A stretch of 64,000 nucleotides of DNA, taken from contig NZ_RJJD01000015.1 in assembly GCF_003721515.1 (NCBI RefSeq), positions 286,258-350,257 on the forward strand, read 5' to 3'. Position numbers and translations under genes: made by a program. Below, one piece after another: positions 1 through 64,000 of this stretch. This DNA is from Rufibacter latericius. GTDB taxonomy: Bacteria > Bacteroidota > Bacteroidia > Cytophagales > Hymenobacteraceae. The notes below the pieces were generated by a model. The model was given only the letters and a program-made list of their open reading frames with translations. It did no database searches and had not been told where the DNA came from. Each line of letters starts with the position of its first letter. Within the stretch, counting starts at the first letter, position 1.

Positions 1-153
1 ACCGCTAATCCTGCTTCCTCTTACATATTCTTTAACGATGATAGAATCAGGGAATTAGGATCTTTTTTTTTGCTTTATCACTTTGAATAGCAAAGCACTT
101 TTTCCTTAAATATTAGAGTAATAAAACCCTTGAAATATTAAAATATCAAGCAT

Positions 154-1875
154 ATGAAACAAGAACTCAGCCCCTCCAAAACACCTCTTAATGGGTTAAA
201 TCAACTCAGAATTACGCCACTCACCAAGACCTTTTTCTTCCTGGCAGTAGTATGGGTTGTTATCTTTTTCGGTAACACATCAACTCAAGCACAGGACAAA
301 ACCACCGAGGTAGACAAGATTCTAAACTGGGCCACGAAGGAAACCCCTGGCTGTACGTGCGCTGTCTCGCAGAACGGAAAGGTGGTCGTGAACCGGGCGT
401 ATGGCTCTGCCGACCTGGAGCGTGAAGTCCCGCTAAACCCGAAGTCAGTTTTTGATATCGGGTCGGTGCGGAAGCAGTTTATTGCTGCGGCTACCCTCCT
501 GCTTGTGGAAGAGAAACGCCTTTCTCTTTCCGAGGACATTCACAAGTACCTCCCTGAACTACCTGCTTACGGTCACAAGATTACGTTAGACCACTTACTC
601 AACCACACCAGCGGCATACGGGATTGGACCGGCTTGATGCCATTGGCAAACGGCAACCCTGATGCCTTGACCCTTATTTTGCGTCAACGCGGCCTCAATT
701 TTAAACCCGGTGAGGAATTCTCGTATTCCAACAGCGGCTATGTACTGTTGGTTGAGATTGTAACCCGCACCACCGGAATGCCCTTTGCTGAGTTTGCGCG
801 CCAGCGCCTGTTTGAGCCCCTCGGCATGAAGTCCACCGCCTACGTTTCCGACATGACAGCCACGATCAAGAACCGGGCTCTTGGTTATGAGAAGACGAAG
901 GACGGCTGGAAACTGGACATGTATTTAGGCAATGACCGGGGCGCCGGAGCCATTCTCAGCACGGCAAGTGACCTTGTACTCTGGAACGATGCCCTTACGA
1001 GCAATCGCCTGGGTACGTTTGTGAGTTCTATGCTTCAGGAACCGGCTAAGCTGAACAACGGCAGAAAACTGGGCTATGCCCGTGGTCTGTTTCTAGAGAC
1101 TTACCGGGGTGTCAAAGAAGTGTGGCATTCTGGTGGTGCGGCCGGCTATCATACCTGGCTGGGCCGCTTTCCGGAGCAGGGCATCTCCATTGCTGTTCTG
1201 TGCAATTCAGACGCAATGTCCGCCACGGCGGTCGCAGAACGCATAGCTGACCAGTTTGTGACGTACTCAGATTCTCAAAAGGCCGTAGCTAAAACGCCAC
1301 CCGCCCTCACTGGCGCAGCCCTGGAAGAAGCGAAGAGCAACACCGGTCTGTTTGTAAACGAAAAGACCGGTGAGATGCTACGCTTGGCCGTGGACCGTGA
1401 CAGGTTCCGCATCGCCGGAGGTCCCGGTCTTGCGCAGGTGACCCCAGGTACTTTCCGCCGTTTTGGGGCCTCTGTTCAGTACATGTCACAAGACGAATTT
1501 GAACTGCATTTCCAGTCACCAGACCAGTTTGAACTGATTACGATGGAAGGTCAAAAATCCCGCTATCGGCGGGTCCAGCCTTATACCCCCAACGCCGCCG
1601 ACTTGCAGGCTTTTACCGGTCGTTACACCAGCAACGAGCTTGGGGCGTTTTTCGACCTGTTTTCCGAAAAAGACAACTTAAAGGGCCGCGCCAATGATGC
1701 ACCGGGCGTAGGGTTTGACCTCAAGCCGGTAACGAAAGACACCTTCCAGTTAGGCGGAGTAACCGTGCGTTTTGTGCGGGATAAAGCCGGAAGGGTAACA
1801 GCCCTGGACTACAGCAATCCCCTAATCCGCAACATCAGATTCACACGGCAGAATGACCTTACCAGCCGCCGCTAA
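154..1875 (+). CDS. Secreted serine hydrolase, class C beta-lactamase/DD-peptidase fold
   Basis: A 573-aa protein with an N-terminal hydrophobic stretch (about residues 24-46, ending in a TQAQ-like cleavage region), so probably exported to the periplasm. The three motifs of the penicillin-binding/class C beta-lactamase fold are readable: S-V-R-K with Ser104 and Lys107 (SxxK), Y-S-N at about 191-193, and H-S-G-G at about 325-328 (KTG-box equivalent). A C-terminal region of about 200 residues beyond the catalytic domain resembles the lipocalin-like tail seen in many Bacteroidota members of this family. Substrate cannot be read from sequence; such proteins include esterases, peptidases and beta-lactamases. 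It precedes the ABC operon by 218 bp with a palindrome between, so it is probably transcribed separately. Confidence 0.88.
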   Translation: MKQELSPSKTPLNGLNQLRITPLTKTFFFLAVVWVVIFFGNTSTQAQDKTTEVDKILNWATKETPGCTCAVSQNGKVVVNRAYGSADLEREVPLNPKSVFDIGSVRKQFIAAATLLLVEEKRLSLSEDIHKYLPELPAYGHKITLDHLLNHTSGIRDWTGLMPLANGNPDALTLILRQRGLNFKPGEEFSYSNSGYVLLVEIVTRTTGMPFAEFARQRLFEPLGMKSTAYVSDMTATIKNRALGYEKTKDGWKLDMYLGNDRGAGAILSTASDLVLWNDALTSNRLGTFVSSMLQEPAKLNNGRKLGYARGLFLETYRGVKEVWHSGGAAGYHTWLGRFPEQGISIAVLCNSDAMSATAVAERIADQFVTYSDSQKAVAKTPPALTGAALEEAKSNTGLFVNEKTGEMLRLAVDRDRFRIAGGPGLAQVTPGTFRRFGASVQYMSQDEFELHFQSPDQFELITMEGQKSRYRRVQPYTPNAADLQAFTGRYTSNELGAFFDLFSEKDNLKGRANDAPGVGFDLKPVTKDTFQLGGVTVRFVRDKAGRVTALDYSNPLIRNIRFTRQNDLTSRR

Positions 1876-1910
1876 CCAACGGAAAATTGATGAGACTAGG
1901 GCAGTTCTGA

Positions 1911-1943
1911 TTTAGGTCTGTTTTCTGAAAAACAGACCCAAAA
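1911..1943. repeat. Palindrome, intergenic IR family
   Basis: Perfect 10-bp inverted arms (GGTCTGTTTT/AAAACAGACC, 1915-1924 and 1929-1938) with a 4-nt loop, 36 nt after the serine hydrolase stop. Short A run but no long T tract, so a terminator role is possible but unproven. Confidence 0.7.
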
Positions 1944-2093
1944 GGGTACATTGAACTTGAAGAAATGAACTCTTAATTGCAGTTCATAGAAGCCATCTTC
2001 TACCCCAATCTCATCTCTTATTTAAGCTAGCTACCTTTCATTTTTTTGCATTTCGCCTCTATTAACTTCCTCAGAATTAGTTAGTCAAATCCT

Positions 2094-2996
2094 ATGAAAC
2101 TTCAGATTACCAATATCTCTAAAACCTACACTAATGGCGTTCAAGCCCTGAAAGACGTGACGCTCACCATTCCAAATGGCATGTACGGCCTGCTTGGTCC
2201 GAACGGGGCGGGAAAGTCCACGCTCATGCGCATTTTTGCTACCCTGCAGGAGCCGGATACGGGTAGCATCTTCCTGGGCGACATTGATGTGGTGAACCAA
2301 AAGGAAGAGGTGCGCAAGACGCTGGGCTACCTGCCGCAGGAGTTCGGGGTGTACCCCAAAGCCAGGGCCGAGGAGTTGCTGGGCTACTTCGCGGTGCTCA
2401 AGGGCATCACCGAACGGAAATCGCGCAAAGAAGTAGTAGAAGGTTTGCTGCGGCAAACGAACCTGTGGGATGTACGCCGTCAGAAACTAGGAGGCTTCTC
2501 TGGCGGCATGCGGCAGCGCTTCGGGGTGGCGGTGGCTTTGTTAGGCAACCCAAAACTTTTGATTGTAGACGAGCCCACCGCAGGACTGGACCCAGCAGAG
2601 CGAGTGCGTTTCCTGAACCTTTTAAGTGAACTAGGGGAAAACAGCGTGGTGCTACTTTCTACCCATATTGTAGAGGATGTCTCGGAGCTGTGCACCAACA
2701 TGGCCATCATCAACAAGGGCGAGATTCTTTTGGAGGCGCAGCCGCTGCAGGCTGTGGAGGCATTGAAAGGCACTATCTGGCGAAAACTGATTGAGAAGAA
2801 CACCCTCCCTACGCTGGAGCAGGACCACCAAGTCATCTCCACCAAGCTGCTGAGTGGGCGCACCCTGGTCCATGTCTACAGCCCTGAGTCGCCCGGCATC
2901 GGCTTTGAGCTGGTGGAGCCCGATTTGGAGGACGTGTATTTCAGCACCATGGCCGGTTTCTTCAGTGGCAAGCTACGGGAGGAGGCACGGCCATGA
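2094..2996 (+). CDS. ABC transporter ATP-binding protein
   Basis: A 300-aa ABC ATPase that powers the ABC-2 type permeases encoded just downstream. Walker A G-P-N-G-A-G-K-S at residues 35-42, the signature S-G-G-M-R-Q-R, Walker B L-L-I-V-D-E-P-T with the D-loop A-G-L-D, and the switch histidine in S-T-H-I-V are all intact. Length and the divergent C-terminal 80 residues fit the subfamily that pairs with ABC-2 permeases. The stop overlaps the start of the next gene by 4 nt (ATGA), so the three genes form a translationally coupled operon. Direction of transport and substrate are unknown. Confidence 0.95.
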   Translation: MKLQITNISKTYTNGVQALKDVTLTIPNGMYGLLGPNGAGKSTLMRIFATLQEPDTGSIFLGDIDVVNQKEEVRKTLGYLPQEFGVYPKARAEELLGYFAVLKGITERKSRKEVVEGLLRQTNLWDVRRQKLGGFSGGMRQRFGVAVALLGNPKLLIVDEPTAGLDPAERVRFLNLLSELGENSVVLLSTHIVEDVSELCTNMAIINKGEILLEAQPLQAVEALKGTIWRKLIEKNTLPTLEQDHQVISTKLLSGRTLVHVYSPESPGIGFELVEPDLEDVYFSTMAGFFSGKLREEARP

Positions 2997-5900
2997 AGTT
3001 CTGGAAGATTTTTAGCTTCGAGTTCGCCTACCAGATACGGCGTCCCTGGCCGTGGCTTGTCTTTGTGGTGCTCATCATCTTCGCCTTTTTCAATACAAGG
3101 GTAGGCATTTTGCCCGTCACGTTGCCCAAAGACTTCATCCTCAACTCGCCGTTCATCATCACCGCCGTGACGGTTTTCAGCTGTCAGATTTGGTTGCTGC
3201 TGGCTGCGGCGGTACCCGGCGAGGCATCGGCCCGTGATGTGCATACGCGCATGTATCCGCTGCTGTACACCAGTCCCATCAGTAGGGCCGAGTACTTGGG
3301 AGGGCGTTTCCTGGCCGCTTTTACCATCCATGCCATCATCCTTCTGGGTACGCAAGTGGGCAGCCTGCTCGCGGTCTACGCCCCCGGCATGAACCCCGAT
3401 ATCGTGGGTCCGTTCCGACCAGAGGCGTACCTGGCTGCCTATGGGTACATTGGACTTTCAAATGCTTTCATCGCCACGGTGGTCCAGTTCTCGCTAGCCC
3501 TCCTGAGCAGACGGCCCATGGTGGGCTACTTCGGTAGTCTGCTGCTCTTCTTTCTCTCCTATCCGGTGACGTTCACGCTGTACATGAATGGGTTGGGGAA
3601 ACGTGCCCTGATGGCTGACCCCATCGGGATTATGGCTATCATGAACGAAATGATGACCGAATGGACCATCGTGGAAAAGAACGTTCGCATGTTTACCCTG
3701 GAGGGAGCGATGCTGTGGAACCGGCTGCTGTGGCTGGGCATCGCGGTAGCGATGGGGGCATTCATTTATCTCCGCTTCCGCTTCGTGCACCATACCGGAG
3801 GATGGAGCTGGAAATGGAAATTCGGGAATAAAACCTCGAATGAGAAAAAGGAATCTGAACCGATTCGTCCCTTTCCATTGCCCACTCCTACCAACTCCTA
3901 CAGCTTTTCTACCCATCTGTGGCAGACGCTCGCGACCGCCCGAAGCTCGTTCTGGATGATTGTGACCAGCCCTGCCGGTTTGTTCCTGCTAGTCGTGTTT
4001 CCGGTAATGCTGACGCTGATAGTGCTGATTGAGCTGGAGCATTGGGGAATTCCGTTGCTGCCCCGTACCCCGCACCTCCTGACGAAACACCTCACGGGTA
4101 TCCTGACAACTCCCAGCAATTACTGGGTTATGGTGCCTCTTTTTACCGTCTACTTTGCGGGCGAACTGATTTGGCGCGAACGCGACGCGGGGCTGAACGA
4201 AAACATTGACGCAACGCCTGTACCCGAGTGGGTTCTTTTCGTGGGTAAGTTCATCGGGTTGGGGCTGGTGCTCGCACTCTTAATGGTCATCATTGCCCTT
4301 GTGGGAATCACGGTTCAGGTGGTCAACGGCTACTATGACTTCCAGATTGGCCGCTATCTACAAGTTCTACTTGGCTTTCAGCTTACTGATTATTTGCTTT
4401 TTGCGGCGCTCGCTTTCACGGTGCAGGTGGTAGTGAACCAAAAATATGTAGGCTACGTGCTGGCACTGGTGGCGTACTTCTGCATTATCTTCTCGTCTTT
4501 TATTGGCGTAGAGCACAACCTGCTCGTGTATGCGTCTGGCCCAGCGTGGTCCTTTACCGAGATGCGTGGCTTCGGCGGAACGGTGGGTCCCTGGCTTTGG
4601 CTGAGGCTGTACTGGTTTGCTTGGGCACTGCTGCTTGCACTAGTGGCACGTCTGTTCTGGATGAGAGGGCGTGAATCTGGTTCCCGCGTTCGGTTTCAAC
4701 TGGCTAAACGTCGCTTTACCCGTTCAAGCGTCGGAGTGGCGGTGGCAGCGGGCGTCCTGATTCTGACGTTGGGCAGCTTCATCTTCTACAACACCAATGT
4801 GCTCAATGAGCATCTCACAGATGAAGAGATGGTGCAGCGTCGTGCCGATTATGAGCGACTTTACGGAAAATACGAAGGAATCGCGCAGCCGCAACGCACG
4901 GCTACGAAACTGCAGATTGAGATTTATCCAGAGAAGAAAGCGGCAACCATCCGGGGCAGCTATCGCCTGGTGAACCGTGACGCGAAGCCGATTAAAGCCA
5001 TTCACGTGGAGCCGGCTTTCTATGTAGAAACCCGCATCACGTTTGACCATCCGGCCCGAGCCATGGTGACCGATGAAAAGCGCGGCCACTTCATCTATGC
5101 CCTGGACCAGCCGCTTCAGCCCGGCGACTCGCTGACGCTCAATTTTGACGTAAAATACGAAAGACGTGGTTTCCGGACCTCCAGTTCATCCCCTCTGGGA
5201 GGACCAAGAAGGAGCGGAGCGGGCACGGCGGTTCTGGAGAACGGCAGCTACTTTCCGGATGGTGCGTTGCCAGTCATCGGTTACCAACCCATGCGCGAGC
5301 TTTGGAGTGCCGAAGACCGGCGAAAGCAAGGCTTGCCGCGGCAGGTGACACTGGAGGCTCCGGGTGACATTGACCAAGGTATGGCCTCTGTTCCCGCCGC
5401 AACCTTTGAAGCAATCATCAGCACCGATGCCGGTCAGGTAGCCGTGGCACCGGGCGAGCTGCGCCGTACGTGGAGCAAAGAAGGCCGAAGCTACTTCCAT
5501 TACGTGAGCGACGTTCCCATCAACGGCACCGATGTTTTCTTCTCCGCTGATTACAAAGTGTACCGCGAAAAACGGAACCAGGTAGACCTCCAGCTCTTCC
5601 TTCACCCGGGACACACGAAGCACGCGGAACGGCTGCTGCGCAGTGCACGGGCGGCGCTGGACTACTACTCGGCGCAGTTTGGTCCGTACCCTTACCGCTA
5701 TCTGCAGATTGTGGAGCAGCCGGGCAATTTTATGGGCATGGGCGTAGACGGCAGCGGCGTGATTACGGGTGGCGAGGGCTTCTTCCTGCTGGACCCGCAG
5801 GGCGAGGGCTTTGATGCGATGTTCGAGATAGTGGCTCATGAGATGGGGCATCAGTGGTGGGGCATGCAGCTCAAACCTGCCTTTGCCGAAGGAGGAGGTG

Positions 5901-6598
5901 TCATCTCTGAAAGCCTGGCCTGGTACTCCGCGATGCAGCTCGTGAAAAAAGAAAAAGGACGAGAAGCGCTGAGGCGGTTCATGGCCTGGATGCGCGAACC
6001 GAACCCTTGGCCACCCATCCGCACCGGCCTACCGCTGCTCCGCGCCATGGACCCCTGGGCCAACTACCGAAAGGGTCCCTACGCCATGCACGCGCTGAGC
6101 GAGTATGCCGGCGAGGAGCGGGTGAACGTGGCGCTTCGTTCGCTGGTGCAAAAAAAGGCATCCTCCTTAGCTACCACCCTTGACATGTACCGTGAACTGC
6201 AAGTTGTTACGCCAGATTCGCTCAAGCCCATGCTGCACGACCTGTTTGAAACGAACACGTTCTGGACCTTTGATACAAAACAGGCATCGGTGAAGCAAAC
6301 GGGCAAAGGTGCCTGGCAGGTGACCTTAGAGGTGGACGCGCACAAAACAGTCTCCGATAGTGCCGGATATGAGAAGGAAGTGCCGGTGAACCAGTGGGTG
6401 GAAATCGGGTTGTTCGCGGCGGCTGAGCCCGGTGAAATTCTGGGCAAGCCGCTGTACGTGCAGAAGCACTTCATCCGGAAGGGCTTGCAAACCATTACCG
6501 TCACCTTGCCCTCCAAACCCGCCCGAGGCGGAATTGACCCCTACAACCTCCTGGACTGGGAGGAAGGAGACAACATTGAGAAAATCCAACCATTATGA
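2993..6598 (+). CDS. ABC-2 permease fused to M1-like metallopeptidase (first copy)
   Basis: A 1,201-aa fusion. Residues 1 to about 590 are a polytopic membrane region with two ABC-2-like blocks of transmembrane helices separated by a soluble linker; after one more helix (about 580-600) follows a domain with M1 peptidase character. The zinc site H-E-M-G-H is at residues 949-953, followed by W-W-G and by I-S-E-S-L as third ligand region; Y-R-K-G-P-Y downstream matches the catalytic tyrosine region. The GAMEN exopeptidase motif is not recognisable (G-N-F-M-G-M-G stands in its place), so aminopeptidase specificity is doubtful. Such fusions are annotated in Bacteroidota as permease/M1 aminopeptidase; function is not established. 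Starts within the ATPase stop codon. Confidence 0.9.
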   Translation: MKFWKIFSFEFAYQIRRPWPWLVFVVLIIFAFFNTRVGILPVTLPKDFILNSPFIITAVTVFSCQIWLLLAAAVPGEASARDVHTRMYPLLYTSPISRAEYLGGRFLAAFTIHAIILLGTQVGSLLAVYAPGMNPDIVGPFRPEAYLAAYGYIGLSNAFIATVVQFSLALLSRRPMVGYFGSLLLFFLSYPVTFTLYMNGLGKRALMADPIGIMAIMNEMMTEWTIVEKNVRMFTLEGAMLWNRLLWLGIAVAMGAFIYLRFRFVHHTGGWSWKWKFGNKTSNEKKESEPIRPFPLPTPTNSYSFSTHLWQTLATARSSFWMIVTSPAGLFLLVVFPVMLTLIVLIELEHWGIPLLPRTPHLLTKHLTGILTTPSNYWVMVPLFTVYFAGELIWRERDAGLNENIDATPVPEWVLFVGKFIGLGLVLALLMVIIALVGITVQVVNGYYDFQIGRYLQVLLGFQLTDYLLFAALAFTVQVVVNQKYVGYVLALVAYFCIIFSSFIGVEHNLLVYASGPAWSFTEMRGFGGTVGPWLWLRLYWFAWALLLALVARLFWMRGRESGSRVRFQLAKRRFTRSSVGVAVAAGVLILTLGSFIFYNTNVLNEHLTDEEMVQRRADYERLYGKYEGIAQPQRTATKLQIEIYPEKKAATIRGSYRLVNRDAKPIKAIHVEPAFYVETRITFDHPARAMVTDEKRGHFIYALDQPLQPGDSLTLNFDVKYERRGFRTSSSSPLGGPRRSGAGTAVLENGSYFPDGALPVIGYQPMRELWSAEDRRKQGLPRQVTLEAPGDIDQGMASVPAATFEAIISTDAGQVAVAPGELRRTWSKEGRSYFHYVSDVPINGTDVFFSADYKVYREKRNQVDLQLFLHPGHTKHAERLLRSARAALDYYSAQFGPYPYRYLQIVEQPGNFMGMGVDGSGVITGGEGFFLLDPQGEGFDAMFEIVAHEMGHQWWGMQLKPAFAEGGGVISESLAWYSAMQLVKKEKGREALRRFMAWMREPNPWPPIRTGLPLLRAMDPWANYRKGPYAMHALSEYAGEERVNVALRSLVQKKASSLATTLDMYRELQVVTPDSLKPMLHDLFETNTFWTFDTKQASVKQTGKGAWQVTLEVDAHKTVSDSAGYEKEVPVNQWVEIGLFAAAEPGEILGKPLYVQKHFIRKGLQTITVTLPSKPARGGIDPYNLLDWEEGDNIEKIQPL

Positions 6599-9500
6599 AG
6601 TTCAGAGGAATCTTTCGCTTTGAGTTTGCCTATCAGTTGCGCCATGTTTCCACTTGGCTGCTGTTTTCCGTGATGCTTCTGTTCGGGTTCCTCATCCTAA
6701 GGATGGTCACGCTGGAAGACGGAACCTACCTAAACGCCCCGGGTACCATCGCCTTCTTTACCATCTTCGGGAGCGTCATTTGGCTGGTGATTGGCGGGGT
6801 GATTGCCGGGGATGCCGCCACCCGCGATGTGCAGACGCGCATGCATCCGCTTACCTACACCACCCCGGTGAGCAAGGCGAGTTACCTGGGCGCGCGGTTC
6901 CTCTCGGCCCTCACCCTTAATGGCTTGATTCTGCTGCTGCTTTACGTTGGAATGCTCTTCTCCTTTTATGGGCCCGGCGCAAAGTCTGAGTTTATTGGTC
7001 CGTTCCGGCTTGCGTCTTATCTCACCAACTTCTGCTTCCTGGCCTTGCCTACGGTCATTGCTACTACCGCCATTCAGTTTAGTCTGGCTACGTTAAGCCG
7101 CAGGGCCATTGCCGGATATATCGCCAGCATTATCCTCGTCATTTTTTCCCAGTTCGCCGGGACTACTGTAAGGTTTGCCTTGGACTGGAAGGTAGTAGGT
7201 ACCCTGATGGACCTTTTGGGCACCAGCATTGCCACGGAAATGGAAGGCTGGACACCCATCGACAAGAATAACCGGCTGATTCTGCTGGAAGGCACCTGGC
7301 TCTGGAATCGTATGGCGTGGTTGAGCCTTGCCGCTGTGGCGCTTGCCTACACGTACTTCCGGTTCCGGTTAGCCCACGTGACAACCAGCGCCTCCTGTTG
7401 GAGTTTTTTCCGGCGAAGAAATGAAGCAGTGCAACCCGCTACTGAGTTAGCTTTACTGGGCGAACTCGCTCCCCGCACCAAGGACATCAGCCACATCAAA
7501 GTATTAAATACTAAACGTGTATTTAACTTCGCCTCCGATGTACGCCAGGCCCTTGCCATTGCGGGAACCTCGTTTCGCGTCATAGCCAAAAGCCGAGGCG
7601 GACTCACCTTGGTAGCAATTTTGGCCTTGGCCACCGGGCTGTTTGCGACCGAATACATGGAGTTTTTCGGCGTTCCGCTCTTCGCTCGGACGGAGGAAGT
7701 GTTGCGGATTTTAACCCCATCGCTGAGCAGTTTCAAAACCCAGTGGTTCATCATTCCCTTACTCACCATCTTCTTTGCCGGTGAGTTGGTCTGGCGCGAA
7801 CGCGAAGCCGGCATGAATGAGCTTTCAGACGCCACGCCGGTGCGGGGATGGGTTATGTTCCTCGGGAAATTCCTGGGGCTGGCGCTTATCATCGTCACGT
7901 GGCTAACTTTCCTGATGGTAGCTGGCATCATCAACCAACTCGTCATGGATTACCACAACTTTGAGCTCGGAGTCTATTTTAAGGTTCTTTTCGGAATTCA
8001 GCTCACAAACTACTTGCTCTTTGCCTTGCTCGTTTTTGCCATACACGTGGTGGTGAATCAGAAGTACATCGGGCACATGGTGGCCTTCTGCGCCTATGGG
8101 TACATTGTTTACTCCTCCATGCTTGGGGTAGAACATAACCTGCTGGTGTATGCCTCAGACACGGGGTGGTCTTATAGTGACATGCGCGGTTTCGGGCCGT
8201 TTATGAAGCCATGGCTGTGGTTTAAGTTCTACTGGGTAGCCTGGGCATTTCTCATTGCGGTCATAGCCACCCTGTTCTGGGCCCGCAGCAAAGAAGGAGG
8301 ATTCACCGCGCGGCTTCACCTGGCTAGGTACCGGTTCGCTCAGCACAAAGTGGCATTAGTGATAGCAGCAGTTCTGGTCCTAGGCTCCGGAGGTTTCATT
8401 TTCTACAACACGAACGTACTGAACACCTATGCCACCACCGACTACAGAAAGGAACTCCGCGCGGAGTACGAGCGGCGTTACGGGCAGTACGAACATACCG
8501 CGCAACCTGCCTTAACGCGTACTCGCCTGCACGTGGAAATTTATCCTGAAGAAGGCACTGCTGACATCAAGGGCACGTACGTTCTGGTGAACCGAAGCAA
8601 AGTGGCCATTGACTCTATTCACCTTTCCACCATTCCGCATGAGGGAGTCAAGGCCGTTACGTTTGATCGGGCAGCGTCCGCGGTGGTACTTGACACCAAA
8701 CACGGCTACCAGATTTATTCCCTGAAAAACAAACTTGAACCTGATGATTCTGTGCAGATGAATTTCAGAATACGCATTGAAAACCGGGGCTTCAGCAATG
8801 AGGGGGTAGATGCTTCCGTGGTCGCGAATGGGAGCCATATAGACAGCAATGACTGGATGCCGGTCATCGGGTACCAGGCAGATAGGCGCCTGCGCACTGG
8901 GCTTGACCGAGAGAAATATAGACTTGTTCCGCTTCCAGAAAGACCCTCGCTGACTGATTCAACCGCGCGCTATGATGCCCGTCATGCTCAGCTGATGGAC
9001 TTTGAAGCGGTGGTGGGTACCAGCAAAGACCAAATGGCGGTTGCGCCCGGTGCTCTGCAACGTACCTGGACGAATGGAGACCGCCGGTATTTTCACTATG
9101 TGGCAAATGCTCCCATTCACAACGAATACGCCTTCTTCTCTGCGAGATATGCCGTACGGGAAGCACAATGGAAGCCTGACTCTGCTCTTTTTGGGCATAC
9201 TTTGCAGAAAACGTCTCAAAAACGAGAATTGGCTGCGAAACCAGTTACCATCCAAATCTTTTATCATCCTGCGCATAACGCCAACGTGGAGCGGATGGTG
9301 AAAAGCGCCAAGGCATCGCTGGAGTATTATTCAAAGGTATTCGGGCCGTATCCTTACAGCCATTTCCGGGTTTTGGAACGACCAGGAGCCGGTCGGGGGA
9401 TGCACGCGGAGCCTATGACGATTGACTACCAAGAAGGGTATTCACTGATGAAACCGGACGGCCTGGACATTCCTTATCATATTATGGCCCACGAAATGGC

Positions 9501-10254
9501 GCACCAGTGGTGGGGCTTCCAGCTTGCTCCTGCGTCGGTGGAAGGTGCGGGATTGCTCGTGGAAAGCTTTGCGACGTACTCGGCTATGCAAGTGGTGGAG
9601 GAAACCTTGGGCTACGCGCATCTGCTTAAGTATCTTTCCCAGATGCGACAGGAGTATGAAGTTCCCCGCTCCCGTGCGGCTCCGCCTTTGCTCCGCTCAA
9701 ACAACGCGTTCATGAACTACCGGAAGGGACCGTTCGCGCTCTTTGCGCTGCGGCATTACATCGGGAAAGATGCTGTCAACCAAGCCATGAGGCAGTTGCT
9801 GGAAAAGCATGCTTCGGGAGAACCTCCATTGCCTACCACCCAGGACTTCTACCGGGAGCTGAAGGCAGTGACACCAGACTCGCTCCAATATCTGCTGCAT
9901 GACCTCTTTGCGACGAATACGTTTTGGGAACTGGAAACGGAACGGGTTGCTGCGAAACAGACAACTACAGGCTGGCAGGTGACACTAAATGTAACCGCAC
10001 GGAAGGTAGTAGTAGACGAAACGGGAGTGGAAACAAATGTGCCGATGAAGGATTGGATTGAGGTGGGAATCTTTGAGCAGGGTAAGAAGCCAGACAAGCT
10101 GCTTTATTTGCAGAAGCATCGCCTGCGCTCTGGTCAGCAGACTATCACCGTGATGGTGCCCCGTAAACCTTCTCGGGCCGGTATTGACCCAAACCATCTG
10201 CTGATAGACTTGGATATGGAAGATAACACGAATAAGGTGGAGATTCAGTACTAA
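6595..10254 (+). CDS. ABC-2 permease fused to M1-like metallopeptidase (second copy)
   Basis: A 1,219-aa paralogue of the preceding gene with the same order: membrane helices, soluble linker, second helix block, then an extracytoplasmic peptidase-like domain. Zinc motif H-E-M-A-H is at residues 966-970, again followed by W-W-G, a downstream V-E-S-F glutamate and Y-R-K-G-P-F near the end. The GAMEN motif is replaced by G-A-G-R-G-M-H. Both copies share phrases throughout (for example F-Y-N-T-N-V-L-N just after the last helix), so they arose by tandem duplication and probably form a heterodimer with the ATPase. Overlaps the previous gene by 4 nt. The zinc ligands are intact in both copies, so both peptidase domains may be active. 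Confidence 0.9.
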   Translation: MKFRGIFRFEFAYQLRHVSTWLLFSVMLLFGFLILRMVTLEDGTYLNAPGTIAFFTIFGSVIWLVIGGVIAGDAATRDVQTRMHPLTYTTPVSKASYLGARFLSALTLNGLILLLLYVGMLFSFYGPGAKSEFIGPFRLASYLTNFCFLALPTVIATTAIQFSLATLSRRAIAGYIASIILVIFSQFAGTTVRFALDWKVVGTLMDLLGTSIATEMEGWTPIDKNNRLILLEGTWLWNRMAWLSLAAVALAYTYFRFRLAHVTTSASCWSFFRRRNEAVQPATELALLGELAPRTKDISHIKVLNTKRVFNFASDVRQALAIAGTSFRVIAKSRGGLTLVAILALATGLFATEYMEFFGVPLFARTEEVLRILTPSLSSFKTQWFIIPLLTIFFAGELVWREREAGMNELSDATPVRGWVMFLGKFLGLALIIVTWLTFLMVAGIINQLVMDYHNFELGVYFKVLFGIQLTNYLLFALLVFAIHVVVNQKYIGHMVAFCAYGYIVYSSMLGVEHNLLVYASDTGWSYSDMRGFGPFMKPWLWFKFYWVAWAFLIAVIATLFWARSKEGGFTARLHLARYRFAQHKVALVIAAVLVLGSGGFIFYNTNVLNTYATTDYRKELRAEYERRYGQYEHTAQPALTRTRLHVEIYPEEGTADIKGTYVLVNRSKVAIDSIHLSTIPHEGVKAVTFDRAASAVVLDTKHGYQIYSLKNKLEPDDSVQMNFRIRIENRGFSNEGVDASVVANGSHIDSNDWMPVIGYQADRRLRTGLDREKYRLVPLPERPSLTDSTARYDARHAQLMDFEAVVGTSKDQMAVAPGALQRTWTNGDRRYFHYVANAPIHNEYAFFSARYAVREAQWKPDSALFGHTLQKTSQKRELAAKPVTIQIFYHPAHNANVERMVKSAKASLEYYSKVFGPYPYSHFRVLERPGAGRGMHAEPMTIDYQEGYSLMKPDGLDIPYHIMAHEMAHQWWGFQLAPASVEGAGLLVESFATYSAMQVVEETLGYAHLLKYLSQMRQEYEVPRSRAAPPLLRSNNAFMNYRKGPFALFALRHYIGKDAVNQAMRQLLEKHASGEPPLPTTQDFYRELKAVTPDSLQYLLHDLFATNTFWELETERVAAKQTTTGWQVTLNVTARKVVVDETGVETNVPMKDWIEVGIFEQGKKPDKLLYLQKHRLRSGQQTITVMVPRKPSRAGIDPNHLLIDLDMEDNTNKVEIQY

Positions 10255-10446
10255 GGGCGGCTAGCTAATGCAAAAAGCACTTTCATCTTTGCTCGCTACT
10301 GAAAGCTAACAGGGAAGATAGAATTCTTGGAAAAACCTCTTTTGATTACCACCGGATGTCAAAATCACGATGGTCCCTATCCGAAGAGAGGCCAAAATTG
10401 ATCAAGGAAAAGCATTCATCCAACTTTGGGTGAACGCTCCTCGGGC

Positions 10447-10481
10447 TTTTAGGGCCCTTCAGGAATAACGGCCCTAAAACG
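10447..10481. repeat. Palindrome, intergenic IR family
   Basis: Arms TTTTAGGGCC and GGCCCTAAAA flank a short loop containing TTCAGGAA. Lies between the ABC operon and the tRNA-derived attL site. Confidence 0.65.
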
Positions 10482-10516
10482 AAAAAGGCAAACCAGTTAA
10501 CCTGATTTGCCTTTTT
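10482..10516 (-). terminator. Original tRNA-fMet terminator, displaced by the element
   Basis: Inverted arms AAAAAGGCAAA (10482-10492) and TTTGCCTTTTT (10506-10516). It directly abuts the left tRNA fragment, so before integration it would have ended the tRNA transcript read on the minus strand. The element has separated it from the tRNA by about 8 kb. Confidence 0.7.
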
Positions 10517-10521
10517 ACTGA

Positions 10522-10539
10522 GGTAGCGGGAACAGGACT
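10522..10539. repeat. attL: 18-bp tRNA-fMet 3'-end duplicate
   Basis: Identical to 18483-18500 inside the intact tRNA gene. The bases to its right (10540 on) depart from tRNA sequence at once, so this is a recombination scar and not a tRNA gene. Confidence 0.92.
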
Positions 10540-10652
10540 ACGGGTTCTTTATCTATCTTACACCAATCTTAATCAAAACCGCCCTAGAACGGCTTTTTTC
10601 CATCATTTTACATAATTAAGGTAAATCTAACCAAAGATGATTAAAGCATTTT

Positions 10653-10671
10653 GGTCACCTTTTGGTCACCT
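10653..10671. promoter_or_regulatory. Left arm-type integrase sites (putative)
   Basis: Two direct GGTCACCT copies (10653-10660, 10664-10671), 11 bp apart start to start. The same motif pair is found at the other end of the element, in the same orientation, as expected for arm sites of a tyrosine integrase. Confidence 0.55.
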
Positions 10672-10697
10672 GTTTACACTAACTGGCTGTAAGGCTT

Positions 10698-10748
10698 AAA
10701 ATAGTTAAGAAAACCTTCTGCCACTTGTAAGCACTCAATTTACCTTTG
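10698..10748 (+). promoter_or_regulatory. Element promoter P1 (integrase)
   Basis: CTTCNNNCACTTGTAAG (CACTTGTAAG at 10722-10731) followed by the -7-like box TACCTTTG at 10741-10748, with 13 nt between the TTG and the box. Matching blocks precede two other genes of the element. The box ends 28 nt before the integrase ATG. Confidence 0.6.
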
Positions 10749-10776
10749 TTAAAGCTAAGTGAAGTAGAAATAAGAA

Positions 10777-12039
10777 ATGAAAGAAAAAGCCGTAAGCTTC
10801 TTTTTGAAAGACAGCACAAATGACAAGTCAAAAGTAGAAACGTTAATACTTGCTAGCTTTTCCTACCACCGGAGAAGGCTAAAGATAACCTCTGAATTAA
10901 GTATTGCCCCAAACAACTGGGATAAGAAGACAAAACTTCCAAAAAAGAGCTTCATGAACTACATGGAGTATAAAGTGAAGCTTGGAAATAGGGAAAGTGA
11001 GATTCTTGAATCCTATAATTTCTTTATTGACAAAGGCATTATTCCTGAACCACAGACTTTGAAGGCACACATACTAAGCAAAAAGAACCTTAGACATGAG
11101 GCAGAAATTTTGGACTTCAAGGAAAGGTATGAAGAGTTCTTGGAAGAGAAGGCTCTTGACGTAAAGGAACTCACACTAAAGAAATACAAGACTCTCATTT
11201 TGTTGATTAAAGAATTTGAGAAAAAGCACAACGTCACTGTTCGTTTTGAAACCATAGACACAAACTTTGAGAAACGCTTTAAGAACTTTCTTACAGGCGC
11301 CAAAAAGCAGTTAAATGACACAGTGAGCAAATACATGGAGTGCCTGAAAGTCTATTTGGATTGGACATTAAAAAAAGAGTATCACAATACCACAATTTTC
11401 AAAGGATTTAAAACCCCTAAAACCAAACCCAAGGTGGTTTACTTGACTTATGAAGAACTCATAAAGTTATTAGACTTGGATTTAGAGGGAAATGAAAGAT
11501 TAGCCAAGGTTCGTGACACGTTTTGTTTCCAATGCCTTACAGGACAACGGTTCTCGGATTTGATGGCCTTACGGTGGCATGAACTGTTGAAAAATGAAAC
11601 AGGTGAATTGGAGTGGCACCTATTCCAACAGAAGGGAAACAAGCCAAGGAAACTGGAAATACTTATTACCCCAGATGCACTTAATATTCTGTCAAGACAT
11701 ACTTCTACAAACAAGAAGGACTTCGTGTTTGATAGAATAACCAATCAAAAGTTCAACCTGTATTTAAAGGAGTTGGGTCAGCTTGCAGGAATAAATGAGC
11801 ACGTTGTAGACAGAAGATACTGTGGCAAAGAAGCTGTTTTAAAGTCTGGCCCAAAATACGAGTTCATGACTAGCCATACGGCAAGAAGAACTTATGTAAC
11901 CATATCCCACCAGAGAGGGATGGATGAAAAGGCAATAATGGACACCACAGGACATGAAGATTTACGAACACTACATAGGTATTTGGGAAGCAATAAAGAA
12001 CGCACACACTCCCAAATGCATAATGCATGGACTAGGTAA
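10777..12039 (+). CDS. Tyrosine recombinase (integrase) of the element
   Basis: A 420-aa integrase of the Bacteroidota phage-integrase type, with an N-terminal arm-binding region, a SAM-like core-binding domain (about residues 105-215) and a C-terminal catalytic domain. Catalytic residues are readable: Arg in T-G-Q-R-F-S-D-L, His and Arg in S-H-T-A-R-R-T, the second His in T-G-H-E-D, and the nucleophile Tyr in H-R-Y-L. It should catalyse site-specific recombination at the tRNA-fMet 3' end, where its gene sits close to attL. A shared element promoter lies upstream and a strong hairpin terminator just after the stop. Intact, so the element may still be able to excise. Confidence 0.95.
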   Translation: MKEKAVSFFLKDSTNDKSKVETLILASFSYHRRRLKITSELSIAPNNWDKKTKLPKKSFMNYMEYKVKLGNRESEILESYNFFIDKGIIPEPQTLKAHILSKKNLRHEAEILDFKERYEEFLEEKALDVKELTLKKYKTLILLIKEFEKKHNVTVRFETIDTNFEKRFKNFLTGAKKQLNDTVSKYMECLKVYLDWTLKKEYHNTTIFKGFKTPKTKPKVVYLTYEELIKLLDLDLEGNERLAKVRDTFCFQCLTGQRFSDLMALRWHELLKNETGELEWHLFQQKGNKPRKLEILITPDALNILSRHTSTNKKDFVFDRITNQKFNLYLKELGQLAGINEHVVDRRYCGKEAVLKSGPKYEFMTSHTARRTYVTISHQRGMDEKAIMDTTGHEDLRTLHRYLGSNKERTHSQMHNAWTR

Positions 12040-12043
12040 ACTA

Positions 12044-12070
12044 AACGGGGTTAATATCCCCGTTTTTATT
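12044..12070 (+). terminator. Integrase terminator
   Basis: Hairpin with arms ACGGGG and CCCCGT around a short AT-rich loop, followed by a T run, directly after the integrase stop at 12039. Confidence 0.8.
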
Positions 12071-12083
12071 TTGCCAAACTTTT

Positions 12084-12134
12084 AAAATACCTTTTGATTC
12101 CTTCTTTCACTTGTAAGCAAGCAACTTATCTTTG
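12084..12134 (+). promoter_or_regulatory. Element promoter P2 (HTH gene)
   Basis: Same layout as the integrase promoter: AAAATA, then CTTCTTTCACTTGTAAG with CACTTGTAAG at 12108-12117, then TATCTTTG at 12127-12134, again 13 nt after the TTG. It ends 83 nt before the HTH gene start. Confidence 0.6.
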
Positions 12135-12217
12135 CATAGTTAATTTAAATAAAGATTATAACAATTATTAAATTCAGTGGTTCAAATTAAATTCTAAATT
12201 TTTAAATTCTTTTAAAC

Positions 12218-12508
12218 ATGACAACAAATGTGCAGTTGGGAAATCAATTAGGCCAAATTTTAGCGCAAGGTGCTAGTGCCGATATTGAGCTAATGATTTA
12301 TTCCTGCTTTTCTAAAATAAATGACAAATTAAATGCTAACGAGGAAATAATGAAACCGGAAGAGGTTTGTGATTTTCTAAAAGTTTCAATGCCCACTTTA
12401 AATAACTTAGTAAAGAGTGGAAATTTTAATAGTTACGATTTTAAGAATGCTAAAGGCATCTACTATAAGCGTAGTGAAATAATTCAAGCACTTAGAAAGA
12501 GAGAATAA
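12218..12508 (+). CDS. Small HTH protein, excisionase-like
   Basis: A 96-aa protein. Its C-terminal half, from M-K-P-E-E-V-C-D-F-L-K-V through Y-Y-K-R-S-E-I-I, reads as a MerR/excisionase-type winged helix-turn-helix with a recognition segment around S-M-P-T-L-N-N-L-V-K-S-G. The N-terminal 45 residues are not recognised. Placed directly after the integrase and carrying the same promoter block, it is the natural candidate for the directionality factor or for the regulator that binds the CACTTGTAAG boxes. A large bidirectional terminator follows. HTH fold: confident; exact role: inferred. Confidence 0.8.
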   Translation: MTTNVQLGNQLGQILAQGASADIELMIYSCFSKINDKLNANEEIMKPEEVCDFLKVSMPTLNNLVKSGNFNSYDFKNAKGIYYKRSEIIQALRKRE

Positions 12509-12520
12509 ATAATTTAGCAA

Positions 12521-12576
12521 AATAAAATGCCCTTCCATGTTGCCCTTTAAAGGAGCGCGTGAAAGGGCATTTTATT
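12521..12576. terminator. Bidirectional terminator between convergent genes
   Basis: Perfect 14-bp arms AATAAAATGCCCTT (12521-12534) and its complement (12563-12576). A and T tracts on each side let it serve the HTH gene on plus and the CHC2/GIY-YIG gene on minus. Confidence 0.8.
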
Positions 12577-12664
12577 AAGTTATTTAATAAATGTCAAAAG
12601 TATATTTAGAGATACACAATTAAACTCAAAATCTATCTTGACCTTCTAGAATTTGCTCACTTTC

Positions 12665-13267
12665 CTATTTCTTAATAATAACGTTGTGTTTAGCTTTTCC
12701 ATATTTTCGTGCAAAGTATAAGTGATCACCTCCTCTTATATATTCATACCCATATTTTATAATACCTGCTTCTGTAAGATAGTTTTCATAGTTCAGGGTT
12801 TTATCTTTAAACTCACATTCAAGTGATATGGGCCTATTTATTTTTGTCCAAATTGCCCCATTACCTGAGAAGTGTTCTGCCATTCTTCTACTCATATTTT
12901 GAGTAAACCCAACATAAAAACAATTATTTTCCAGTTTTAGAACATAAACACTCCCTTTTGATAAATCACTGGAAATAAAACTAGGCCCTAAAGTTTTTGA
13001 AAACTTGGTTATAATGAAATCTAAGGCAATTTTAAATTTTAAATTTTCAAAAACCATTATAAAATTTATAGGACCCCCTCCTTTGCCGCATGTAAAACAT
13101 TTGCATATGTTTTTCCTTATAGAAACCATAAACCCAGTTTTTGACTTGCAAATTGGACATACACCAATCAAATCTCTACCCTTCTCTGTTAAATTAGTAT
13201 AGGGAGAAACAAGGTCTAATATGGAGAACTCTTTTTGAATTATATCTATAGTTTCTTTAATATTCAT
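12665..13267 (-). CDS. DnaG-type CHC2-like zinc finger fused to GIY-YIG domain
   Basis: A 200-aa two-domain protein. Residues 1 to about 90 look like the zinc-binding domain of DnaG primase: C-P-I-C, a beta-hairpin, then C-F-T-C-G-K-G-G followed by I-N-F-I-M. The usual CPxH is CPxC here, giving a four-cysteine site. Residues from about 103 form a GIY-YIG domain: V-Y-V-L-K-L-E and F-Y-V-G-F-T-Q, the conserved Arg in S-R-R-M-A-E-H, W-T-K and a late Y-I-R-G-G-D. Neither primase palm (TOPRIM) nor helicase is attached. Together with the polymerase-like gene next door it may act in element replication or end processing; that role is inference. Confidence 0.82.
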   Translation of the reverse strand: MNIKETIDIIQKEFSILDLVSPYTNLTEKGRDLIGVCPICKSKTGFMVSIRKNICKCFTCGKGGGPINFIMVFENLKFKIALDFIITKFSKTLGPSFISSDLSKGSVYVLKLENNCFYVGFTQNMSRRMAEHFSGNGAIWTKINRPISLECEFKDKTLNYENYLTEAGIIKYGYEYIRGGDHLYFARKYGKAKHNVIIKK

Positions 13268-13285
13268 TTACAATGAAGATAAGTG

Positions 13286-13299
13286 ATTAGTATACTAAT
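13286..13299. promoter_or_regulatory. Perfect 14-bp palindrome upstream of the CHC2/GIY-YIG gene
   Basis: ATTAGTATACTAAT is self-complementary and starts 19 nt upstream of the minus-strand gene start, beside a TTATCTTC sequence that may be its -7 box. It is a likely repressor-binding operator. Confidence 0.45.
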
Positions 13300-13892
13300 G
13301 CGCTATAAATTATTGTTAATTTTTCTTTTCTATGTTCACCTTAAAATTAATAAAGGTAGCTATTTGCCCCTAAACCATAACTAGCTACTTTCAAGCCTAA
13401 AAACCTTGCTTCTAGGGTGAACACCCTTTAACCACTAGCCTTACTTTAGCCAATTAGACTAATAGTTGAAAGCCATAAAGACCTTTAACCGTTAGGCACC
13501 ATTTTATAAATGGGTATACATGAATATTTACGCCAAAGCCATATACCTTAAATAATTTAAATTTAAAATCACTGGTCAAACCCCTATTTTCAACAAGGCA
13601 TGGATATGCCCTTTTAAGCTGTGATATTGCTTTTCTAAAATAATCTAAATGTTTTAGGCAGGGACCTACGCGCTATATCTACACTTAAACGCACTAGATT
13701 ATGATCTTTCTAGCGAACTGGCTCACATTTACATGCAAAAATAAACCTAAGATGAATAGCTTTAAACTTATCTAAAATAGGCTTTAAAAACGGCCTTTCT
13801 ACTGTCTAAATGGCATGGAAACATACAGCACTTACTCCTTCTTAAAGCTTCTAATCACTAAGGGAAAGCGAGACACTTACCATTTAGCTAAA
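13300..13892. other. Gene-free AT-rich region of the element
   Basis: No plausible ORF. It holds short imperfect repeats (two CCTTTAACC...TAGC-like blocks near 13430 and 13480, and two GTAGCTA/CTAGCTA blocks near 13355 and 13380), a small GGGTGAACACCC inverted repeat near 13417, and one arm of a 22-bp inverted repeat at 13548-13569. Sitting between the zinc-finger/nuclease and polymerase-like genes, it could be a replication origin or control region, but nothing seen proves that. Confidence 0.4.
13548..13569. repeat. 22-bp inverted repeat, arm 1
   Basis: This AT-only-rich 22-mer is the exact reverse complement of 16480-16501. The two arms bracket the polymerase-like gene and the hypothetical at 16012-16479. 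Confidence 0.75.
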
Positions 13893-13899
13893 TCTCTGA

Positions 13900-13950
13900 A
13901 AAATACCTTTCAAAAGCTTCCGTCACTTGTAAGTGGTGGGGTTATCTTTA
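13900..13950 (+). promoter_or_regulatory. Element promoter P3 (polymerase-like gene)
   Basis: AAAATA, then CTTCCGTCACTTGTAAG (CACTTGTAAG at 13924-13933), then TATCTTTA at 13943-13950, exactly 13 nt after the TTG as in P1 and P2. It ends 40 nt before the gene start. Confidence 0.6.
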
Positions 13951-13990
13951 CTGTATAGACAAAATCACACATTACATACAGTAAGGGACA

Positions 13991-15661
13991 TTGAAAAAGA
14001 ACGTTTCAGAACCATTGGTAGCTATACCGGAGAATTTCAATATTAAAGAGTTCACAGCAAAGCACAGTACAAAAGACATAAAACATTTTAAGGAAGACAT
14101 TCTATATTATTTTATTAGTCTTATCACCTCTGTCCCATCCCAGGACTTTGACCTAATTATGGAAAGTGGCCACGTACGTCTTTCCTCTACCCTGTTGCAG
14201 GGTATTGCGCACAACTACCTACAGTACATAGACTATATGAAGGAGCATGGCGTGATAGACCGCATAGAGCAGTACCAGAAGGCCGGTATGCAGACCATGA
14301 GGGAAGGCAAGATGGTGTCACTGGAAGGCAAGTGCATGGGCTACCGCTTCACTTCAAAGTACCAGACAAGGGTAAAGTATGTGCCACTTACAGATAAGAA
14401 GTTCATCAAACGTCTTTCCCGAAAGGCAGACTTCAAGACGGACGGGAAGGACGTTTACCCCTTCCTTCACCGGTGGCTCAAAGACCCTAGACTAAACATT
14501 GACATAGAGGGCGCGGAAAGGTTCTTTAGGGAATATCTGGGAATAGAGGGGAATTCCTACCCAGAGCCAAACGCATGGATGAAGTTCAATTCCTACATGC
14601 ACCCATTAAGGATGCTAAAAGAGGGAACCGGCAATTTCACCTTCACCATAGACGAAACCGGCAGAAGACTGCACACGCCCTTCACCTTCATGAAGCGCGA
14701 GGCCAAGCAGTTCATCACGTGGGGAAAAGACAAGAGGAAGCTTGTGAGCCTAGACATAAAGAACTCACAACCCTATCTTCTACTGGGGCTTTTAAGTGGT
14801 AGCCTGTACGGTCTGGACGCGGAGTTTAACGAATCGTTAAATAATTTAAGGACCACAAGGGTGGAAAGTCCTTCGCTTGCCGACCAAAAGTTAAATTTAA
14901 AATCATTCAATTCCTCTGCACAAGGGCTTCTGAACAGAATTTCTATGGATAACAGTACTCACTCTTCTAAAAGAACTTTCTCTAAGCCTGTGCCTATGTC
15001 CTTTAATTACCCTTTCTCCCTTAAATGTCTTCATAATGACTACCTAAGCATTATAGAGCATATCTTTCTAAGAAGTTCTTCATCCATGTCTTCCAACATA
15101 TCTTCTTCCATAATGTTAGTAGATATGTTCTGTAATGACATTGAAAACATTGATTCAAGCTTACCAGAGGATATTTTAAGGTACAGGCAGGGGGTCACAA
15201 GTGGCACCTTTTATCTAAACTTAAAGCAGAGGTTTGAAGAGGAACTTGGGGTAAGCTATGATAGTGTGAGAGACTTCAAGGCAGACCTTTTGGCCGTGTT
15301 TTATTCAAAGATAAACGGCGGTGCCTACATTAACGAGAGGAAGAAGGTGTTTGCCAAGTATTACCCAACGGTAGTGGCCTTTCTGGACTTGTTGAAGGGC
15401 AAGAACTTCCTAGGGGAGAAAAGCTATACCCTTCCGGTGATACTTTTACAGCGCCTGGAAGCGCACATGATGCTTGACAGGATTGGCAAGCGCATTGCGT
15501 CACTGAACGCCAACTGCCCTATGTTCTTCATCCATGATAACCTCGTGGTTCTGGAAGGGTACGAGGCCTTCGCAGAAGCCATAATCAAAGAGGAAATGGA
15601 AAGGTGCATAGGCATTGCCCCTCTGGTGGCGGTGGAGCCGTGGGCAAGCAAAGCGGCTTAA
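13991..15661 (+). CDS. Divergent family-A-polymerase-like protein of the element
   Basis: A 556-aa protein read from a TTG start with GTAAGGGA shortly before it. Three motifs match the order and character of the family A DNA polymerase/T7 RNA polymerase palm: motif A L-D-I-K-N-S-Q-P (Asp255), motif B R-x2-K-x7-Y (Arg427, Lys430, Tyr438; the K-x7-Y spacing equals PolA), followed by Y-Y-P-T-V as in the PolA Y-P-x-V segment, and motif C F-F-I-H-D-N (His515, Asp516). A Ser-rich AT-rich stretch (about residues 278-395) lies between A and B. No exonuclease domain is visible; the N-terminal 240 residues are unrecognised. Most likely a replication protein of the element; catalytic activity is inference. 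Confidence 0.72.
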   Translation: MKKNVSEPLVAIPENFNIKEFTAKHSTKDIKHFKEDILYYFISLITSVPSQDFDLIMESGHVRLSSTLLQGIAHNYLQYIDYMKEHGVIDRIEQYQKAGMQTMREGKMVSLEGKCMGYRFTSKYQTRVKYVPLTDKKFIKRLSRKADFKTDGKDVYPFLHRWLKDPRLNIDIEGAERFFREYLGIEGNSYPEPNAWMKFNSYMHPLRMLKEGTGNFTFTIDETGRRLHTPFTFMKREAKQFITWGKDKRKLVSLDIKNSQPYLLLGLLSGSLYGLDAEFNESLNNLRTTRVESPSLADQKLNLKSFNSSAQGLLNRISMDNSTHSSKRTFSKPVPMSFNYPFSLKCLHNDYLSIIEHIFLRSSSSMSSNISSSIMLVDMFCNDIENIDSSLPEDILRYRQGVTSGTFYLNLKQRFEEELGVSYDSVRDFKADLLAVFYSKINGGAYINERKKVFAKYYPTVVAFLDLLKGKNFLGEKSYTLPVILLQRLEAHMMLDRIGKRIASLNANCPMFFIHDNLVVLEGYEAFAEAIIKEEMERCIGIAPLVAVEPWASKAA

Positions 15662-16011
15662 AATTTCCACTGTTGCATAAAGCGGTATTAGCCTGTTTAA
15701 GCCTTTGTTTAACATATCCTTCCATTGATACTGCCAAAGGCCGAAGTAGGCAAGAACAAGCTAAAACGCTATCAATTTTGGCATGTTTTGTAAGTGTATG
15801 CCAACAGTGCAGAACCCATAAAAGGTAATGGATTGGCATGTAGTCAAAACCAGTTCTGGGGAAAGAAGGGTGTTGTATTTTAAATTTAAAACAGCACGTT
15901 TTGGGCGTTCTGAGCCTTTCTTTCTCCCATGCCCACCCAAGCTCCATCCTAAGGAAACGAAAGGCTTGGCAAGGTTAAAACAGGGGTAAAACATGGTAAT
16001 TGACAGGTGCC
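15662..16011. other. Gap inside the element
   Basis: Lies between the convergent 3' ends of the polymerase-like gene and the 155-aa hypothetical. It contains a TTTAAATTTAAA block at about 15878-15892, partly matching the 22-bp inverted repeat, and no convincing gene. Confidence 0.4.
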
Positions 16012-16479
16012 CTAGAACTGCGAAAGCACCCAACCGCTTTTCTTGGAAATGTAGGCTACCCCGTCTTCCAATTCAAGCTGGATCTTGTCGGGCGACGTGT
16101 CCGGATTCTTCTTTGGGGTTGCCTGCATGAACAGGGATTCAGAATTCATCTTTTCACTAAGACGCTTCTCTGCCTGTGTCATTTCACCCCCGTTCATGAA
16201 ATAATATGCCCTGCACATGTCCACCACCTCTTCCACGAACTCCGCATAGGTGTACAGTTCCTCATGCCCTCTGTAGTAGCCCTCTAAGTAAAGGCCTTCC
16301 ACGTCCAGAAGGAACTCTTTACTGAACCGGTTGCGGCACCATTGTAGCCACTGCTCTTCTGGGTAAAACCTAATCCGGCTGTCACACCAGTAGATTGCAC
16401 CCTGCATTTCCGGGGATTGCCCCTCTGCAATCATTTCCTTGAACCTCTTCATGGGCGGCGGTGTAGAACGTCTTTCCAT
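16012..16479 (-). CDS. Hypothetical protein, 155 aa
   Basis: Not recognised. The protein is acidic and rich in aromatic residues (several Trp and Tyr between residues 28 and 95), with no signal peptide or membrane segment, and has a predicted helical middle (E-E-V-V-D-M-C-R-A-Y-Y-F). It begins 14 nt after the serine recombinase stop, so the two are probably co-transcribed and it may be an accessory factor of that recombinase. The ATG is preceded by one arm of the 22-bp inverted repeat at 16480-16501. Codon use resembles that of its element neighbours. Confidence 0.65.
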   Translation of the reverse strand: MERRSTPPPMKRFKEMIAEGQSPEMQGAIYWCDSRIRFYPEEQWLQWCRNRFSKEFLLDVEGLYLEGYYRGHEELYTYAEFVEEVVDMCRAYYFMNGGEMTQAEKRLSEKMNSESLFMQATPKKNPDTSPDKIQLELEDGVAYISKKSGWVLSQF

Positions 16480-16501
16480 ATTTTAAATTTAAATTATTTA
16501 A
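16480..16501. repeat. 22-bp inverted repeat, arm 2
   Basis: Exact reverse complement of 13548-13569. It overlaps the end of the serine recombinase gene and the short gap before the next start. Confidence 0.75.
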
Positions 16502-17195
16502 CGGATTGGATTAGCTGCTTCGTCTCGGCTTCAATTCTGGAAGTCCTAGTGTAAAGCTTGTGTACTGAACTTAGGCCAAACTTCTTGCCCCTGCTTGTAA
16601 GGTAGCCTAGTTCATTCAGCTTGCTAACGATCTGGGGGAAGGATTTGCCCTCTGCCCTTGCGCTTAGGATTAGGTGTACGGCTTGTTTGTTTTCCTTGCT
16701 GTTGGCGGCGTTGGATTGGCGTACTTTTAGACCTTGCAGCCTTGCCTCTTCTGTAAGATTTGCAGGTGTTCCCAATATATGGCCTTGGGCTTTCTTGGCG
16801 TTCAGCGCAGCCTTTGTGCGGCTACTAATTAATTCCCTTTCATGTTGGGCAAGCACGGCAAAAATACCTATTGTCAAGGTGTTGGCGTCGGGCATGTCTG
16901 CGCAGACGAATTCTACTCCGGAATCTTTCAGGGCGAAGATGAAGGAAGCGTTTCTGCTTAGTCTGTCAAGTTTGGCAATCACTAAAACAGAGCCTGTAGT
17001 CTTGGCATGAGAAATAGCCAACATAAGCTGTGGCCTAGCATCCCTTTTACCAGATTCAATCTCTGTGTACTCTAAAACTACACAGGTATCACATTTCAGA
17101 AAGGCCTTTACCGCCATCTTCTGGGCATCTAAGCCTAATCCGCTTAGGCCTTGCTTTTGGGTACTTACCCTATAATATGCCACGTATGTTTTCAT
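16494..17195 (-). CDS. Serine recombinase (resolvase/invertase family)
   Basis: A 233-aa small serine recombinase. The catalytic Ser lies in Y-Y-R-V-S-T-Q-K-Q near residue 11; conserved arginines follow in L-D-R-L-S-R and E-R-E-L-I-S-S-R-T. The N-terminal catalytic domain (1 to about 140) leads into a long helix and a C-terminal helix-turn-helix around residues 170-220. It could resolve multimers of a circular form or invert DNA; no obvious res site was identified. A second recombinase beside the tyrosine integrase is unusual for so small an element and would suit one with a replicating circular stage. Its promoter is of the ordinary Bacteroidota type, unlike P1-P3. Confidence 0.92.
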   Translation of the reverse strand: MKTYVAYYRVSTQKQGLSGLGLDAQKMAVKAFLKCDTCVVLEYTEIESGKRDARPQLMLAISHAKTTGSVLVIAKLDRLSRNASFIFALKDSGVEFVCADMPDANTLTIGIFAVLAQHERELISSRTKAALNAKKAQGHILGTPANLTEEARLQGLKVRQSNAANSKENKQAVHLILSARAEGKSFPQIVSKLNELGYLTSRGKKFGLSSVHKLYTRTSRIEAETKQLIQSVK

Positions 17196-17222
17196 CTTTT
17201 CCTATACACTTTGACTATATAG

Positions 17223-17253
17223 TAAAGATAAGATATGCCTTTCACTTTTACAA
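17223..17253 (-). promoter_or_regulatory. Promoter of the serine recombinase
   Basis: On the minus strand, TTG (17251-17253) is followed after 20 nt by TATCTTTA (17223-17230), the classic Bacteroidota TTG-N17-23-TAnnTTTG arrangement. It lies 28 nt upstream of the gene start. Confidence 0.6.
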
Positions 17254-17302
17254 ACGTTCAATTAAAAGAGTGAAAGCATGCAAACGAAGGATAAACTAAG
17301 AC

Positions 17303-18271
17303 TTAGTTATTCTTTAATTTTTCAATCCAAGCTATGGCCTTGTTGATTGCTTCTAAATTGAATAAATAATCTGCACCGTCCATTGGGTCAAATGACATTG
17401 AGTCACCTTCCCCAATCATCATTATGTTATCAACAATATCTTCAAATGGCTTGGTGGGGAAGGGAAGTGCAACGCCAAATCTTCTAATCTTAGAATTGGT
17501 CTTTAAGGGGAAGATGGGATAAACACTTTCAAGCCCTTTTTTGATAGAGAAATGAACACCTTCATGCTGTTCCAGAAAGGTTGATTGTTCAGTCCAGAAC
17601 TCTTCTGGATACACATTTAAGCTTGGGTTTAAAAGCTGTTCCCGCACCTTATTGTAAACACTGTCAAGAATAAAGGTATAACCAAATTTTGCAAATGTTA
17701 GAATATAGGCTGTTTTCAACAAGGCAATACCAAATACCCTTTTTTCAACTCTAGATTTTTTGCGGATTAAATTAACAATGCCGCCAAAACTCTCATCCTT
17801 CAAGGAGGCAATATAATCTTCTAAGACCTGTGGGTTGTTATACCTTTTATCATGAGTTATCTTGATTTCACCATTACTCTCTACCTTGACATAACCAGTT
17901 ACCGTTTTTCCTTCATTTTCCATAGTCACCTTTTGAGTTGTATATGGCAGAAACTCACTAGCATCTAGTTCTCGCAACCTATCGGATAAATGGAAATCAA
18001 CTTCATGCCCACAAGTATTGTTGCAACTTTTGCAAGTCAAAGCTATTTGGCTACCACCCAAAGATTTGGGAGGGGCATCTTCCAAAGTAAGCCTATTTCT
18101 AGATTTCTCTTCAAGTGCTTGTTCTGGAAAATGCTCCAAGCAAATAGGGCAGATGTATGTCTTAGGAAACTGTAATTCTAAATCTGGAAGAAAACCATTT
18201 GATTTGAGAAAATTAAGGTGACTAGAAAACCTATCAAAAAGTAATTTTCTCTTGTTGTCGTTTCTACTCAT
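17303..18271 (-). CDS. HNH endonuclease-domain protein
   Basis: A 322-aa protein with an N-terminal zinc/HNH-like module: C-P-I-C near residue 42, then L-T-L-E-D-A-P-P, S-L-G-G, and a second cysteine pair in L-T-C-K-S-C-N-N followed by G-H-E-V-D. This E-D-x-P-P...L-T-C-x-x-C-N-N pattern is a recognised HNH-like nuclease variant. The remaining 220 residues are unrecognised and largely charged. It sits at the right end of the element next to attR, the usual place for accessory cargo, so a defence or exclusion role is plausible but unproven. Confidence 0.75.
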   Translation of the reverse strand: MSRNDNKRKLLFDRFSSHLNFLKSNGFLPDLELQFPKTYICPICLEHFPEQALEEKSRNRLTLEDAPPKSLGGSQIALTCKSCNNTCGHEVDFHLSDRLRELDASEFLPYTTQKVTMENEGKTVTGYVKVESNGEIKITHDKRYNNPQVLEDYIASLKDESFGGIVNLIRKKSRVEKRVFGIALLKTAYILTFAKFGYTFILDSVYNKVREQLLNPSLNVYPEEFWTEQSTFLEQHEGVHFSIKKGLESVYPIFPLKTNSKIRRFGVALPFPTKPFEDIVDNIMMIGEGDSMSFDPMDGADYLFNLEAINKAIAWIEKLKNN

Positions 18272-18406
18272 TTGCGGGTTTAAAATTTAGTTAAGGAATT
18301 TGCCTTGTTGTAAAACTTAGGTAGGTCGCCTTGGCAGGCAGAAGGTTTCAAATTCTTGATGCAAACTTTGTATCTTTATCCAGAACCACCAAGCACATAA
18401 TCGAAA

Positions 18407-18426
18407 TGTCACCTATTTGGTCACCT
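18407..18426. promoter_or_regulatory. Right arm-type integrase sites (putative)
   Basis: TGTCACCT (18407-18414) and GGTCACCT (18419-18426), 12 bp apart start to start, in the same orientation as the pair inside attL. The longer TTTGGTCACCTGT is shared by both ends. Confidence 0.55.
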
Positions 18427-18434
18427 GTAAAACG

Positions 18435-18470
18435 AAAAAACCCTTGTAAGTTTTTAGCTTACAAGGGTTT
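18435..18470 (-). terminator. Element-supplied terminator for tRNA-fMet
   Basis: Perfect 13-bp arms AAACCCTTGTAAG/CTTACAAGGGTTT (18438-18450, 18458-18470) with a T run on the minus strand. It lies just past the tRNA 3' end and replaces the displaced chromosomal terminator at 10482-10516. Confidence 0.8.
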
Positions 18471-18484
18471 ATCTTACTATTGGG

Positions 18485-18557
<73 letters not shown>

Positions 18558-18619
18558 CTGTTTGTAATACAAATGTAGGGGCTTTTTCTATTCGCTCCAA
18601 ACACTTTGTGAAAGTTTTT

Positions 18620-20416
18620 CTAAAAACGGCCCGTAATCCCGAAATGAATCTTACCTCTGGAGAGGCTAAAACCTTCCTGAGACGTTCTCCCCACCGAGTA
18701 AACTAGCTGAAACACACCGGCTCCCGTTGAAAAGCTGATACCCCCGCCCACCCCGCTGGCCCACTGAATATTTTTTTCACGTTGAAGGTCGCGGCGCAGA
18801 TATCCCTGGTCATACAGGAGGAAAACGTACGAATCTTGCCCGGTATACAACCGATACTCCAGCGTACTGATGGCATACGATGAGGCATAAAAGGCATAAT
18901 CATCGAAGCCCCGCAGCGAAGCCAGGCCGCCTAGCCGGAACAATTCATTTAAGTACAGGCGCTGGTTCACCAAGGCTTCAGCACGAAGGCGGGTAAGCAC
19001 TACTGCATTTTTTGAGACAGGCCAGTACCGTTCTACCCGTCCGGCCAGGGAAAGCTGACTGGTTTTCATCTGCAGGGTGTCATAGTAACTGGCTTCTACC
19101 CGCGCATTGCGCTGCACCCGTTTGTTGCCCACGGCTCCCTGGAAATAAGCCTGGGTTCCCCTTCTAGGAAAATATAGATCATCTAAGTTACCCCAGGCAT
19201 ACGCGACCCCATACGACGTGAAGTTGGCATCAATGGCCGAGGAATCTGAGCGGCGCTGCCGAAGGGCCTCCGGTGAAAGCAGTTGTGACCTGACCACCTC
19301 GGCAAAGAAGGTGACGCGGCTGGTGGTAGACAAAGGGTAGGCGATTTCCAGACGCGGGCGCAGGTTTAGGAAAGACGTATCCTGCTTGTAAAGATGAAAC
19401 AACCCGGCCACCTCAAACGGGGAGTTAAAGAAGTGGGGGTGACGGTACTCCACATCCAGAATCTGGGAGTTGCGTTCCACTTTGCGCCAATGCAGGCCAA
19501 TCTGCTTCCCGCTGCCCCGCAGGTTGCGCACCTGAAGGTTCACCTCGCCGGTGATCAACAGTTTGGCGTCCGAAGAATTGGGATCAGGCAGAAATCCGAT
19601 GATGCCGTCAAATTGGTTTGCTTTTTTCTCATCAAGGAAGAAGTACACGCGGGCCTGGTTTTTGGCAAACAGAACCTGAGGTTCTCCTGTGATGCGCACA
19701 AACGGCAACTGCCGGAGGGCACGAAGGGCTTCTTCTATGCGCTGGAGGGAATACGGCTGCCCCGGAGCTAGTTGGGTATAGCGATATAGGGTTCGTAACT
19801 GCATGCGGCTGCTGCCGATGATCTGAACCGAGTCAATGACCATTAAAGGACCGCGCGCTACCCGCAGCACCCCGCTGATAGAATCATTGTACAGGCGCAG
19901 GGAGTCAATGTGCACGGAAGCATAGGGGAAGCCGCTGTTCTCGGTCTCACGCAGCAGGGCCTGTTGCAGTTGGGCGAACTCGGCGGGCCGGAAAGGCTGC
20001 CCGCTGTAGAGTTTCTCCCGGAAGCCCACTTTCTCCAGCAGCCCTTCGCCCACGTTTCCGTTTTTAAGCGACGCCCAATGAAACGGCCGGCCCACGTACA
20101 CGTGCAGCCACAGAGAATCCTGCCGCTGGCGCAGGCTGTCAATGGAGGCGGTGAGGTAACCTTCTTCCTGCACACGGGCCAGCCAATTGCGCAAGTCTTG
20201 TTGCAAACCTAAAGAATCACGGGCGGCGAATTTAGGCTGTAGGCGTTGCCAGATCTTGATGGCCTCGGGGTCAGGTGACAACACGTTGACCACTAGTTTC
20301 CGGTCCTGCGCCTGCCCCGGGTTGGCCCAGAACAGCAAACCCAGGAACAGCCCCAGAATTGCGTATCTTTGCAGGACATTGTTTTGGCACGGACGGGAAC
20401 TAGACCTCCTCTTCAT
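18620..20416 (-). CDS. Outer-membrane BamA/TamA-like beta-barrel protein
   Basis: About 598 aa from the ATG at 20416. That start places a basic N-terminus and a hydrophobic segment ending A-N-P-G-Q-A-Q (signal peptide) at the front; an upstream GTG at 20455 is in frame but less likely. Residues 40-280 contain POTRA-like repeats (for example the segment with V-I-D-S-V-Q-I-I-G-S-S followed by Y-T-Q-L-A-P-G-Q-P-Y), and the rest forms a D15-type 16-strand barrel ending in Phe, as Omp85 proteins require. Likely works in outer-membrane protein or surface-protein assembly. It is too short for BamA itself. Confidence 0.82.
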   Translation of the reverse strand: MKRRSSSRPCQNNVLQRYAILGLFLGLLFWANPGQAQDRKLVVNVLSPDPEAIKIWQRLQPKFAARDSLGLQQDLRNWLARVQEEGYLTASIDSLRQRQDSLWLHVYVGRPFHWASLKNGNVGEGLLEKVGFREKLYSGQPFRPAEFAQLQQALLRETENSGFPYASVHIDSLRLYNDSISGVLRVARGPLMVIDSVQIIGSSRMQLRTLYRYTQLAPGQPYSLQRIEEALRALRQLPFVRITGEPQVLFAKNQARVYFFLDEKKANQFDGIIGFLPDPNSSDAKLLITGEVNLQVRNLRGSGKQIGLHWRKVERNSQILDVEYRHPHFFNSPFEVAGLFHLYKQDTSFLNLRPRLEIAYPLSTTSRVTFFAEVVRSQLLSPEALRQRRSDSSAIDANFTSYGVAYAWGNLDDLYFPRRGTQAYFQGAVGNKRVQRNARVEASYYDTLQMKTSQLSLAGRVERYWPVSKNAVVLTRLRAEALVNQRLYLNELFRLGGLASLRGFDDYAFYASSYAISTLEYRLYTGQDSYVFLLYDQGYLRRDLQREKNIQWASGVGGGISFSTGAGVFQLVYSVGRTSQEGFSLSRGKIHFGITGRF

Positions 20417-20501
20417 TGTTTCTAAAGGTACGGCACGCGCTTCAATTAACGCCACCGCCTATTTCATTTACCTCTAACGCTTTCCACAGCCCTTTTATAT
20501 T

Positions 20502-21641
20502 TTGGCCGGAATTTATCTTCATATCCCTTTCTGCAAACAAGCCTGCCACTACTGCGATTTCCATTTCAGTACGTCTATGGGCCTCAAGGAGCAGGTGCTA
20601 CAAGCCATGCACCACGAACTAGAACTGCAGAAGTCTTACCTGAACGGCGAGGTTATCAACACCATTTACTTCGGCGGAGGTACGCCTTCCATTTTATCGG
20701 TAACCGAACTGAACGGCCTTTTAGAGGCCATTTACGCAAAACATACGGTAAACCCAGCCGCCGAGATTACCTTGGAAGCCAACCCAGACGACCTCACCCC
20801 TGAGAAACTACAGGCCCTGCGCCAGACCCGCATCAACCGGTTGAGCATTGGCGTGCAGTCGTTCCATGATCCGCATCTGCAGTTGATGAACCGTCCCCAT
20901 ACCGCCGTCGAGGCTGTTGACTGCATCAGAATGGCGCAGGAACTGGGCTTTGACAACATCTCTCTGGATCTAATCTACGGCATCCCGGCCGAGGATGCCA
21001 CCTTGTGGGAGGAAGACCTGACCAAGGCTTTCGCCTTGAACGTGCAGCACCTTTCCTGCTACGCGCTCACCATTGAGCCCAACACCGTCTTCGGGAACCG
21101 GGTGCGCAAAGGTACCTTCTCGCCCGCCGATGAAGAACGCGTGGCCCGCCAGTTTGAGGTACTCATGACTCAGGCCAAGGCCCATGGCTTCCTGCACTAC
21201 GAGATCTCCAACTTCTGCCAGCCGGGTTTTGAAAGCAAGCACAACAGCAGTTACTGGAAACAGGTGCCGTACCTGGGCTTAGGGCCCAGTGCCCATTCCT
21301 TTAACGGGGTGAGCCGCCAGTTCAACATCGCCCACAACCCTAAATACGTACAGGCCCTGGAAGCCGGGCAACTGCCTTGCACCGTAGAAGAACTCTCGAT
21401 AGAAGACCGCGTGAACGAGTACGTCATGACCACCCTGCGCACCAGTTGGGGCTGTGACACGGCGTATATTCAAGAGAAATGGGGCATTGACCTGGTAGCC
21501 CTGCACGCACCGTACCTGCAGAAAATTGAAACACAGGGATTGCTGCGGAAAGACCAGCACGTACTGGTGCTCACCGAGGCCGGTAAACTGCTCGCCGATG
21601 AAATTGCCCTGGATCTTTTTTTACTTAAGGAAGAAGCGTAG
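20502..21641 (+). CDS. hemW: Radical SAM heme chaperone HemW
   Basis: A 379-aa radical SAM protein. The 4Fe-4S motif C-K-Q-A-C-H-Y-C sits within the first 20 residues, right after the typical G-I-Y-L-H-I-P-F start, and the glycine-rich SAM motif Y-F-G-G-G-T-P-S follows. Length and lack of the extra N-terminal residues of true HemN fit HemW, a heme-transfer chaperone, and not the coproporphyrinogen dehydrogenase. Start codon is TTG at 20502; no better ATG exists upstream in frame. Divergent from the outer-membrane barrel gene; the short gap must hold both promoters. Confidence 0.92.
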   Translation: MAGIYLHIPFCKQACHYCDFHFSTSMGLKEQVLQAMHHELELQKSYLNGEVINTIYFGGGTPSILSVTELNGLLEAIYAKHTVNPAAEITLEANPDDLTPEKLQALRQTRINRLSIGVQSFHDPHLQLMNRPHTAVEAVDCIRMAQELGFDNISLDLIYGIPAEDATLWEEDLTKAFALNVQHLSCYALTIEPNTVFGNRVRKGTFSPADEERVARQFEVLMTQAKAHGFLHYEISNFCQPGFESKHNSSYWKQVPYLGLGPSAHSFNGVSRQFNIAHNPKYVQALEAGQLPCTVEELSIEDRVNEYVMTTLRTSWGCDTAYIQEKWGIDLVALHAPYLQKIETQGLLRKDQHVLVLTEAGKLLADEIALDLFLLKEEA

Positions 21642-21703
21642 AAGCTGCTCCAGGCGGTGGAAAGCAAGGTTGGTTTTAAAAATTAACTGATCGGTAAAGT
21701 TCT

Positions 21704-21739
21704 GTTTTTAAGCCGTATTTCATAAATCGGCTTGAAAAC
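21704..21739. repeat. Palindrome, intergenic IR family
   Basis: Inverted arms around TTTCATAAA (AAGCCG/CGGCTT inside GTTTT/AAAAC), downstream of hemW. Confidence 0.65.
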
Positions 21740-21869
21740 GGAAAGGTTGTTACCTGCTAAAGGAAAACCTTCGCTGCAGAAGGGAGTAAACTTCCAAGGA
21801 GGTTATAGTATGGGACTTTAATCCTATATTTAATGAACCTTCCTTGATTTCTATTAACCTTCCTTCCTC

Positions 21870-22544
21870 ATGAAAAAATTCAGCCTTTCTTTCAGATTAA
21901 TGACACTGCTCCTGTGCAGTTTCCTGGTTGCTTCCTGCGGCAATGATGACGAAGAGGAAGTAGCTCCTCTTGACAATCAGATAGAGTATGAAAACAACCG
22001 GTACGCCCTTACGGTTGGTCTTTCGTTTGATCTTGGCCCCATTGGTTTTGTAGAAAACAGTAACACCCACTACGCCCAGGCTTTCATCATAGCTGACACC
22101 GCCACCGCAACCCAGGACCCTAACATGTACTTGGAACTTTACCTGTTTTCATCCGGTGCCACGGCCTTCAAGACCGGCACTTTTGAGTTCGCTGATTTGA
22201 GCAATGAAACAAGTGAAGAAGCCGCCGAGGCCAAATACCAAGGCAAAAACTTCTTCATAGAATCTTTCTTTTACAAGGATGCGAACGATGACCAAGAGTT
22301 CGATGAGGATACCGAGACTTTCAGCATTACCGGCGGAACTGTCACCATCTCCGGGACTCCCTCTAATTACACCATTGAATGCGATGTACAATTGGAAAAC
22401 AACCAGGGTCTGAAAGCGCATTACTCCGGCGATATCGTTCCTATTTCCACAGATCCAGATGACGACGATGCCACTGCCCAGATGAGAAAGGCTCCTAAAG
22501 CGATGCCGTTCAAATTTAAGACTCCTGCGTTTATAAACCAGTAG
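21870..22544 (+). CDS. Putative lipoprotein, 224 aa
   Basis: Not recognised beyond its export signal. A lysine-containing N-terminus, hydrophobic core and lipobox L-V-A-S-C-G (Cys about residue 23) mark a lipoprotein; an acidic stretch D-D-E-E-E follows the cysteine, which in Bacteroidota can act as a surface-export signal. The remainder looks like an all-beta domain with repeated acidic loops. A strong hairpin with a T run follows the gene, so it is probably monocistronic. Confidence 0.75.
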   Translation: MKKFSLSFRLMTLLLCSFLVASCGNDDEEEVAPLDNQIEYENNRYALTVGLSFDLGPIGFVENSNTHYAQAFIIADTATATQDPNMYLELYLFSSGATAFKTGTFEFADLSNETSEEAAEAKYQGKNFFIESFFYKDANDDQEFDEDTETFSITGGTVTISGTPSNYTIECDVQLENNQGLKAHYSGDIVPISTDPDDDDATAQMRKAPKAMPFKFKTPAFINQ

Positions 22545-22597
22545 CACCAATTGACAGCCGATCTGCTGTTTAATTATTTGGGCTTTCCTTCTTACAT

Positions 22598-22650
22598 CCT
22601 CTGTTTTAAGGCTACTTTCGCGGAAAGACCCTTAAAACAGAGGATTTTTT
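22598..22650 (+). terminator. Long hairpin terminator, also an IR-family member
   Basis: Perfect 14-bp arms (22598-22611 and 22630-22643) with an inner CTTTC-GCG-GAAAG stem and a following T run at 22645-22650. It ends the lipoprotein transcript and shows how the palindrome family can act as terminator. Confidence 0.8.
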
Positions 22651-22734
22651 CTGGCCGATACTTTCCCGGACGAAACCGTTCACTGAAAACCTTTTGGGCC
22701 TTTAAAGGTATCTGCGTTAGTTGCTTACCAGACA

Positions 22735-23859
22735 ATGAAAAAATTTATGTACATCCTGCTCTCGCTCCTAGCCACGGTTGCTCTTGGAGGCACGCTCTTT
22801 CTGGCCTTTGCGCCGCAGTTTGGGGCATCGGCCCAAGGCCAAAGCCTGGAGCGCATTCATAAGTCCAAAAACTACCGTGATGGCAAGTTCCAGAACACAT
22901 CTCACACGCCTATGATGGATGAGTCGCCGTTCCTGGACAAGGTGAAGATCTTCGCTAAGTTCATTGGCGGCACCCAGGGCGCCACTCCTTCTGAGGAACT
23001 GCCTATGGCTCCTTTAAAGAAAGAAGATTTTGCAGGCACGCCGGGCGCCGGGGTAAGGATCACGTGGTTTGGACACTCGGCGGTACTGCTGGAGGTGAAC
23101 GGCAAGCGCATCTTCGCAGACCCCATGCTGGGCCAACGCGCCTCGCCGGTGTCCTTCATCGGGAGTAAGCGGTTTAATGAGAAACTGCCCCTTGCCATAG
23201 AAGACCTGCCGCCGCTGGACGTTGTGCTGTTGTCGCATGACCATTATGACCACCTAGACCGCGGCACCATCCTGAAACTGAAAGGCAAGACCCGGCACTT
23301 CATCGTTCCGCTGGGAGTGGCGGCGCATTTGCAGCGCTGGGGCGTAGACAGCACCAAGATCACCGAACTGGACTGGTGGGAAACCACCGATTTTGAAGGC
23401 CTGTTCCTGGCTTCCACACCTGCCCGCCACTTCTCGGGCCGGGGCCTGAACGACCGCGACAAGACGTTGTGGTGTTCCTGGGTGCTCAAAAGCGGCGACC
23501 AGTCCATTTACTTCGGCGGAGACTCGGGGTATGACACGCACTTCAAGCAGATTGGCGAAAAATACGGTCCGTTTGACTTGACCTTGCTGGAGTGCGGCCA
23601 GTACAACGAAGCCTGGAAATACATCCACATGATGCCGGAACAAACCGCCCAGGCGCACCTTGATTTGAAAGGCAAGGTGTTGATGGCTACCCACTGGGGC
23701 GCTTTCTCGCTGGCCCTGCATCACTGGAAGGAACCCATTGAACGCTTGTCAAAAGCCGTGCAGCAGCATAACATCCAACTGGCCACTCCGCTCATCGGGC
23801 AACCCTGGAGTTTGCAGTCAGAACGGCCGCAGACGCAGTGGTGGAAAGGCGTGGAGTAG
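22735..23859 (+). CDS. MBL-fold metal-dependent hydrolase (UlaG/NAPE-PLD-like)
   Basis: A 374-aa protein with an N-terminal hydrophobic anchor (residues about 4-25). The metallo-beta-lactamase signature S-H-D-H-Y-D-H-L-D and the preceding W-F-G-H-S-A-V-L-L-E are typical of the UlaG/NAPE-PLD branch; further ligands are in T-P-A-R-H-F-S, G-G-D-S-G-Y and A-T-H-W-G-A-F. It likely hydrolyses a phosphodiester or lactone at the membrane; family members act on N-acyl-phosphatidylethanolamine-like lipids, but substrate cannot be assigned here. Confidence 0.88.
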   Translation: MKKFMYILLSLLATVALGGTLFLAFAPQFGASAQGQSLERIHKSKNYRDGKFQNTSHTPMMDESPFLDKVKIFAKFIGGTQGATPSEELPMAPLKKEDFAGTPGAGVRITWFGHSAVLLEVNGKRIFADPMLGQRASPVSFIGSKRFNEKLPLAIEDLPPLDVVLLSHDHYDHLDRGTILKLKGKTRHFIVPLGVAAHLQRWGVDSTKITELDWWETTDFEGLFLASTPARHFSGRGLNDRDKTLWCSWVLKSGDQSIYFGGDSGYDTHFKQIGEKYGPFDLTLLECGQYNEAWKYIHMMPEQTAQAHLDLKGKVLMATHWGAFSLALHHWKEPIERLSKAVQQHNIQLATPLIGQPWSLQSERPQTQWWKGVE

Positions 23860-23935
23860 AAAGCTGGAACAGACAACACGCAGAGGTAGCAGATCGTAAA
23901 AAGGGAGTAAGGATTTCATTGTGAGAGAAACGTTT

Positions 23936-23970
23936 GTTTCAGGGCTTTTTTGTGAAAAACAGGCCAGAAA
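23936..23970. repeat. Palindrome, intergenic IR family
   Basis: Imperfect arms TTTCAGGGC and GGCCAGAAA around a T/A-rich core; 31 nt before the next start. Confidence 0.5.
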
Positions 23971-24000
23971 TGAGTTTACAGGAAACTAACTTTTCTAACC

Positions 24001-24318
24001 ATGGAACTATTAACTAACCCCAATCGCTTTGCGCCTGTGCCTGGTAGGCATAGAGGGCAGTTTCCCTTCTTCGGTGCTATTTTTGCCATCTTGCTCTTCT
24101 TGTTCGTGGCCGGGGTTCTGTATTTCACCCATATAACAGACTTTTCTTCCCCGGAAGTGACATCCGCTGGAAAGATGGAGAATCAGCCTACCCTGCAAAA
24201 CACAAGAGTTGAGGCTTTGGTGGCAGGCACCTCTATTGTAACTACCGCTAACCTGGTCAACCATCCCGTGTTTGCGCCGCTTCTGAAGCAACAGCCTACT
24301 GCTGTTTCCTTCAGGTAA
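24001..24318 (+). CDS. Small membrane protein, hypothetical
   Basis: A 105-aa ORF with one clear transmembrane segment (about residues 23-45: F-F-G-A-I-F-A-I-L-L-F-L-F-V) and a short C-terminal soluble tail. No family recognised. Supported by its separate start after an IR-family palindrome and codon use like that of its neighbours, but the coding case rests mainly on the membrane segment. Confidence 0.5.
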   Translation: MELLTNPNRFAPVPGRHRGQFPFFGAIFAILLFLFVAGVLYFTHITDFSSPEVTSAGKMENQPTLQNTRVEALVAGTSIVTTANLVNHPVFAPLLKQQPTAVSFR

Positions 24319-24477
24319 GGCTTAGCGGCATGGATGACGATAACACAAACCCATGGTTTTGGTTTGCATGAAAGCAGAAGGGTAGGAAACAGGATTTCTT
24401 TAAAGCGTGCTTTGAAACGCAACTAGTTCTCAGCATCTTTACCGGCATCTGTTTCTACCCCTCAATTGCTCTCTTGT

Positions 24478-25575
24478 ATGCGTTCTAACGCCTTCTTCCG
24501 CTTGCCGGCTTTTCTGGTTGTACTGCTTTGGGTGACTGGTTGCGCCACCCAGAAAAGCATCTCCGTTTCACCCCAGGATACGCAAGTGGCGTACGTGGGG
24601 CGGGTAGGGAAACCATCGCCGGAGGCAACGGAACTGTACTGGTCGGGCACGTCGGCGAAGCTGAATTTTGAGGGTACTTCGGTGAAAGCGCGCCTGAAAG
24701 ACAGCAGCGGAAAAAGCTACTTCAACGTGATCATTGACGGCGACAGCATCTCGGTGATACGCCCAGACACGGCCGTTAAAGAATACGTCTTGGCATCTGG
24801 GCTGAAACCCGGCAAGCATACGGTGGAGCTTTTCAAACGCACTGAGTGGGATAAAGGCACGACCACGTTTTACGGCTTCCTTCTGGAAAACGGGGGTAAA
24901 ACGCTGCCGCCGGCTGCGCCGAAAACCCGCAGGATTGAGTTCTACGGCAACTCCATCACGGCTGGCTACGCTGTGGAAGACTTCTCGGGCAAAGACAATC
25001 CGGAGGGCATGAACACAAACCATTACGTGAGCTACGCCGCCCTCACTGCGCGCTTCTTTGACGCGGAGCACACCTGCATCTGCAAAAGCGGCATCGGCAT
25101 TACGGTGAGCTGGGAGCCTAACATCATGCCCGATATCTATGATCGCCTGAACCCGTCTGACACGGGCAGCAAATGGGACTTCTCACAGAATCAACCCGAT
25201 GTGGTGGTGATCAACCTCTTCCAGAACGATTCCTGGATTGTGAACCTGCCGGAGAATGCCCAGTTCAAGCGGCGCTTCGGGAGCACCAAACCCACGGAGG
25301 AATTCCTGATCTCGGCGTACCAGAACTTCGTGAAGAACATCAGAAGCAAATACCCCAACGCGCACATCATCGCTATGCTAGGTAACATGGACATCACGCG
25401 GGCTGGCTCGCCGTGGCCGGGCTACGTGGAGAAAGCCGTGTCCGGTTTGCAGGACGGGAAAATTTACACTTTGTTTGCGCCTTACAAAGACACGCCCGGC
25501 CACCCGCGGGTGGAGGAGCAGCAGGCCATTGCCAACCAGCTCATCAAGTTCATGCAAGAGAAGCTGAACTGGTAA
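24478..25575 (+). CDS. CE2-like SGNH acetyl esterase lipoprotein
   Basis: About 365 aa from the ATG at 24478; an in-frame TTG 12 nt upstream is less likely. N-terminal signal with lipobox V-T-G-C-A. After a beta-sandwich N-terminal domain (to about residue 145) comes the SGNH hydrolase domain: F-Y-G-N-S-I-T with the nucleophile Ser, V-I-N-L-F-Q-N-D with the block-III Asn, and G-H-P-R-V-E-E-Q with the catalytic His near the C-terminus. This two-domain order is that of carbohydrate esterase family 2, which deacetylates xylan and other polysaccharides. Expected in the periplasm or at the surface. Confidence 0.82.
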   Translation: MRSNAFFRLPAFLVVLLWVTGCATQKSISVSPQDTQVAYVGRVGKPSPEATELYWSGTSAKLNFEGTSVKARLKDSSGKSYFNVIIDGDSISVIRPDTAVKEYVLASGLKPGKHTVELFKRTEWDKGTTTFYGFLLENGGKTLPPAAPKTRRIEFYGNSITAGYAVEDFSGKDNPEGMNTNHYVSYAALTARFFDAEHTCICKSGIGITVSWEPNIMPDIYDRLNPSDTGSKWDFSQNQPDVVVINLFQNDSWIVNLPENAQFKRRFGSTKPTEEFLISAYQNFVKNIRSKYPNAHIIAMLGNMDITRAGSPWPGYVEKAVSGLQDGKIYTLFAPYKDTPGHPRVEEQQAIANQLIKFMQEKLNW

Positions 25576-25601
25576 GTCTTAGCAGTCAATCCTTTTATTT
25601 T

Positions 25602-26174
25602 ATGCAAGAAACGCTGCACCAGAACAAGACGTTTGACCAGCTCAACTACACCGGCAAAGGCGTATCTGGGCGGGAGTTTGAGGAATGCACGTTTACCAAC
25701 TGCGATTTTTCCGGTACCAACCTCTCCAACAACAGTTTCACCGATTGCCGCTTTGAAGACTGCAACCTGAGCAATGTCCAGTTGGGCCATTCCAAGCTGC
25801 ACGATGTCACCTTCACCAACTGCAAACTGGTGGGCGTGGATTTCAGCCACTGCCATGATTTCCTGTTTGCGGTGCGGTTCAACCGCTGCTCCCTGGATTA
25901 CACCTACTTTGGGAAAAAGAACCTCAAAAAGACCGTTTTCGAGGGCTGCAGCATCAAGGAAGCCAACTTCACTGACTCTGATTTAACCCAGGCTGCCTTC
26001 CTGGACTGCGATCTGGCCCGAACCGTTTTCCAGCGCAGCAACCTGGAGAAAGCAGATTTTAGAACAGCCTACAACTACACGCTGGACCCCGAGCTTAACC
26101 GCATCAAAAAGGCGAAGTTCTCGGTGCAAGGGGCGCTGGGCTTGTTGGCTAAGTATGACATTGACGTGAAGTAG
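25602..26174 (+). CDS. Pentapeptide repeat protein
   Basis: 190 aa from the ATG at 25602, which gives the M-Q-E-T-L-H-Q start; longer in-frame extensions upstream overlap the esterase gene and are unlikely. From about residue 20 to 165 almost every fifth position is F or L in A(D/N)LXX-like units (for example C-T-F-T-N, C-D-F-S-G, C-R-F-E-D, C-N-L-S-N), with a short non-repeat break near the centre. This gives a right-handed quadrilateral helix as in Qnr/McbG proteins that protect gyrase; whether this one does so is unknown. It starts 26 nt after the esterase stop, so may be co-transcribed. Confidence 0.85.
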   Translation: MQETLHQNKTFDQLNYTGKGVSGREFEECTFTNCDFSGTNLSNNSFTDCRFEDCNLSNVQLGHSKLHDVTFTNCKLVGVDFSHCHDFLFAVRFNRCSLDYTYFGKKNLKKTVFEGCSIKEANFTDSDLTQAAFLDCDLARTVFQRSNLEKADFRTAYNYTLDPELNRIKKAKFSVQGALGLLAKYDIDVK

Positions 26175-26268
26175 AAGCTACTCAGGCTGTTCCACGGGGA
26201 AAAGGAAAATTTGCTTACATTTAGTACCGGCATCTTCTCCAGAACAAGTTCTTCGTCCGCAAACCACT

Positions 26269-27129
26269 ATGCTTTCCTTCTTTCGGCAGCCTTATCCGCT
26301 CAGCGAGCTTACGCTACCCAAATCTGTTTTCCATTCGCTGCTGTTTGGGAGTATCATCGCTTTCTCGCTTATCGTTTTCCAGCCGTTTGGGTCATATAAC
26401 TGGCACCATCCGTCCAAGAACCCTATTTTGGCAGGTTATGGAGTGGTCGCGGCGATCTCGGTTTTCCTTAATTTCTACGCCTTCCGGCGGATGTTGCCCT
26501 GGCTTTTCAGGGAACCCTCCTGGAACGTGGGCAAAGAGATTGCCTGGAACTTGATTCACTTTGTGACGGGTGGATTTCTGTGCACCGTGTATGGCTCTTT
26601 GACCGGAGTAATGCCGTTTACCCTGAACCAGATTCTCTACATGTCCATGGTGGCTTTTCTAATGGGGCTGGTACCGGCGGTGCTGCTGGTCTTGATCAAT
26701 TACGTGTACCTGCTCCGGAAATACAGACCTTTGACGCCCGCCGACAAGGAAGACACACCTGCCCCGGTTGCAAGCAGCGTTCCAGACGAGCTGGTATTGG
26801 TGGCCGAAAACGAGAAAGACACGTTGCGGCTCCCGGCCCGGGAATTGCTGTTCATTGAGGCCAGCGACAATTACTGCACCGTTTTCTGGGTGAAAGAAGG
26901 AAAACCCACCAAAACCTTGCTCCGCAGCAGCCTGAGCCGTCTGGAAAACCAAATCACCAGTCCTGGCATTTCCCGGTGCCACCGGTCATATCTGGTTAAT
27001 CTGGAACGGGTGCAGACAGTATCGGGCAATGCGCAGGGGTACAAGCTCCACTTTGAAGGCCTGGACTTGGTGGTGCCCGTGGCCCGGTCGTATTCCGGGT
27101 TGGTGCGGGAGACGTTTGTGGCCGCCTGA
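26269..27129 (+). CDS. Membrane-anchored LytTR transcription regulator
   Basis: A 286-aa protein with four predicted membrane helices in residues 20-150 and a C-terminal LytTR DNA-binding domain (about 180-284): L-F-I-E-A-S-D-N-Y-C, the R-S-S-L-S-R-L-E segment and C-H-R-S-Y-L-V-N are diagnostic. There is no receiver domain and no neighbouring histidine kinase, so the membrane part is probably the sensor itself. Targets are unknown; the gene is flanked by unrelated genes. Confidence 0.88.
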   Translation: MLSFFRQPYPLSELTLPKSVFHSLLFGSIIAFSLIVFQPFGSYNWHHPSKNPILAGYGVVAAISVFLNFYAFRRMLPWLFREPSWNVGKEIAWNLIHFVTGGFLCTVYGSLTGVMPFTLNQILYMSMVAFLMGLVPAVLLVLINYVYLLRKYRPLTPADKEDTPAPVASSVPDELVLVAENEKDTLRLPARELLFIEASDNYCTVFWVKEGKPTKTLLRSSLSRLENQITSPGISRCHRSYLVNLERVQTVSGNAQGYKLHFEGLDLVVPVARSYSGLVRETFVAA

Positions 27130-27260
27130 TCGCCCCAACGGCCCAACCATTCGCCCCAAAATCTGCCTGCAGCCCCAAAGAGGCGGCATTCTGCCCCAAC
27201 ATTCAGCGGCGTATTTTTCAGGCTTCTACTTTTGACGAAACGATCCACACTTCCTTCGTC

Positions 27261-28589
27261 ATGAAAAAAATCCTGAAAAGAATTGCCCTGTTTGTGTTAC
27301 TCACCCCGGTGGTGTTGCTGGTTTTAGTTTTCGTTGTGTATGGCATTTATGCCTTGCTGGCGGTAGGCGGCGAGAGCAGTCCGCACCAAGCGTATCTGCT
27401 GAAACACAAACAAGAAGTGAACCTGCAAGAGAGCAGCCCTACTTTCCCCATCTTTGACAGCGCCTTCTACCAAAAGCAGATTTTCTTTTTAGGCGAAGCA
27501 CACGGTACCGCTGCACCGCAAGCCCTGGACTTCGCCTTACTCCAACACCTGAATCAGCGCGTGGGCCTGCGCCATTACCTGGCCGAGGTGGATTACAGCC
27601 AAGCCTATTTCCTGAACCAATACCTACGCTCTGGCGATGAACGTCACCTACAGACCGTTTTCCAGTTCTGGGTCAAACACAATGCCCAATGGGGAAACCA
27701 GAATTTCTATGACAAAATCAAAAAGATCAGAGCCCTGAACCAAACGTTACCAGCAGATCAGCAAATCAACGTCCTGGGCGTTGACCGCCTGCAGGATTTA
27801 GAGGCTACCCATTTATTCCTCAAGGAAATCGTGGGCAAACTCCCCGAGAAGGTTCTGCAAGACGCTGCTTTCTCTGTCTTGCAAGAGATCGTTTCTACTG
27901 ATACCCTGAAAGAGGAAACGCTTTCGTCTATGGCTGCCCAATTACTCCCAACGCTTTCCAATGAAGGTTTTACAAAGGCTATCCCTGAAGACATCCGGTT
28001 TGATTTGCAGCACACCTTGCAGAACATCGCCTACTATAAAGATCAATCGCGTAGGGACAGCGTCATGCACCTTAATCTGAATACTGTGGTGAAAGCGCGG
28101 CATCTGGAGGAGGCTAAGCTGTACGGCATGTGGGGTTTGTTTCATACGTTGCCGGTAGAGTTGGAGCGAGGCGTGCCGTTTGCCTTTTACCTGCAAAAAG
28201 AAAACTCGCCTTTCAGAGGCAAGACAGTTTCCATTGGCGTGTACACCATCGATAGCGAGAACATGATGCCTGCCGCTTCTCTGCCTGGGTTTCTGAGCAA
28301 AGGCGAACGCTACGTGAACAGCACGCTGGCTAACAACGATGGGCCCATGGTGTTTGTGAACGGCATCAAAGACCTGCGAGCCACCAGCCGCGAGAACTCC
28401 CTCACCCTATTCAAAACCGATGCCCCTGATTCGCCCTACCAAACCTCTTCCCGGCTGGCCAGCATCAAGGTTTTGTTCCCCAACCAAAGTATTGCGTTTG
28501 CGGGAGAGAACCCGCGGGTAACGCAGGTTTTCCAGTACGTGTGTCTTGTGCGCAACTCGCCGGCACTTACCCCCTTGCCGTTGCTGTAA
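27261..28589 (+). CDS. Membrane-anchored erythromycin-esterase-like protein
   Basis: A 442-aa protein with a single N-terminal transmembrane segment (residues 8-32). The central domain starts with F-L-G-E-A-H-G-T, close to the G-E-x-x-H-G motif of the EreA/ChaN-Tiki fold, followed by H-Y-L-A-E-V-D-Y. The family holds metal-independent esterases and heme- or iron-related proteins; resistance to macrolides is not implied. A strong hairpin terminator follows. Family assignment is moderate, substrate unknown. Confidence 0.6.
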   Translation: MKKILKRIALFVLLTPVVLLVLVFVVYGIYALLAVGGESSPHQAYLLKHKQEVNLQESSPTFPIFDSAFYQKQIFFLGEAHGTAAPQALDFALLQHLNQRVGLRHYLAEVDYSQAYFLNQYLRSGDERHLQTVFQFWVKHNAQWGNQNFYDKIKKIRALNQTLPADQQINVLGVDRLQDLEATHLFLKEIVGKLPEKVLQDAAFSVLQEIVSTDTLKEETLSSMAAQLLPTLSNEGFTKAIPEDIRFDLQHTLQNIAYYKDQSRRDSVMHLNLNTVVKARHLEEAKLYGMWGLFHTLPVELERGVPFAFYLQKENSPFRGKTVSIGVYTIDSENMMPAASLPGFLSKGERYVNSTLANNDGPMVFVNGIKDLRATSRENSLTLFKTDAPDSPYQTSSRLASIKVLFPNQSIAFAGENPRVTQVFQYVCLVRNSPALTPLPLL

Positions 28590-28621
28590 TTACTGAAAGC
28601 ATGGGGTAACTACCCTAAATG

Positions 28622-28660
28622 AACCGCAAAAGGAAAAAACCCTTTCCTTTTGCGGTTTTA
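28622..28660 (+). terminator. Rho-independent terminator
   Basis: Perfect 15-bp arms (28622-28636 and 28643-28657) with a 6-nt loop, 32 nt after the EreA-like gene stop, followed by a short T run. Confidence 0.85.
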
Positions 28661-28711
28661 GCCTTATTTTAGCCAAACAAGGTTAAAACAAAGGAGTGAG
28701 GCCCCCAGCTC

Positions 28712-29395
28712 ATGAACTTACAAGACCACTACACCCAGTTATGGAAGAGTGCAGAGGCAAGATTTGCCGCCGGCGATTTTGCCTTAGACCCACTCATTGA
28801 TTCACCCAATGATACCCGGCGAGGGCTCACCTTGTTGGCCCGCCCCAGCCCAGCGGTAAAGAAGGAGATGCAGTATCTATTGCAGCATCTTTCACTAGTA
28901 GAACCAGAACAATACTATTATCCGGCGTCAGACATCCACCTGACGGTGCTTTCCCTTATTTCCTGCTACCCAGATTTCACCTTGGAGAGTGTCCAGTTGC
29001 CACCTTACATAGACCTGCTGAAGAAAGCACTGGAACCCATCTCCCGGTTCAACATCCACTACTCTGGCCTGACTGCTTCTCCCTCGTGCGTGTTAGTGCA
29101 AGGATTTCCCCGGTCTAATGAATTAGAAGAGCTGCGGGATAGGGTACGGCAGGCTTTCCGGTCCTCGGATTTACAGGAATCCATTGACCAGCGGTACACC
29201 ATTCAAACGGCCCATAGCACTATCGTTCGGTTCAGGAAACCCTTGTCACAGCCTGGCTTGTTTCTGCAGAAGCTTCGGGAATGCCGGCACCGGAATTTCG
29301 GAACTTCCCCTATAAACACGCTGGAACTGGTCTACCATGACTGGTACCAACGCCAGGAGACCACCCACCTTTTGGCCACCTTTCCCCTGAAGTAG
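28712..29395 (+). CDS. 2H phosphoesterase (2'-5' RNA ligase family)
   Basis: A 227-aa protein with the two H-x-T/S motifs of the 2H superfamily: D-I-H-L-T-V near residue 73 and T-A-H-S-T-I near residue 170, spaced as in LigT/CPDase folds. Members hydrolyse or form 2'-5' phosphodiester bonds or cyclic phosphates. No RNA-repair partner is seen nearby. The next gene begins 52 nt downstream after an IR-family palindrome, so they may be separate units. Confidence 0.8.
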   Translation: MNLQDHYTQLWKSAEARFAAGDFALDPLIDSPNDTRRGLTLLARPSPAVKKEMQYLLQHLSLVEPEQYYYPASDIHLTVLSLISCYPDFTLESVQLPPYIDLLKKALEPISRFNIHYSGLTASPSCVLVQGFPRSNELEELRDRVRQAFRSSDLQESIDQRYTIQTAHSTIVRFRKPLSQPGLFLQKLRECRHRNFGTSPINTLELVYHDWYQRQETTHLLATFPLK

Positions 29396-29404
29396 ATTTC
29401 TTCT

Positions 29405-29440
29405 GGTTTTCCGCGTACTTTGGAGAAACAGGTCTAAAAC
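29405..29440. repeat. Palindrome, intergenic IR family
   Basis: Imperfect GGTTTT...TCTAAAAC arms around TACTTTGGAGAAA; the TACTTTG part also resembles a -7 box for the next gene, whose ATG lies 8 nt downstream. Confidence 0.45.
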
Positions 29441-29447
29441 GCTGCTC

Positions 29448-30260
29448 ATGCTTTCTTCCGCTACCATTACCTTCCGGGACCGCACCTACCAGTACAATCC
29501 GCTGCAACCGCTGGACATCTCACTTCCGCTAAGGTCGGGTCTGGAGAATGTGAATTGCTTTTGGGCTGAACCGGTGCAGGTAGAAACCATCACTGTGGGC
29601 GATTTCGTGGGCAGCGTCGCGCAGGGTGGTTCTACCAATTACCAGCGGGTTCACCTCACCCCACACGGCAACGGCACCCACACCGAGTGCTACGGCCACA
29701 TCTCGCCAGACCCGGCTGCTACTCTGGACCAATGCCTCACCCGATTTCTGTTTGTCGCGCAACTGGTCTCCGCCACACCAAGATCCCAGGAGAATGGTGA
29801 TTTGATAGTTTCTGCGGATGATGTGATAGCCCAATTGGAAGAGGGGAATTTACCAGAAGCGTTGGTGTTGCGCACGCTGCCAAACCTGGAAAGTAAACGC
29901 ACCGCCCAGTACTCCGGCAGCAATCCACCTTACCTTGAACCGGCTTTGGCTGAGTACCTGGCGCGCCATGGCATAGAACATCTCTTGTTAGACTTACCCT
30001 CTGTTGACCGGGAGGAAGACGGCGGGGCTTTGCTGGCACACCATGCTTTTTGGCAGTATCCTGAAAACACGCGCACTCACGCTACTATCACAGAGCTTAT
30101 TTATGTGCCGGATGCGGTAGTAGATGGCTGGTATTTGTTGCAGCAGCAGGTGACTGGTTTAGTGCTGGATGCGAGTCCGAGCAAGCCGGTGTTGTATGCG
30201 TTGGAGCTGATGGGTTTAGGGAATGAAGGGAAGGTTTCTTTTGTGGAAGCGCCGCATTAA
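29448..30260 (+). CDS. Cyclase family (kynurenine-formamidase-like) hydrolase
   Basis: A 270-aa protein of the metal-dependent cyclase/formamidase family. The signature H-G-N-G-T-H-T-E is present near residue 68, with the usual downstream D-L-P-S-V-D-R and H-H-A-F-W segments carrying further ligands. Family members hydrolyse N-formylkynurenine or isatin, but no kynurenine pathway genes are near, so the substrate stays open. Confidence 0.85.
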   Translation: MLSSATITFRDRTYQYNPLQPLDISLPLRSGLENVNCFWAEPVQVETITVGDFVGSVAQGGSTNYQRVHLTPHGNGTHTECYGHISPDPAATLDQCLTRFLFVAQLVSATPRSQENGDLIVSADDVIAQLEEGNLPEALVLRTLPNLESKRTAQYSGSNPPYLEPALAEYLARHGIEHLLLDLPSVDREEDGGALLAHHAFWQYPENTRTHATITELIYVPDAVVDGWYLLQQQVTGLVLDASPSKPVLYALELMGLGNEGKVSFVEAPH

Positions 30261-30382
30261 CGATATTTCTTTGCTTTCTGCTTTTGAAAGTTCTACTTCG
30301 GCATGTTTTGTCCGCTTGTTCTGGCGATAGGCCGCCGTTACCGTGGGTGCATGAGCAGTGTTGTTGCATAGCTGAGCTCCGA

Positions 30383-30604
30383 GCGCTCACGGCCGCGAGG
30401 CCCCGCCTTCCGGCATCGCGCTGTGCCAGCTTCCTTTGCTCCCTGGGGTCGCAATGCCTGTCGGCACAGGAACCTGCCTAGGCGCTCAACCGAAAGGCTG
30501 GAATAGGGTTATTTCAACTGGTGCGATATTCCATGGTTCAAGTCTGCGACTTGGACCTACTATGATCTGAAGTTTGCAACTTCAGTGAGGCGCGAGCCTC
30601 AAAA
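30383..30604. repeat. 222-bp dispersed repeat, copy 1
   Basis: Nearly identical over its whole 222 bp to 51089-51310, with scattered substitutions and hardly any gaps. It contains two hairpins with 3-nt TGC loops (30535-30557 and 30567-30585) and a GGCC-GCGA-GGCC tetraloop stem near its start. It lies between the convergent cyclase and rpmA genes. No transposase or long terminal inverted repeats, so it may be a MITE-like or structured RNA repeat. Confidence 0.85.
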
Positions 30605-30677
30605 ACACATTGGTTCCTATTCAATTCTATACGCCAGATTTCAGCCTAAATTCTACGAAACAGCCTGAAAACAAGAA

Positions 30678-30705
30678 AGGCTGCCTTTGAGGGGCAGCCT
30701 TTCGG
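30678..30705 (-). terminator. rplU-rpmA operon terminator
   Basis: Arms AAAGGCTGCC and GGCAGCCTTT with a 7-8-nt loop, about 30 nt past the rpmA stop on the minus strand; works as well in the other direction. Confidence 0.75.
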
Positions 30706-30736
30706 AAATTTTTATCGGCGGAAGCCGAGGATATGC

Positions 30737-31033
30737 TTAGGCAGTTACTTCTTCAGAAGTAGTAGCGGCAACTGGAGCATCAACTGGAAGAACTGATACG
30801 TATGAACGGTTCTTCACGCCTTTTTTGAAAGACACGATGCCATCAGTAAGGGCGAACAAAGTATGGTCTTTACCGATACCTACGTTTGCACCTGGGTGGT
30901 GAGCTGTACCGCGCTGACGCACGATGATGTTACCAGCGTTGATGGTTTGACCACCGAAAATTTTCACGCCTAAGCGCTTGGAATGTGATTCGCGGCCGTT
31001 GTTAGAACTACCGACACCTTTTTTGTGAGCCAT
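30737..31033 (-). CDS. rpmA: 50S ribosomal protein L27
   Basis: A 98-aa protein with the invariant L27 start ([13 protein letters not shown]) directly after Met, so no Firmicutes-like cleaved extension. It has a rather Ala/Thr-rich C-terminal extension. Follows rplU by 71 bp in the conserved rplU-rpmA order, as part of the large ribosomal subunit near the peptidyl transferase centre. Confidence 0.97.
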
Positions 31034-31104
31034 TTCTAGTCTATTTTAATCTGGGGAGAAATCCCCAGAATAGGTTCTACAATAATTTTCCTTTACCTCA
31101 AAAA

Positions 31105-31413
31105 TTAACCAATGGTGTTGATCAACACTTTGGTGTACTGTTGGCGGTGACCGTTTTTCTTCTTGTAGCCTTTTCTTCTTTTCTTCTTGAAGACGATCAC
31201 TTTGTCAGCTTTGGCATGTCCCTGGATGGTACCAGTCACCTTGATGTTGTCAAGGAACGGAGCACCTACAGATAAAGTACCGTTGTCATCAGTTAAAAGA
31301 ACATTGGCGAACTCTACGGCGTCACCTTCATTGCCGGAAAGCTTGTTAGTGTAGAAGAACTTACCGCTCTCTACTTTCGTCTGGATACCAGCGATTTCTA
31401 CAATTGCGTACAT
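31105..31413 (-). CDS. rplU: 50S ribosomal protein L21
   Basis: A 102-aa L21 with the typical start M-Y-A-I-V-E-I-A-G and the basic cluster F-K-K-K-R-R-K-G-Y-K-K-K-N-G-H-R near the C-terminus. First gene of the rplU-rpmA operon, reading away from the 1-kb gap. Confidence 0.97.
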   Translation of the reverse strand: MYAIVEIAGIQTKVESGKFFYTNKLSGNEGDAVEFANVLLTDDNGTLSVGAPFLDNIKVTGTIQGHAKADKVIVFKKKRRKGYKKKNGHRQQYTKVLINTIG

Positions 31414-32404
31414 CAGCTTACGATATTTTTAAAAATTGAACCGCAAAGGTACGGCCAGTCAAGCTAATATCCAAACGCACACCTGCTAATTTATGCCTTA
31501 ACAAGCGGGTATGAAACTGATTTTTAGAAGGTTGCGAGTTATCCCCCAACATGTGGATAACTTTGGTAGATAAACCAAACCTATACTGATTATCAACCAC
31601 TTACAAGTGGATAAAGAAGCAAGCAGAGATAACCACCTGGAAAAGGCGGCTAAAACCAGGCGCTTACAGCCCGAAAAATGGAGATTACCTGGCGGCAGAA
31701 AGGTAGATGAAAGTAGACAACGGCTCAGGTAAAGTCAAGAGAAATAAGCGATTTGTTTCCACATTGCTCCCAGCATCTAAAGGAAAGCATTTCCCTTTCT
31801 TAAGCAAGGATTAGATTTGCAGCAGCCGCATTCTAAAACTCCTGCCTCATGGAATCTATTTGAAGTGACAAAGCCCCTTTGCTAGCTTTTTCCCGGCCAG
31901 TATCACCCCTTCTACTTAGTTCGTTTTAGGCCCGAAACCAGGAAAACAGCCCTTAAACGCACATCCTTTCATCTGGTCTTAGGGCCGTATCTAAGCTGTT
32001 TTCTGAAGGTTGAAGAACCAAAACAGACCCGCCTCATAGCCCTTCACACGCAAGTTCACGCTTGGTTGCTCAGGCCGCCTGAAGCCATCTGCTTTCCTGA
32101 AAGATACCATCTTTAAAGCAATAGAATAAAGACTATATTTAAGGTTTCTAATTTTTATAAAATTATAGATTGTTGATCTTCAACAACTTAACCGTGCAAA
32201 TGTTTGTGGATAACCGCTGTATAAGAAGTTGGTAAATTAGCCTTCTCTAATCGGGCAAACCACGTATTTGTCCCTATATTTGAAATCTCAAGCCAAAGCA
32301 ACTGCTTCTAAATCCATTAGTTCAGAACCTGCCAAGGCCTAAGAAGTAACGCTCGTTTAGTGTTACCATCCTAAATAAAGTTAGAGCAAGAAACCGTTTA
32401 GTCT
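31414..32404. other. 1-kb non-coding gap with DnaA-box-like sites
   Basis: No plausible gene. It holds two perfect TGTGGATAA (DnaA-box) sites at 31552-31560 and 32206-32214, plus degenerate copies: TTATCCCCC at 31539, TTATCAACC at 31590 and AGTGGATAA at 31606. Two of these form inverted pairs (31538-31561, 31590-31614). An A/T-rich block (about 32125-32170) and a TTGTTGA/TCAACAA palindrome (32171-32187) precede the last site. It must also contain the rplU and nrdB promoters. Origin or DnaA-controlled nrd promoter are both possible. Confidence 0.5.
31922..31959. repeat. Palindrome, intergenic IR family
   Basis: CGTTTTAGGCCC...GCCCTTAAACG arms around AAACCAGGAAAA, within the rplU-nrdB gap. Confidence 0.6.
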
Positions 32405-33364
32405 ATGGAGCCTTTATTGCAAGAAAACCCGAACCGCTTTGTCCTGTTCCCCATCCAAAACGATGCCGTTTGGCAGATGTATAAGAAAGCAGAGGCTAGC
32501 TTTTGGACGGCTGAAGAGATTGACCTGTCCCCTGACTTAAAGGACTGGGAGAAACTGAACGATGGCGAGCGTCACTTCATCTCGCACGTACTGGCGTTCT
32601 TCGCGGCCTCAGACGGGATTGTGAATGAGAACCTAGCCATCAACTTCATGCAGGAAGTGCAGTTGCCCGAGGCGCGTTGCTTCTACGGCTTCCAGATCAT
32701 GATGGAGAACATCCACTCTGAGACCTATTCCCTGTTAATAGATACTTATATCAAAGATCCGCAGGAGAAAGACCGGTTATTCAATGCCCTGGAGACGGTT
32801 GATTGCGTGAAGAAAAAAGGCGAGTGGGCTTTGAAATGGATCAACTCTGAGAACTTCACCGAGCGCCTGATCGCGTTTGCCGCCGTGGAAGGCATTTTCT
32901 TCTCTGGCTCCTTCTGCTCTATCTTCTGGATGAAAAAGCGCGGCCTGATGCCAGGTTTGACCTTTTCCAATGAATTAATCTCCCGTGACGAGGGACTGCA
33001 CTGCGACTTTGCCTGCCTGCTGTACTCTATGTTAGAGAACAAGTTACCCGAGGAGCGCGTACAAATGATCATCCGTGACGCGGTGAGCATTGAGCAGGAA
33101 TTTGTGACCGATGCGCTGCCCGTAGACCTCATAGGGATGAATGCAAAACTGATGAACCAATACATCGAGTTTGTGGCCGACCGCCTGCTGGTATCACTAG
33201 GCTGCGGCAAAATCTACAATTCAACCAATCCATTTGACTTCATGGAGTTAATCTCCCTGCAAGGCAAAACCAACTTCTTTGAGAAACGTGTGGCGGAGTA
33301 CCAGAAATCAGGCGTGATGAGCGACCGTGATTCCAACGTGTTCTCTCTGGACGAGGACTTTTAA
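32405..33364 (+). CDS. nrdB: Class I ribonucleotide reductase, beta subunit
   Basis: A 319-aa R2 protein. Diiron ligand segments are visible in the family's order: the Asp/Glu in [14 protein letters not shown] (about residues 98-103), E-G-I-F-F-S-G and D-E-G-L-H-C-D. The radical tyrosine would be the Y in E-T-Y-S-L shortly after the second ligand pair. It makes the tyrosyl radical that NrdA needs to reduce ribonucleotides. nrdA follows 188 bp downstream; the gap has a hairpin near 33384-33410 that may attenuate transcription between the two. Confidence 0.96.
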
Positions 33365-33383
33365 TCTATTACCCCTTGGACAG

Positions 33384-33411
33384 CCCTAAAGCGCTTTGGG
33401 GTTGTTTCTCT
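33384..33411 (+). terminator. Hairpin after nrdB
   Basis: CCCTAAAGC/GCTTTGGGG arms with a following GTTGTTTCT run. It may partially terminate between nrdB and nrdA, letting the two subunits be made at different levels. Confidence 0.5.
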
Positions 33412-33552
33412 AAAATCGGGCTTAAAACATCCAGCAATCGGTTGGAGGCGAGCCCTCAAGTAAAATCAAGCCTATAATATGCTCCGGCGCAAAAGCGCAT
33501 GGGAGAGAAATATCTGGATGGTACGTCATCCGTCACTTATTAGTGTAAGCGT

Positions 33553-35934
33553 ATGTTAGTTGTAAAAAGAGATGGCCGCAGGGAATCGGTCAAGTTTGAT
33601 AAAATCACGGCCCGCATAGAGAAACTGTGCTATGGCCTGAACATGTCGTTTGTAAGCCCTATTGAGGTGGCCAAGAAGGTGATTGACGGTATTTACGATG
33701 GCGTGACCACCGTGATCCTGGATAACCTGGCTGCTGAGACCGCGGCTTCCTTAACGACAAAGCACCCCGACTACGCCATTCTGGCGGCGCGTATTGCTAT
33801 CTCCAGCTTGCACAAGGTGACGCAGAAGTCGTTCTTCAACACCATGAAGCAGCTGTACACCTATGAAGATCCAAAAACAGGTGAAAACGCTTCATTGATT
33901 GCGAAGGATGTCTTTGAAATCATTAAGAAACACGCGGCTGTGCTGGACTCCAGCATTATCTATGACCGTGACTACAACTATGATTACTTCGGGTACAAAA
34001 CCCTGGAGCGTTCGTATCTGCTGCGCCTGCACGGCAAAGTAGTGGAGCGTCCGCAGCATATGTTGATGCGCGTGGCGGTGGGTATTCACAAAGAAGACAT
34101 TGACTCAGCTATTGAGACCTACAACCTCATGTCTGAGAAGTGGTTCACGCACGCTACGCCAACTCTTTTCAACGCTGGTACGCCTAAGCCGCAGTTGTCT
34201 TCGTGCTTCCTGCTCACCATGAAAGAAGACAGCATTCCGGGTATCTATGACACTTTGAAAAACTGCGCCTTGATCTCGCAAAGTGCGGGTGGTATTGGTC
34301 TGGCAGCGCACAACATCAGAGCTACGGGTTCTTACATCAAAGGCACCAACGGCACGTCTAATGGCTTAGTGCCGATGTTGAAAGTGTTCAACGACACGGC
34401 CCGTTACGTGGACCAGGGCGGCGGAAAACGGAAAGGCGCCTTCGCGATTTACCTGGAGCCATGGCACGCCGATATCTTCGACTTCCTGGACTTGAGAAAG
34501 AACCACGGAAAGGAAGAGATGCGTACCCGCGACTTGTTCCTGGCCCTTTGGACGCCAGACTTGTTCATGAAGCGCGTAGAAGCCAACGGTGACTGGAGCC
34601 TGATGTGCCCCAACGAGTGCCCAGGCTTGTCTGACACGTGGGGCAAGGACTTCGAGCGTCTGTATGAGAAATACGAGAAAGAAGGCCGCGCCCGCAAGAC
34701 CGTGAAAGCGCAGGAACTATGGTTCGCGATCTTAGAAGCACAGACTGAGACTGGTACGCCGTACATGCTGTTCAAGGACCACGCCAACGGTAAGTCTAAC
34801 CAGCAGAACCTGGGCACCATCAAGAGCTCTAACCTGTGCACCGAGATCATTGAGTACACCGATGCTGATGAGATTGCGGTGTGTAACCTGGCGTCTCTGG
34901 CTCTGCCACGCTACATCAAAGAAGAGAAAGGCGTTAAGACTTTTGACCACCAGAAACTTTACGAGGTTACTTACACCGTTACCAAGAACCTGAACAAGGT
35001 TATTGACATCAACTACTACCCGGTTCCGGAAGCCAAAAAATCCAACATGCGTCACCGCCCTATCGGGTTGGGTGTACAGGGCTTGGCAGATGCGTTCCTG
35101 CAACTGCGCATGCCATTTGAAAGTGAAGACGCTGCCCGTCTGAACAAGGAAATTTTTGAGACCATTTACTTTGCGGCCATGACGGCTTCTAAGGATCTGG
35201 CCAAGAAAGACGGACCATACGAAACGTTTGAAGGCTCACCTATTAGCCGCGGTATCTTCCAGTTCGATATGTGGGGCGTAACCCCGGAAAGCGGCCGTTG
35301 GGACTGGGAAGCGCTTCGTCAGGAAGTAGTAGAGCACGGAGTTCGTAACTCTTTGCTGGTAGCGCCTATGCCAACTGCTTCTACCTCGCAGATCCTGGGG
35401 AACAACGAGGGCTTTGAGCCTTACACCTCTAACATCTACGTTCGCCGCGTGTTGAGCGGGGAGTTCATGGTGGTGAACAAGCACTTGCTGAACGACCTGA
35501 TTGCCCTAGGCCTGTGGAACGACCAGATGAAGAATGCCATCATTGCGGCCAACGGCTCGGTGCAGGGCATCACCAACATCCCGCAGAACATCAAAGACCT
35601 GTACAAGACGGTATGGGAAATCAGCCAGCGGACCATCATTGACATGTCGGCCGACCGTGGCGCGTACATCTGCCAGAGCCAAAGCCTGAACCTGCACGTG
35701 TCTAACGTGAACTTCGGGAAATTGACCTCTATGCACTTCCACAGCTGGAAGAAAGGCTTGAAGACCGGTATGTACTACCTACGTACCAAAGCTGCCGCCG
35801 ATGCCATCAAGTTCACGGTAGAGAAACAAGCCGCCGAAACCTTGGCGCCCATGTACACCGCCGTTGAGCAGAACATGAGCGACATGGCTTGCTCCCTAGA
35901 TAACCCAGACGCTTGCGAGGCTTGCGGTAGCTAA
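33553..35934 (+). CDS. nrdA: Class I ribonucleotide reductase, alpha subunit
   Basis: A 793-aa catalytic subunit. An ATP-cone domain opens the protein ([10 protein letters not shown]...K-I-T-A-R-I), giving dATP feedback control. Active-site cysteines are readable in S-S-C-F-L-L and N-L-C-T-E-I, and the C-terminal redox pair C-E-A-C ends the protein and is regenerated by thioredoxin or glutaredoxin. With NrdB it makes deoxyribonucleotides for replication. A long perfect hairpin terminator follows. Confidence 0.97.
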
Positions 35935-35946
35935 GAAGCTAAGACT

Positions 35947-35980
35947 AAAAAAAAGGAGAAGGTGACTTCTCCTTTTTTTT
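35947..35980 (+). terminator. nrdA terminator
   Basis: Perfect 15-bp arms with a GTGA tetraloop, A run before and eight T after; a textbook Rho-independent terminator that may also act on the minus strand. Confidence 0.92.
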
Positions 35981-36029
35981 AGTGCCTATCAGTAAATATA
36001 TATAATAGATCTAATATTTAATTTAGCTA

Positions 36030-37691
36030 ATGAAGATAGAGAGAATTAGAATAAAGAATTACAAAAGTATAGCATCGTTAGACTTCAATATCAATCCCAG
36101 GCTCAATGTCTTTATTGGTGAAAACAGTGTAGGCAAAAGCAACATTTTTGATGCTATAAATTGGCTCCTTGGGCCAGTGTATCCTTCATTTAACTCAACT
36201 CTACCAAATGACCATTACCAGGGAGATTTAGAAAATAAAATTCGAATACGCCTATACTTTGACGATGGAAAATTCCTAGAACTTGCTGAAGAGTGGAAAG
36301 ATAGAAATGGCAACACCAAATCAGGATTAAACCTAAGTGGAGAGTACTTAACCGATATAGTTCGACAGCGATATTGCTCTGCTTACCTTGGGATAGATAG
36401 ACAAATATTAGACTACTTACCATCAAACAGATGGTCATTAATGGGAAGAATCTTGCAAGAGATAAATTCTACATTTTGTAAAGAAAAAGTTGTCAATGAA
36501 CAAACAGGTGAAGAAATTCTTAAGTCCGACCTCTTAAAGTCTCAACTAAGAGAAATCCGTGACAACACTCTTTTCTCAGTTAAAGATGCCGAGGGTAATG
36601 AGGTAATGAAAAACTTCATTGAGTTGCTTCAAAGAGAAAGCGCTAAGCAACTTAATAAACCAGAGCATGAATTTTCAGTAGATTTCAATTTGTATGATCC
36701 TTGGAATTTTTACAGAACATTACAACTACTAGTAAAAGACAGTGACTCTACATTAGAGTTCCAAGCTTCAAAACTAGGCATGGGAGTTCAGGCATCAATA
36801 TCTATAGCCGTTCTTAAAGCTTACTCTTCTTTAAAGCTAAAAAACAACACTCCCATATTTATAGATGAGCCAGAATTGTTTTTACACCCACAAGCACAAA
36901 GAAGCTTCTATAAGTTGTTGAATGAATTAGCAGACAAAGGGACTCAAATATTTCTTACAACACATTCTCCAAACTTTCTAAGCATGGCTAAGTTTGATGA
37001 AATATTTGTTGTAAGAAAAGATTCTTCTACTGGAACATTTATTAACTGCGCAAATTGCTATGACTTTATAACTGACCTATTCTTGAGGCATGAAATAGTT
37101 TCTGACTATGAATCTATGATGCTTCAATACATGAATGCCTATGAACATACAGGTGATACTCAAAAAGCAAATGAAGCATTCTTCTCTAAAGCAATAATTC
37201 TAGTTGAAGGTGAGTCAGAATCTTTGATCTTGCCACATCTATTTGAAGTTCTAAAGTTTGATTATTTAGCAAAAGGTATCACGATTGTAAGATGTGGTGG
37301 TAAAAATGAACTAGATAGGTTTTATAGACTTTATTCAGAATTTGGTATTCCTTGTTACATGATGTTTGATGGAGATGATAATCACTTAGGAACAAAAGAA
37401 GAAAAATCGACTATTAAAAAGAATAAAGCTTTGCTTAAATTATTTGATACTGATGCTGACTTTCCTGATGGAATTGTGCATGATAATTACCTTGGCTTTA
37501 AAGATACATTCGATGTAAGTTTAGGTCTTGGCACCTCCTCAAAAGGGCTAAAGCTGTTCAGGCTTGCCAAGGAGAAGATAAAGTCAATGGAACAAATTCC
37601 TAGTTGGGCACCAGTTTTTGTTGGTAAATTAGATTCTCTAACGCGAACTAAAGCCTCAAGTGTTTTAATTCGAGAACAACAAACGGTTTAA
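36030..37691 (+). CDS. OLD-family nuclease (ATPase plus TOPRIM)
   Basis: A 553-aa protein with an SMC/ABC-type ATPase, Walker A G-E-N-S-V-G-K-S-N (about residues 31-39), Walker B F-I-D-E-P-E-L-F-L-H-P followed by T-T-H-S-P, and a C-terminal TOPRIM domain starting at I-L-V-E-G-E-S-E-S with the D-G-D-D segment downstream. This is the overcoming-lysogenization-defect (OLD) nuclease layout used in phage defence. No UvrD-like gene is adjacent, so this is not a Gabija pair but a class 1, single-gene OLD. Its DNA is markedly richer in A+T than nrdA and the following genes, which suggests horizontal gain. Confidence 0.9.
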   Translation: MKIERIRIKNYKSIASLDFNINPRLNVFIGENSVGKSNIFDAINWLLGPVYPSFNSTLPNDHYQGDLENKIRIRLYFDDGKFLELAEEWKDRNGNTKSGLNLSGEYLTDIVRQRYCSAYLGIDRQILDYLPSNRWSLMGRILQEINSTFCKEKVVNEQTGEEILKSDLLKSQLREIRDNTLFSVKDAEGNEVMKNFIELLQRESAKQLNKPEHEFSVDFNLYDPWNFYRTLQLLVKDSDSTLEFQASKLGMGVQASISIAVLKAYSSLKLKNNTPIFIDEPELFLHPQAQRSFYKLLNELADKGTQIFLTTHSPNFLSMAKFDEIFVVRKDSSTGTFINCANCYDFITDLFLRHEIVSDYESMMLQYMNAYEHTGDTQKANEAFFSKAIILVEGESESLILPHLFEVLKFDYLAKGITIVRCGGKNELDRFYRLYSEFGIPCYMMFDGDDNHLGTKEEKSTIKKNKALLKLFDTDADFPDGIVHDNYLGFKDTFDVSLGLGTSSKGLKLFRLAKEKIKSMEQIPSWAPVFVGKLDSLTRTKASSVLIREQQTV

Positions 37692-37783
37692 ATTTTCAAC
37701 CCTTTCATTATTAAACTGCAGATCTTTCCTATCAACACCTACCTCTGCAGCCTAGGAAGCAGAATCAGGCATTGGTATTTTCA

Positions 37784-37819
37784 ATTTTTACCTACTTTCA
37801 CGGAAACAGGCCTGAAACA
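37784..37819. repeat. Palindrome, intergenic IR family
   Basis: Imperfect copy with TACTTTCACGGAAACAGGCC at its core, 10 nt before the start of the 47-aa ORF. Confidence 0.45.
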
Positions 37820-37828
37820 AGAAAGATT

Positions 37829-37972
37829 ATGGAAGAGGATGAGACCTTTACCGCAGCACAAAAAGAGTTAAAGCAAGACCTAACCCAGTTGGAGAAAAGC
37901 GAGGCAGCCTTTGTAGGCATAGATCAGTTAGACCAAGAGCTTGAAAATACCATTAAGAGGTATGAAGCTTAA
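37829..37972 (+). CDS. Small acidic protein, 47 aa (tentative)
   Basis: A short ORF from the ATG at 37829, strongly charged and helical-looking (E-E-D-E-T-F-T-A-A-Q-K-E-L-K, then L-D-Q-E-L-E-N). An in-frame extension upstream would overlap an IR-family palindrome and is less likely. No family recognised; it could be a spurious ORF. Confidence 0.35.
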   Translation: MEEDETFTAAQKELKQDLTQLEKSEAAFVGIDQLDQELENTIKRYEA

Positions 37973-38070
37973 GTCACTAGGCACTTCAGCGAAATATTGA
38001 ATGCTCAATTGCGGTACATTGCTCAATATAATAACCGGCCTCATTGCAATTTTCATACAGTTACATTTCT

Positions 38071-38100
38071 AGCCTGGAATCTGGAAAACAGACTTAAAAC
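38071..38100. repeat. Palindrome, intergenic IR family
   Basis: Degenerate member with TCTGGAAAACAGACTTAAAAC, just downstream of the stop of the 251-aa minus-strand gene. Confidence 0.4.
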
Positions 38101-38128
38101 AAGCCTCGACACTCAGGCAATAGACCTG

Positions 38129-38818
38129 TCATAAAAGAACAATAACAAGGATCGCGAAGAAGGCCAAGAGGCCAGCAGCGGCAAGGCTAAGCCAAAGTCC
38201 GGTGGTGGCTCCTTTAGCATTCACCGGGTCTTCGGGGTGCTTCCTGTTCCAGGACAAAGCCTTGCCACTGAATACGGCTCCTGCCAACGAGGTCAGGAAG
38301 GAGACAAGTAGCAAGGCCGCACCTCCGCGGGTGAGACTTGATAGTCCGGCAACAGCCAGTACGAACGACAAGATACCTAGCAGAAGCCCGGCACGTGCTG
38401 TTCCTTTCCCTGGGGTTTTTGGTTCGGCTTTTCCAGGAAACAGCTCAACCGCGTTCCGCTGCTTTTGCAAAGGCGCGATAACCTGACTTCCTTGCTCTTT
38501 AGACAACTCTCCCGAAGGCGAAGAGCCCGTTTGTTCGTAGACGGGTTTTACCAAAACAGGTGCCGGTTCTTCGGCAGAGGCAACTACGGGAGAGTGATTG
38601 GCTTCTGAAAAATCGGTTTCCTGGGGGACCTGGCTGGAAGGCAGTTTCATGATCTGGGTAGAAGCCGGGTTGTCAGGCTCTACTTGAGCATGGCTCCTGA
38701 CCACCGGTGCAGAAAAACGGAAGAATTCTTTCTTAGCACATCCTGAAACGAACAGAAGCAAAGAGAGCAGGAACAACAGGCACCTGGTAACGCGAAAGGG
38801 ATTCGCTTTTCTTATCAT
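38129..38818 (-). CDS. Lipoprotein with C-terminal membrane domain
   Basis: About 229 aa from the ATG at 38818, which puts a basic N-terminus, hydrophobic core and lipobox V-S-G-C-A at the front; the longer reading from 38884 does not. A Pro/Glu-rich linker leads to two or three C-terminal helices (from G-L-L-L-G-I-L-S-F, about residue 145 on) like those of DUF4190-type membrane proteins. No function assigned. Confidence 0.7.
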   Translation of the reverse strand: MIRKANPFRVTRCLLFLLSLLLFVSGCAKKEFFRFSAPVVRSHAQVEPDNPASTQIMKLPSSQVPQETDFSEANHSPVVASAEEPAPVLVKPVYEQTGSSPSGELSKEQGSQVIAPLQKQRNAVELFPGKAEPKTPGKGTARAGLLLGILSFVLAVAGLSSLTRGGAALLLVSFLTSLAGAVFSGKALSWNRKHPEDPVNAKGATTGLWLSLAAAGLLAFFAILVIVLL

Positions 38819-38990
38819 CTGTTTAAGATATAGAAAAAGGACGATACTTAGATAAGGGCGTCCATCCTTCTTTGGCTCCCACATTGCCGATGGTATTCCC
38901 AGCCTTCAAAGCTGCGTCTACCTCTAGACAATAGAAGACTCACTTGCTAGTCTTGGCGCTAACCCAGAGAACTTCCGCTTGCCATCAAAC

Positions 38991-39048
38991 AAAGAACTCC
39001 TGCTTTCGGCTTGGTTCTGTGAAATCAGGCCGAAAGCGGGAGTTCTTT
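38991..39048 (-). terminator. Long hairpin, terminator of the RHS-like lipoprotein gene
   Basis: Two arms of about 20 bp with one mismatch enclose the family core GGCTTG...CAGGCC. It sits 36 nt beyond the stop of the minus-strand gene ending at 39084. Confidence 0.75.
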
Positions 39049-39083
39049 TGGACACAGGCTACAAGCCTATGCTTTGGAAAAGT

Positions 39084-39884
39084 TTACATCACATAGGTAT
39101 ACTCGGTCTGGAAAGGAGGGCCGCTGACGGGGGAAGTGGTCTTTTTCACGGGCAGGTTCTGGGCGTTGTACTCGTAGGTGAAGTTGGTCACGCGCTGCTC
39201 TCCGTTGGCCAGCGTGGTGGTGACTTTACCGGGGTTGTTGCGGAACAGCACAATTGTAGGAGTGAACAGGAAGTCTCCGAGGTGCTGCACGCCTTTCTTG
39301 GTGTCATAGTTCTCGTACTTGCTGGTCTGCACCAGTTCCCAGGCCGAGGTTGCCGTAGCCTTGCGGTACATGGCCATTTCGTTTACGTTGCCGGTGGCGT
39401 CATAGGTGTAGGTGACCTTGTTGGTTTCGCGGGGCACGGTAGAGCCTGCGTCTTTGTAGAAACTGAAACGCGTGGCAAGCCGACCAGCCACATCATACTC
39501 AAACGTGTGGTAACTCTCTACTTTGTCATTGATGAGTTCATCTAGCTTGTAGAGTTGGTTATTGGCCGTGTAGTAGTAGGCGTTCTCCGTATCCAGAATG
39601 GGGCCATCGGTGAGCAGGTAGGAAATGCGGCCCACGTTGTCATAAACGACCTCACTGGTAGACTGAGGGTTCTCGTTCAGGGCCAGTTGCCCAGCGCCTA
39701 CTACGCGGGTGAGCCATCCTGTGGCCGAGTACTGAAATTCCCGGCTATCGCCTTGGCTGGTGGAGATTTTCTTCAGGAAGATGGGCGTGGCATTGGTAGA
39801 AGGTTCGGGGTCTTCCAGGTCGCAGCCGGTGAGAAAAAGGGAGACGAAGAAGAGAAAAGTGAATTGACTGACATAGGTTTTCAT
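39084..39884 (-). CDS. Lipoprotein with YD/RHS-like repeats
   Basis: A 266-aa lipoprotein (lipobox F-L-T-G-C-D, Cys about residue 21). The mature part is a chain of beta-hairpin units with the RHS/YD pattern, for example Y-D-N-V-G-R-I-S-Y, Y-D-V-A-G-R-L-A-T and Y-D-A-T-G-N-V-N-E. Unlike full RHS toxins it has no C-terminal polymorphic domain. Probably surface-exposed; role unknown. Confidence 0.8.
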   Translation of the reverse strand: MKTYVSQFTFLFFVSLFLTGCDLEDPEPSTNATPIFLKKISTSQGDSREFQYSATGWLTRVVGAGQLALNENPQSTSEVVYDNVGRISYLLTDGPILDTENAYYYTANNQLYKLDELINDKVESYHTFEYDVAGRLATRFSFYKDAGSTVPRETNKVTYTYDATGNVNEMAMYRKATATSAWELVQTSKYENYDTKKGVQHLGDFLFTPTIVLFRNNPGKVTTTLANGEQRVTNFTYEYNAQNLPVKKTTSPVSGPPFQTEYTYVM

Positions 39885-40080
39885 AAAAAAGCAATAGATG
39901 GGTTCTGGTAGATATACTACTTAGAAGAGCCCTCAAACCCTAAGAAGGTTGCACCAGCTTTTCAATTGGTCAATTTTACAGGAGATTCGGCTTGAAATTC
40001 TCTCCTCCCCAGACTGCTTCCGGGCATAAACTGCTTTCCACCGGAAACATCAGAACTGAGCCTGAACCATATAAACTGCT

Positions 40081-40110
40081 TTTGGCCTGTTTTCCGTATT
40101 TCAGGCCAAA
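40081..40110. repeat. Palindrome, intergenic IR family
   Basis: TTTGGCCTG...CAGGCCAAA perfect arms, directly beside a separate strong terminator. Confidence 0.7.
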
Positions 40111-40147
40111 AAAGAAAAGGAAGCCGGTTCTGGCTTCCTTTTCTTTT
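40110..40147 (-). terminator. Terminator of the STAS-like gene at 40168-40578
   Basis: Perfect 16-bp arms (40110-40125, 40132-40147) with a 6-nt loop and A/T tracts on both sides, 20 nt past the stop of the minus-strand gene. Confidence 0.88.
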
Positions 40148-40167
40148 ATATAGCGATTTCTATATTC

Positions 40168-40578
40168 TTATTGATCCAAGGGCTGAAGTATCCAGTCCAT
40201 GGCTTCTTCAAAGTCTTCAAACTCCATGAGCACCATATCACCCAGATCATCGGCCCGTTTCATGAGCTGTTGCACGGCCATCTTATTGAAGATATCTTCA
40301 GAAACCACGGTAGCGTTCCGCCGGATGGTGCTGTCTCTGAGCGCCGGGAAAGCGGTTTCATAGAACCAGGCTTGATCGGCTTGCCGAATGGCTTTCATCT
40401 TACGGTTATCGGCGAGCCAGCGCAGGGGTTTGTGCTCCTGCATCAGGCGCATGCAAACCGTGATGGCTTCCCTGAATTCCTCGCTGTTGAGAAAGCCCGT
40501 GGACACGGCTATGCCTAACCGATGCTGGTCATCGTAGGTGAGGGTGAAGACGTGGTTCTTAAAATAAGTGGTCACCAT
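40168..40578 (-). CDS. STAS/SpoIIAA-like small protein, paralogue 1
   Basis: A 136-aa soluble protein, one of three paralogues within 5 kb (also 44012-44428 and 44726-45166). All share an opening beta-hairpin, the phrase W-L-A-D-x-x-K-M-K near residue 55, R-R-x-A(T)-x-x-x-S-E-D and a C-terminal A-M-x-W-L/I. The pattern is compatible with a SpoIIAA/STAS-like fold used in regulatory partner-switching, but assignment is by feel of the fold and not by a definite motif. It is separated by 99 bp from the 115-aa gene upstream. Confidence 0.7.
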   Translation of the reverse strand: MVTTYFKNHVFTLTYDDQHRLGIAVSTGFLNSEEFREAITVCMRLMQEHKPLRWLADNRKMKAIRQADQAWFYETAFPALRDSTIRRNATVVSEDIFNKMAVQQLMKRADDLGDMVLMEFEDFEEAMDWILQPLDQ

Positions 40579-40677
40579 GGCCTGTCATTTTGATCAAGAA
40601 CTGCAAAAGATATACGTAAACTTTAGAAGAAAGGCAGCCTACCCGCTACCGCAAACTTGCCTCAAGGACCCAGTTCC

Positions 40678-41025
40678 TTATACTAACCTGACCTCCAGGG
40701 CAGAGATAAGGCGCGTGAGCTGCTCAGAAAGTTTATCTATGTTCTGCAGGCCTTCGTGGGCCTCCTCAATTTTGCCAGACCGGTACAAACCTATGAGGTG
40801 GGCGGCAGTGGTCTGCAGTTCTTTGAAGATCTTTGCCATGGCGCTGTACTCAGCCAGATGGCTATAGCGCACCGCCCCAATGGTCCTGAACCACTGGGAC
40901 ACAGGTCCGCTGGACGAGAAGAACTCCTCATCAGGCGTGCCCCCGTACACCGCAGAGCGTACTTTAGACTTAAATAGAATCAGCTTTATTCTGAGTTGCT
41001 GAAGGTCACTTTGGGCAGCGTTCAT
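40678..41025 (-). CDS. Small helical protein, degenerate CZB-like
   Basis: A 115-aa all-helical protein without signal or membrane segment. The central Y-S-H-L-A-E-Y and A-A-H-L-I histidines recall chemoreceptor zinc-binding (CZB) domains, but the Cys ligand of that family is missing, so the match is weak. It starts 36 nt downstream of the PAS gene stop, almost certainly in the same transcript, and may be its partner. Confidence 0.55.
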   Translation of the reverse strand: MNAAQSDLQQLRIKLILFKSKVRSAVYGGTPDEEFFSSSGPVSQWFRTIGAVRYSHLAEYSAMAKIFKELQTTAAHLIGLYRSGKIEEAHEGLQNIDKLSEQLTRLISALEVRLV

Positions 41026-41061
41026 GTAAAGCTTTTGTCATGCGTTGAAACCATGCAGTCG

Positions 41062-42327
41062 TTACCCTCTGTCATCTTTCTGAAGGCGCTCGCGCAGCTT
41101 CACATGCTCTGTGATCTCATACCCGAAAACCAAGATGCCTATAATGGTCATGTTCTCGCCAAAGATGGGCTGGTAGTTGAGCGTGAGGTATAAATCTTCC
41201 TGTTCTCCGGTGTCCTGGTGTTTCCGGTGAAACAAAATCTCGTCTGCTGAGAAGGGCGTGCCGGTGCGGTACACATTATCCAGCAAATCCACAAAGCCCT
41301 GCTCGGCGGCCTCAGGCACCGCGTCTTTCACGGTTTTCCCTTTCAGTTCGCGCTCGGGGAACAAAGCCTGGTAGTACGGATTGATGAGGTCATAGCGGTG
41401 CTCAGGCCCGGTAAGGGTGCAGAAAATAGCCGGAGCGGTCAGAATCATGTTCTCCAGCGTCTTGCGCTCAGACTCGGCTTTCTGTAGGGCAGCATGTACC
41501 TGGTCTGAGAGGAACGCCATTTGTTCATTGCTTTCCAGCAGTTCCTGCACCATCTGTTTGGTGGCGTGGATATCGGTGGCACTGCCCACCCACAAAGACA
41601 CCTGGCCTGAGGGAAGCGTCACGGGAGAGCACTTCTTCACAAACCACCGGTAATTGCCTTCGCGGTCACGCAGGCGTAGCTCGGCCTGAAACTCCACCTG
41701 CTTCTGGAAACTTTCCTGGGCCCGGGTTAAAAAAATCTCTTTGTCCTCTGGATGGATGGCATCCAGGAAACCGGTAGGCGAGGCCATGGTGTCTTGGGCA
41801 GAGACGCCGGTGTACTTGACAAACCGTTCGTTCACAAACGTTACCTGCCCCTCTGGGCTCACCGTGTAGATGAGTTGCGGCACAGTGTCAGTCATGATCC
41901 TAAATTTGTTCTCGCTTTCGCGATGGGCCAGTTTGGCTTTTTCCCGCTCTGTTACGTCAGAAGTCTTCTGGATGATGTACTCAATGTTTCCCTCCTGGTC
42001 CAAGAGAGGGGTGTGCGAGGCTTCCCAGATACTTTCATAATCTCCTCCGCCTTCGGCCGCTGGCCGGGTAAGAGTGTAGCGCACCAGATCCATGTGATCT
42101 ACCTGCTTGGTCTGAAATACCCGATCAATGGATTTACGCACCGGGTTTTCGTCAAACGAGTAGTTCTTGTCTGGAAACGCCTCCAGCAGAAAGTGAAGGC
42201 CTATAATTTCCTCCCGCGTACGCATTGTGGTTTGCAGATAGGCATCGGTGGCGGCCACAATGGTGAAATCGGGGGTAATAACCACCAGGTTGTCTGGTAC
42301 GTGCTGGAATAGGTTTGAAAAATCCAT
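41062..42327 (-). CDS. PAS-only signalling protein without kinase domain
   Basis: A 421-aa cytoplasmic protein with three PAS units: residues about 5-130 (closing with W-E-A-S-H-T-P-L and T-S-D-V-T-E-R-E), about 140-265 (F-V-N-E-R-F-V-K-Y-T-G then a PAC with V-G-S-A-T-D-I-H) and about 300-412 (closing with F-G-Y-E-I-T-E-H-V). A coiled-coil-like helix lies around 265-295. The protein stops at R-L-Q-K-D-D-R-G, just where histidine kinases would begin their dimerisation domain; no kinase follows in any frame. It may be a truncated kinase remnant or a sensor that works through the STAS-like neighbours. Confidence 0.88.
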   Translation of the reverse strand: MDFSNLFQHVPDNLVVITPDFTIVAATDAYLQTTMRTREEIIGLHFLLEAFPDKNYSFDENPVRKSIDRVFQTKQVDHMDLVRYTLTRPAAEGGGDYESIWEASHTPLLDQEGNIEYIIQKTSDVTEREKAKLAHRESENKFRIMTDTVPQLIYTVSPEGQVTFVNERFVKYTGVSAQDTMASPTGFLDAIHPEDKEIFLTRAQESFQKQVEFQAELRLRDREGNYRWFVKKCSPVTLPSGQVSLWVGSATDIHATKQMVQELLESNEQMAFLSDQVHAALQKAESERKTLENMILTAPAIFCTLTGPEHRYDLINPYYQALFPERELKGKTVKDAVPEAAEQGFVDLLDNVYRTGTPFSADEILFHRKHQDTGEQEDLYLTLNYQPIFGENMTIIGILVFGYEITEHVKLRERLQKDDRG

Positions 42328-42701
42328 CTCAAAAGGTGAATTACCGTGGAGTTAATAAAAGCACTAACTAGATTGAAGGGGAAAGGTTTTGCCTCTTTGG
42401 GGCACCGTGCTCCGTTAAAAATAACCAGCCTCTCTATCTAAAGCAATGTTACAGCTCTGACGGCAATCCTTTTAATACGCGGCAAGATGCAACTAAAATC
42501 TGACTGCCCCTAGTTTACCCATCGGAACAACCGCCTCGGCCTTTCGTGTCGTTTTCAGGAAAGGAGGCTAAGAACAGGAAATGCTGCTACTTGAGGGCAA
42601 CCGGTAAGGGAGGTGCCTTCTGTTGTCCGGCCCCATCACCTGCCTTGCAAAAATCTGGTTTTTATATGAAATTGGGTTGGGTAATTCTTTCTGGAAACGA
42701 C
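42328..42701. other. Divergent promoter gap
   Basis: A 374-bp gap between the PAS gene (minus) and a lipoprotein gene (plus). Aside from a degenerate IR-family piece near 42550, nothing specific is visible; both promoters should lie here. Confidence 0.35.
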
Positions 42702-43175
42702 ATGAAAACGACCTGGCTTTTGGTTCTTTTTGTAGGTGCCTGCCTACTGGGCAGCTGTGACTCAGACGAGGATGCAACACCTGAGGCGACCCTGCAGGCA
42801 CAGTGGCAGATGTATTCCAACAAAGTGTTGGTGCTGGGCGGCAACGAAGCCTGTGCCTACAAAACCACCCTAAAAGATATGGACTTCACCCCAACCGCTT
42901 CCACCTGCCAGGACGATGATGTGTATGATTTCCGGGACCCGGCAGAACTGGTGATCAGGCACGGTACCCAAAGATGCAGCAGCACAGAACCCGCTTCTAC
43001 CTCCATCGCCTATGAACGCCAGGGAGACAAACTCTTTATAGGTGGCCGGGAACACACCGTGGTACACCTCACCCGAGACACCCTTATCCTGGATGTCTGT
43101 GTTCCCCTGGCGGCTACCGGATGGCCTGCCACCAGTTACGGGAAAGTAGGCCTGAAACTCACCCGAATAAAGTAA
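42702..43175 (+). CDS. Putative lipoprotein, lipocalin-like
   Basis: 157 aa from the ATG at 42702, which alone gives a proper signal (K-T-T-W-L-L-V-L-F) and lipobox L-L-G-S-C-D. The mature part is an all-beta domain with paired cysteines and a repeating strand pattern compatible with a lipocalin-like barrel. The in-frame extension upstream (from 42546) has no coding look. Function unknown. Confidence 0.7.
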   Translation: MKTTWLLVLFVGACLLGSCDSDEDATPEATLQAQWQMYSNKVLVLGGNEACAYKTTLKDMDFTPTASTCQDDDVYDFRDPAELVIRHGTQRCSSTEPASTSIAYERQGDKLFIGGREHTVVHLTRDTLILDVCVPLAATGWPATSYGKVGLKLTRIK

Positions 43176-43275
43176 CCTGCTGGCCGGGAAAACACCTTGT
43201 TTTTGACGGAACAAAAAAAACTCTGCGCTTCTGTCCAGGGATATGCAACCCATCCCCAGCATTGAAGAGGCCTAA

Positions 43276-43782
43276 CTACTTGTCCTCTTTATACACAATA
43301 CTAATTTTCCCGCTACGCTCCAGGCAGGCAGTGTCTATTTTGCCGATATCCATGGGGCCACCCTGCGAGCGCATGGTTTCTACGATGTCGTTCTCAGTGA
43401 TGCTGTGGGCACGCATGTCGTCTTTCAGGAGTTTGCCATCTTTGACCAGCGCGGCGGTTTTCCCCTTGATGAAGTTACTGATGCCGTGGCCGTGCCCAAA
43501 CCGGTAAGCCACCGCTGCTAACATGCGGTGAAGCATCACCAATACCAACCCGGCGGCCAATGTAGGGAAGAAAGGAGAGGTGCCGGTAATCGCGCGGCTC
43601 ATGATGGAACCGTACATAATGCCCAGCACAATGTCAAAAGCGCTCTGCTGCCCGAAAATTCGTTTATTGGCGAGGCGTACGTACCCCAACGAGATAAAGA
43701 AGACCAGCACCGCCCTGATAGACATTTGCCACCAGTTCAGGTCTTTTTGTCCCAGCCCTAAGATAAATTCCAGTGTTTCCAT
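43276..43782 (-). CDS. DUF421 (YetF-like) membrane protein
   Basis: 168 aa from the ATG at 43782 (M-E-T-L-E-F-I-L-G-L-G). Two or three N-terminal helices (about 20-95) are followed by the soluble DUF421 domain with N-K-R-I-F-G-Q-Q-S-A-F-D, S-R-A-I-T-G-T-S-P-F and V-K-D-G-K-L-L-K-D-D-M-R. YetF-type proteins are poorly known envelope proteins. It is monocistronic with an IR-family palindrome on its far side. Confidence 0.88.
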   Translation of the reverse strand: METLEFILGLGQKDLNWWQMSIRAVLVFFISLGYVRLANKRIFGQQSAFDIVLGIMYGSIMSRAITGTSPFFPTLAAGLVLVMLHRMLAAVAYRFGHGHGISNFIKGKTAALVKDGKLLKDDMRAHSITENDIVETMRSQGGPMDIGKIDTACLERSGKISIVYKEDK

Positions 43783-43894
43783 CCTCAGAACCAAACGGCT
43801 CAGAAGAACGAGGGTTACGGCACCTTCTCTGCATAGGAGTTACTTTGTGCCGCATCGCGCTGGGAGCGCCTTCTCCTAGAAAATACTTTCCCCT

Positions 43895-43929
43895 GTTTTA
43901 GGGCCTAAAATCAGAAATCAGGCTAAAAG
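43895..43929. repeat. Palindrome, intergenic IR family
   Basis: GTTTTAGGGCCT...GGCTAAAAGC arms, imperfect, between divergently placed small genes. Confidence 0.55.
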
Positions 43930-44011
43930 CACCCTGCCGGGAAGAAGAAGAAAGGACTAGCGCAGACCAGGAAACTGGGCTAAGATGTAAGGCTGTCGCT
44001 TGGGGGTATTC

Positions 44012-44428
44012 TTAGAAATCCTGCATCAGCCAGTGGAGGGCTTCTTCCTCGTCCTGAAAGTTTTTAAGGGCAAGTTCATTCAAGTCCCCGGCCCGCTGGA
44101 TGAAGTACTCAATGGCTTCTACCTGCTTCTGGTCTTCTGAAGGAAGCACTGCCATCCGGCGTAGGGGGCCATTGAGGCACAAAGGCACCACGTTCTCCTC
44201 CAGCCAGTTTTTGTCTTCCTCAGAAAAACCCTTCATTTTACGGTCATCGGCCAGCCAACGGGTAAGCCGGTACTTATCTGTGACGTGGACACAGATCAAA
44301 AAGGCTTCCTGCAGATCAGGGCCTGCCAGTTTGCCTTTCCAGACCGCCATCCCCAATGAACGCTCCAGATCATACCGCACAGAGAAGGCCTCACTTTCGT
44401 AGTAGACCGAGGGCAATGTTAAAAACAT
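44012..44428 (-). CDS. STAS/SpoIIAA-like small protein, paralogue 2
   Basis: About 138 aa from the ATG at 44428, aligned with the paralogues (M-F-L-T-L-P-S-V-Y-Y start); a longer reading from 44482 adds an unconserved tail. It shares W-L-A-D-D-R-K-M-K and L-R-R-M-A with paralogues 1 and 3 but is the most divergent copy, lacking the I-R-Q-A-D-Q-A-W-F phrase that the others carry. Confidence 0.65.
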   Translation of the reverse strand: MFLTLPSVYYESEAFSVRYDLERSLGMAVWKGKLAGPDLQEAFLICVHVTDKYRLTRWLADDRKMKGFSEEDKNWLEENVVPLCLNGPLRRMAVLPSEDQKQVEAIEYFIQRAGDLNELALKNFQDEEEALHWLMQDF

Positions 44429-44725
44429 GGAATAGTAGTTTACAAAGGACCAAAGACACTTGGGGGATAGCATCTTATTCACATACCTGTCCTTCTGTAC
44501 TGCAAAAGTACTATTAATTTATCAAAATAAGAACAACTATGTTGATGAACGCATTTGAGAGCCACAGTTGCTTTAAGGGCAATACAAACCACTAAGCAAT
44601 AGAGCTTTGGCGCTGTCTAAATAGGAGTAAAATGATGTTATCCGGCACGCCAGACCTCCTGGTACCCGGGAGGGAACGTGGTATCCTTCCGAAAGGAACC
44701 TGATTTAAAAGAAAACAGCAAAGGA

Positions 44726-45166
44726 CTACCTTTCATCTCTGCTTTTGGCGGGGTTCTCCACAGAAAACGGAGCCATCAACCATAACATGGCCTCTCCTTC
44801 ATCCTTGAAATCGCACATAGCCAAATGGTGCAGGTTGCCCGCACGCTGAATCATCTGCTCTACGGCCATCTTGTTGAACAAGTCTTCTGAGACCAAAGTG
44901 GCCATTCGGCGCAGAGAACTCTGCAGAAGACGAGGCATAATGACTTCTACAAACCAAGCTTGATCGGCCTGCCGAATGGCTTTCATTTTCGGGTTATCGG
45001 CGAGCCAACGAGTAATGCCATTCTCTTCTATGAGCCCAATACAGGCTAAAACCGCTTCCTGAAATTCATGGCTGCTCAGAAAACCATTCCAAACAGCATA
45101 AGCCGTTGAACGGTCTTCGTCAAAACTCAAGGTTACACTTTCTGTATGATAGTAAACTTTTCTCAT
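44726..45166 (-). CDS. STAS/SpoIIAA-like small protein, paralogue 3
   Basis: 146 aa from the ATG at 45166 (M-R-K-V-Y-Y-H), chosen because the other paralogues start at the same place; the upstream in-frame extension has no match. Shares A-I-R-Q-A-D-Q-A-W-F, R-R-M-A-T-L-V-S-E-D-L-F-N-K-M-A-V with paralogue 1, the closest relative. A duplicated gene family next to a PAS-only protein suggests a common signalling circuit. Confidence 0.68.
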   Translation of the reverse strand: MRKVYYHTESVTLSFDEDRSTAYAVWNGFLSSHEFQEAVLACIGLIEENGITRWLADNPKMKAIRQADQAWFVEVIMPRLLQSSLRRMATLVSEDLFNKMAVEQMIQRAGNLHHLAMCDFKDEGEAMLWLMAPFSVENPAKSRDER

Positions 45167-45734
45167 GGAGAATAAAATACAACAACGCCTTAGAAGGTCA
45201 AAAACCTGTCGTAGCGGTTGGTTTCTGGTCAGATTTCGAAACATCCACTCTAAACCTCAGGGCCTGGCACCTGCCGTCACTTCCGAAGAACTACCCGCTC
45301 TCGCTCAACTCAAATTCCTTTCTGCAGGTAGCGTCTGCCTGAAGCCTTCTCATCCCTGAAGAACCACGTACCAGCTAAATTGTTTTAACCCCGCGCACCG
45401 TCTCTTCCTGGCCTACGGCTTTTACGGGCAGGCATTTGCCTACGCCTCGTATAAACCCTTGGCTTCATATACGGTGTAGGAACAGGAAAGTACGCCCTTT
45501 CTCGCCTGTAAAGGCCATTGGTTTGGCCGTGAGGAAATCTGACATCTTTTCACAGCCAATCTCTCTGTTTCCAGAGGTAGTTTCATGGCAAAAGAACCTG
45601 CCAAAATTACATCATGAACGTATTTTCCGGTTGACAATATGTCTTAACAGTGGCTAGAAAGCGCCTCTAGAGTGACTGGTACACCCTTTGCAATATGCCT
45701 CCTGAATCACTTAGAAAGGAAGAGGGAAAGCGTC
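45167..45734. other. Gap upstream of Hsp20 pair
   Basis: 568 bp without a convincing gene. A 73-codon ORF at 45436-45657 has no feature of a protein. The promoters of the Hsp20-like gene (plus) and paralogue 3 (minus) should lie here. Confidence 0.35.
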
Positions 45735-46115
45735 ATGAAACTGATCAAAGATAAAAAGTTCTTAAAGAACATTGCACACTATATAGATTTAACCAACACC
45801 ATAGGCGGCGGGGTGGTCCAGCCGCAGGTGAACATGGTGAAACGTAAAACCGAAGCGGTTTTGCAGGTGGTGTTACCGGGCGTGTCTCCGGAGCAGTGCC
45901 AGGTGCTGCTGGACAAAAACCAACTCACCGTAATGGCCTTGCACCAGCCTCAGCAACATCCAGAAACGCAGATGCCGCTGTTCCACCAGAATTTCCTGTT
46001 GCCACCCTACGTTGATTTCAGCGAACTGAAAGTGGTGCACAAAGGCCATGAGTTGCGGGTACACATTCCGTATCTGCCACAAGGCCCTCGGTTCTTAGAG
46101 ATTGAGCAACGCTAA
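45735..46115 (+). CDS. Hsp20-like (alpha-crystallin fold) protein
   Basis: 126 aa from the ATG at 45735; an extension to 45672 lacks similarity. The central part (about residues 35-110) follows the alpha-crystallin pattern: V-L-Q-V-V-L-P-G-V, L-D-K-N-Q-L-T-V and an R-V-H-I-P-Y-L-P end, without the classic A-x-x-x-n-G-v-L. Lies 154 bp upstream of a more canonical Hsp20, probably its divergent partner in ATP-independent protein holding. Confidence 0.72.
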   Translation: MKLIKDKKFLKNIAHYIDLTNTIGGGVVQPQVNMVKRKTEAVLQVVLPGVSPEQCQVLLDKNQLTVMALHQPQQHPETQMPLFHQNFLLPPYVDFSELKVVHKGHELRVHIPYLPQGPRFLEIEQR

Positions 46116-46269
46116 ACGATAAAAGCCCCAGACGCGTCTGACACCAGGCGTTTAGGGGTTGTTTTACTAAAACCCGGCTTAAAACGGCCCTCGTGTTCTA
46201 AAGACAGTCAGATTTAAAAAGGCAGCAAAAGGGCTGCCCCTATGTTTCACATTTAAAGAAGGTAAAGTT

Positions 46270-46827
46270 ATGGCCATGCAACGTTTAGGAAGCGGCTTTG
46301 ATGACATGATGCCGCAGACGTTCAGCAGTATGCTGGACCGATTCTTTAATGATTCTGTGAACAGCCGCGAGCGGCTGAATAGATTCAGCCCTCAGGTAGA
46401 CACCTGTGAAACCGAGAAAGGGTATGAACTGGAAATGGCACTTCCGGGCCTCAAGAAAGAAGACATTCACCTTGATTTCCAACAAGGGCTTCTGACCATC
46501 TCCGGTGAGCGTCATTTCAAGAACGAGCAGCAAGACAAGCGCTATCATTTAATTGAAAGCCAATATGGGTCTTTCAGCCGCTCCTTCCAGTTCCCTGACA
46601 CGGTGAACGCTGACAACATTGAAGCAGCGTTTGAAAATGGCATTCTGCACGTGCGGGTTCCCAAAGACGAACAGAAAACCGCCAAGCGCCGGATTGAGAT
46701 ACGCGAAGGTGCCGCGCAGCCTATCCAACTAGAAAGAGACAATGTCTCTGCAGAAAACAAAGGCAACTCCTCTGGTGGCACCAAGAAAAAACAGTCTGCC
46801 ACCACCAATGGAACTGGCACCCATTAA
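46270..46827 (+). CDS. Small heat-shock protein Hsp20
   Basis: A 185-aa Hsp20. The alpha-crystallin domain (about 38-135) contains the hallmarks E-M-A-L-P-G-L-K-K-E-D-I, L-L-T-I-S-G-E-R and A-A-F-E-N-G-I-L-H-V-R-V-P. A Ser/Thr/Lys-rich C-terminal tail (from about 150) replaces the usual short I-x-I extension. ATP-independent holdase for unfolding proteins. A strong terminator follows. Confidence 0.95.
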   Translation: MAMQRLGSGFDDMMPQTFSSMLDRFFNDSVNSRERLNRFSPQVDTCETEKGYELEMALPGLKKEDIHLDFQQGLLTISGERHFKNEQQDKRYHLIESQYGSFSRSFQFPDTVNADNIEAAFENGILHVRVPKDEQKTAKRRIEIREGAAQPIQLERDNVSAENKGNSSGGTKKKQSATTNGTGTH

Positions 46828-46847
46828 GCCAGGAGGAGAAAGCACTT

Positions 46848-46885
46848 AAAACGAAAGGCACCGCTTTTGCAGTGCCTTTCGTTTT
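46848..46885 (+). terminator. Hsp20 terminator
   Basis: Perfect 14-bp arms (46848-46861, 46872-46885), followed by an AT run; 20 nt after the Hsp20 stop and facing the convergent gene at 46925. Confidence 0.9.
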
Positions 46886-46924
46886 ATATAAGGTGATCCT
46901 GTACCACTCTTCTTACGTATGGTA

Positions 46925-47182
46925 TTAGCCCTGCTTGCCCGAACTCATGGCCGAGTTACCGTTCCCGGCACTGTCTGGAATGCTGCCTGGGTTGAAGGAG
47001 TTTCTGGATCCTTGGCCCGGAACAGAAGACGGGTTAGGTCTGTCGCCCGAGATGCGGGTGGTGGTTCCTTCTGGGATTGCTCCTGCCTTGTTTGCCCGCA
47101 CGTAGTACACGGTGACAAACAAAGCGATGATCAATAAAATACACAATGCTATAAACATGACAAATCTGGTTAAGTGAAACAT
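46925..47182 (-). CDS. Small single-span membrane protein, 85 aa
   Basis: One strong transmembrane segment (about residues 6-28: F-V-M-F-I-A-L-C-I-L-L-I-I-A) followed by a low-complexity Pro/Ser/Asn/Gly tail facing the periplasm. No family recognised. It is convergent with Hsp20 and divergent from the Gly-rich protein at 47317. Confidence 0.6.
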   Translation of the reverse strand: MFHLTRFVMFIALCILLIIALFVTVYYVRANKAGAIPEGTTTRISGDRPNPSSVPGQGSRNSFNPGSIPDSAGNGNSAMSSGKQG

Positions 47183-47316
47183 AAGGCTTCTTTCTTTTAC
47201 TCTGTTTTCTGCCTGCTGTTGCGCTTTTCCGGTGGTTATTCCACTCCCGGGGCTGGGTTTATCTTTTTTTCCCCAGCTTTATCATAGAGAAGCTACTTTT
47301 TCGTTTATTTAATGCT

Positions 47317-48090
47317 ATGATAAAAAAATTATATTTTCTGGTTTTCTTTTGCTGGGCTGCGGCAGAATGTAGCTGGGCCCAAAGCTCTGAAGTTACATCG
47401 GGGCAACCATATTTTATAGAACTGCACAACGGACAGCGCGTGTATGCGCAGAAGCTTCAATTCAAAAGCCCGGTCTTCAAACAGAACTTCTTCCTTTTGG
47501 ATGACTCTCTGAAATACGCCCCTGAAACGGTAAAGTATTTCCAGAGCAACGAAGGCTTCTTTGCCCGCGTAGACGCCGGCCGCCGCTTCAGTAACTTTGC
47601 CCAGCGCGAACAGGCCGGGCGCGTGTCTACCTACTTTGTGTACCGCACAGACTACAACTCCTATGGCCCAGGCATTGGCATTGGCATGGGAGGCTACGGC
47701 ATGGGTGGTTACGGAATGGGCGGATACGGCGGGTATGGCGGCTATCCTTCCCAGCGCCGCGTGTATTATTTCCAAAAGGAAAAGGAGCCTTTGCAGCCGC
47801 TTACCTACAGGAACCTTCGGGCCGCCTTGTCTGACAACCCTGGTAGTTTAGAGAGTCTACAGGATTACAAAAGGGGACAGAACATTCAAACGGGCTTTTA
47901 TGTGGCTGGTGCTGGCCTGATGATCGCGGGTGCTACCCAGCAATTCAGGGGCAGCAGCTCTGGCAGTTCGGTTTCCCCGCTGCTGCTGGTAGGTTTGGGA
48001 GTTTCCTTGCTTCCCCAGATCTTCCGATTGGTGAGAAAAGACCGTCTTTCTGAGGCTATAGAGATCTACAACTATACACCTAAAGAATAG
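47317..48090 (+). CDS. Secreted/envelope protein with Gly-Tyr-Met-rich segment
   Basis: A 257-aa protein with a signal peptide (cleavage near S-W-A-Q-S-S). Between about residues 115-145 a run of G-G-Y-G-M-G units forms a flexible low-complexity stretch. A C-terminal hydrophobic segment (around 190-230) may cross the membrane. No enzyme motif; no function assigned. A 15-bp-plus terminator follows, shared with the convergent SH3 gene. Confidence 0.7.
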   Translation: MIKKLYFLVFFCWAAAECSWAQSSEVTSGQPYFIELHNGQRVYAQKLQFKSPVFKQNFFLLDDSLKYAPETVKYFQSNEGFFARVDAGRRFSNFAQREQAGRVSTYFVYRTDYNSYGPGIGIGMGGYGMGGYGMGGYGGYGGYPSQRRVYYFQKEKEPLQPLTYRNLRAALSDNPGSLESLQDYKRGQNIQTGFYVAGAGLMIAGATQQFRGSSSGSSVSPLLLVGLGVSLLPQIFRLVRKDRLSEAIEIYNYTPKE

Positions 48091-48106
48091 CGCCTGCGTA
48101 ATCTGT

Positions 48107-48150
48107 TAAAGCAAAGGGCCCGCTCTTGGATGAGCGGGCCCTTTGCTTTA
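48107..48150. terminator. Bidirectional terminator
   Basis: Near-perfect 19-bp arms around TTGGAT, including GCAAAGGGCCCGCTC (48111-48125) and its complement (48132-48146). It lies between convergent genes. Confidence 0.92.
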
Positions 48151-48194
48151 AGGACATGGCCGGTCAGAGGCCTGCCTTCTTGCTTTTTGCCAGA

Positions 48195-48509
48195 TTAAAG
48201 CTTAGCGCTTTTATTTGGGGCTACTGGAGTTTTAGCAGCGGTAGCTTTTTTGGCTTTCTTGGCTTTCAGGTAAGTATTCAGCACATAGCCAGCTTCTCCG
48301 TCAATCTGTACCAGAGACCATTCATGGTTTTGTTTCCGCATGACAATGATCTCATCTTCAGAACCCAGCAGGCGCATCACTTCGCCCCCAATACCCGGCT
48401 GACGGTACATTTTAACTTTCTCTGTGTTCACCCGGCTGGTAGGGCCTTGCGCGAACGCAGTTAATACTTGCATGCTAACTAGGGCGAGGATGATGAATAG
48501 ACGTTTCAT
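48195..48509 (-). CDS. Secreted SH3-domain protein
   Basis: A 104-aa protein with a signal peptide (cleaved near L-T-A-F-A-Q) and a bacterial SH3 (SH3_3) domain: V-K-M-Y-R-Q-P-G, I-I-V-M-R-K and W-S-L-V-Q-I-D-G-E-A-G-Y-V-L. A Lys/Ala-rich tail ends the protein. Likely binds peptidoglycan or envelope partners. Confidence 0.82.
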   Translation of the reverse strand: MKRLFIILALVSMQVLTAFAQGPTSRVNTEKVKMYRQPGIGGEVMRLLGSEDEIIVMRKQNHEWSLVQIDGEAGYVLNTYLKAKKAKKATAAKTPVAPNKSAKL

Positions 48510-49260
48510 AATTATTTTGTTTTAATGAGTGAATGACAAAATGAAAGACTCTTATTTTAATGGTTTAATTGCTCATTTAAACACCTTTTCAAAAGGAAAA
48601 GGACGTGAATATCCAGGGCAGTATTTTGCCTATTATTTGCGAATGTATTATTTCAATATGTTTGTGTTATACTCTAATAGATGCAGAATCTAAAAGAAGG
48701 TTGCTTGCGGATGTTTATTTTTTCTTAATAATGAGAAACTAATCTTAAAACCATCTATTCCTACACTAGTTCTGCTCCAACTCCTTGCGTTATTCTAGGT
48801 TTCACAAGTTACATGCCAAGTAATTAAGTATCTAAAAATCAATCCTTTATACATAATCTCAAATAACTTTATGTGCGATGCCGTACACTTTTCTATTTAA
48901 AACCGGACACTTTTCGTTCACACCTAACCTTTGAATATTTATTGTCTGTAAAAGGGATCCCGAACACCATACTACTACAGCAAATCTTTTCGTTCACTAC
49001 GCCAACAGATGTATCTACACCAATATCAACCCAGGCTCCTCTAGATTCATCACCCGAATTATCAGGATCTAATTAAAAGCTATTTCCGTCCTCTAACGGA
49101 ACAAATATAAAGGGGCTATTTTCTTAAAACCAAGCCCAAAACAGCAATTAACAGATAATTAACTATACTAAGGATTAGCGACTTTTTATTTAACATTTCC
49201 TTAGCATTTATTTCACCCCTGCCAGCCACTTCCTATTTTTGTACCTGATTTAATTCTATC
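48510..49260. other. AT-rich gap, no gene seen
   Basis: About 750 bp between the SH3 gene (minus) and a GNAT gene (plus). A 67-codon ORF at 48873-49076 looks like chance. No repeat or hairpin stands out. Confidence 0.35.
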
Positions 49261-49695
49261 ATGGTTACAGCTTTTCAAATAAGGGAAATAACAGAGTTAG
49301 CTGAGATGCTGCATCAATTCCCCTTGATTCAGTTCCTGAACCCCAACATGGAGCCCGAGCGGTACGAGGAGTTGTTGCGCTTGATGCTACCCCAGCACTA
49401 CCGGATGGTAGGCGTTTTTGATGGCACCACTTGCCTGGGTTTGTCGGGGTACTGGATTGGCACCAAGCTGTACAGCGGCAAGTACCTGGAGGTAGACAAT
49501 TTTGTGGTGGATGAGCAGTACCGCTCAAAGGGCATCGGGAAACTACTGCTTGACTGGCTTACTGCCGAGGCCAACCGCTATCACTGCGAGACCATGATGC
49601 TGGATGCCTACGTGGTGAACAATGCCGCCCATAAGTTCTACCTGCGCGAAGGCTTTGTGATCAAGGGTTTCCATTTCCTGAAAAGGCTGGCGTAG
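49261..49695 (+). CDS. GNAT-family N-acetyltransferase
   Basis: A 144-aa GNAT. Motif A appears as E-V-D-N-F-V-V-D-E-Q-Y-R-S-K-G-I-G-K, where the R-x-x-G-x-G-K/x loop binds the acetyl-CoA pyrophosphate, and L-D-A-Y-V-V-N-N-A-A-H-K-F-Y is motif B. Transfers an acetyl group from acetyl-CoA to an unknown amine. Confidence 0.92.
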   Translation: MVTAFQIREITELAEMLHQFPLIQFLNPNMEPERYEELLRLMLPQHYRMVGVFDGTTCLGLSGYWIGTKLYSGKYLEVDNFVVDEQYRSKGIGKLLLDWLTAEANRYHCETMMLDAYVVNNAAHKFYLREGFVIKGFHFLKRLA

Positions 49696-49763
49696 ATACC
49701 CAAAACCTCGGAACCAATAACGTCTTTGCTTTGCTTGAGAAGGCCCGTTTTCTGAACAAGGCG

Positions 49764-49798
49764 GTTTTCGGGCCTTTTCCAGAAAAAGGCCCTGAAAC
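49764..49798. repeat. Palindrome, intergenic IR family
   Basis: GTTTTCGGGCC...GGCCCTGAAAC arms around TTTTCCAGAAAA, between GNAT and hydrolase genes. Confidence 0.7.
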
Positions 49799-49841
49799 AG
49801 AAACGTTTGGTTTGAACCCGTAAGAACACTTATCTTACCAC

Positions 49842-50534
49842 ATGGAACCACTGCTACTGTTACACGGCGCTCTTGGCGCGAAAGACCAGTTTGAGCCGCT
49901 GCTGCCACTGCTGTCCTCTACGGTACCGGTGTACTCCTTCAACCTGGCTGGCCATGGCGGAGCTCCCTTTCCCAAAGAGCCTTTCTCTATAGAATACTTT
50001 GTACGCCAACTGCTGGACTGGCTGGATCATCATCACCTGCCCCGCATTCAGGTTTTTGGCTACAGCATGGGCGGCTATATTGCCCTGGAAGCGGCTAGGC
50101 AGCAACCTGACCGCTTCTCCCGGATCTTTACCCTTGCTACCAAGTTCCACTGGACTCCTGAAACAGCCCTCCATGAAACCGCGAAGCTCCAGCCAGACAT
50201 AATTTCCTCCAAAGTACCGACGTTTGCACAGGTACTGCAGGAGCGGCATGCCCCGCAAGACTGGACTGAACTATTGCATCGCACTTCGGCCATGATGCAC
50301 CAATTGGGTCAGGTACCTACGCTTTCAAGTCAGGCTTTCGCCCAGATCAACATACCGGTGTGCGTAGCCGTAGGAGACCGAGACCAGATGGTTTCCATTG
50401 AAGAATCGCTGGAAGCATACCGGCAATTGCCGCAAGGCCAGTTTCATGTTTTACCCAATACCAAACACCCGCTGGAGCAACTCCAATGGCCGCAGTTGGC
50501 CCAGGCGCTCCAACATTTTTTCTCTTATGCATAA
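49842..50534 (+). CDS. Alpha/beta-fold hydrolase
   Basis: A 230-aa hydrolase. The oxyanion-hole start L-L-L-H-G-A-L-G, the nucleophile elbow G-Y-S-M-G-G (Ser near residue 77), the acid in V-G-D-R-D-Q-M and the His in T-K-H-P-L complete the triad. Substrate unknown. Its last 8 nt overlap the next gene, so translation is coupled. Confidence 0.9.
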   Translation: MEPLLLLHGALGAKDQFEPLLPLLSSTVPVYSFNLAGHGGAPFPKEPFSIEYFVRQLLDWLDHHHLPRIQVFGYSMGGYIALEAARQQPDRFSRIFTLATKFHWTPETALHETAKLQPDIISSKVPTFAQVLQERHAPQDWTELLHRTSAMMHQLGQVPTLSSQAFAQINIPVCVAVGDRDQMVSIEESLEAYRQLPQGQFHVLPNTKHPLEQLQWPQLAQALQHFFSYA

Positions 50535-50937
50535 ATCCCCCTCCTGGTTCCGCTGGAATCTTCTTTGCCTTCTGTTTCTGGTCTTTTTCTTTTCCAGCTG
50601 CTCTTCCAGCGAACCTGCCTTCGGGAAGCGCGGCTACACAGAGAACGGAAAAGCCTCTTTTTACTCCGATAAACTAAAAGGGAACAAAATGGCCAACGGC
50701 GAACCCTACAGACCCGGCAAGCGCACGGCCGCCCACAAGAAACTGCCGTTTGGCACTAAAGTAAAAGTCATCAATCCGCAGAACGGCCGTTCCGTGAAAG
50801 TGCTCATCACTGACCGCGGACCTTTCGCCCGCGGCCGCATCATAGATCTTTCTAAATCAGCGGCCCGGAAACTGGATCTGGAGAAAAGCGGGGTGGCACC
50901 GGTGCAGATGAAGGTGTTGAGGGAAGGGAGAAGATAA
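50527..50937 (+). CDS. RlpA-like lipoprotein (septal ring/peptidoglycan)
   Basis: 136 aa from the ATG at 50527, which gives a signal peptide and lipobox F-S-S-C-S; the long in-frame reading from 50398 lies inside the preceding gene. The double-psi beta-barrel is readable: G-K-A-S-F-Y-S-D, H-K-K-L-P-F-G-T-K-V, then T-D-R-G-P-F with the catalytic Asp and G-R-I-I-D-L-S-K. RlpA-type lytic transglycosylases cut glycan strands lacking stem peptides. No SPOR domain, so it may not localise to the septum by that route. Confidence 0.9.
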   Translation: MHKSPSWFRWNLLCLLFLVFFFSSCSSSEPAFGKRGYTENGKASFYSDKLKGNKMANGEPYRPGKRTAAHKKLPFGTKVKVINPQNGRSVKVLITDRGPFARGRIIDLSKSAARKLDLEKSGVAPVQMKVLREGRR

Positions 50938-51088
50938 GGTTTGTCTTGGTTTCTTTTTGCCTGAGGCTTCCCTTGTTGAGGGCAAGGCTTGTAGTCTGAA
51001 GTTGGTTTTGTTGCTTGGTCTGGTAAAGCTGCCGTGGCTTCTGGTGTTCAGTTTTTAAGAGCTTGGTTGTTTCATCGTATCCCTTCGT

Positions 51089-51310
51089 GCGCTCACGGCC
51101 GCGAGGCCCCGTCTTCCGGGTTCGCGCTGTGCCAGCTTCCTTTGCTCCTTTCAGTCGCAATGCCTATCGGCACCGGAACCTGCCTAGGCGCTCACCCGAA
51201 AGACTGGAATAGGGTTCTTTCAACTGCTGCGATATTCCATGGTTCAAGTCTGCGACTTGGACCTACTATGATCTGAAGTTTGCAACTTCAGTGGGGCGCG
51301 AGCCTCAAAA
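51089..51310. repeat. 222-bp dispersed repeat, copy 2
   Basis: Nearly identical to 30383-30604, keeping both hairpins (51241-51263 and 51273-51291) unchanged while differences cluster elsewhere. Again between two convergent genes (RlpA-like on plus, PfkB kinase on minus). Confidence 0.85.
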
Positions 51311-51459
51311 TGCAAGGAACCGCTGGTGCCAACCAACAGACCATGTTAACACGTATTTCCAAATCCCTTCAGCTTACCAAAACATCAGACCCAAACCTCG
51401 TCATTTCTAAAAGTACCCTTTTCAGCCTGGTTTCCCCAAAACAACGGCAAAACGAGATG

Positions 51460-52392
51460 TTACCGTCGTGCTTTGAGCCAGGCGTAGATGCTTTCTACAT
51501 CGGGTTTGCGGCAGAGTTCGGAGCCGGGGGTCATGGTGGCGGCGGTACCTGCCGCAACTCCGTAGCGGATCACGTCTGACAAAGGCCAGCCTTCCTGGAG
51601 TTTCAGGACCATGGCGCCCACCATGCTATCACCAGCGCCTACGGCGCTTTCTTGTTTGACGGTGGGCGGCACTACGTATTCAAATCCTTCTTTGGAAGCC
51701 AACATAGCACCTCTGGGTCCTAAGGAAACCACCAAAACCTGGCTTTTGCCTTCCTCCAACACCTGCGTGGCCAGATCTTCCTGTTCCTGCGACGAGATCA
51801 CTTCTTTGTTGGCCAGCGCCGCTAGTTCGTTCAGGTTGGGTTTGAGCAGGTAAATGCCTTTGCTGGCCGCTTTCATGAGGGCTTCGCCCGAGGTGTCTAC
51901 TACCAGTTTAAAGCCTTTCTTGCAGGCCAGTTCTGCTATTTGGGCATAGAAATCATCTGGTACGCCGGGGGGGTTGCTGCCGCTGGCAATCACAAACTCG
52001 GGGACTTCTTCCAGTTCCTCCAAGGCCTGTAGAAACTGTCGCCACTCGGGTTCCGTGACCTGGGGGCCGGGCATGCCAAACCGATATTCCTGGCGAGACG
52101 AGGTTTCAAACACCACCAGGTTTTCCCGGGTAGATTCGGCGCAGGTGAATTTTCGGAACTGGACCCCTTCCTTTTGAAGAAGGTCTCCCAGTTTATCTCC
52201 CGTGTGTCCGCCGGCCAGATACCAAGCGCAGGATTCACCACCCAATTTCTTGATAGCCCTGGACACGTTGATACCGCCGCCGCCCGGCTCAAAGACTGGC
52301 TTCTCACAGCGGAGTTTTTTCTCTGGGGCTACAGATTCTACCCGGGTGCTTTTATCCAGCGCGGGGTTTACGGTGATGGTGATGATTTTCAT
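51460..52392 (-). CDS. PfkB-family sugar kinase (1-phosphofructokinase-like)
   Basis: A 310-aa ribokinase-fold enzyme. N-terminal T-V-N-P-A-L-D and G-G-G-G-I-N-V-S-R fit the hexose-phosphate-kinase branch (FruK/PfkB/LacC), and the C-terminal catalytic motif G-A-G-D-S-M-V-G with the base Asp is intact. It likely phosphorylates a hexose phosphate with ATP; FruK, LacC and PfkB cannot be told apart from sequence alone. The gene is monocistronic. Confidence 0.9.
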   Translation of the reverse strand: MKIITITVNPALDKSTRVESVAPEKKLRCEKPVFEPGGGGINVSRAIKKLGGESCAWYLAGGHTGDKLGDLLQKEGVQFRKFTCAESTRENLVVFETSSRQEYRFGMPGPQVTEPEWRQFLQALEELEEVPEFVIASGSNPPGVPDDFYAQIAELACKKGFKLVVDTSGEALMKAASKGIYLLKPNLNELAALANKEVISSQEQEDLATQVLEEGKSQVLVVSLGPRGAMLASKEGFEYVVPPTVKQESAVGAGDSMVGAMVLKLQEGWPLSDVIRYGVAAGTAATMTPGSELCRKPDVESIYAWLKARR

Positions 52393-52473
52393 AGCGATGG
52401 TAGTATGGACAAATGGAGTCAGGGTGGCTTCTAAAGTAATTTCCTTGGAAGCAATCCCCAGAACAGAAAGTCT

Positions 52474-52508
52474 ATTTTCAGGCTCCTTTTAGTAAATCAG
52501 CCTTGAAA
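52474..52508. repeat. Palindrome, intergenic IR family
   Basis: Degenerate member (ATTTTCAGGCT...CAGCCTTGAAAT) in the gap upstream of the sigma-factor gene. Confidence 0.45.
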
Positions 52509-52622
52509 TGATCTTTTACGATACTATTCGGCTTATCTTCAAAAAAAGTTAAAAAGTTATTCCCCGCCTGCGACTTTTCTGGTGCTTCATGTCACTTACC
52601 GTCAAAACCAGAGGAATACGTT

Positions 52623-53219
52623 ATGTCCCAACCGCAAGAACATACCGCCAAACAGCAAGCGTTTCTGGCGCTCTACGAACCGGTGCACGCGCCTTTTGCC
52701 CGGTTCTGCCAGGCTCGGGTGTTTCATAGCGCAGACGCCAAAGACCTCATCAGTGAGACGGTACTGCAAGCCTATGAGCACTTTGATTCGCTTCGGCACA
52801 AAGAGGCGTTCCTGCATTTCCTGTTCGGGATCGCGACCCGCATCCTGCGGAACAAGAGCCGGCGGCGCAAGTTCTGGGGCATTTTCAGTGCTCCGGAGGC
52901 CGAGGAAAAACACCTGGACTCCCAAAACCCGGAGCTGACCGCCGATGTACGGTTGCTGTACGAGGCCCTGGCCAAACTGCCCGAGGAACAGCGCGAAGCC
53001 ATCATCCTGTTTGAGATCTCTGGTTTCGCCCTCAAGGAAGTGCAGGCCATTCAGGGGTGCAGCCTCTCGGCGGTGAAATCACGGGTGGTGCGCGGCAAGA
53101 AACGGCTGGCCCGCCTGCTCAACGACCAGGAAACGCTGCACGTGCTGGAAAACGAACCCTCTGAGGAGGCGCAGTTTGAGAAAATCAGTTCCCGGGCGCA
53201 AGTAAGTCTCACTTTTTAA
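52623..53219 (+). CDS. ECF-type RNA polymerase sigma factor
   Basis: A 198-aa ECF sigma factor. Region 2 covers about residues 20-90 (D-A-K-D-L-I-S-E-T-V-L-Q-A), and region 4 about 115-170 (L-P-E-E-Q-R-E-A-I-I-L-F-E-I, then C-S-L-S-A-V-K-S-R-V as HTH). A 30-residue tail follows. It directs transcription of envelope genes, presumably held by the membrane protein whose gene begins 11 nt downstream. Confidence 0.92.
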   Translation: MSQPQEHTAKQQAFLALYEPVHAPFARFCQARVFHSADAKDLISETVLQAYEHFDSLRHKEAFLHFLFGIATRILRNKSRRRKFWGIFSAPEAEEKHLDSQNPELTADVRLLYEALAKLPEEQREAIILFEISGFALKEVQAIQGCSLSAVKSRVVRGKKRLARLLNDQETLHVLENEPSEEAQFEKISSRAQVSLTF

Positions 53220-53230
53220 CCAGAGCCACC

Positions 53231-54610
53231 ATGTCACACCCACATAAAAACCTGAACCATTACTTTGAGGCGGCCAAAACCCAGGAACCGGTGATGCCTC
53301 TGAGCGAACTGAAAGAAGCCCTCCACCAGCTTCCTGCCGGGGCAAATGCCGGAAAACAAACATCGGCGGTAGCCGGGAAAAAAGCAGCGTTTTGGGTTGT
53401 TGGTAGTTTGGGCGCTTTGGTGGGAGCTTTCCTGCTCTGGCTTTCCCTCACAGATGAACCCCAAAAGCCAATAGCGCAACAGACTTCCCCAGTGACTACT
53501 TCAGCGGTCAAACAGGAAAACGGGCCTCAAAACGGAGGCGCAAAGCCTACCGCTGCATCGGCAAAAAGTACCGCCTCTGGGGTTCAGGCAGTAGCAGCAA
53601 CTCAACAAAGCACAGCCACTCCAGCTGGTAAAACAGCGGAGGAATCCGTTGTTCAAGGAAAGACTATTTCCGCGAAGGGTCAGTCCATCACGGTTGATCA
53701 GGCGCCTGGGAGTGTGAAAATCCTGGAAAAGACAAAACCTTTGGAGCCTAAAGAAGGCGAAAAGGTCTTCGGGAACATTGCTTTGTTGGAACTGCCGCGC
53801 AACGTGGAGCGGAAACTGGGGATTGAGGTGAACGACCGGGGCATTATGTACCTGCGGATTTTCCAGGACAAGGACGACAGCAACGTACGGCTGGAGTTTA
53901 CCATCTACGGCGGCGGGCATTCTGTCAACGTGTACAAAGGCTGGAAACCCGGGGCAGACAGTGGCAAGGTAGCGGTGATAGCCCCCAACCTTCACCCGCT
54001 GTACGTCTCTAACCGGGCCGGGGAACAAAGAGTGAAGTACATGATGGAAGGCGAAAACGAACGGAAGCTAGAGCCTGCGTACTTCACCGAGATTGTAAAC
54101 ACCTTGATTCCGGTGCTCGTGCGGGCCAACAACCAAGCCAAAGACGAAGCCATTTTCTGGTATGCCGCCACTCCTGATTTTCTGGCCCAACTGCCGCAGC
54201 CTTTGCGCCAAGATATTATGCGGGAGTACAGGCAATTGGCGCAACAGAAAAACCTATCAGGTGATTCTTCCAGCCTGCTGACCGCCCCATTAAACGGAGT
54301 TTCTACCCAACTGAAGTATTTTGAGTCTAACCCTGGAAGCCTGTCCTCTATTCAATACGCAGTGGTGTTCCCTAACCCAACCGCCGAATGGCTGAACCTG
54401 TCTATGAGTTTGAAACGGGAAGAGGAAATGCGCGTGAGTCTGGTAGATATCAACGGGAAACTGGTAAAAACGCTTTCGCCCTACAAGCGCTACGCAGCCG
54501 GGGCGGTCACCGAAAAATTCAGCATCAAAGGCGAAGCCCGCGGACTTTACCTGCTCCTCGCCGAAACCAAATCAGGCCACCAGCACACCCAACGAATCAT
54601 CATTGAGTAG
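53231..54610 (+). CDS. Membrane protein (anti-sigma position) with T9SS sorting tail
   Basis: A 459-aa protein. A cytosol-like N-terminus (1 to about 50), one transmembrane segment (about 54-73: A-A-F-W-V-V-G-S-L-G) and a Thr/Ala-rich linker lead to a large periplasmic region and end with a type IX secretion C-terminal domain: F-P-N-P-T-A-E-W-L-N, then G-K-L-V-K-T-L and G-L-Y-L-L-L-A-E, Q-R-I-I-I-E at the very end. Placement right after an ECF sigma suggests an anti-sigma role; a T9SS tail on a membrane-anchored, non-secreted-looking protein is unexpected. Confidence 0.78.
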   Translation: MSHPHKNLNHYFEAAKTQEPVMPLSELKEALHQLPAGANAGKQTSAVAGKKAAFWVVGSLGALVGAFLLWLSLTDEPQKPIAQQTSPVTTSAVKQENGPQNGGAKPTAASAKSTASGVQAVAATQQSTATPAGKTAEESVVQGKTISAKGQSITVDQAPGSVKILEKTKPLEPKEGEKVFGNIALLELPRNVERKLGIEVNDRGIMYLRIFQDKDDSNVRLEFTIYGGGHSVNVYKGWKPGADSGKVAVIAPNLHPLYVSNRAGEQRVKYMMEGENERKLEPAYFTEIVNTLIPVLVRANNQAKDEAIFWYAATPDFLAQLPQPLRQDIMREYRQLAQQKNLSGDSSSLLTAPLNGVSTQLKYFESNPGSLSSIQYAVVFPNPTAEWLNLSMSLKREEEMRVSLVDINGKLVKTLSPYKRYAAGAVTEKFSIKGEARGLYLLLAETKSGHQHTQRIIIE

Positions 54611-54639
54611 CCGAAGAAGCTAGTTTTGCGAAAACCGTA

Positions 54640-54669
54640 TCGGGCCTGCTTTCTGGAAAACAGGCCCGA
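54640..54669. repeat. Palindrome, intergenic IR family
   Basis: Perfect TCGGGCCTG/CAGGCCCGA arms around CTTTCTGGAAAA, 30 nt after the T9SS-tailed gene and convergent to nagA; possible two-way terminator. Confidence 0.75.
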
Positions 54670-54681
54670 AAAGGCTTTCGC

Positions 54682-55833
54682 TTATCCTTGATTCAGGGTT
54701 ATTTCTGTGCCATCTACCCAGACGTTTTGCAGTTGCAGTTCCTGGTCCAACACCAGCAAATTGGCGGCTGCGCCGGGTACCAGTTGCCCTACTTTGTGCT
54801 CTAGTTTCAGAACCTGCGCTGGATACAGGGTGGCCATTCTGATAGCCTCGTCCAGCTCCAGGCCTACCATGTTCACGGTGTTCTGCACGGCTTGCAGCAT
54901 GGTCAACGCTGAACCGGCCAACCGACCATCTTCCGTCTCGCAGCGGCCGTTGCGGTAATACGCTTTGAAGTTGCCGAAATCAGTGAACGGAATATTTGAG
55001 CCCACACAGGCGGCGCAGTCAGAGATGAGCAGCAGTTTTTCGCCCAGCATCTTTTTGGCCAATCGTACGGCGTAGGGGTGACAGTGCTCGCCGTCCACGA
55101 TGATGCCGGTCCAGGCCTGTCCATAATCCAGCGCCGCCGCGGCCAGGCCGGGTTGTTTGGTGTCCATTCCGCTCATGGCGTTGTAGAGGTGCGTAACGGC
55201 CGTAACACCGTTCTGGAAGAAGTGCATGGCTTGGTCATACGTAGCCAGACTGTGCCCTGCAGAGAGTACGATGCCGCTGTCTACCAACCGCTGCAGCAAA
55301 CTTTCCTCCACACATTCCGGGGCCAGGGTAAGATAGGTGATCACGTCTTTGCCGGCCTCCAGCAGCACATCTAGTTCCTCGTGCGTCGCTTCCCGGATGC
55401 AGGCCGGGTCATGGGCACCGGCTTTCCCCGGGTTGAAATAAGGCCCTTCCAGGTGCATGCCCAGAAAAATGCTGGGTTGCTGCTGCATGGCTTCGCGCAC
55501 GGCCATGATGGTTTCCAGAATCTTGTCCTGAAACGCCGAGATCACCGTGGGCAGAAAGCTGGTGGTCCCAAACTGCAGATGCGCGTCCCGGATGGTGTTC
55601 AGACTTTCCAGCGTAGGATACTGGGTGAAATACACGCCGCCCCCGCCGTTGACCTGCAAATCCACGAACCCCGGGCAGATGATGCCGCCTTGCGCGTCTA
55701 TAAGGGTAGCACCTTCAGGGATTTCATTTGTTTGAACCAAGTCCAGTATCTTTCCGTCTTCAAACAAAACCGCATAGCCTTGAGCGGTGGTGTAGCCGGA
55801 GTAGATGGTGCCGTTGGTGAGAGCGTAGCGCAT
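54682..55833 (-). CDS. nagA: N-acetylglucosamine-6-phosphate deacetylase
   Basis: About 383 aa from the ATG at 55833, which matches the usual NagA start (M-R-Y-A-L-T-N-G); the longer reading from 55899 overlaps a palindrome. The amidohydrolase signature P-G-F-V-D-L-Q-V-N-G-G-G-G, the H-L-E-G-P-Y zinc ligand segment, G-H-S, H-L-Y-N-A-M-S and the catalytic Asp in L-I-S-D are present. It removes acetate from GlcNAc-6-phosphate during amino-sugar recycling. No nagB is nearby. Confidence 0.95.
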   Translation of the reverse strand: MRYALTNGTIYSGYTTAQGYAVLFEDGKILDLVQTNEIPEGATLIDAQGGIICPGFVDLQVNGGGGVYFTQYPTLESLNTIRDAHLQFGTTSFLPTVISAFQDKILETIMAVREAMQQQPSIFLGMHLEGPYFNPGKAGAHDPACIREATHEELDVLLEAGKDVITYLTLAPECVEESLLQRLVDSGIVLSAGHSLATYDQAMHFFQNGVTAVTHLYNAMSGMDTKQPGLAAAALDYGQAWTGIIVDGEHCHPYAVRLAKKMLGEKLLLISDCAACVGSNIPFTDFGNFKAYYRNGRCETEDGRLAGSALTMLQAVQNTVNMVGLELDEAIRMATLYPAQVLKLEHKVGQLVPGAAANLLVLDQELQLQNVWVDGTEITLNQG

Positions 55834-55870
55834 GAGCGTTGGGGATTGATGGGTTTCAGGGCAAATTTGA

Positions 55871-55921
55871 GAAAAACAGGCCAGAAAGAACCGATGCATT
55901 TTCGGTTTAAGGCCTGTTTTC
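55871..55921 (-). terminator. TonB-receptor terminator, IR-family type
   Basis: Long hairpin: AAAAACAGGCC...GGCCTGTTTT outer arms and an inner ACCGA/TTCGGT stem, 25 nt past the stop of the TonB receptor gene on the minus strand. Confidence 0.75.
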
Positions 55922-55945
55922 CAGAAATCATATCCAAAACAACTT

Positions 55946-58378
55946 TTATCCGCCCTCTTTCATATCATCGTTCCGGATGGCTTTCTTTTTTCGGGGCGCC
56001 TTGCTTGCGTTCTGCTGGCCAAACTTGTAGTCAAAGCTGAGCCGCACCGACCGGTTGAAGTTGCGGTTCTCGTTTGTTTGGAAGAAGGTCTCGGTACTGG
56101 TTTCGGTTCCGTAATTGATGGATTTAGTAAAGGGATTATTCACGCTCAGGGTAAGGCTGCCTTTCTTCTCAAACAGCTCCTTCTTCACGGCCAAGCTGTA
56201 GTACTGCCAGGAGTAGGCCTTGCCCTGGAGCGTCACCCGCGGCGAGTTAAAGCCTCCGGAGAATTGGGCTGTGACACCTTTGCCTACTTCGTAACCCGAG
56301 GTCAGATTCAAATTGTATTGCCAGCCGGTATTCTGGGTGCCCAGCCCGCTGAGGCGGTTGTAGTACACGTTCACATTGCCGTTGAGGCTGAGCGCCGGCA
56401 CCGGCTTGGTTGCCCCAGACACGTTAAGGCCGTAACTCAACAGCTTGCCGGCGTTCGCAAAGGTATTCTGCGCCACGCCCTGGTCAATGCCCACCGTCAC
56501 TAGCTGAATCGCGTTGTCAATCTGCCGCAGGTACAGGGCTGTGGTCACCGAACTGGTCTTGAAGAACGTGCTGTAGCCCACCTCATACAGGTGCGTCAGC
56601 TCAGGGTCTAGTTTGGGATTGCCGTAGAAAATACTCTTAGGATCACGGTTGTCACGGTAAGGATTCAGAAGGAAGATATGGGGTCGTTGGATGCGCTGAG
56701 TATAGCTGAACTTGAAGGTATGGTTTTCTTTCAGCGTGCGGGATAAAGTCAGACTGGGGATAAGGGTGTGGTAGGTCTCGTTCAGGAAGGTGGTGGTGCT
56801 GGTGAAATCGCCTTTCAGATGGGTCTGCTCGTAACGCGTACCGGCTTTGAAGGAGAAGTTCTTGCCCAGCGTGAGGCCGTAGGAAAGGTACCCCGCCACC
56901 ACATCCTGTTGGTAATGGAACACGTCTTCTTCGGGCGTTTCAAGGTTCTCCAGCGGAAACCGGATGTCATACCTAGCCTCGCTATTAGCCCGACGGAGGA
57001 TGGCCTTGGCTCCCACTTCCAGCGTAGATTTATCACTGAACGGATGGCCGTAATCTGCCTGAAAGGTGATCTCGCGGTTGCTGTTCTCGTTGGTGTTGCG
57101 CTGCAGGTAAAAAAGCTGCTCTTCCTGGGTGAAGCGGTCCTGGTTCACGAAGTTTTCATGGTCAGATTGGCTGAACTGCGCCAAAAACGTCAATTCCTGC
57201 TGCGGTTTGAACACGCGCGTGTACTCCAGGTTCAGGTCGGCGCCCAGAGGAATAAACTGGTAATTGTTCGTGTTCCGGATGTACTGGAAAGGCCCGGACT
57301 GGCTGGTAGTGGTTTCCTGCGCGCTGTTGCCCTGGTAACGCCCCGTGTTCAGCTTAAGGCCTATGGAGAACAGATTCATAGAATCCAGGTCATAGTCCAG
57401 CCCCAATTGCGCCGATCCGCCGCCGCCATGCACCCGTCCATCGCCGTCTTGAATGGTGATGATGTCCTCGCCCTCTACATATTCCTGCCGGTACATTCCG
57501 TACCCTTTGGGCACAGAATACCGGAAACTGCTCAGATCCAGGTTCACGCCCATTTTGCCACGGCGCACACTCAGGTTGCTGAAAATACTGCTGTTCTGGG
57601 TACCCGCCGTCAGCCCTGCGCTCCCGGTCAGGCCCTGCAGCGACTTCCTTTTAGTGATGATGTTGATGATGCCAGCAGAACCCTCGGCATCGTATTTGGC
57701 CGATGGACTGGTGATCACCTCCACGCTTTTGATCTGGTCTGCCGGAATCTGTTTGAGGGCATCGGCCAGGTTCGTGGCCATGATAGAAGAAGCCTTGTTG
57801 TTGATGAGTACCCGCACGTTGGAAGAGCCCCGCAAAGCTACATTGCCGTCTACATCTACCGTGAGTGAGGGCACCTTCTTGAGCACATCGGTGGCGTTGC
57901 CGCCCGTATTGGTGATGTCCTGGTCAGCGTTGTATACCAGGCGGTCGGCTTTGTCTTCAATAAGCGGTTTTTGCCCCACCACCGTCACCTCCTGCAGCTT
58001 GTTTTCCGCCGGGCTCAGCAGCATCTGCCCCAATTCCACCTCCACTGCTTTGCCTGTCACCGCCACCGGCCCGATGGTCTTGCCCCGGTACCCTACAAAG
58101 CTGAACGAAAGCAGATACTCACCCTCGGGAACCCTGCCAAACGTGAACTTACCTTGTCCATTGGTCAAAGTTCCGTCTATTGATTGGCGATTACCTCCCA
58201 GCAACAAGGCCACCGTGGCAAATTCCACCGGCTTGCCCGATGCAGAATCAAGTAAGGTGCCGGTGATTTTTCCACTGATCTTCACCGAGGCATCTGCCAG
58301 CGGCGCAACTGCAATTTGTGCCCAGCCCGAAAAGTACAGGCATAGCGATACCAGCAAAAAGAGAGCTCTTTTTTTCAT
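55946..58378 (-). CDS. TonB-dependent outer-membrane receptor
   Basis: An 810-aa protein with a signal peptide (cleaved near S-G-W-A-Q), an N-terminal carboxypeptidase-regulatory-like Ig domain (about residues 33-115), a plug domain (about 125-245, with R-L-V-Y-N-A-D-Q-D and L-R-G-S-S-N-V-R-V-L-I-N-N) and a C-terminal barrel of the outer-membrane beta-barrel type 3. The protein ends with a Lys-rich tail, not the usual aromatic. Such receptors take up ligands or act in surface remodelling; the absence of a SusD partner argues against a polysaccharide uptake locus. Its substrate is unknown. Confidence 0.93.
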   Translation of the reverse strand: MKKRALFLLVSLCLYFSGWAQIAVAPLADASVKISGKITGTLLDSASGKPVEFATVALLLGGNRQSIDGTLTNGQGKFTFGRVPEGEYLLSFSFVGYRGKTIGPVAVTGKAVEVELGQMLLSPAENKLQEVTVVGQKPLIEDKADRLVYNADQDITNTGGNATDVLKKVPSLTVDVDGNVALRGSSNVRVLINNKASSIMATNLADALKQIPADQIKSVEVITSPSAKYDAEGSAGIINIITKRKSLQGLTGSAGLTAGTQNSSIFSNLSVRRGKMGVNLDLSSFRYSVPKGYGMYRQEYVEGEDIITIQDGDGRVHGGGGSAQLGLDYDLDSMNLFSIGLKLNTGRYQGNSAQETTTSQSGPFQYIRNTNNYQFIPLGADLNLEYTRVFKPQQELTFLAQFSQSDHENFVNQDRFTQEEQLFYLQRNTNENSNREITFQADYGHPFSDKSTLEVGAKAILRRANSEARYDIRFPLENLETPEEDVFHYQQDVVAGYLSYGLTLGKNFSFKAGTRYEQTHLKGDFTSTTTFLNETYHTLIPSLTLSRTLKENHTFKFSYTQRIQRPHIFLLNPYRDNRDPKSIFYGNPKLDPELTHLYEVGYSTFFKTSSVTTALYLRQIDNAIQLVTVGIDQGVAQNTFANAGKLLSYGLNVSGATKPVPALSLNGNVNVYYNRLSGLGTQNTGWQYNLNLTSGYEVGKGVTAQFSGGFNSPRVTLQGKAYSWQYYSLAVKKELFEKKGSLTLSVNNPFTKSINYGTETSTETFFQTNENRNFNRSVRLSFDYKFGQQNASKAPRKKKAIRNDDMKEGG

Positions 58379-58445
58379 AGAAATATGGAATAAGATAGGA
58401 GAATAGAGAAGGAGTGACAGCAGATGCGCCGTGAAAAGCGAGAGG

Positions 58446-58485
58446 CCGTTTTCAGGTGGTTTTCAGGAAATCAGCCTAAAAGCGG
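58446..58485. repeat. Palindrome, intergenic IR family
   Basis: Imperfect CCGTTTTCAGG...CCTAAAAGCGG arms around TTTTCAGGAAA; probably within the TonB receptor leader. Confidence 0.5.
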
Positions 58486-58628
58486 AAGGGTATTTGGAGT
58501 AGGGGCAACTCCTTGTGGTTTCCCTATTTGGTGGCGGAGATCATTTTGGTTATTGTTGAGAACACACCACAACGGAGTCTTTATTGCGGCTGTAATCATC
58601 AGAAAAGGGGCAATCCTCTGCCGCACCA

Positions 58629-58649
58629 CCTCGTTACAGTGTAACGAGG
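58629..58649. repeat. Hairpin with 3-nt loop, part 1
   Basis: Perfect 9-bp arms CCTCGTTAC/GTAACGAGG around AGT. A second hairpin follows after a 24-nt spacer. Confidence 0.75.
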
Positions 58650-58673
58650 CTGCATCTCCGAATTATTCTGTAG

Positions 58674-58694
58674 CGACGTTACACGGTAACGTCG
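58674..58694. repeat. Hairpin with 3-nt loop, part 2
   Basis: Perfect 9-bp arms CGACGTTAC/GTAACGTCG around ACG. Its layout echoes the paired hairpins of the 222-bp repeat although the sequence differs. Confidence 0.75.
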
Positions 58695-58833
58695 TACGCA
58701 TTGCTCCTTAGCCTGAAGTATGTGGAAAAACACCGACAACCGAGAGTGTACTAGGCAATCTCATTAGGCGCCCTACAACACTGATCAGCAAAGGGAATCA
58801 TCCCAGACTTTAGAGCTTGGAAGAGGGAATAGT

Positions 58834-58869
58834 GTTTCGGGGCTGCTTCTGGGAAAATAGCCCCGAAAC
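58834..58869. repeat. Palindrome, intergenic IR family
   Basis: Perfect 11-bp GTTTCGGGGCT/AGCCCCGAAAC arms, 2 nt past the DUF4097 gene stop, with no T tract, hence hard to explain as an ordinary terminator. Confidence 0.75.
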
Positions 58870-58871
58870 GG

Positions 58872-59582
58872 TTATTTCTTTTTCCGGAAGTAGATGTTGT
58901 TGCTGATGGTTTCCAGTTGGATGGCGGGGCCGCCGTTGTTGACTTTTCCTTTGAGCTGATAACCTACCATGGGCGTTTCCTGCTTCTTTTCGGGGAGGTC
59001 AAGGGAAAGGTCAGAGTAAACTTCGCCGGTGATGGTTTTCAGGGCCACGTTGGCTCCCTTCTGGGTAGACCAGTCCATGTCTACAAACCCGCTGATGGAT
59101 TTTGCGTTGACAGTGCCAGTGAGGCCGCGCAGTTCAATGTCGCCGTTGATGGTTTCCAAGGTGAGGTTGGTTTCGCGGGGAAGGAAGATCTCGTAGTCGA
59201 TGCGGGTGCAGACTCCGTTTTTCATCTTGCCGTTAGAGTAGTTCCCGAAACTGGTGGTAGCCCCGCCGGGGCAATCGCCTTCGTAGGTGCTGTTCTTCAG
59301 GAGCTTTTCGTCCAGGTCGGCGATGACTTTGAGTTGGTCTTTGCCGGGGTCAAAGGTTACCAGCAGGGCCTGGTTCAGCTGGCCGCCGTTGATCTCGTAA
59401 GTCACTTTCACGTAGGCGTCTTTTTTGTCCCAGGCGGTCACTTTTACATCGTTCCCGAATTTCAGATTCAGGTGCACTTTCTTGGAGGCGGGCACGTCCA
59501 GGGTTTTCTCAATCGTTTTTTTCTGGGCATAGAGATTCCCGGCACCCCACAGCAGCAGGGCTATCAGCAATAGCTTTTTCAT
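58872..59582 (-). CDS. DUF4097-type adhesin-like protein, copy B
   Basis: A 236-aa secreted protein (signal peptide to about residue 19, N-L-Y-A-Q) with the repeating beta-strand pattern of DUF4097 (putative adhesin) proteins: L-E-T-I-N-G-D-I-E-L, A-K-S-I-S-G-F-V-D-M and L-K-T-I-T-G-E-V-Y form a right-handed parallel helix. Last gene of the sigma/anti-sigma operon, 29 nt after copy A; likely periplasmic or surface. Confidence 0.8.
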   Translation of the reverse strand: MKKLLLIALLLWGAGNLYAQKKTIEKTLDVPASKKVHLNLKFGNDVKVTAWDKKDAYVKVTYEINGGQLNQALLVTFDPGKDQLKVIADLDEKLLKNSTYEGDCPGGATTSFGNYSNGKMKNGVCTRIDYEIFLPRETNLTLETINGDIELRGLTGTVNAKSISGFVDMDWSTQKGANVALKTITGEVYSDLSLDLPEKKQETPMVGYQLKGKVNNGGPAIQLETISNNIYFRKKK

Positions 59583-59611
59583 AAGAAGGTTGGTTTTAGG
59601 TACCTGAGAGA

Positions 59612-60469
59612 TTATTTTCTTTTCCGGATGAAGATGTCGCTGGTGATGGTCTGGATGCTCATTTCCACACCTCCGCCGTTGACTTTGCCGGCAATGTCGC
59701 CGCCGCCGCCAAGCAAGGCCAGTTCTTCGTCATTGCCCTTTTTGCGGTTCATTTCAATGTCAAAGTCGGTGTAGATTTCGCCTTGCATAGACTTGAGCTT
59801 GAAGTTCGCCTTATCTTTGGCTGGCAAGGTGATGTCTATGTCACCGCTCACGGTAGAAATAGCGCTGGGCTTGCTCTGGTCCAGGGAAGAGAAAATGACT
59901 TTGATGGTACCGCTGGTGTTGTTGGCGATCACCGGGCCCGAAACGTTGGTTAGGGTCGCCTCTGAGTTGTTGAGTTTCAGTTCAATCTCCCCGTTCATAT
60001 CCGCGATGGAGACATCGCCTCCTTGCCAGTTGGTTTCTTTGTACACCACAGCGGCATTCCTGGGGACTCTGATGGTATACTCCGCGTCTATCCTGGAAGC
60101 CTTGGTGATAGAAAGGGTGTTGCTGTTTTTGGTAACTGATAAGCCCAGATTGGTGTTGTCCTCTACCTGGTTATAGAGCGGTTTCAGGCCCTCGGCCCGT
60201 TTAGGAGGGGCGCTGTAATCGCGAGTTTCAATGATCACCTCATCACCGGAGTGCCCTACAATCTTTACGTCACTGCTGAACATGGAAAGCTGCACGCGCG
60301 CGTCTTTGCCATTGCCCAGCTTCACTTTGTAAGTGCGCGGGGCATTTTCCTGTTTGCCACCCCCAGCAGCCGGGATGGTTTGTCTATAGGCGGCAGTTGT
60401 GTTTTCTGAGGCAAGGCAGTTCCCGGCAAGCATGAGCACGGCCCATGCCAGTACAATTGTTTTTTTCAT
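59612..60469 (-). CDS. DUF4097-type adhesin-like protein, copy A
   Basis: About 285 aa from the ATG at 60469, the only start that gives a signal peptide (K-K-T-I-V-L-A-W-A-V); the long reading upstream overlaps the anti-sigma gene. Shares the beta-helix repeats with copy B, e.g. I-S-T-V-S-G-D-I-D-I and L-K-S-M-Q-G-E-I-Y, and ends like it in F-I-R-K-R-K. Tandem duplication in the same operon. Confidence 0.8.
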   Translation of the reverse strand: MKKTIVLAWAVLMLAGNCLASENTTAAYRQTIPAAGGGKQENAPRTYKVKLGNGKDARVQLSMFSSDVKIVGHSGDEVIIETRDYSAPPKRAEGLKPLYNQVEDNTNLGLSVTKNSNTLSITKASRIDAEYTIRVPRNAAVVYKETNWQGGDVSIADMNGEIELKLNNSEATLTNVSGPVIANNTSGTIKVIFSSLDQSKPSAISTVSGDIDITLPAKDKANFKLKSMQGEIYTDFDIEMNRKKGNDEELALLGGGGDIAGKVNGGGVEMSIQTITSDIFIRKRK

Positions 60470-60491
60470 GGAAGTAGAAGTATATGCGTGG

Positions 60492-61424
60492 TTAGATAAG
60501 GGTTCCGAGGCCCTCTTGTGCTTTGTATTTGACAATAGGTAATAAATCTTCTTTGTGCATGAGCATCTCCAGCTGTGGGACCGCGGTGGCCTCTTTAAGT
60601 TTGACCACCATCTCAATGAGGGTGAGTTGCATGAGCGGCTCGGTCTGGGTACCCAGGGCATGGATGAACGCCTTGCGTACTTCTTTGTGGTCTTTGAACT
60701 GGTAGAGGGCTTCGCAGGCGGCCAGCCGCACGTTCAGGTTCCCGTCCTGGTTCATGGTTTTCACCAGCAGCTTAATAATTTTTTTGCTTTCCTGGGGCGT
60801 AAGTCCCTCGGTTTTGAGGTCCTGGCTCACCAACTGCAACCGGTCACTCGCCGATGAACTTCTGACAGTAGAACTTGCCACCAACACTGGTTTGGCTGGT
60901 TGCCTCCGGGCGGAAGAATACGTTTCTTCTTCCCGCTCCTGGTTTACTGTAGAGATAGCGGTATTCATTGGGTTCTCTACCGAGGCAGCAGTTTCTACCT
61001 CCGGTTTACGTTCCTGGGTTTTCTGTTCCAGGGCCACTACCTGAGCCTCGCCAGATGAGGATACACTCCCCGTTTGCTGAAAGTAATTTCCGGCCCAGAA
61101 CGCCACGATCAACAGACTGATGCTGGCGGCTATCTGCCACACGTAGGTTTTGAAGAAACTGGTACTCTCCGTCTTCTGGCTGCTTCCCTGAACGGCCAAT
61201 ACCGGGTTTTCTATCTTCTCAAACAACCAGTCATCGGCTAAGAACTTGTCCATTTCCACGCTTTGCTCCTGGGCGTAGTGCCGGAACTGCGCAGCCTCGG
61301 GTTTGAGGTGATCTGGCAAAAGTTTGGTCTGCTGGAAAAAGCGTTTCAGCTGGCTTTCTTCTTCCAGCGAGGTTTCGCCGTTGTAGTATTTCTCCAGCAA
61401 GGTTTCTATCTGCTCAAACTGCAT
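60492..61424 (-). CDS. Membrane anti-sigma-type protein with HEAT repeats
   Basis: A 310-aa protein in the anti-sigma position. A short N-terminal cytosolic region (L-E-K-Y-Y-N-G-E-T-S-L-E-E-E) precedes one transmembrane segment (about 92-110); a Thr/Ser/Glu-rich linker leads to C-terminal HEAT-like helical repeats (about 200-310, e.g. N-V-R-L-A-A-C-E-A-L-Y-Q-F). Its start overlaps the sigma gene by 11 nt, so they are translated together. HEAT repeats may sense a periplasmic partner. Confidence 0.82.
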   Translation of the reverse strand: MQFEQIETLLEKYYNGETSLEEESQLKRFFQQTKLLPDHLKPEAAQFRHYAQEQSVEMDKFLADDWLFEKIENPVLAVQGSSQKTESTSFFKTYVWQIAASISLLIVAFWAGNYFQQTGSVSSSGEAQVVALEQKTQERKPEVETAASVENPMNTAISTVNQEREEETYSSARRQPAKPVLVASSTVRSSSASDRLQLVSQDLKTEGLTPQESKKIIKLLVKTMNQDGNLNVRLAACEALYQFKDHKEVRKAFIHALGTQTEPLMQLTLIEMVVKLKEATAVPQLEMLMHKEDLLPIVKYKAQEGLGTLI

Positions 61425-61923
61425 AGTTTTCCATCTTTAAAAGTCCGTCGCGCACACTTTTCCGGGCTCGGCTCAGCGCCACCCTGATGGCGTTGACGTT
61501 GATGCCCGTCACTTGCTCAATCTCTTCGTAGGCGTAGCCCTCCACATCGCGCAGGTGCAGAATCAGGCGCTGCTGCTCAGGCAGGAGTTTCAGGAGCTCC
61601 TGCACCTTGCTTACCTGGTCCGATAGCTCGGAGCGCTGGTACGGGTTGGCTTCGCCGGAGTTCAGCTCCAGGTCCACTACATCTACCATGTGCTTGTGCT
61701 TGCGGCTCTTGAGTTTGTCCAGGCACAGGTTCTTGGTGATGCTCATGGCAAACGCCTCAATGCTGGCGTAAGCGTGGAGCTTGTGTTTGTTGGACCAGAG
61801 TTTCAGGAAAACATCCTGCAAGATATCCTCGGCCTCTTCCTTGTTCTGCAACAGGAACAGCGCCATTCTATACAGCTTCTGTTTGGCCGGGAGTACCTTG
61901 GTTTTAAACTCTTGTAAGTCCAT
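61414..61923 (-). CDS. ECF-type RNA polymerase sigma factor
   Basis: A 169-aa ECF sigma factor: region 2 with E-E-A-E-D-I-L-Q-D-V-F-L-K-L-W near residue 30-44, and region 4 with L-L-P-E-Q-Q-R-L-I-L-H-L-R-D and V-N-A-I-R-V-A-L-S-R-A-R (HTH, about 140-155). First gene of the four-gene operon with the HEAT anti-sigma and two DUF4097 proteins; the targets probably include its own operon, as is common for ECF systems. Confidence 0.93.
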   Translation of the reverse strand: MDLQEFKTKVLPAKQKLYRMALFLLQNKEEAEDILQDVFLKLWSNKHKLHAYASIEAFAMSITKNLCLDKLKSRKHKHMVDVVDLELNSGEANPYQRSELSDQVSKVQELLKLLPEQQRLILHLRDVEGYAYEEIEQVTGINVNAIRVALSRARKSVRDGLLKMENYAV

Positions 61924-61995
61924 TCATTAACAGAGACGACGGAGTGCGGAAGTCATTACAGCGGTTTCCAGATTTTTTTTCAAAAAACCTGGAAA

Positions 61996-62133
61996 AGTTC
62001 TGAGTCTTGAGTTCTGAGTTAGGTAGAAACCAGTTGATTTAAGCAGGTTTTAGAGGAAACAGGGCAAAAACGCCAAGACACACAAGGGTAAGTCAATTTA
62101 GGAAAAATGACTCAGGACTCAAGACTCAGAACT
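61996..62133. repeat. 24-bp inverted repeat around 90 bp
   Basis: 61996-62019 and 62110-62133 are inverted copies with one mismatch; each arm is itself built of alternating GACTCA/AACTCA units. It lies between the DMT transporter stop and the ECF sigma start. Confidence 0.75.
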
Positions 62134-62150
62134 CAGGACTATCATCAGGA

Positions 62151-63017
62151 CTATTTCAGCAGAATGATCATCACCGATCCGGCCACCATGATGATGGCGC
62201 CGAAGGTTTTCTTGAGGATGTTGGTTTCCTGGAAGAACCGGTAACCCAGGCCAATGCTCACCAGCGTGGAAAGCTGGAACAGAGAAAGCGCATAGCCTAC
62301 CGGCATTTGCTCAAAGGCGTAGTTGGTGGTCAGTTGCATCAGCCCGATGCAGAAAACCAGCAGGGCGTACCGCTTCAGTTTGCCCGCTACCCACTCCTGC
62401 TTCCATTGCTGCCGATGCGCCGCTGCCCAGAACGTCACGATGCCAGAGAACAGCGCGCCAAACCAGCACCAGCTGATAAAGGAAACCGTGGGCGAGGAGT
62501 ACAGAATGGTTTTCTTGATGAACACGGCTTCTATGGCCGCAAAGACCATGGCCCACAACCTGAACTGGATACTGGGTTGCTTCAGAAGTTTCCAGGAGAA
62601 TTTTTCATCGGTGGTATCCAGCACAAAATAGCTTCCACCAATGATGAGCATGATTCCCAACGCGCCCCAGATATTCGGGAACTCGCCCAGTAGCACCATG
62701 GCCGCCAGCAACCCCACCACCGATTTGTACGCGTTCACCGGCCCCAGCACCGACAGGTCTCCCGTTTGCAAGGCCCGCACCAGAAAACCGTTCCCCAACG
62801 CCCCAAACAAGCCCACTAAAAGCGAGTAGCCCCAAAACCCCAGCGGCAGTGCAAGCCAATCTGTATCAAGGGCTGGGAAAACGCAAAGCACGCTCAGCAG
62901 GAAATAGGTATTGAAGTTTACCAGCAACGGCAGGCTACCCATAGCAGTAAGCTGCTTCTGGAAAACATTGGCCAACGGGTTGGAAAGGATGCGGAGGAAA
63001 ACAGCAAGAAAAATCAA
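62151..63017 (-). CDS. EamA/DMT-family transporter
   Basis: A 288-aa integral membrane protein with ten predicted helices and an internal duplication typical of EamA permeases, e.g. the N-terminal A-N-V-F-Q-K-Q, the K-S-V-V-G-L-L-A-A-M-V and the C-terminal Y-A-L-S-L-F-Q-L-S segments. Start is TTG at 63017 because no ATG gives a full first helix. Substrate (metabolite or sugar export) unknown. Confidence 0.82.
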   Translation of the reverse strand: MIFLAVFLRILSNPLANVFQKQLTAMGSLPLLVNFNTYFLLSVLCVFPALDTDWLALPLGFWGYSLLVGLFGALGNGFLVRALQTGDLSVLGPVNAYKSVVGLLAAMVLLGEFPNIWGALGIMLIIGGSYFVLDTTDEKFSWKLLKQPSIQFRLWAMVFAAIEAVFIKKTILYSSPTVSFISWCWFGALFSGIVTFWAAAHRQQWKQEWVAGKLKRYALLVFCIGLMQLTTNYAFEQMPVGYALSLFQLSTLVSIGLGYRFFQETNILKKTFGAIIMVAGSVMIILLK

Positions 63018-63210
63018 AGCAGCAGAAAAAGGAAAAACGCCTGTTGGTTTCGAGGCAAATTAGAAAGAATGGGCTTAAAACGCAGGAGCTTCCCTAAAAC
63101 AAACTCGGAAAGGCTACCCTCTACAACCAATTACTTTCTCCCTTTATACGAGCAGATTCCTTCTGCCATCACCTCTTTCTGTTTTCCGCTTCTTTTCCTG
63201 AAAACAACCT

Positions 63211-63552
63211 CTAAACAGACTTTTCCCACAGCTGCCGCACCAAGTATCCAGACAAAGCGCTTAGTCCACCCACTACCCCGCCAATGAGCACGGTCACTAT
63301 CAGGAGAATCCAGGGTGAATTCACGGTGAGCATGGTGGCCACTCGCCCGCTGAGAACGCCATCGGTGACCACGTGCCAGAACAGCGCCGCACCCAGCCAT
63401 GTCAACCCGATAGCCAGGAAACCCGACAGAAACGCCTGCCCGCCGTAGCGCGCCTTCCAGAACGCCAACCCGAAACAAACCAGGGCCAGAGTCCACCACG
63501 GCAGAAAGAACTGAACCAATAACCCGAGGAGAAGAATCAGAATGAAGAGCAT
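63211..63552 (-). CDS. Small multi-span membrane protein, 113 aa
   Basis: Three to four membrane helices over the whole length (e.g. I-L-I-L-L-L-G-L-L-V-Q-F-F at the start and I-L-L-I-V-T-V-L-I-G-G-V-V). No family recognised. Its ATG lies one base past the stop of the acylase-like gene, so both are co-transcribed and probably functionally tied. Confidence 0.7.
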   Translation of the reverse strand: MLFILILLLGLLVQFFLPWWTLALVCFGLAFWKARYGGQAFLSGFLAIGLTWLGAALFWHVVTDGVLSGRVATMLTVNSPWILLIVTVLIGGVVGGLSALSGYLVRQLWEKSV

Positions 63553-63553
63553 G

Positions 63554-64000
63554 TCAGTTTTTCTTTAAAGTCCAGTGAACGGAAGTAGCTGCCGGCTGAT
63601 CATTGGCCGACCGCAGGAATAGTAACCGGTGCAGTTTCCCGTTTTGCCAGTCGTTTAACAAATTGTCGTAGAAACGGCTGGCCGGATTTCCACTTTGCCC
63701 GCCGGGATACACGCCCCAGGCCTGCACCTGAGGCCCTAACTGCACCACCATGCGCCATGACGGTCCGTGGCTACCGTTGAGGGCATTGATGGAGTTGGCG
63801 CTTCCGCCTGCGAATAACTGGTGCCCGAAGCCCGGTAACTGCGCCAAATGCCGGATGTGCGAATCTCTGGCGTTTCCCCACTGCCATTGCGAACCGCCCA
63901 CGCCCAAACTGTCGGTTACCTTTTTGAAAGAGGCGTTGACCAGATCGGCCAGGGTTTCTTTCTGAGGGGTAGTCACGTCATCGTACCATCGGCTTCTAGG
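63554..64000 (-). CDS. Penicillin-acylase-family protein, C-terminal part (gene continues past the window)
   Basis: The reading frame is open to the window edge (residues read R-W-Y-D-D-V-T-T-P-Q-K-E-T near the border), so 63554-64000 is only the C-terminal end. W-G-N-A-R-D-S-H-I-R-H-L, G-G-S-A-N-S-I-N-A-L and L-G-P-Q-V-Q-A-W-G-V-Y-P-G-G-Q-S-G-N-P are the usual C-terminal features of Ntn-hydrolase acylases that cut penicillin G or acyl-homoserine lactones. A GTG at 63976 is not a true start. Catalytic Ser and spacer lie outside the window. Confidence 0.88.
   Translation of the reverse strand, partial: PRSRWYDDVTTPQKETLADLVNASFKKVTDSLGVGGSQWQWGNARDSHIRHLAQLPGFGHQLFAGGSANSINALNGSHGPSWRMVVQLGPQVQAWGVYPGGQSGNPASRFYDNLLNDWQNGKLHRLLFLRSANDQPAATSVHWTLKKN

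Follow-up and report, generated by a model that had tools for sequence, protein, structure and literature searches.

A TV-Pol-like family-A polymerase-fold protein on a tRNA-Met-integrated element of Rufibacter latericius

TV-Pols, described by Iyer, Abhiman and Aravind in 2008 (PMC2579912), are element-borne PolA-like enzymes of 400-600 amino acids (aa) encoded near resolvases or integrases, Bacteroidetes included, and a primase plus polymerase role was proposed for them from context. For divPolA2 of phages (Yutin et al. 2024, PMC11348598), the authors suggest a role in repair or as an RNA polymerase. CcPol-MP, which is PolA-like and has an SSB as its partner, was shown to prime DNA synthesis (PMC7581432, PMC10061031); when the first of these articles appeared in 2020, its authors knew of no biochemical characterisation of any other proposed TV-Pol. 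The protein studied here had been presented in a preliminary description as a possibly unrecognised branch of replicative polymerases for small elements. That novelty is not supported as worded, since element-borne PolA-like TV-Pol and phage divPolA2 were already published, and the replicative role is one that we infer. From sequence comparison, its family is a clade beside these two published groups.

The DNA analysed (the window) is a 64,000-nt stretch of contig NZ_RJJD01000015.1 of R. latericius. The open reading frame for the 556-aa protein was recovered as first described, with D255 in LDIKNSQP, R427-x2-K430-x7-Y438 and D516 in FIHDN at the places given there (Table 1). AAGGG ends merely 3 nt ahead of the TTG at 13991, which leaves the exact start uncertain. 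The tRNA-integrated element was likewise real, being delimited by an 18-bp direct repeat. It measures 7,961 bp from repeat start to repeat start, with a GC content per 500-bp step of 0.30-0.49 compared with 0.47-0.56 in the flanks. A Pfam scan of seven element proteins (the polymerase and six neighbours, small ORFs being outside the scan) revealed no helicase model and, in agreement with the earlier reading, no Rep model. The 155-aa neighbour had no family match below E 0.1. Compared with the related element in locus L188, the integrase showed 73% identity, the HTH protein 41%, the polymerase 84%, the 155-aa protein 68% and the serine recombinase 87%; these five genes therefore constitute the element core, as the zinc-ribbon/GIY-YIG and HNH genes were unmatched there. 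The zinc-ribbon protein, which had no TOPRIM match, was considered as a fixed DnaG-type priming partner and rejected, since neither the G402 element nor the other loci compared contained a match to it. Elsewhere in the window, two adjacent 1,200-aa proteins (2993-6598 and 6595-10254) each seem, as judged by eye, to combine a membrane transporter half with an M1-type metallopeptidase half.

Table 1. Features of the element and of the polymerase-fold protein (window coordinates)
Feature	Position	Strand	Basis or remark
Attachment repeat, left copy GGTAGCGGGAACAGGACT	10522..10539	.	18-bp direct repeat
27-bp box copy, before integrase	10722-10748		
Tyrosine integrase	10777..12039	+	PF00589, PF13102
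27-bp box copy, before HTH gene	12108-12134		
HTH_17 excisionase-like protein	12218..12508	+	Pfam scan
DnaG-type CHC2 zinc ribbon fused to GIY-YIG nuclease domain	12665..13267	-	variable cargo
21-bp AT-rich box TTAAATAATTTAAATTTAAAA	13548..13568	+	443 nt upstream of polymerase gene
27-bp promoter-like box CACTTGTAAG-N8-TTAYCTTTR	13924..13950	+	before polymerase gene
TV-Pol-like family-A polymerase-fold protein, 556 aa	13991..15661	+	TTG start; ORF list and models
Winged helix, N-terminal	residues about 9-132		domain limits read from models
Thumb-like helices and hairpin	residues about 136-245		domain limits read from models
Palm/fingers	residues about 250-554		domain limits read from models
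Motif A D255-I-K-N-S-Q260-P261	14753..14773	+	conservation, profile alignment; Q260 at PolA Glu710 place
Variable serine-rich insert, residues 281-385	14831..15145	+	mostly low model confidence
Fingers motif R427-x2-K430-x7-Y438	15269..15304	+	family norm R-x3-K-x7-[YF]
Q487-x2-E490 (LLQxxE)	15449..15460	+	aligned to IQGTAAD segment of PolA
Motif C H515-D516-N517	15533..15541	+	conservation
155-aa protein	16012..16479	-	function unassigned; matched near polymerase in L028, L148, L188
Exact inverted copy of 21-bp box	16481..16501	-	
Serine recombinase (resolvase)	16494..17195	-	Pfam scan
HNH endonuclease-like protein	17303..18271	-	PF14279, E 9e-6, below curated cut-off; variable cargo
Attachment repeat, right copy	18483..18500	.	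18-bp direct repeat; tRNA-Met 3' end
tRNA-Met (cat)	18483..18557	-	integration target

The same tRNA-Met site was compared in eight genus-mate stretches, five with one repeat copy and three with two. The single-copy sites are candidate ancestral junctions; one of these stretches (L185) extends only about 1 kb beyond the repeat, and among the eight only L191 yielded the gene that flanks the window element on the left. At the two-copy sites L188 and L192 (same locus as L029), polymerase-bearing elements lie between the repeats. L191 (genome G399) has a 3.7-kb insert (5944-9600) between the same two repeats; its similarity to the window element is confined to about 190 bp at the left end. Repeats of tRNA ends also enclose polymerase homologues in L029, L146/L147, L152 and L160, and tRNA genes were found in 10 of the 22 loci scanned. 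On R. latericius contig C14, a 26-kb stretch (L146:6480 to L147:12617) has tRNA-Met-end repeats at its borders and contains four polymerase homologues, one in pieces, one split in two frames and one without catalytic residues. An intact 553-aa paralogue at L146:14499-16160 (contig C14, at about 320.5 kb) is missing the HD motif as well as the Asp of motif A and the fingers Lys; from its sequence it is seemingly catalytically dead with its frame still open.

Conservation was evaluated in 46 distinct full-length sequences: the window protein, two at 72-78% identity and others at 18-28%. D255, S259, Q260, P261, Y408, K430, E490 and D516 were invariant, placing the originally described motifs (D255, K430 and D516) beyond chance, while R226, F454, P459 and Q487 were each present in 45 sequences and H515 in 42. 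No invariant Asp was listed among the family sequences beyond D255 and D516; the TV-Pol fingers Asp is defined in a figure of PMC2579912. The R-x2-K spacing in the preliminary description is correct for the window protein but not as a family pattern, as 36/46 members have R-x3-K (residue at K-4: R in 36, K in four, other in six). Within the closest trio, the window protein and L028 have R-x2-K and L029 has K-x2-K; the residue at K+8 is F in 34 members, Y in 10 and another in two. The dN/dS of the window protein was about 0.14 against L028 and 0.16 against L029. The palm strip (residues 195-275) had the lowest dN in these pairs (0.027 and 0.077, respectively), and the serine-rich insert, missing from compact viral members, was less constrained.

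Single-sequence queries of Pfam, PHROGs and NCBIfam with the window polymerase returned no match, and its PDB sequence query gave weak chance matches, mostly antibody chains. PF00476 (classical DNA polymerase I) matched neither the window protein at E 10 nor any of 34 family members at E 1, no Pfam model covered the family (scans of the window protein and of 34 members), and the A2 profile against PDB sequences gave three weak unrelated matches. phrog_4756, a PHROG of no known function overlapping the family in part, matched 2/34 members, covering residues 279-506 of member L031 (E 1.7e-7); an annotated close member on a Hymenobacter plasmid is a 'hypothetical protein'. The predicted structure was more informative and bore out the initial proposal of a family-A fold: the palm region of the model matches family-A polymerases, with D255 at a strand end and H515-D516 in a beta-hairpin turn. 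As previously noted, no exonuclease or nuclease domain model matched the 556-aa protein in the Pfam scan. The modelled N-terminal winged helix may resemble those of replication initiators.

Kinship was investigated with hhalign against a TV-Pol set of four proteins: Microcystis phage LMM01 MAP_030, two from Polaromonas plasmids and one from a Calothrix plasmid (copy cut at the record end). Motifs and neighbouring transposases suggest that MAP_030 is the Ma-LMM01 TV-Pol of the 2008 paper. The set shares motif A D-x3-[CS]-[QH] and the fingers Lys (residue at +8: Y, Y, N, M), and the three complete proteins carry L[LI]QxxE and HDG. The window family matched this set with E 4e-6 using 46 sequences, 1.6e-4 using 34 and 0.0096 using 15, and its strongest profile match of all was to divPolA2 (E 7.6e-13; seven proteins of 421-461 aa). 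TV-Pol matched divPolA2 with E 2.1e-4 and PolA with 3.4e-4, and divPolA2 matched PolA with 0.003. Integrase decoys gave 0.12 (PolA), 0.53 (TV-Pol) and 0.66 (window family), and divPolA2 against the decoy gave 0.35. Compared alone with housekeeping PolA (E 0.019), the window family is only weakly above the decoy, and global mode gave no useful alignment for this pair; a super-profile of 57 sequences (46 family, 7 divPolA2, 4 TV-Pol) reached 3.9e-6 against PolA, with a decoy value of 0.69.

A maximum-likelihood tree (232 core columns, long branches, rooted on PolA) placed the 46 family members in one clade (UFBoot 71), sister to the TV-Pol set (UFBoot 96), with the seven divPolA2 proteins in their own clade (100) outside both. 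Membership in divPolA2 was rejected on this tree of only 232 columns and long branches, despite the strongest profile match. MAP_030 kinship was visible solely in profile-profile comparison: hmmsearch with family profiles against three of the four Ma-LMM01 pieces missed this protein (E 0.26, 3.7), the best ORF (E 0.02) being a different one. A Polaromonas TV-Pol-like protein found nothing in 198 genomes of the phylum in a search without a positive control. We are highly confident of the family-A fold and TV-Pol-like kinship. The window clade was not seen in the titles and abstract openings of the literature searched (subscription journals and the 2008 supplement lay outside its scope), and a term search of PMC12926913 revealed mention of neither TV-Pol nor CcPol.

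With a 15-sequence profile, 17/395 sampled Bacteroidota genomes matched, and 18/39 relatives matched, 11/15 genus-mates among these (own genome counted in both). R. latericius itself has 12 homologue matches, fragments included; a single-sequence contig search gave two Rufibacter roseus loci at 78 and 72% identity, L029 lying on an R. roseus contig, and a Hymenobacter qilianensis plasmid bears a homologue. Member L011:523-2712 (genome G088) is longer, with 730 aa; judged by eye, its additional C-terminal tail resembles a GIY-YIG homing endonuclease. Among viral sequences, a first scan with the single window protein found no loci; a profile search found homologues on 42 IMG/VR contigs (longest, 597 kb), and a 400-aa viral member as query matched six uncultured phage records of 595-735 kb. 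Clusters of 477-aa and 194-aa proteins each adjoin the homologue in 19 of the 42 viral loci (e.g. L066, L043, L063), their representatives having no confident family match, and a 66-71-aa ORF occurs in 11, its representative matching part of a major head protein family.

Neighbours were counted anywhere in stretches of 11-35 kb around the homologues and, for the window, in the 8.5-kb element region. Among 24 loci, raw counts gave a tyrosine integrase cluster in 13, a serine recombinase cluster in nine and either or both in 17. By Pfam matches of one representative each, an AAA_24-type cluster occurred in four loci, and DUF3871 and C5-methylase clusters in three apiece. In three genomes (L150:11622-13521, L152:7149-9006, L156:14979-17208), genes for an AAA_24-type ATPase and then a DUF3871-type protein lie near the polymerase, possibly as a replication or recombination module.

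In the super-profile alignment, LDIKNSQPYLL pairs gaplessly with ADYSQIELRIM of PolA, so that Gln260 occupies the Glu710 place. The earlier contrast of D-x3-S-Q with D-x-S-Q was accurate in its letters, but the insertion it implied disappears: the alignment is ungapped from D255=D705, and S259-Q260 therefore pairs with PolA I709-E710, not S707-Q708. The Glu710 place holds Gln in 46/46 family members, H, H, H and Q in the TV-Pol set, Glu in all eight PolA compared, and W, H, E, H, E, H and H in divPolA2; T7 RNA polymerase has Gly. At the F762 place (residue 434), 35/46 members have Tyr or Phe and the window protein has Leu. Glu710 and F762 are residues used against ribonucleotides, according to PMC7581432. 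Gln at this steric gate thus predicts an altered choice of sugar. Two members, L163 (DMRNCHY) and L149 of the R. latericius genome (DIKTCQP), are bridging forms in motif A.

What was computed here comprises the fold prediction, the catalytic residues with the degree to which they are conserved, the borders of the element, the repeat copy states among genus-mates, the shared upstream boxes and the recombinase linkage. On balance, we favour the reading that the window protein is a TV-Pol-like minimal family-A polymerase without nuclease domains that helps to start or carry out replication of its element. Most likely, the element would be excised as a circle by the tyrosine integrase and the HTH/Xis-like protein; the polymerase would then start and/or perform the first DNA synthesis on the circle, as a primase-polymerase, and the remaining replication would fall to the host helicase and replisome. 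The winged helix would bring the polymerase to element DNA, perhaps to the 21-bp AT-rich box. The inverted pair of this box arose in 0/100 shuffles. The box is exact in five elements (window, L029, L147, L148 and L188), lying about 1.6 kb upstream in L147 and 437 nt upstream in L188 (the homologues in L147 and L148 are split between frames), and in L028 a degenerate inverted pair is spaced almost as in the window. Apart from this box, short scattered repeats were the only iteron candidates within or before the polymerase gene. A stronger version, which we put forward tentatively and consider rather doubtful, is a one-protein initiator-primase-polymerase that would bind the 21-bp box by its winged helix and, through its changed ribonucleotide gate, make RNA or mixed primers for tRNA-integrated elements. 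If true, it would be a further type of primase beyond DnaG and AEP, independent of an SSB partner of the CcPol-MP style.

The linkage to recombinases could reflect a primer-dependent polymerase for repair or for filling the gaps that integration, excision or transfer of the element leave behind, with neither priming nor replication. Two plasmids with polymerase homologues bear their own annotated Rep, and repair was considered for divPolA2 (PMC11348598). However, such an enzyme needs neither a DNA-binding head nor a conserved upstream box, and housekeeping PolA is already encoded in the same genome; we consider this unlikely.

The invariant Gln at the steric gate also suits a single-subunit, T7-like RNA polymerase reading element promoters such as the CACTTGTAAG boxes, which are common to the integrase, HTH and polymerase genes (no further copy within 64 kb at two mismatches; 0/100 shuffles). 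In the Foldseek list for the protein's model, human and yeast mitochondrial RNA polymerases stand at ranks 48-50, below the DNA polymerase structures. For divPolA2, too, a function as RNA polymerase was discussed (PMC11348598). Overall, these comparisons leave an RNA polymerase improbable. A stretch resembling TAnnTTTG lies within the boxes; it seems to fit the Bacteroidetes housekeeping promoter and so speaks against a dedicated polymerase, and T7 RNA polymerase is far larger than the 556-aa window protein.

A cargo role in defence or abortive infection, as played by defence reverse transcriptases, is suggested by some neighbours: a SIR2-domain gene 4 nt downstream of the polymerase in L031, an HsdM gene nearby in L030 and the C5 methylases of three loci, and TV-Pol also occurs beside restriction-modification operons (PMC2579912). 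PADLOC models, however, matched only 2/15 members (DpdF with E 0.04, and a model for homing endonucleases with E 3e-7, which most likely picks up the GIY-YIG-like tail in the 730-aa protein), and window-type elements share the integrase, HTH, 155-aa and serine recombinase genes, which makes a defence role very unlikely. That the protein keeps the polymerase fold without catalysis, acting as a DNA-binding regulator or in a structural role, as the 553-aa paralogue might suggest, is highly improbable: like the 45 other family members it retains both Asp and the fingers Lys, and its palm strip is the most constrained region.

The clade is a compact and widespread test case for the TV-Pol primase-polymerase idea, as its members occur on elements, on a plasmid and on viral contigs of very large size. 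Two predictions follow: the sugar gate should be altered at a single aligned position, and the N-terminal domain should recognise a specific site on the DNA. Were both true, small bacterial elements would carry a one-protein replication start on a PolA fold.

Of the described systems, TV-Pol has much in common with the window protein: the latter falls within 400-600 aa, has a PolA palm with two Asp and no nuclease, carries the Arg on the hairpin before motif A (R226), and resides in Bacteroidetes on a mobile element bearing both a resolvase and an integrase. It differs in its separate clade with motif A D-x3-SQP, in its R-x2-K where TV-Pol fingers have RxxxK (to which 36/46 family members conform), in an N-terminal domain that models as a winged helix where an all-helical one was predicted for a subset (PMC2579912), and in the lack of a D5 helicase match on the element. 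Because of the R-x2-K and the tree, we use 'TV-Pol-like' rather than TV-Pol member. divPolA2 (PMC11348598) likewise has palm and fingers, a separate N-terminal globular domain and no exonuclease, but its motif A lacks NSQP (DYSQLWP, DYTALHP, DIDRIHP and others) and it belongs to barbaviruses and relatives, mainly Rheinheimera, Vibrio and Aeromonas phages. CcPol-MP, a PolA-SSB primase of SCC elements, shares the element-borne PolA fold and the serine recombinase; it is, however, close kin of housekeeping Pol I (PMC7581432, PMC10061031), keeps the steric-gate Glu (E174) in place of the Gln of the window family, and is accompanied by a helicase and an SSB, whereas the window element has no helicase match or recognised SSB. 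Housekeeping DNA polymerase I shares the fold, D705/D882, K-x7-Y, the IQGTAAD region and a TGRLSS-like hairpin, and the window family differs from it in having no nuclease domain model and Gln at the steric gate.
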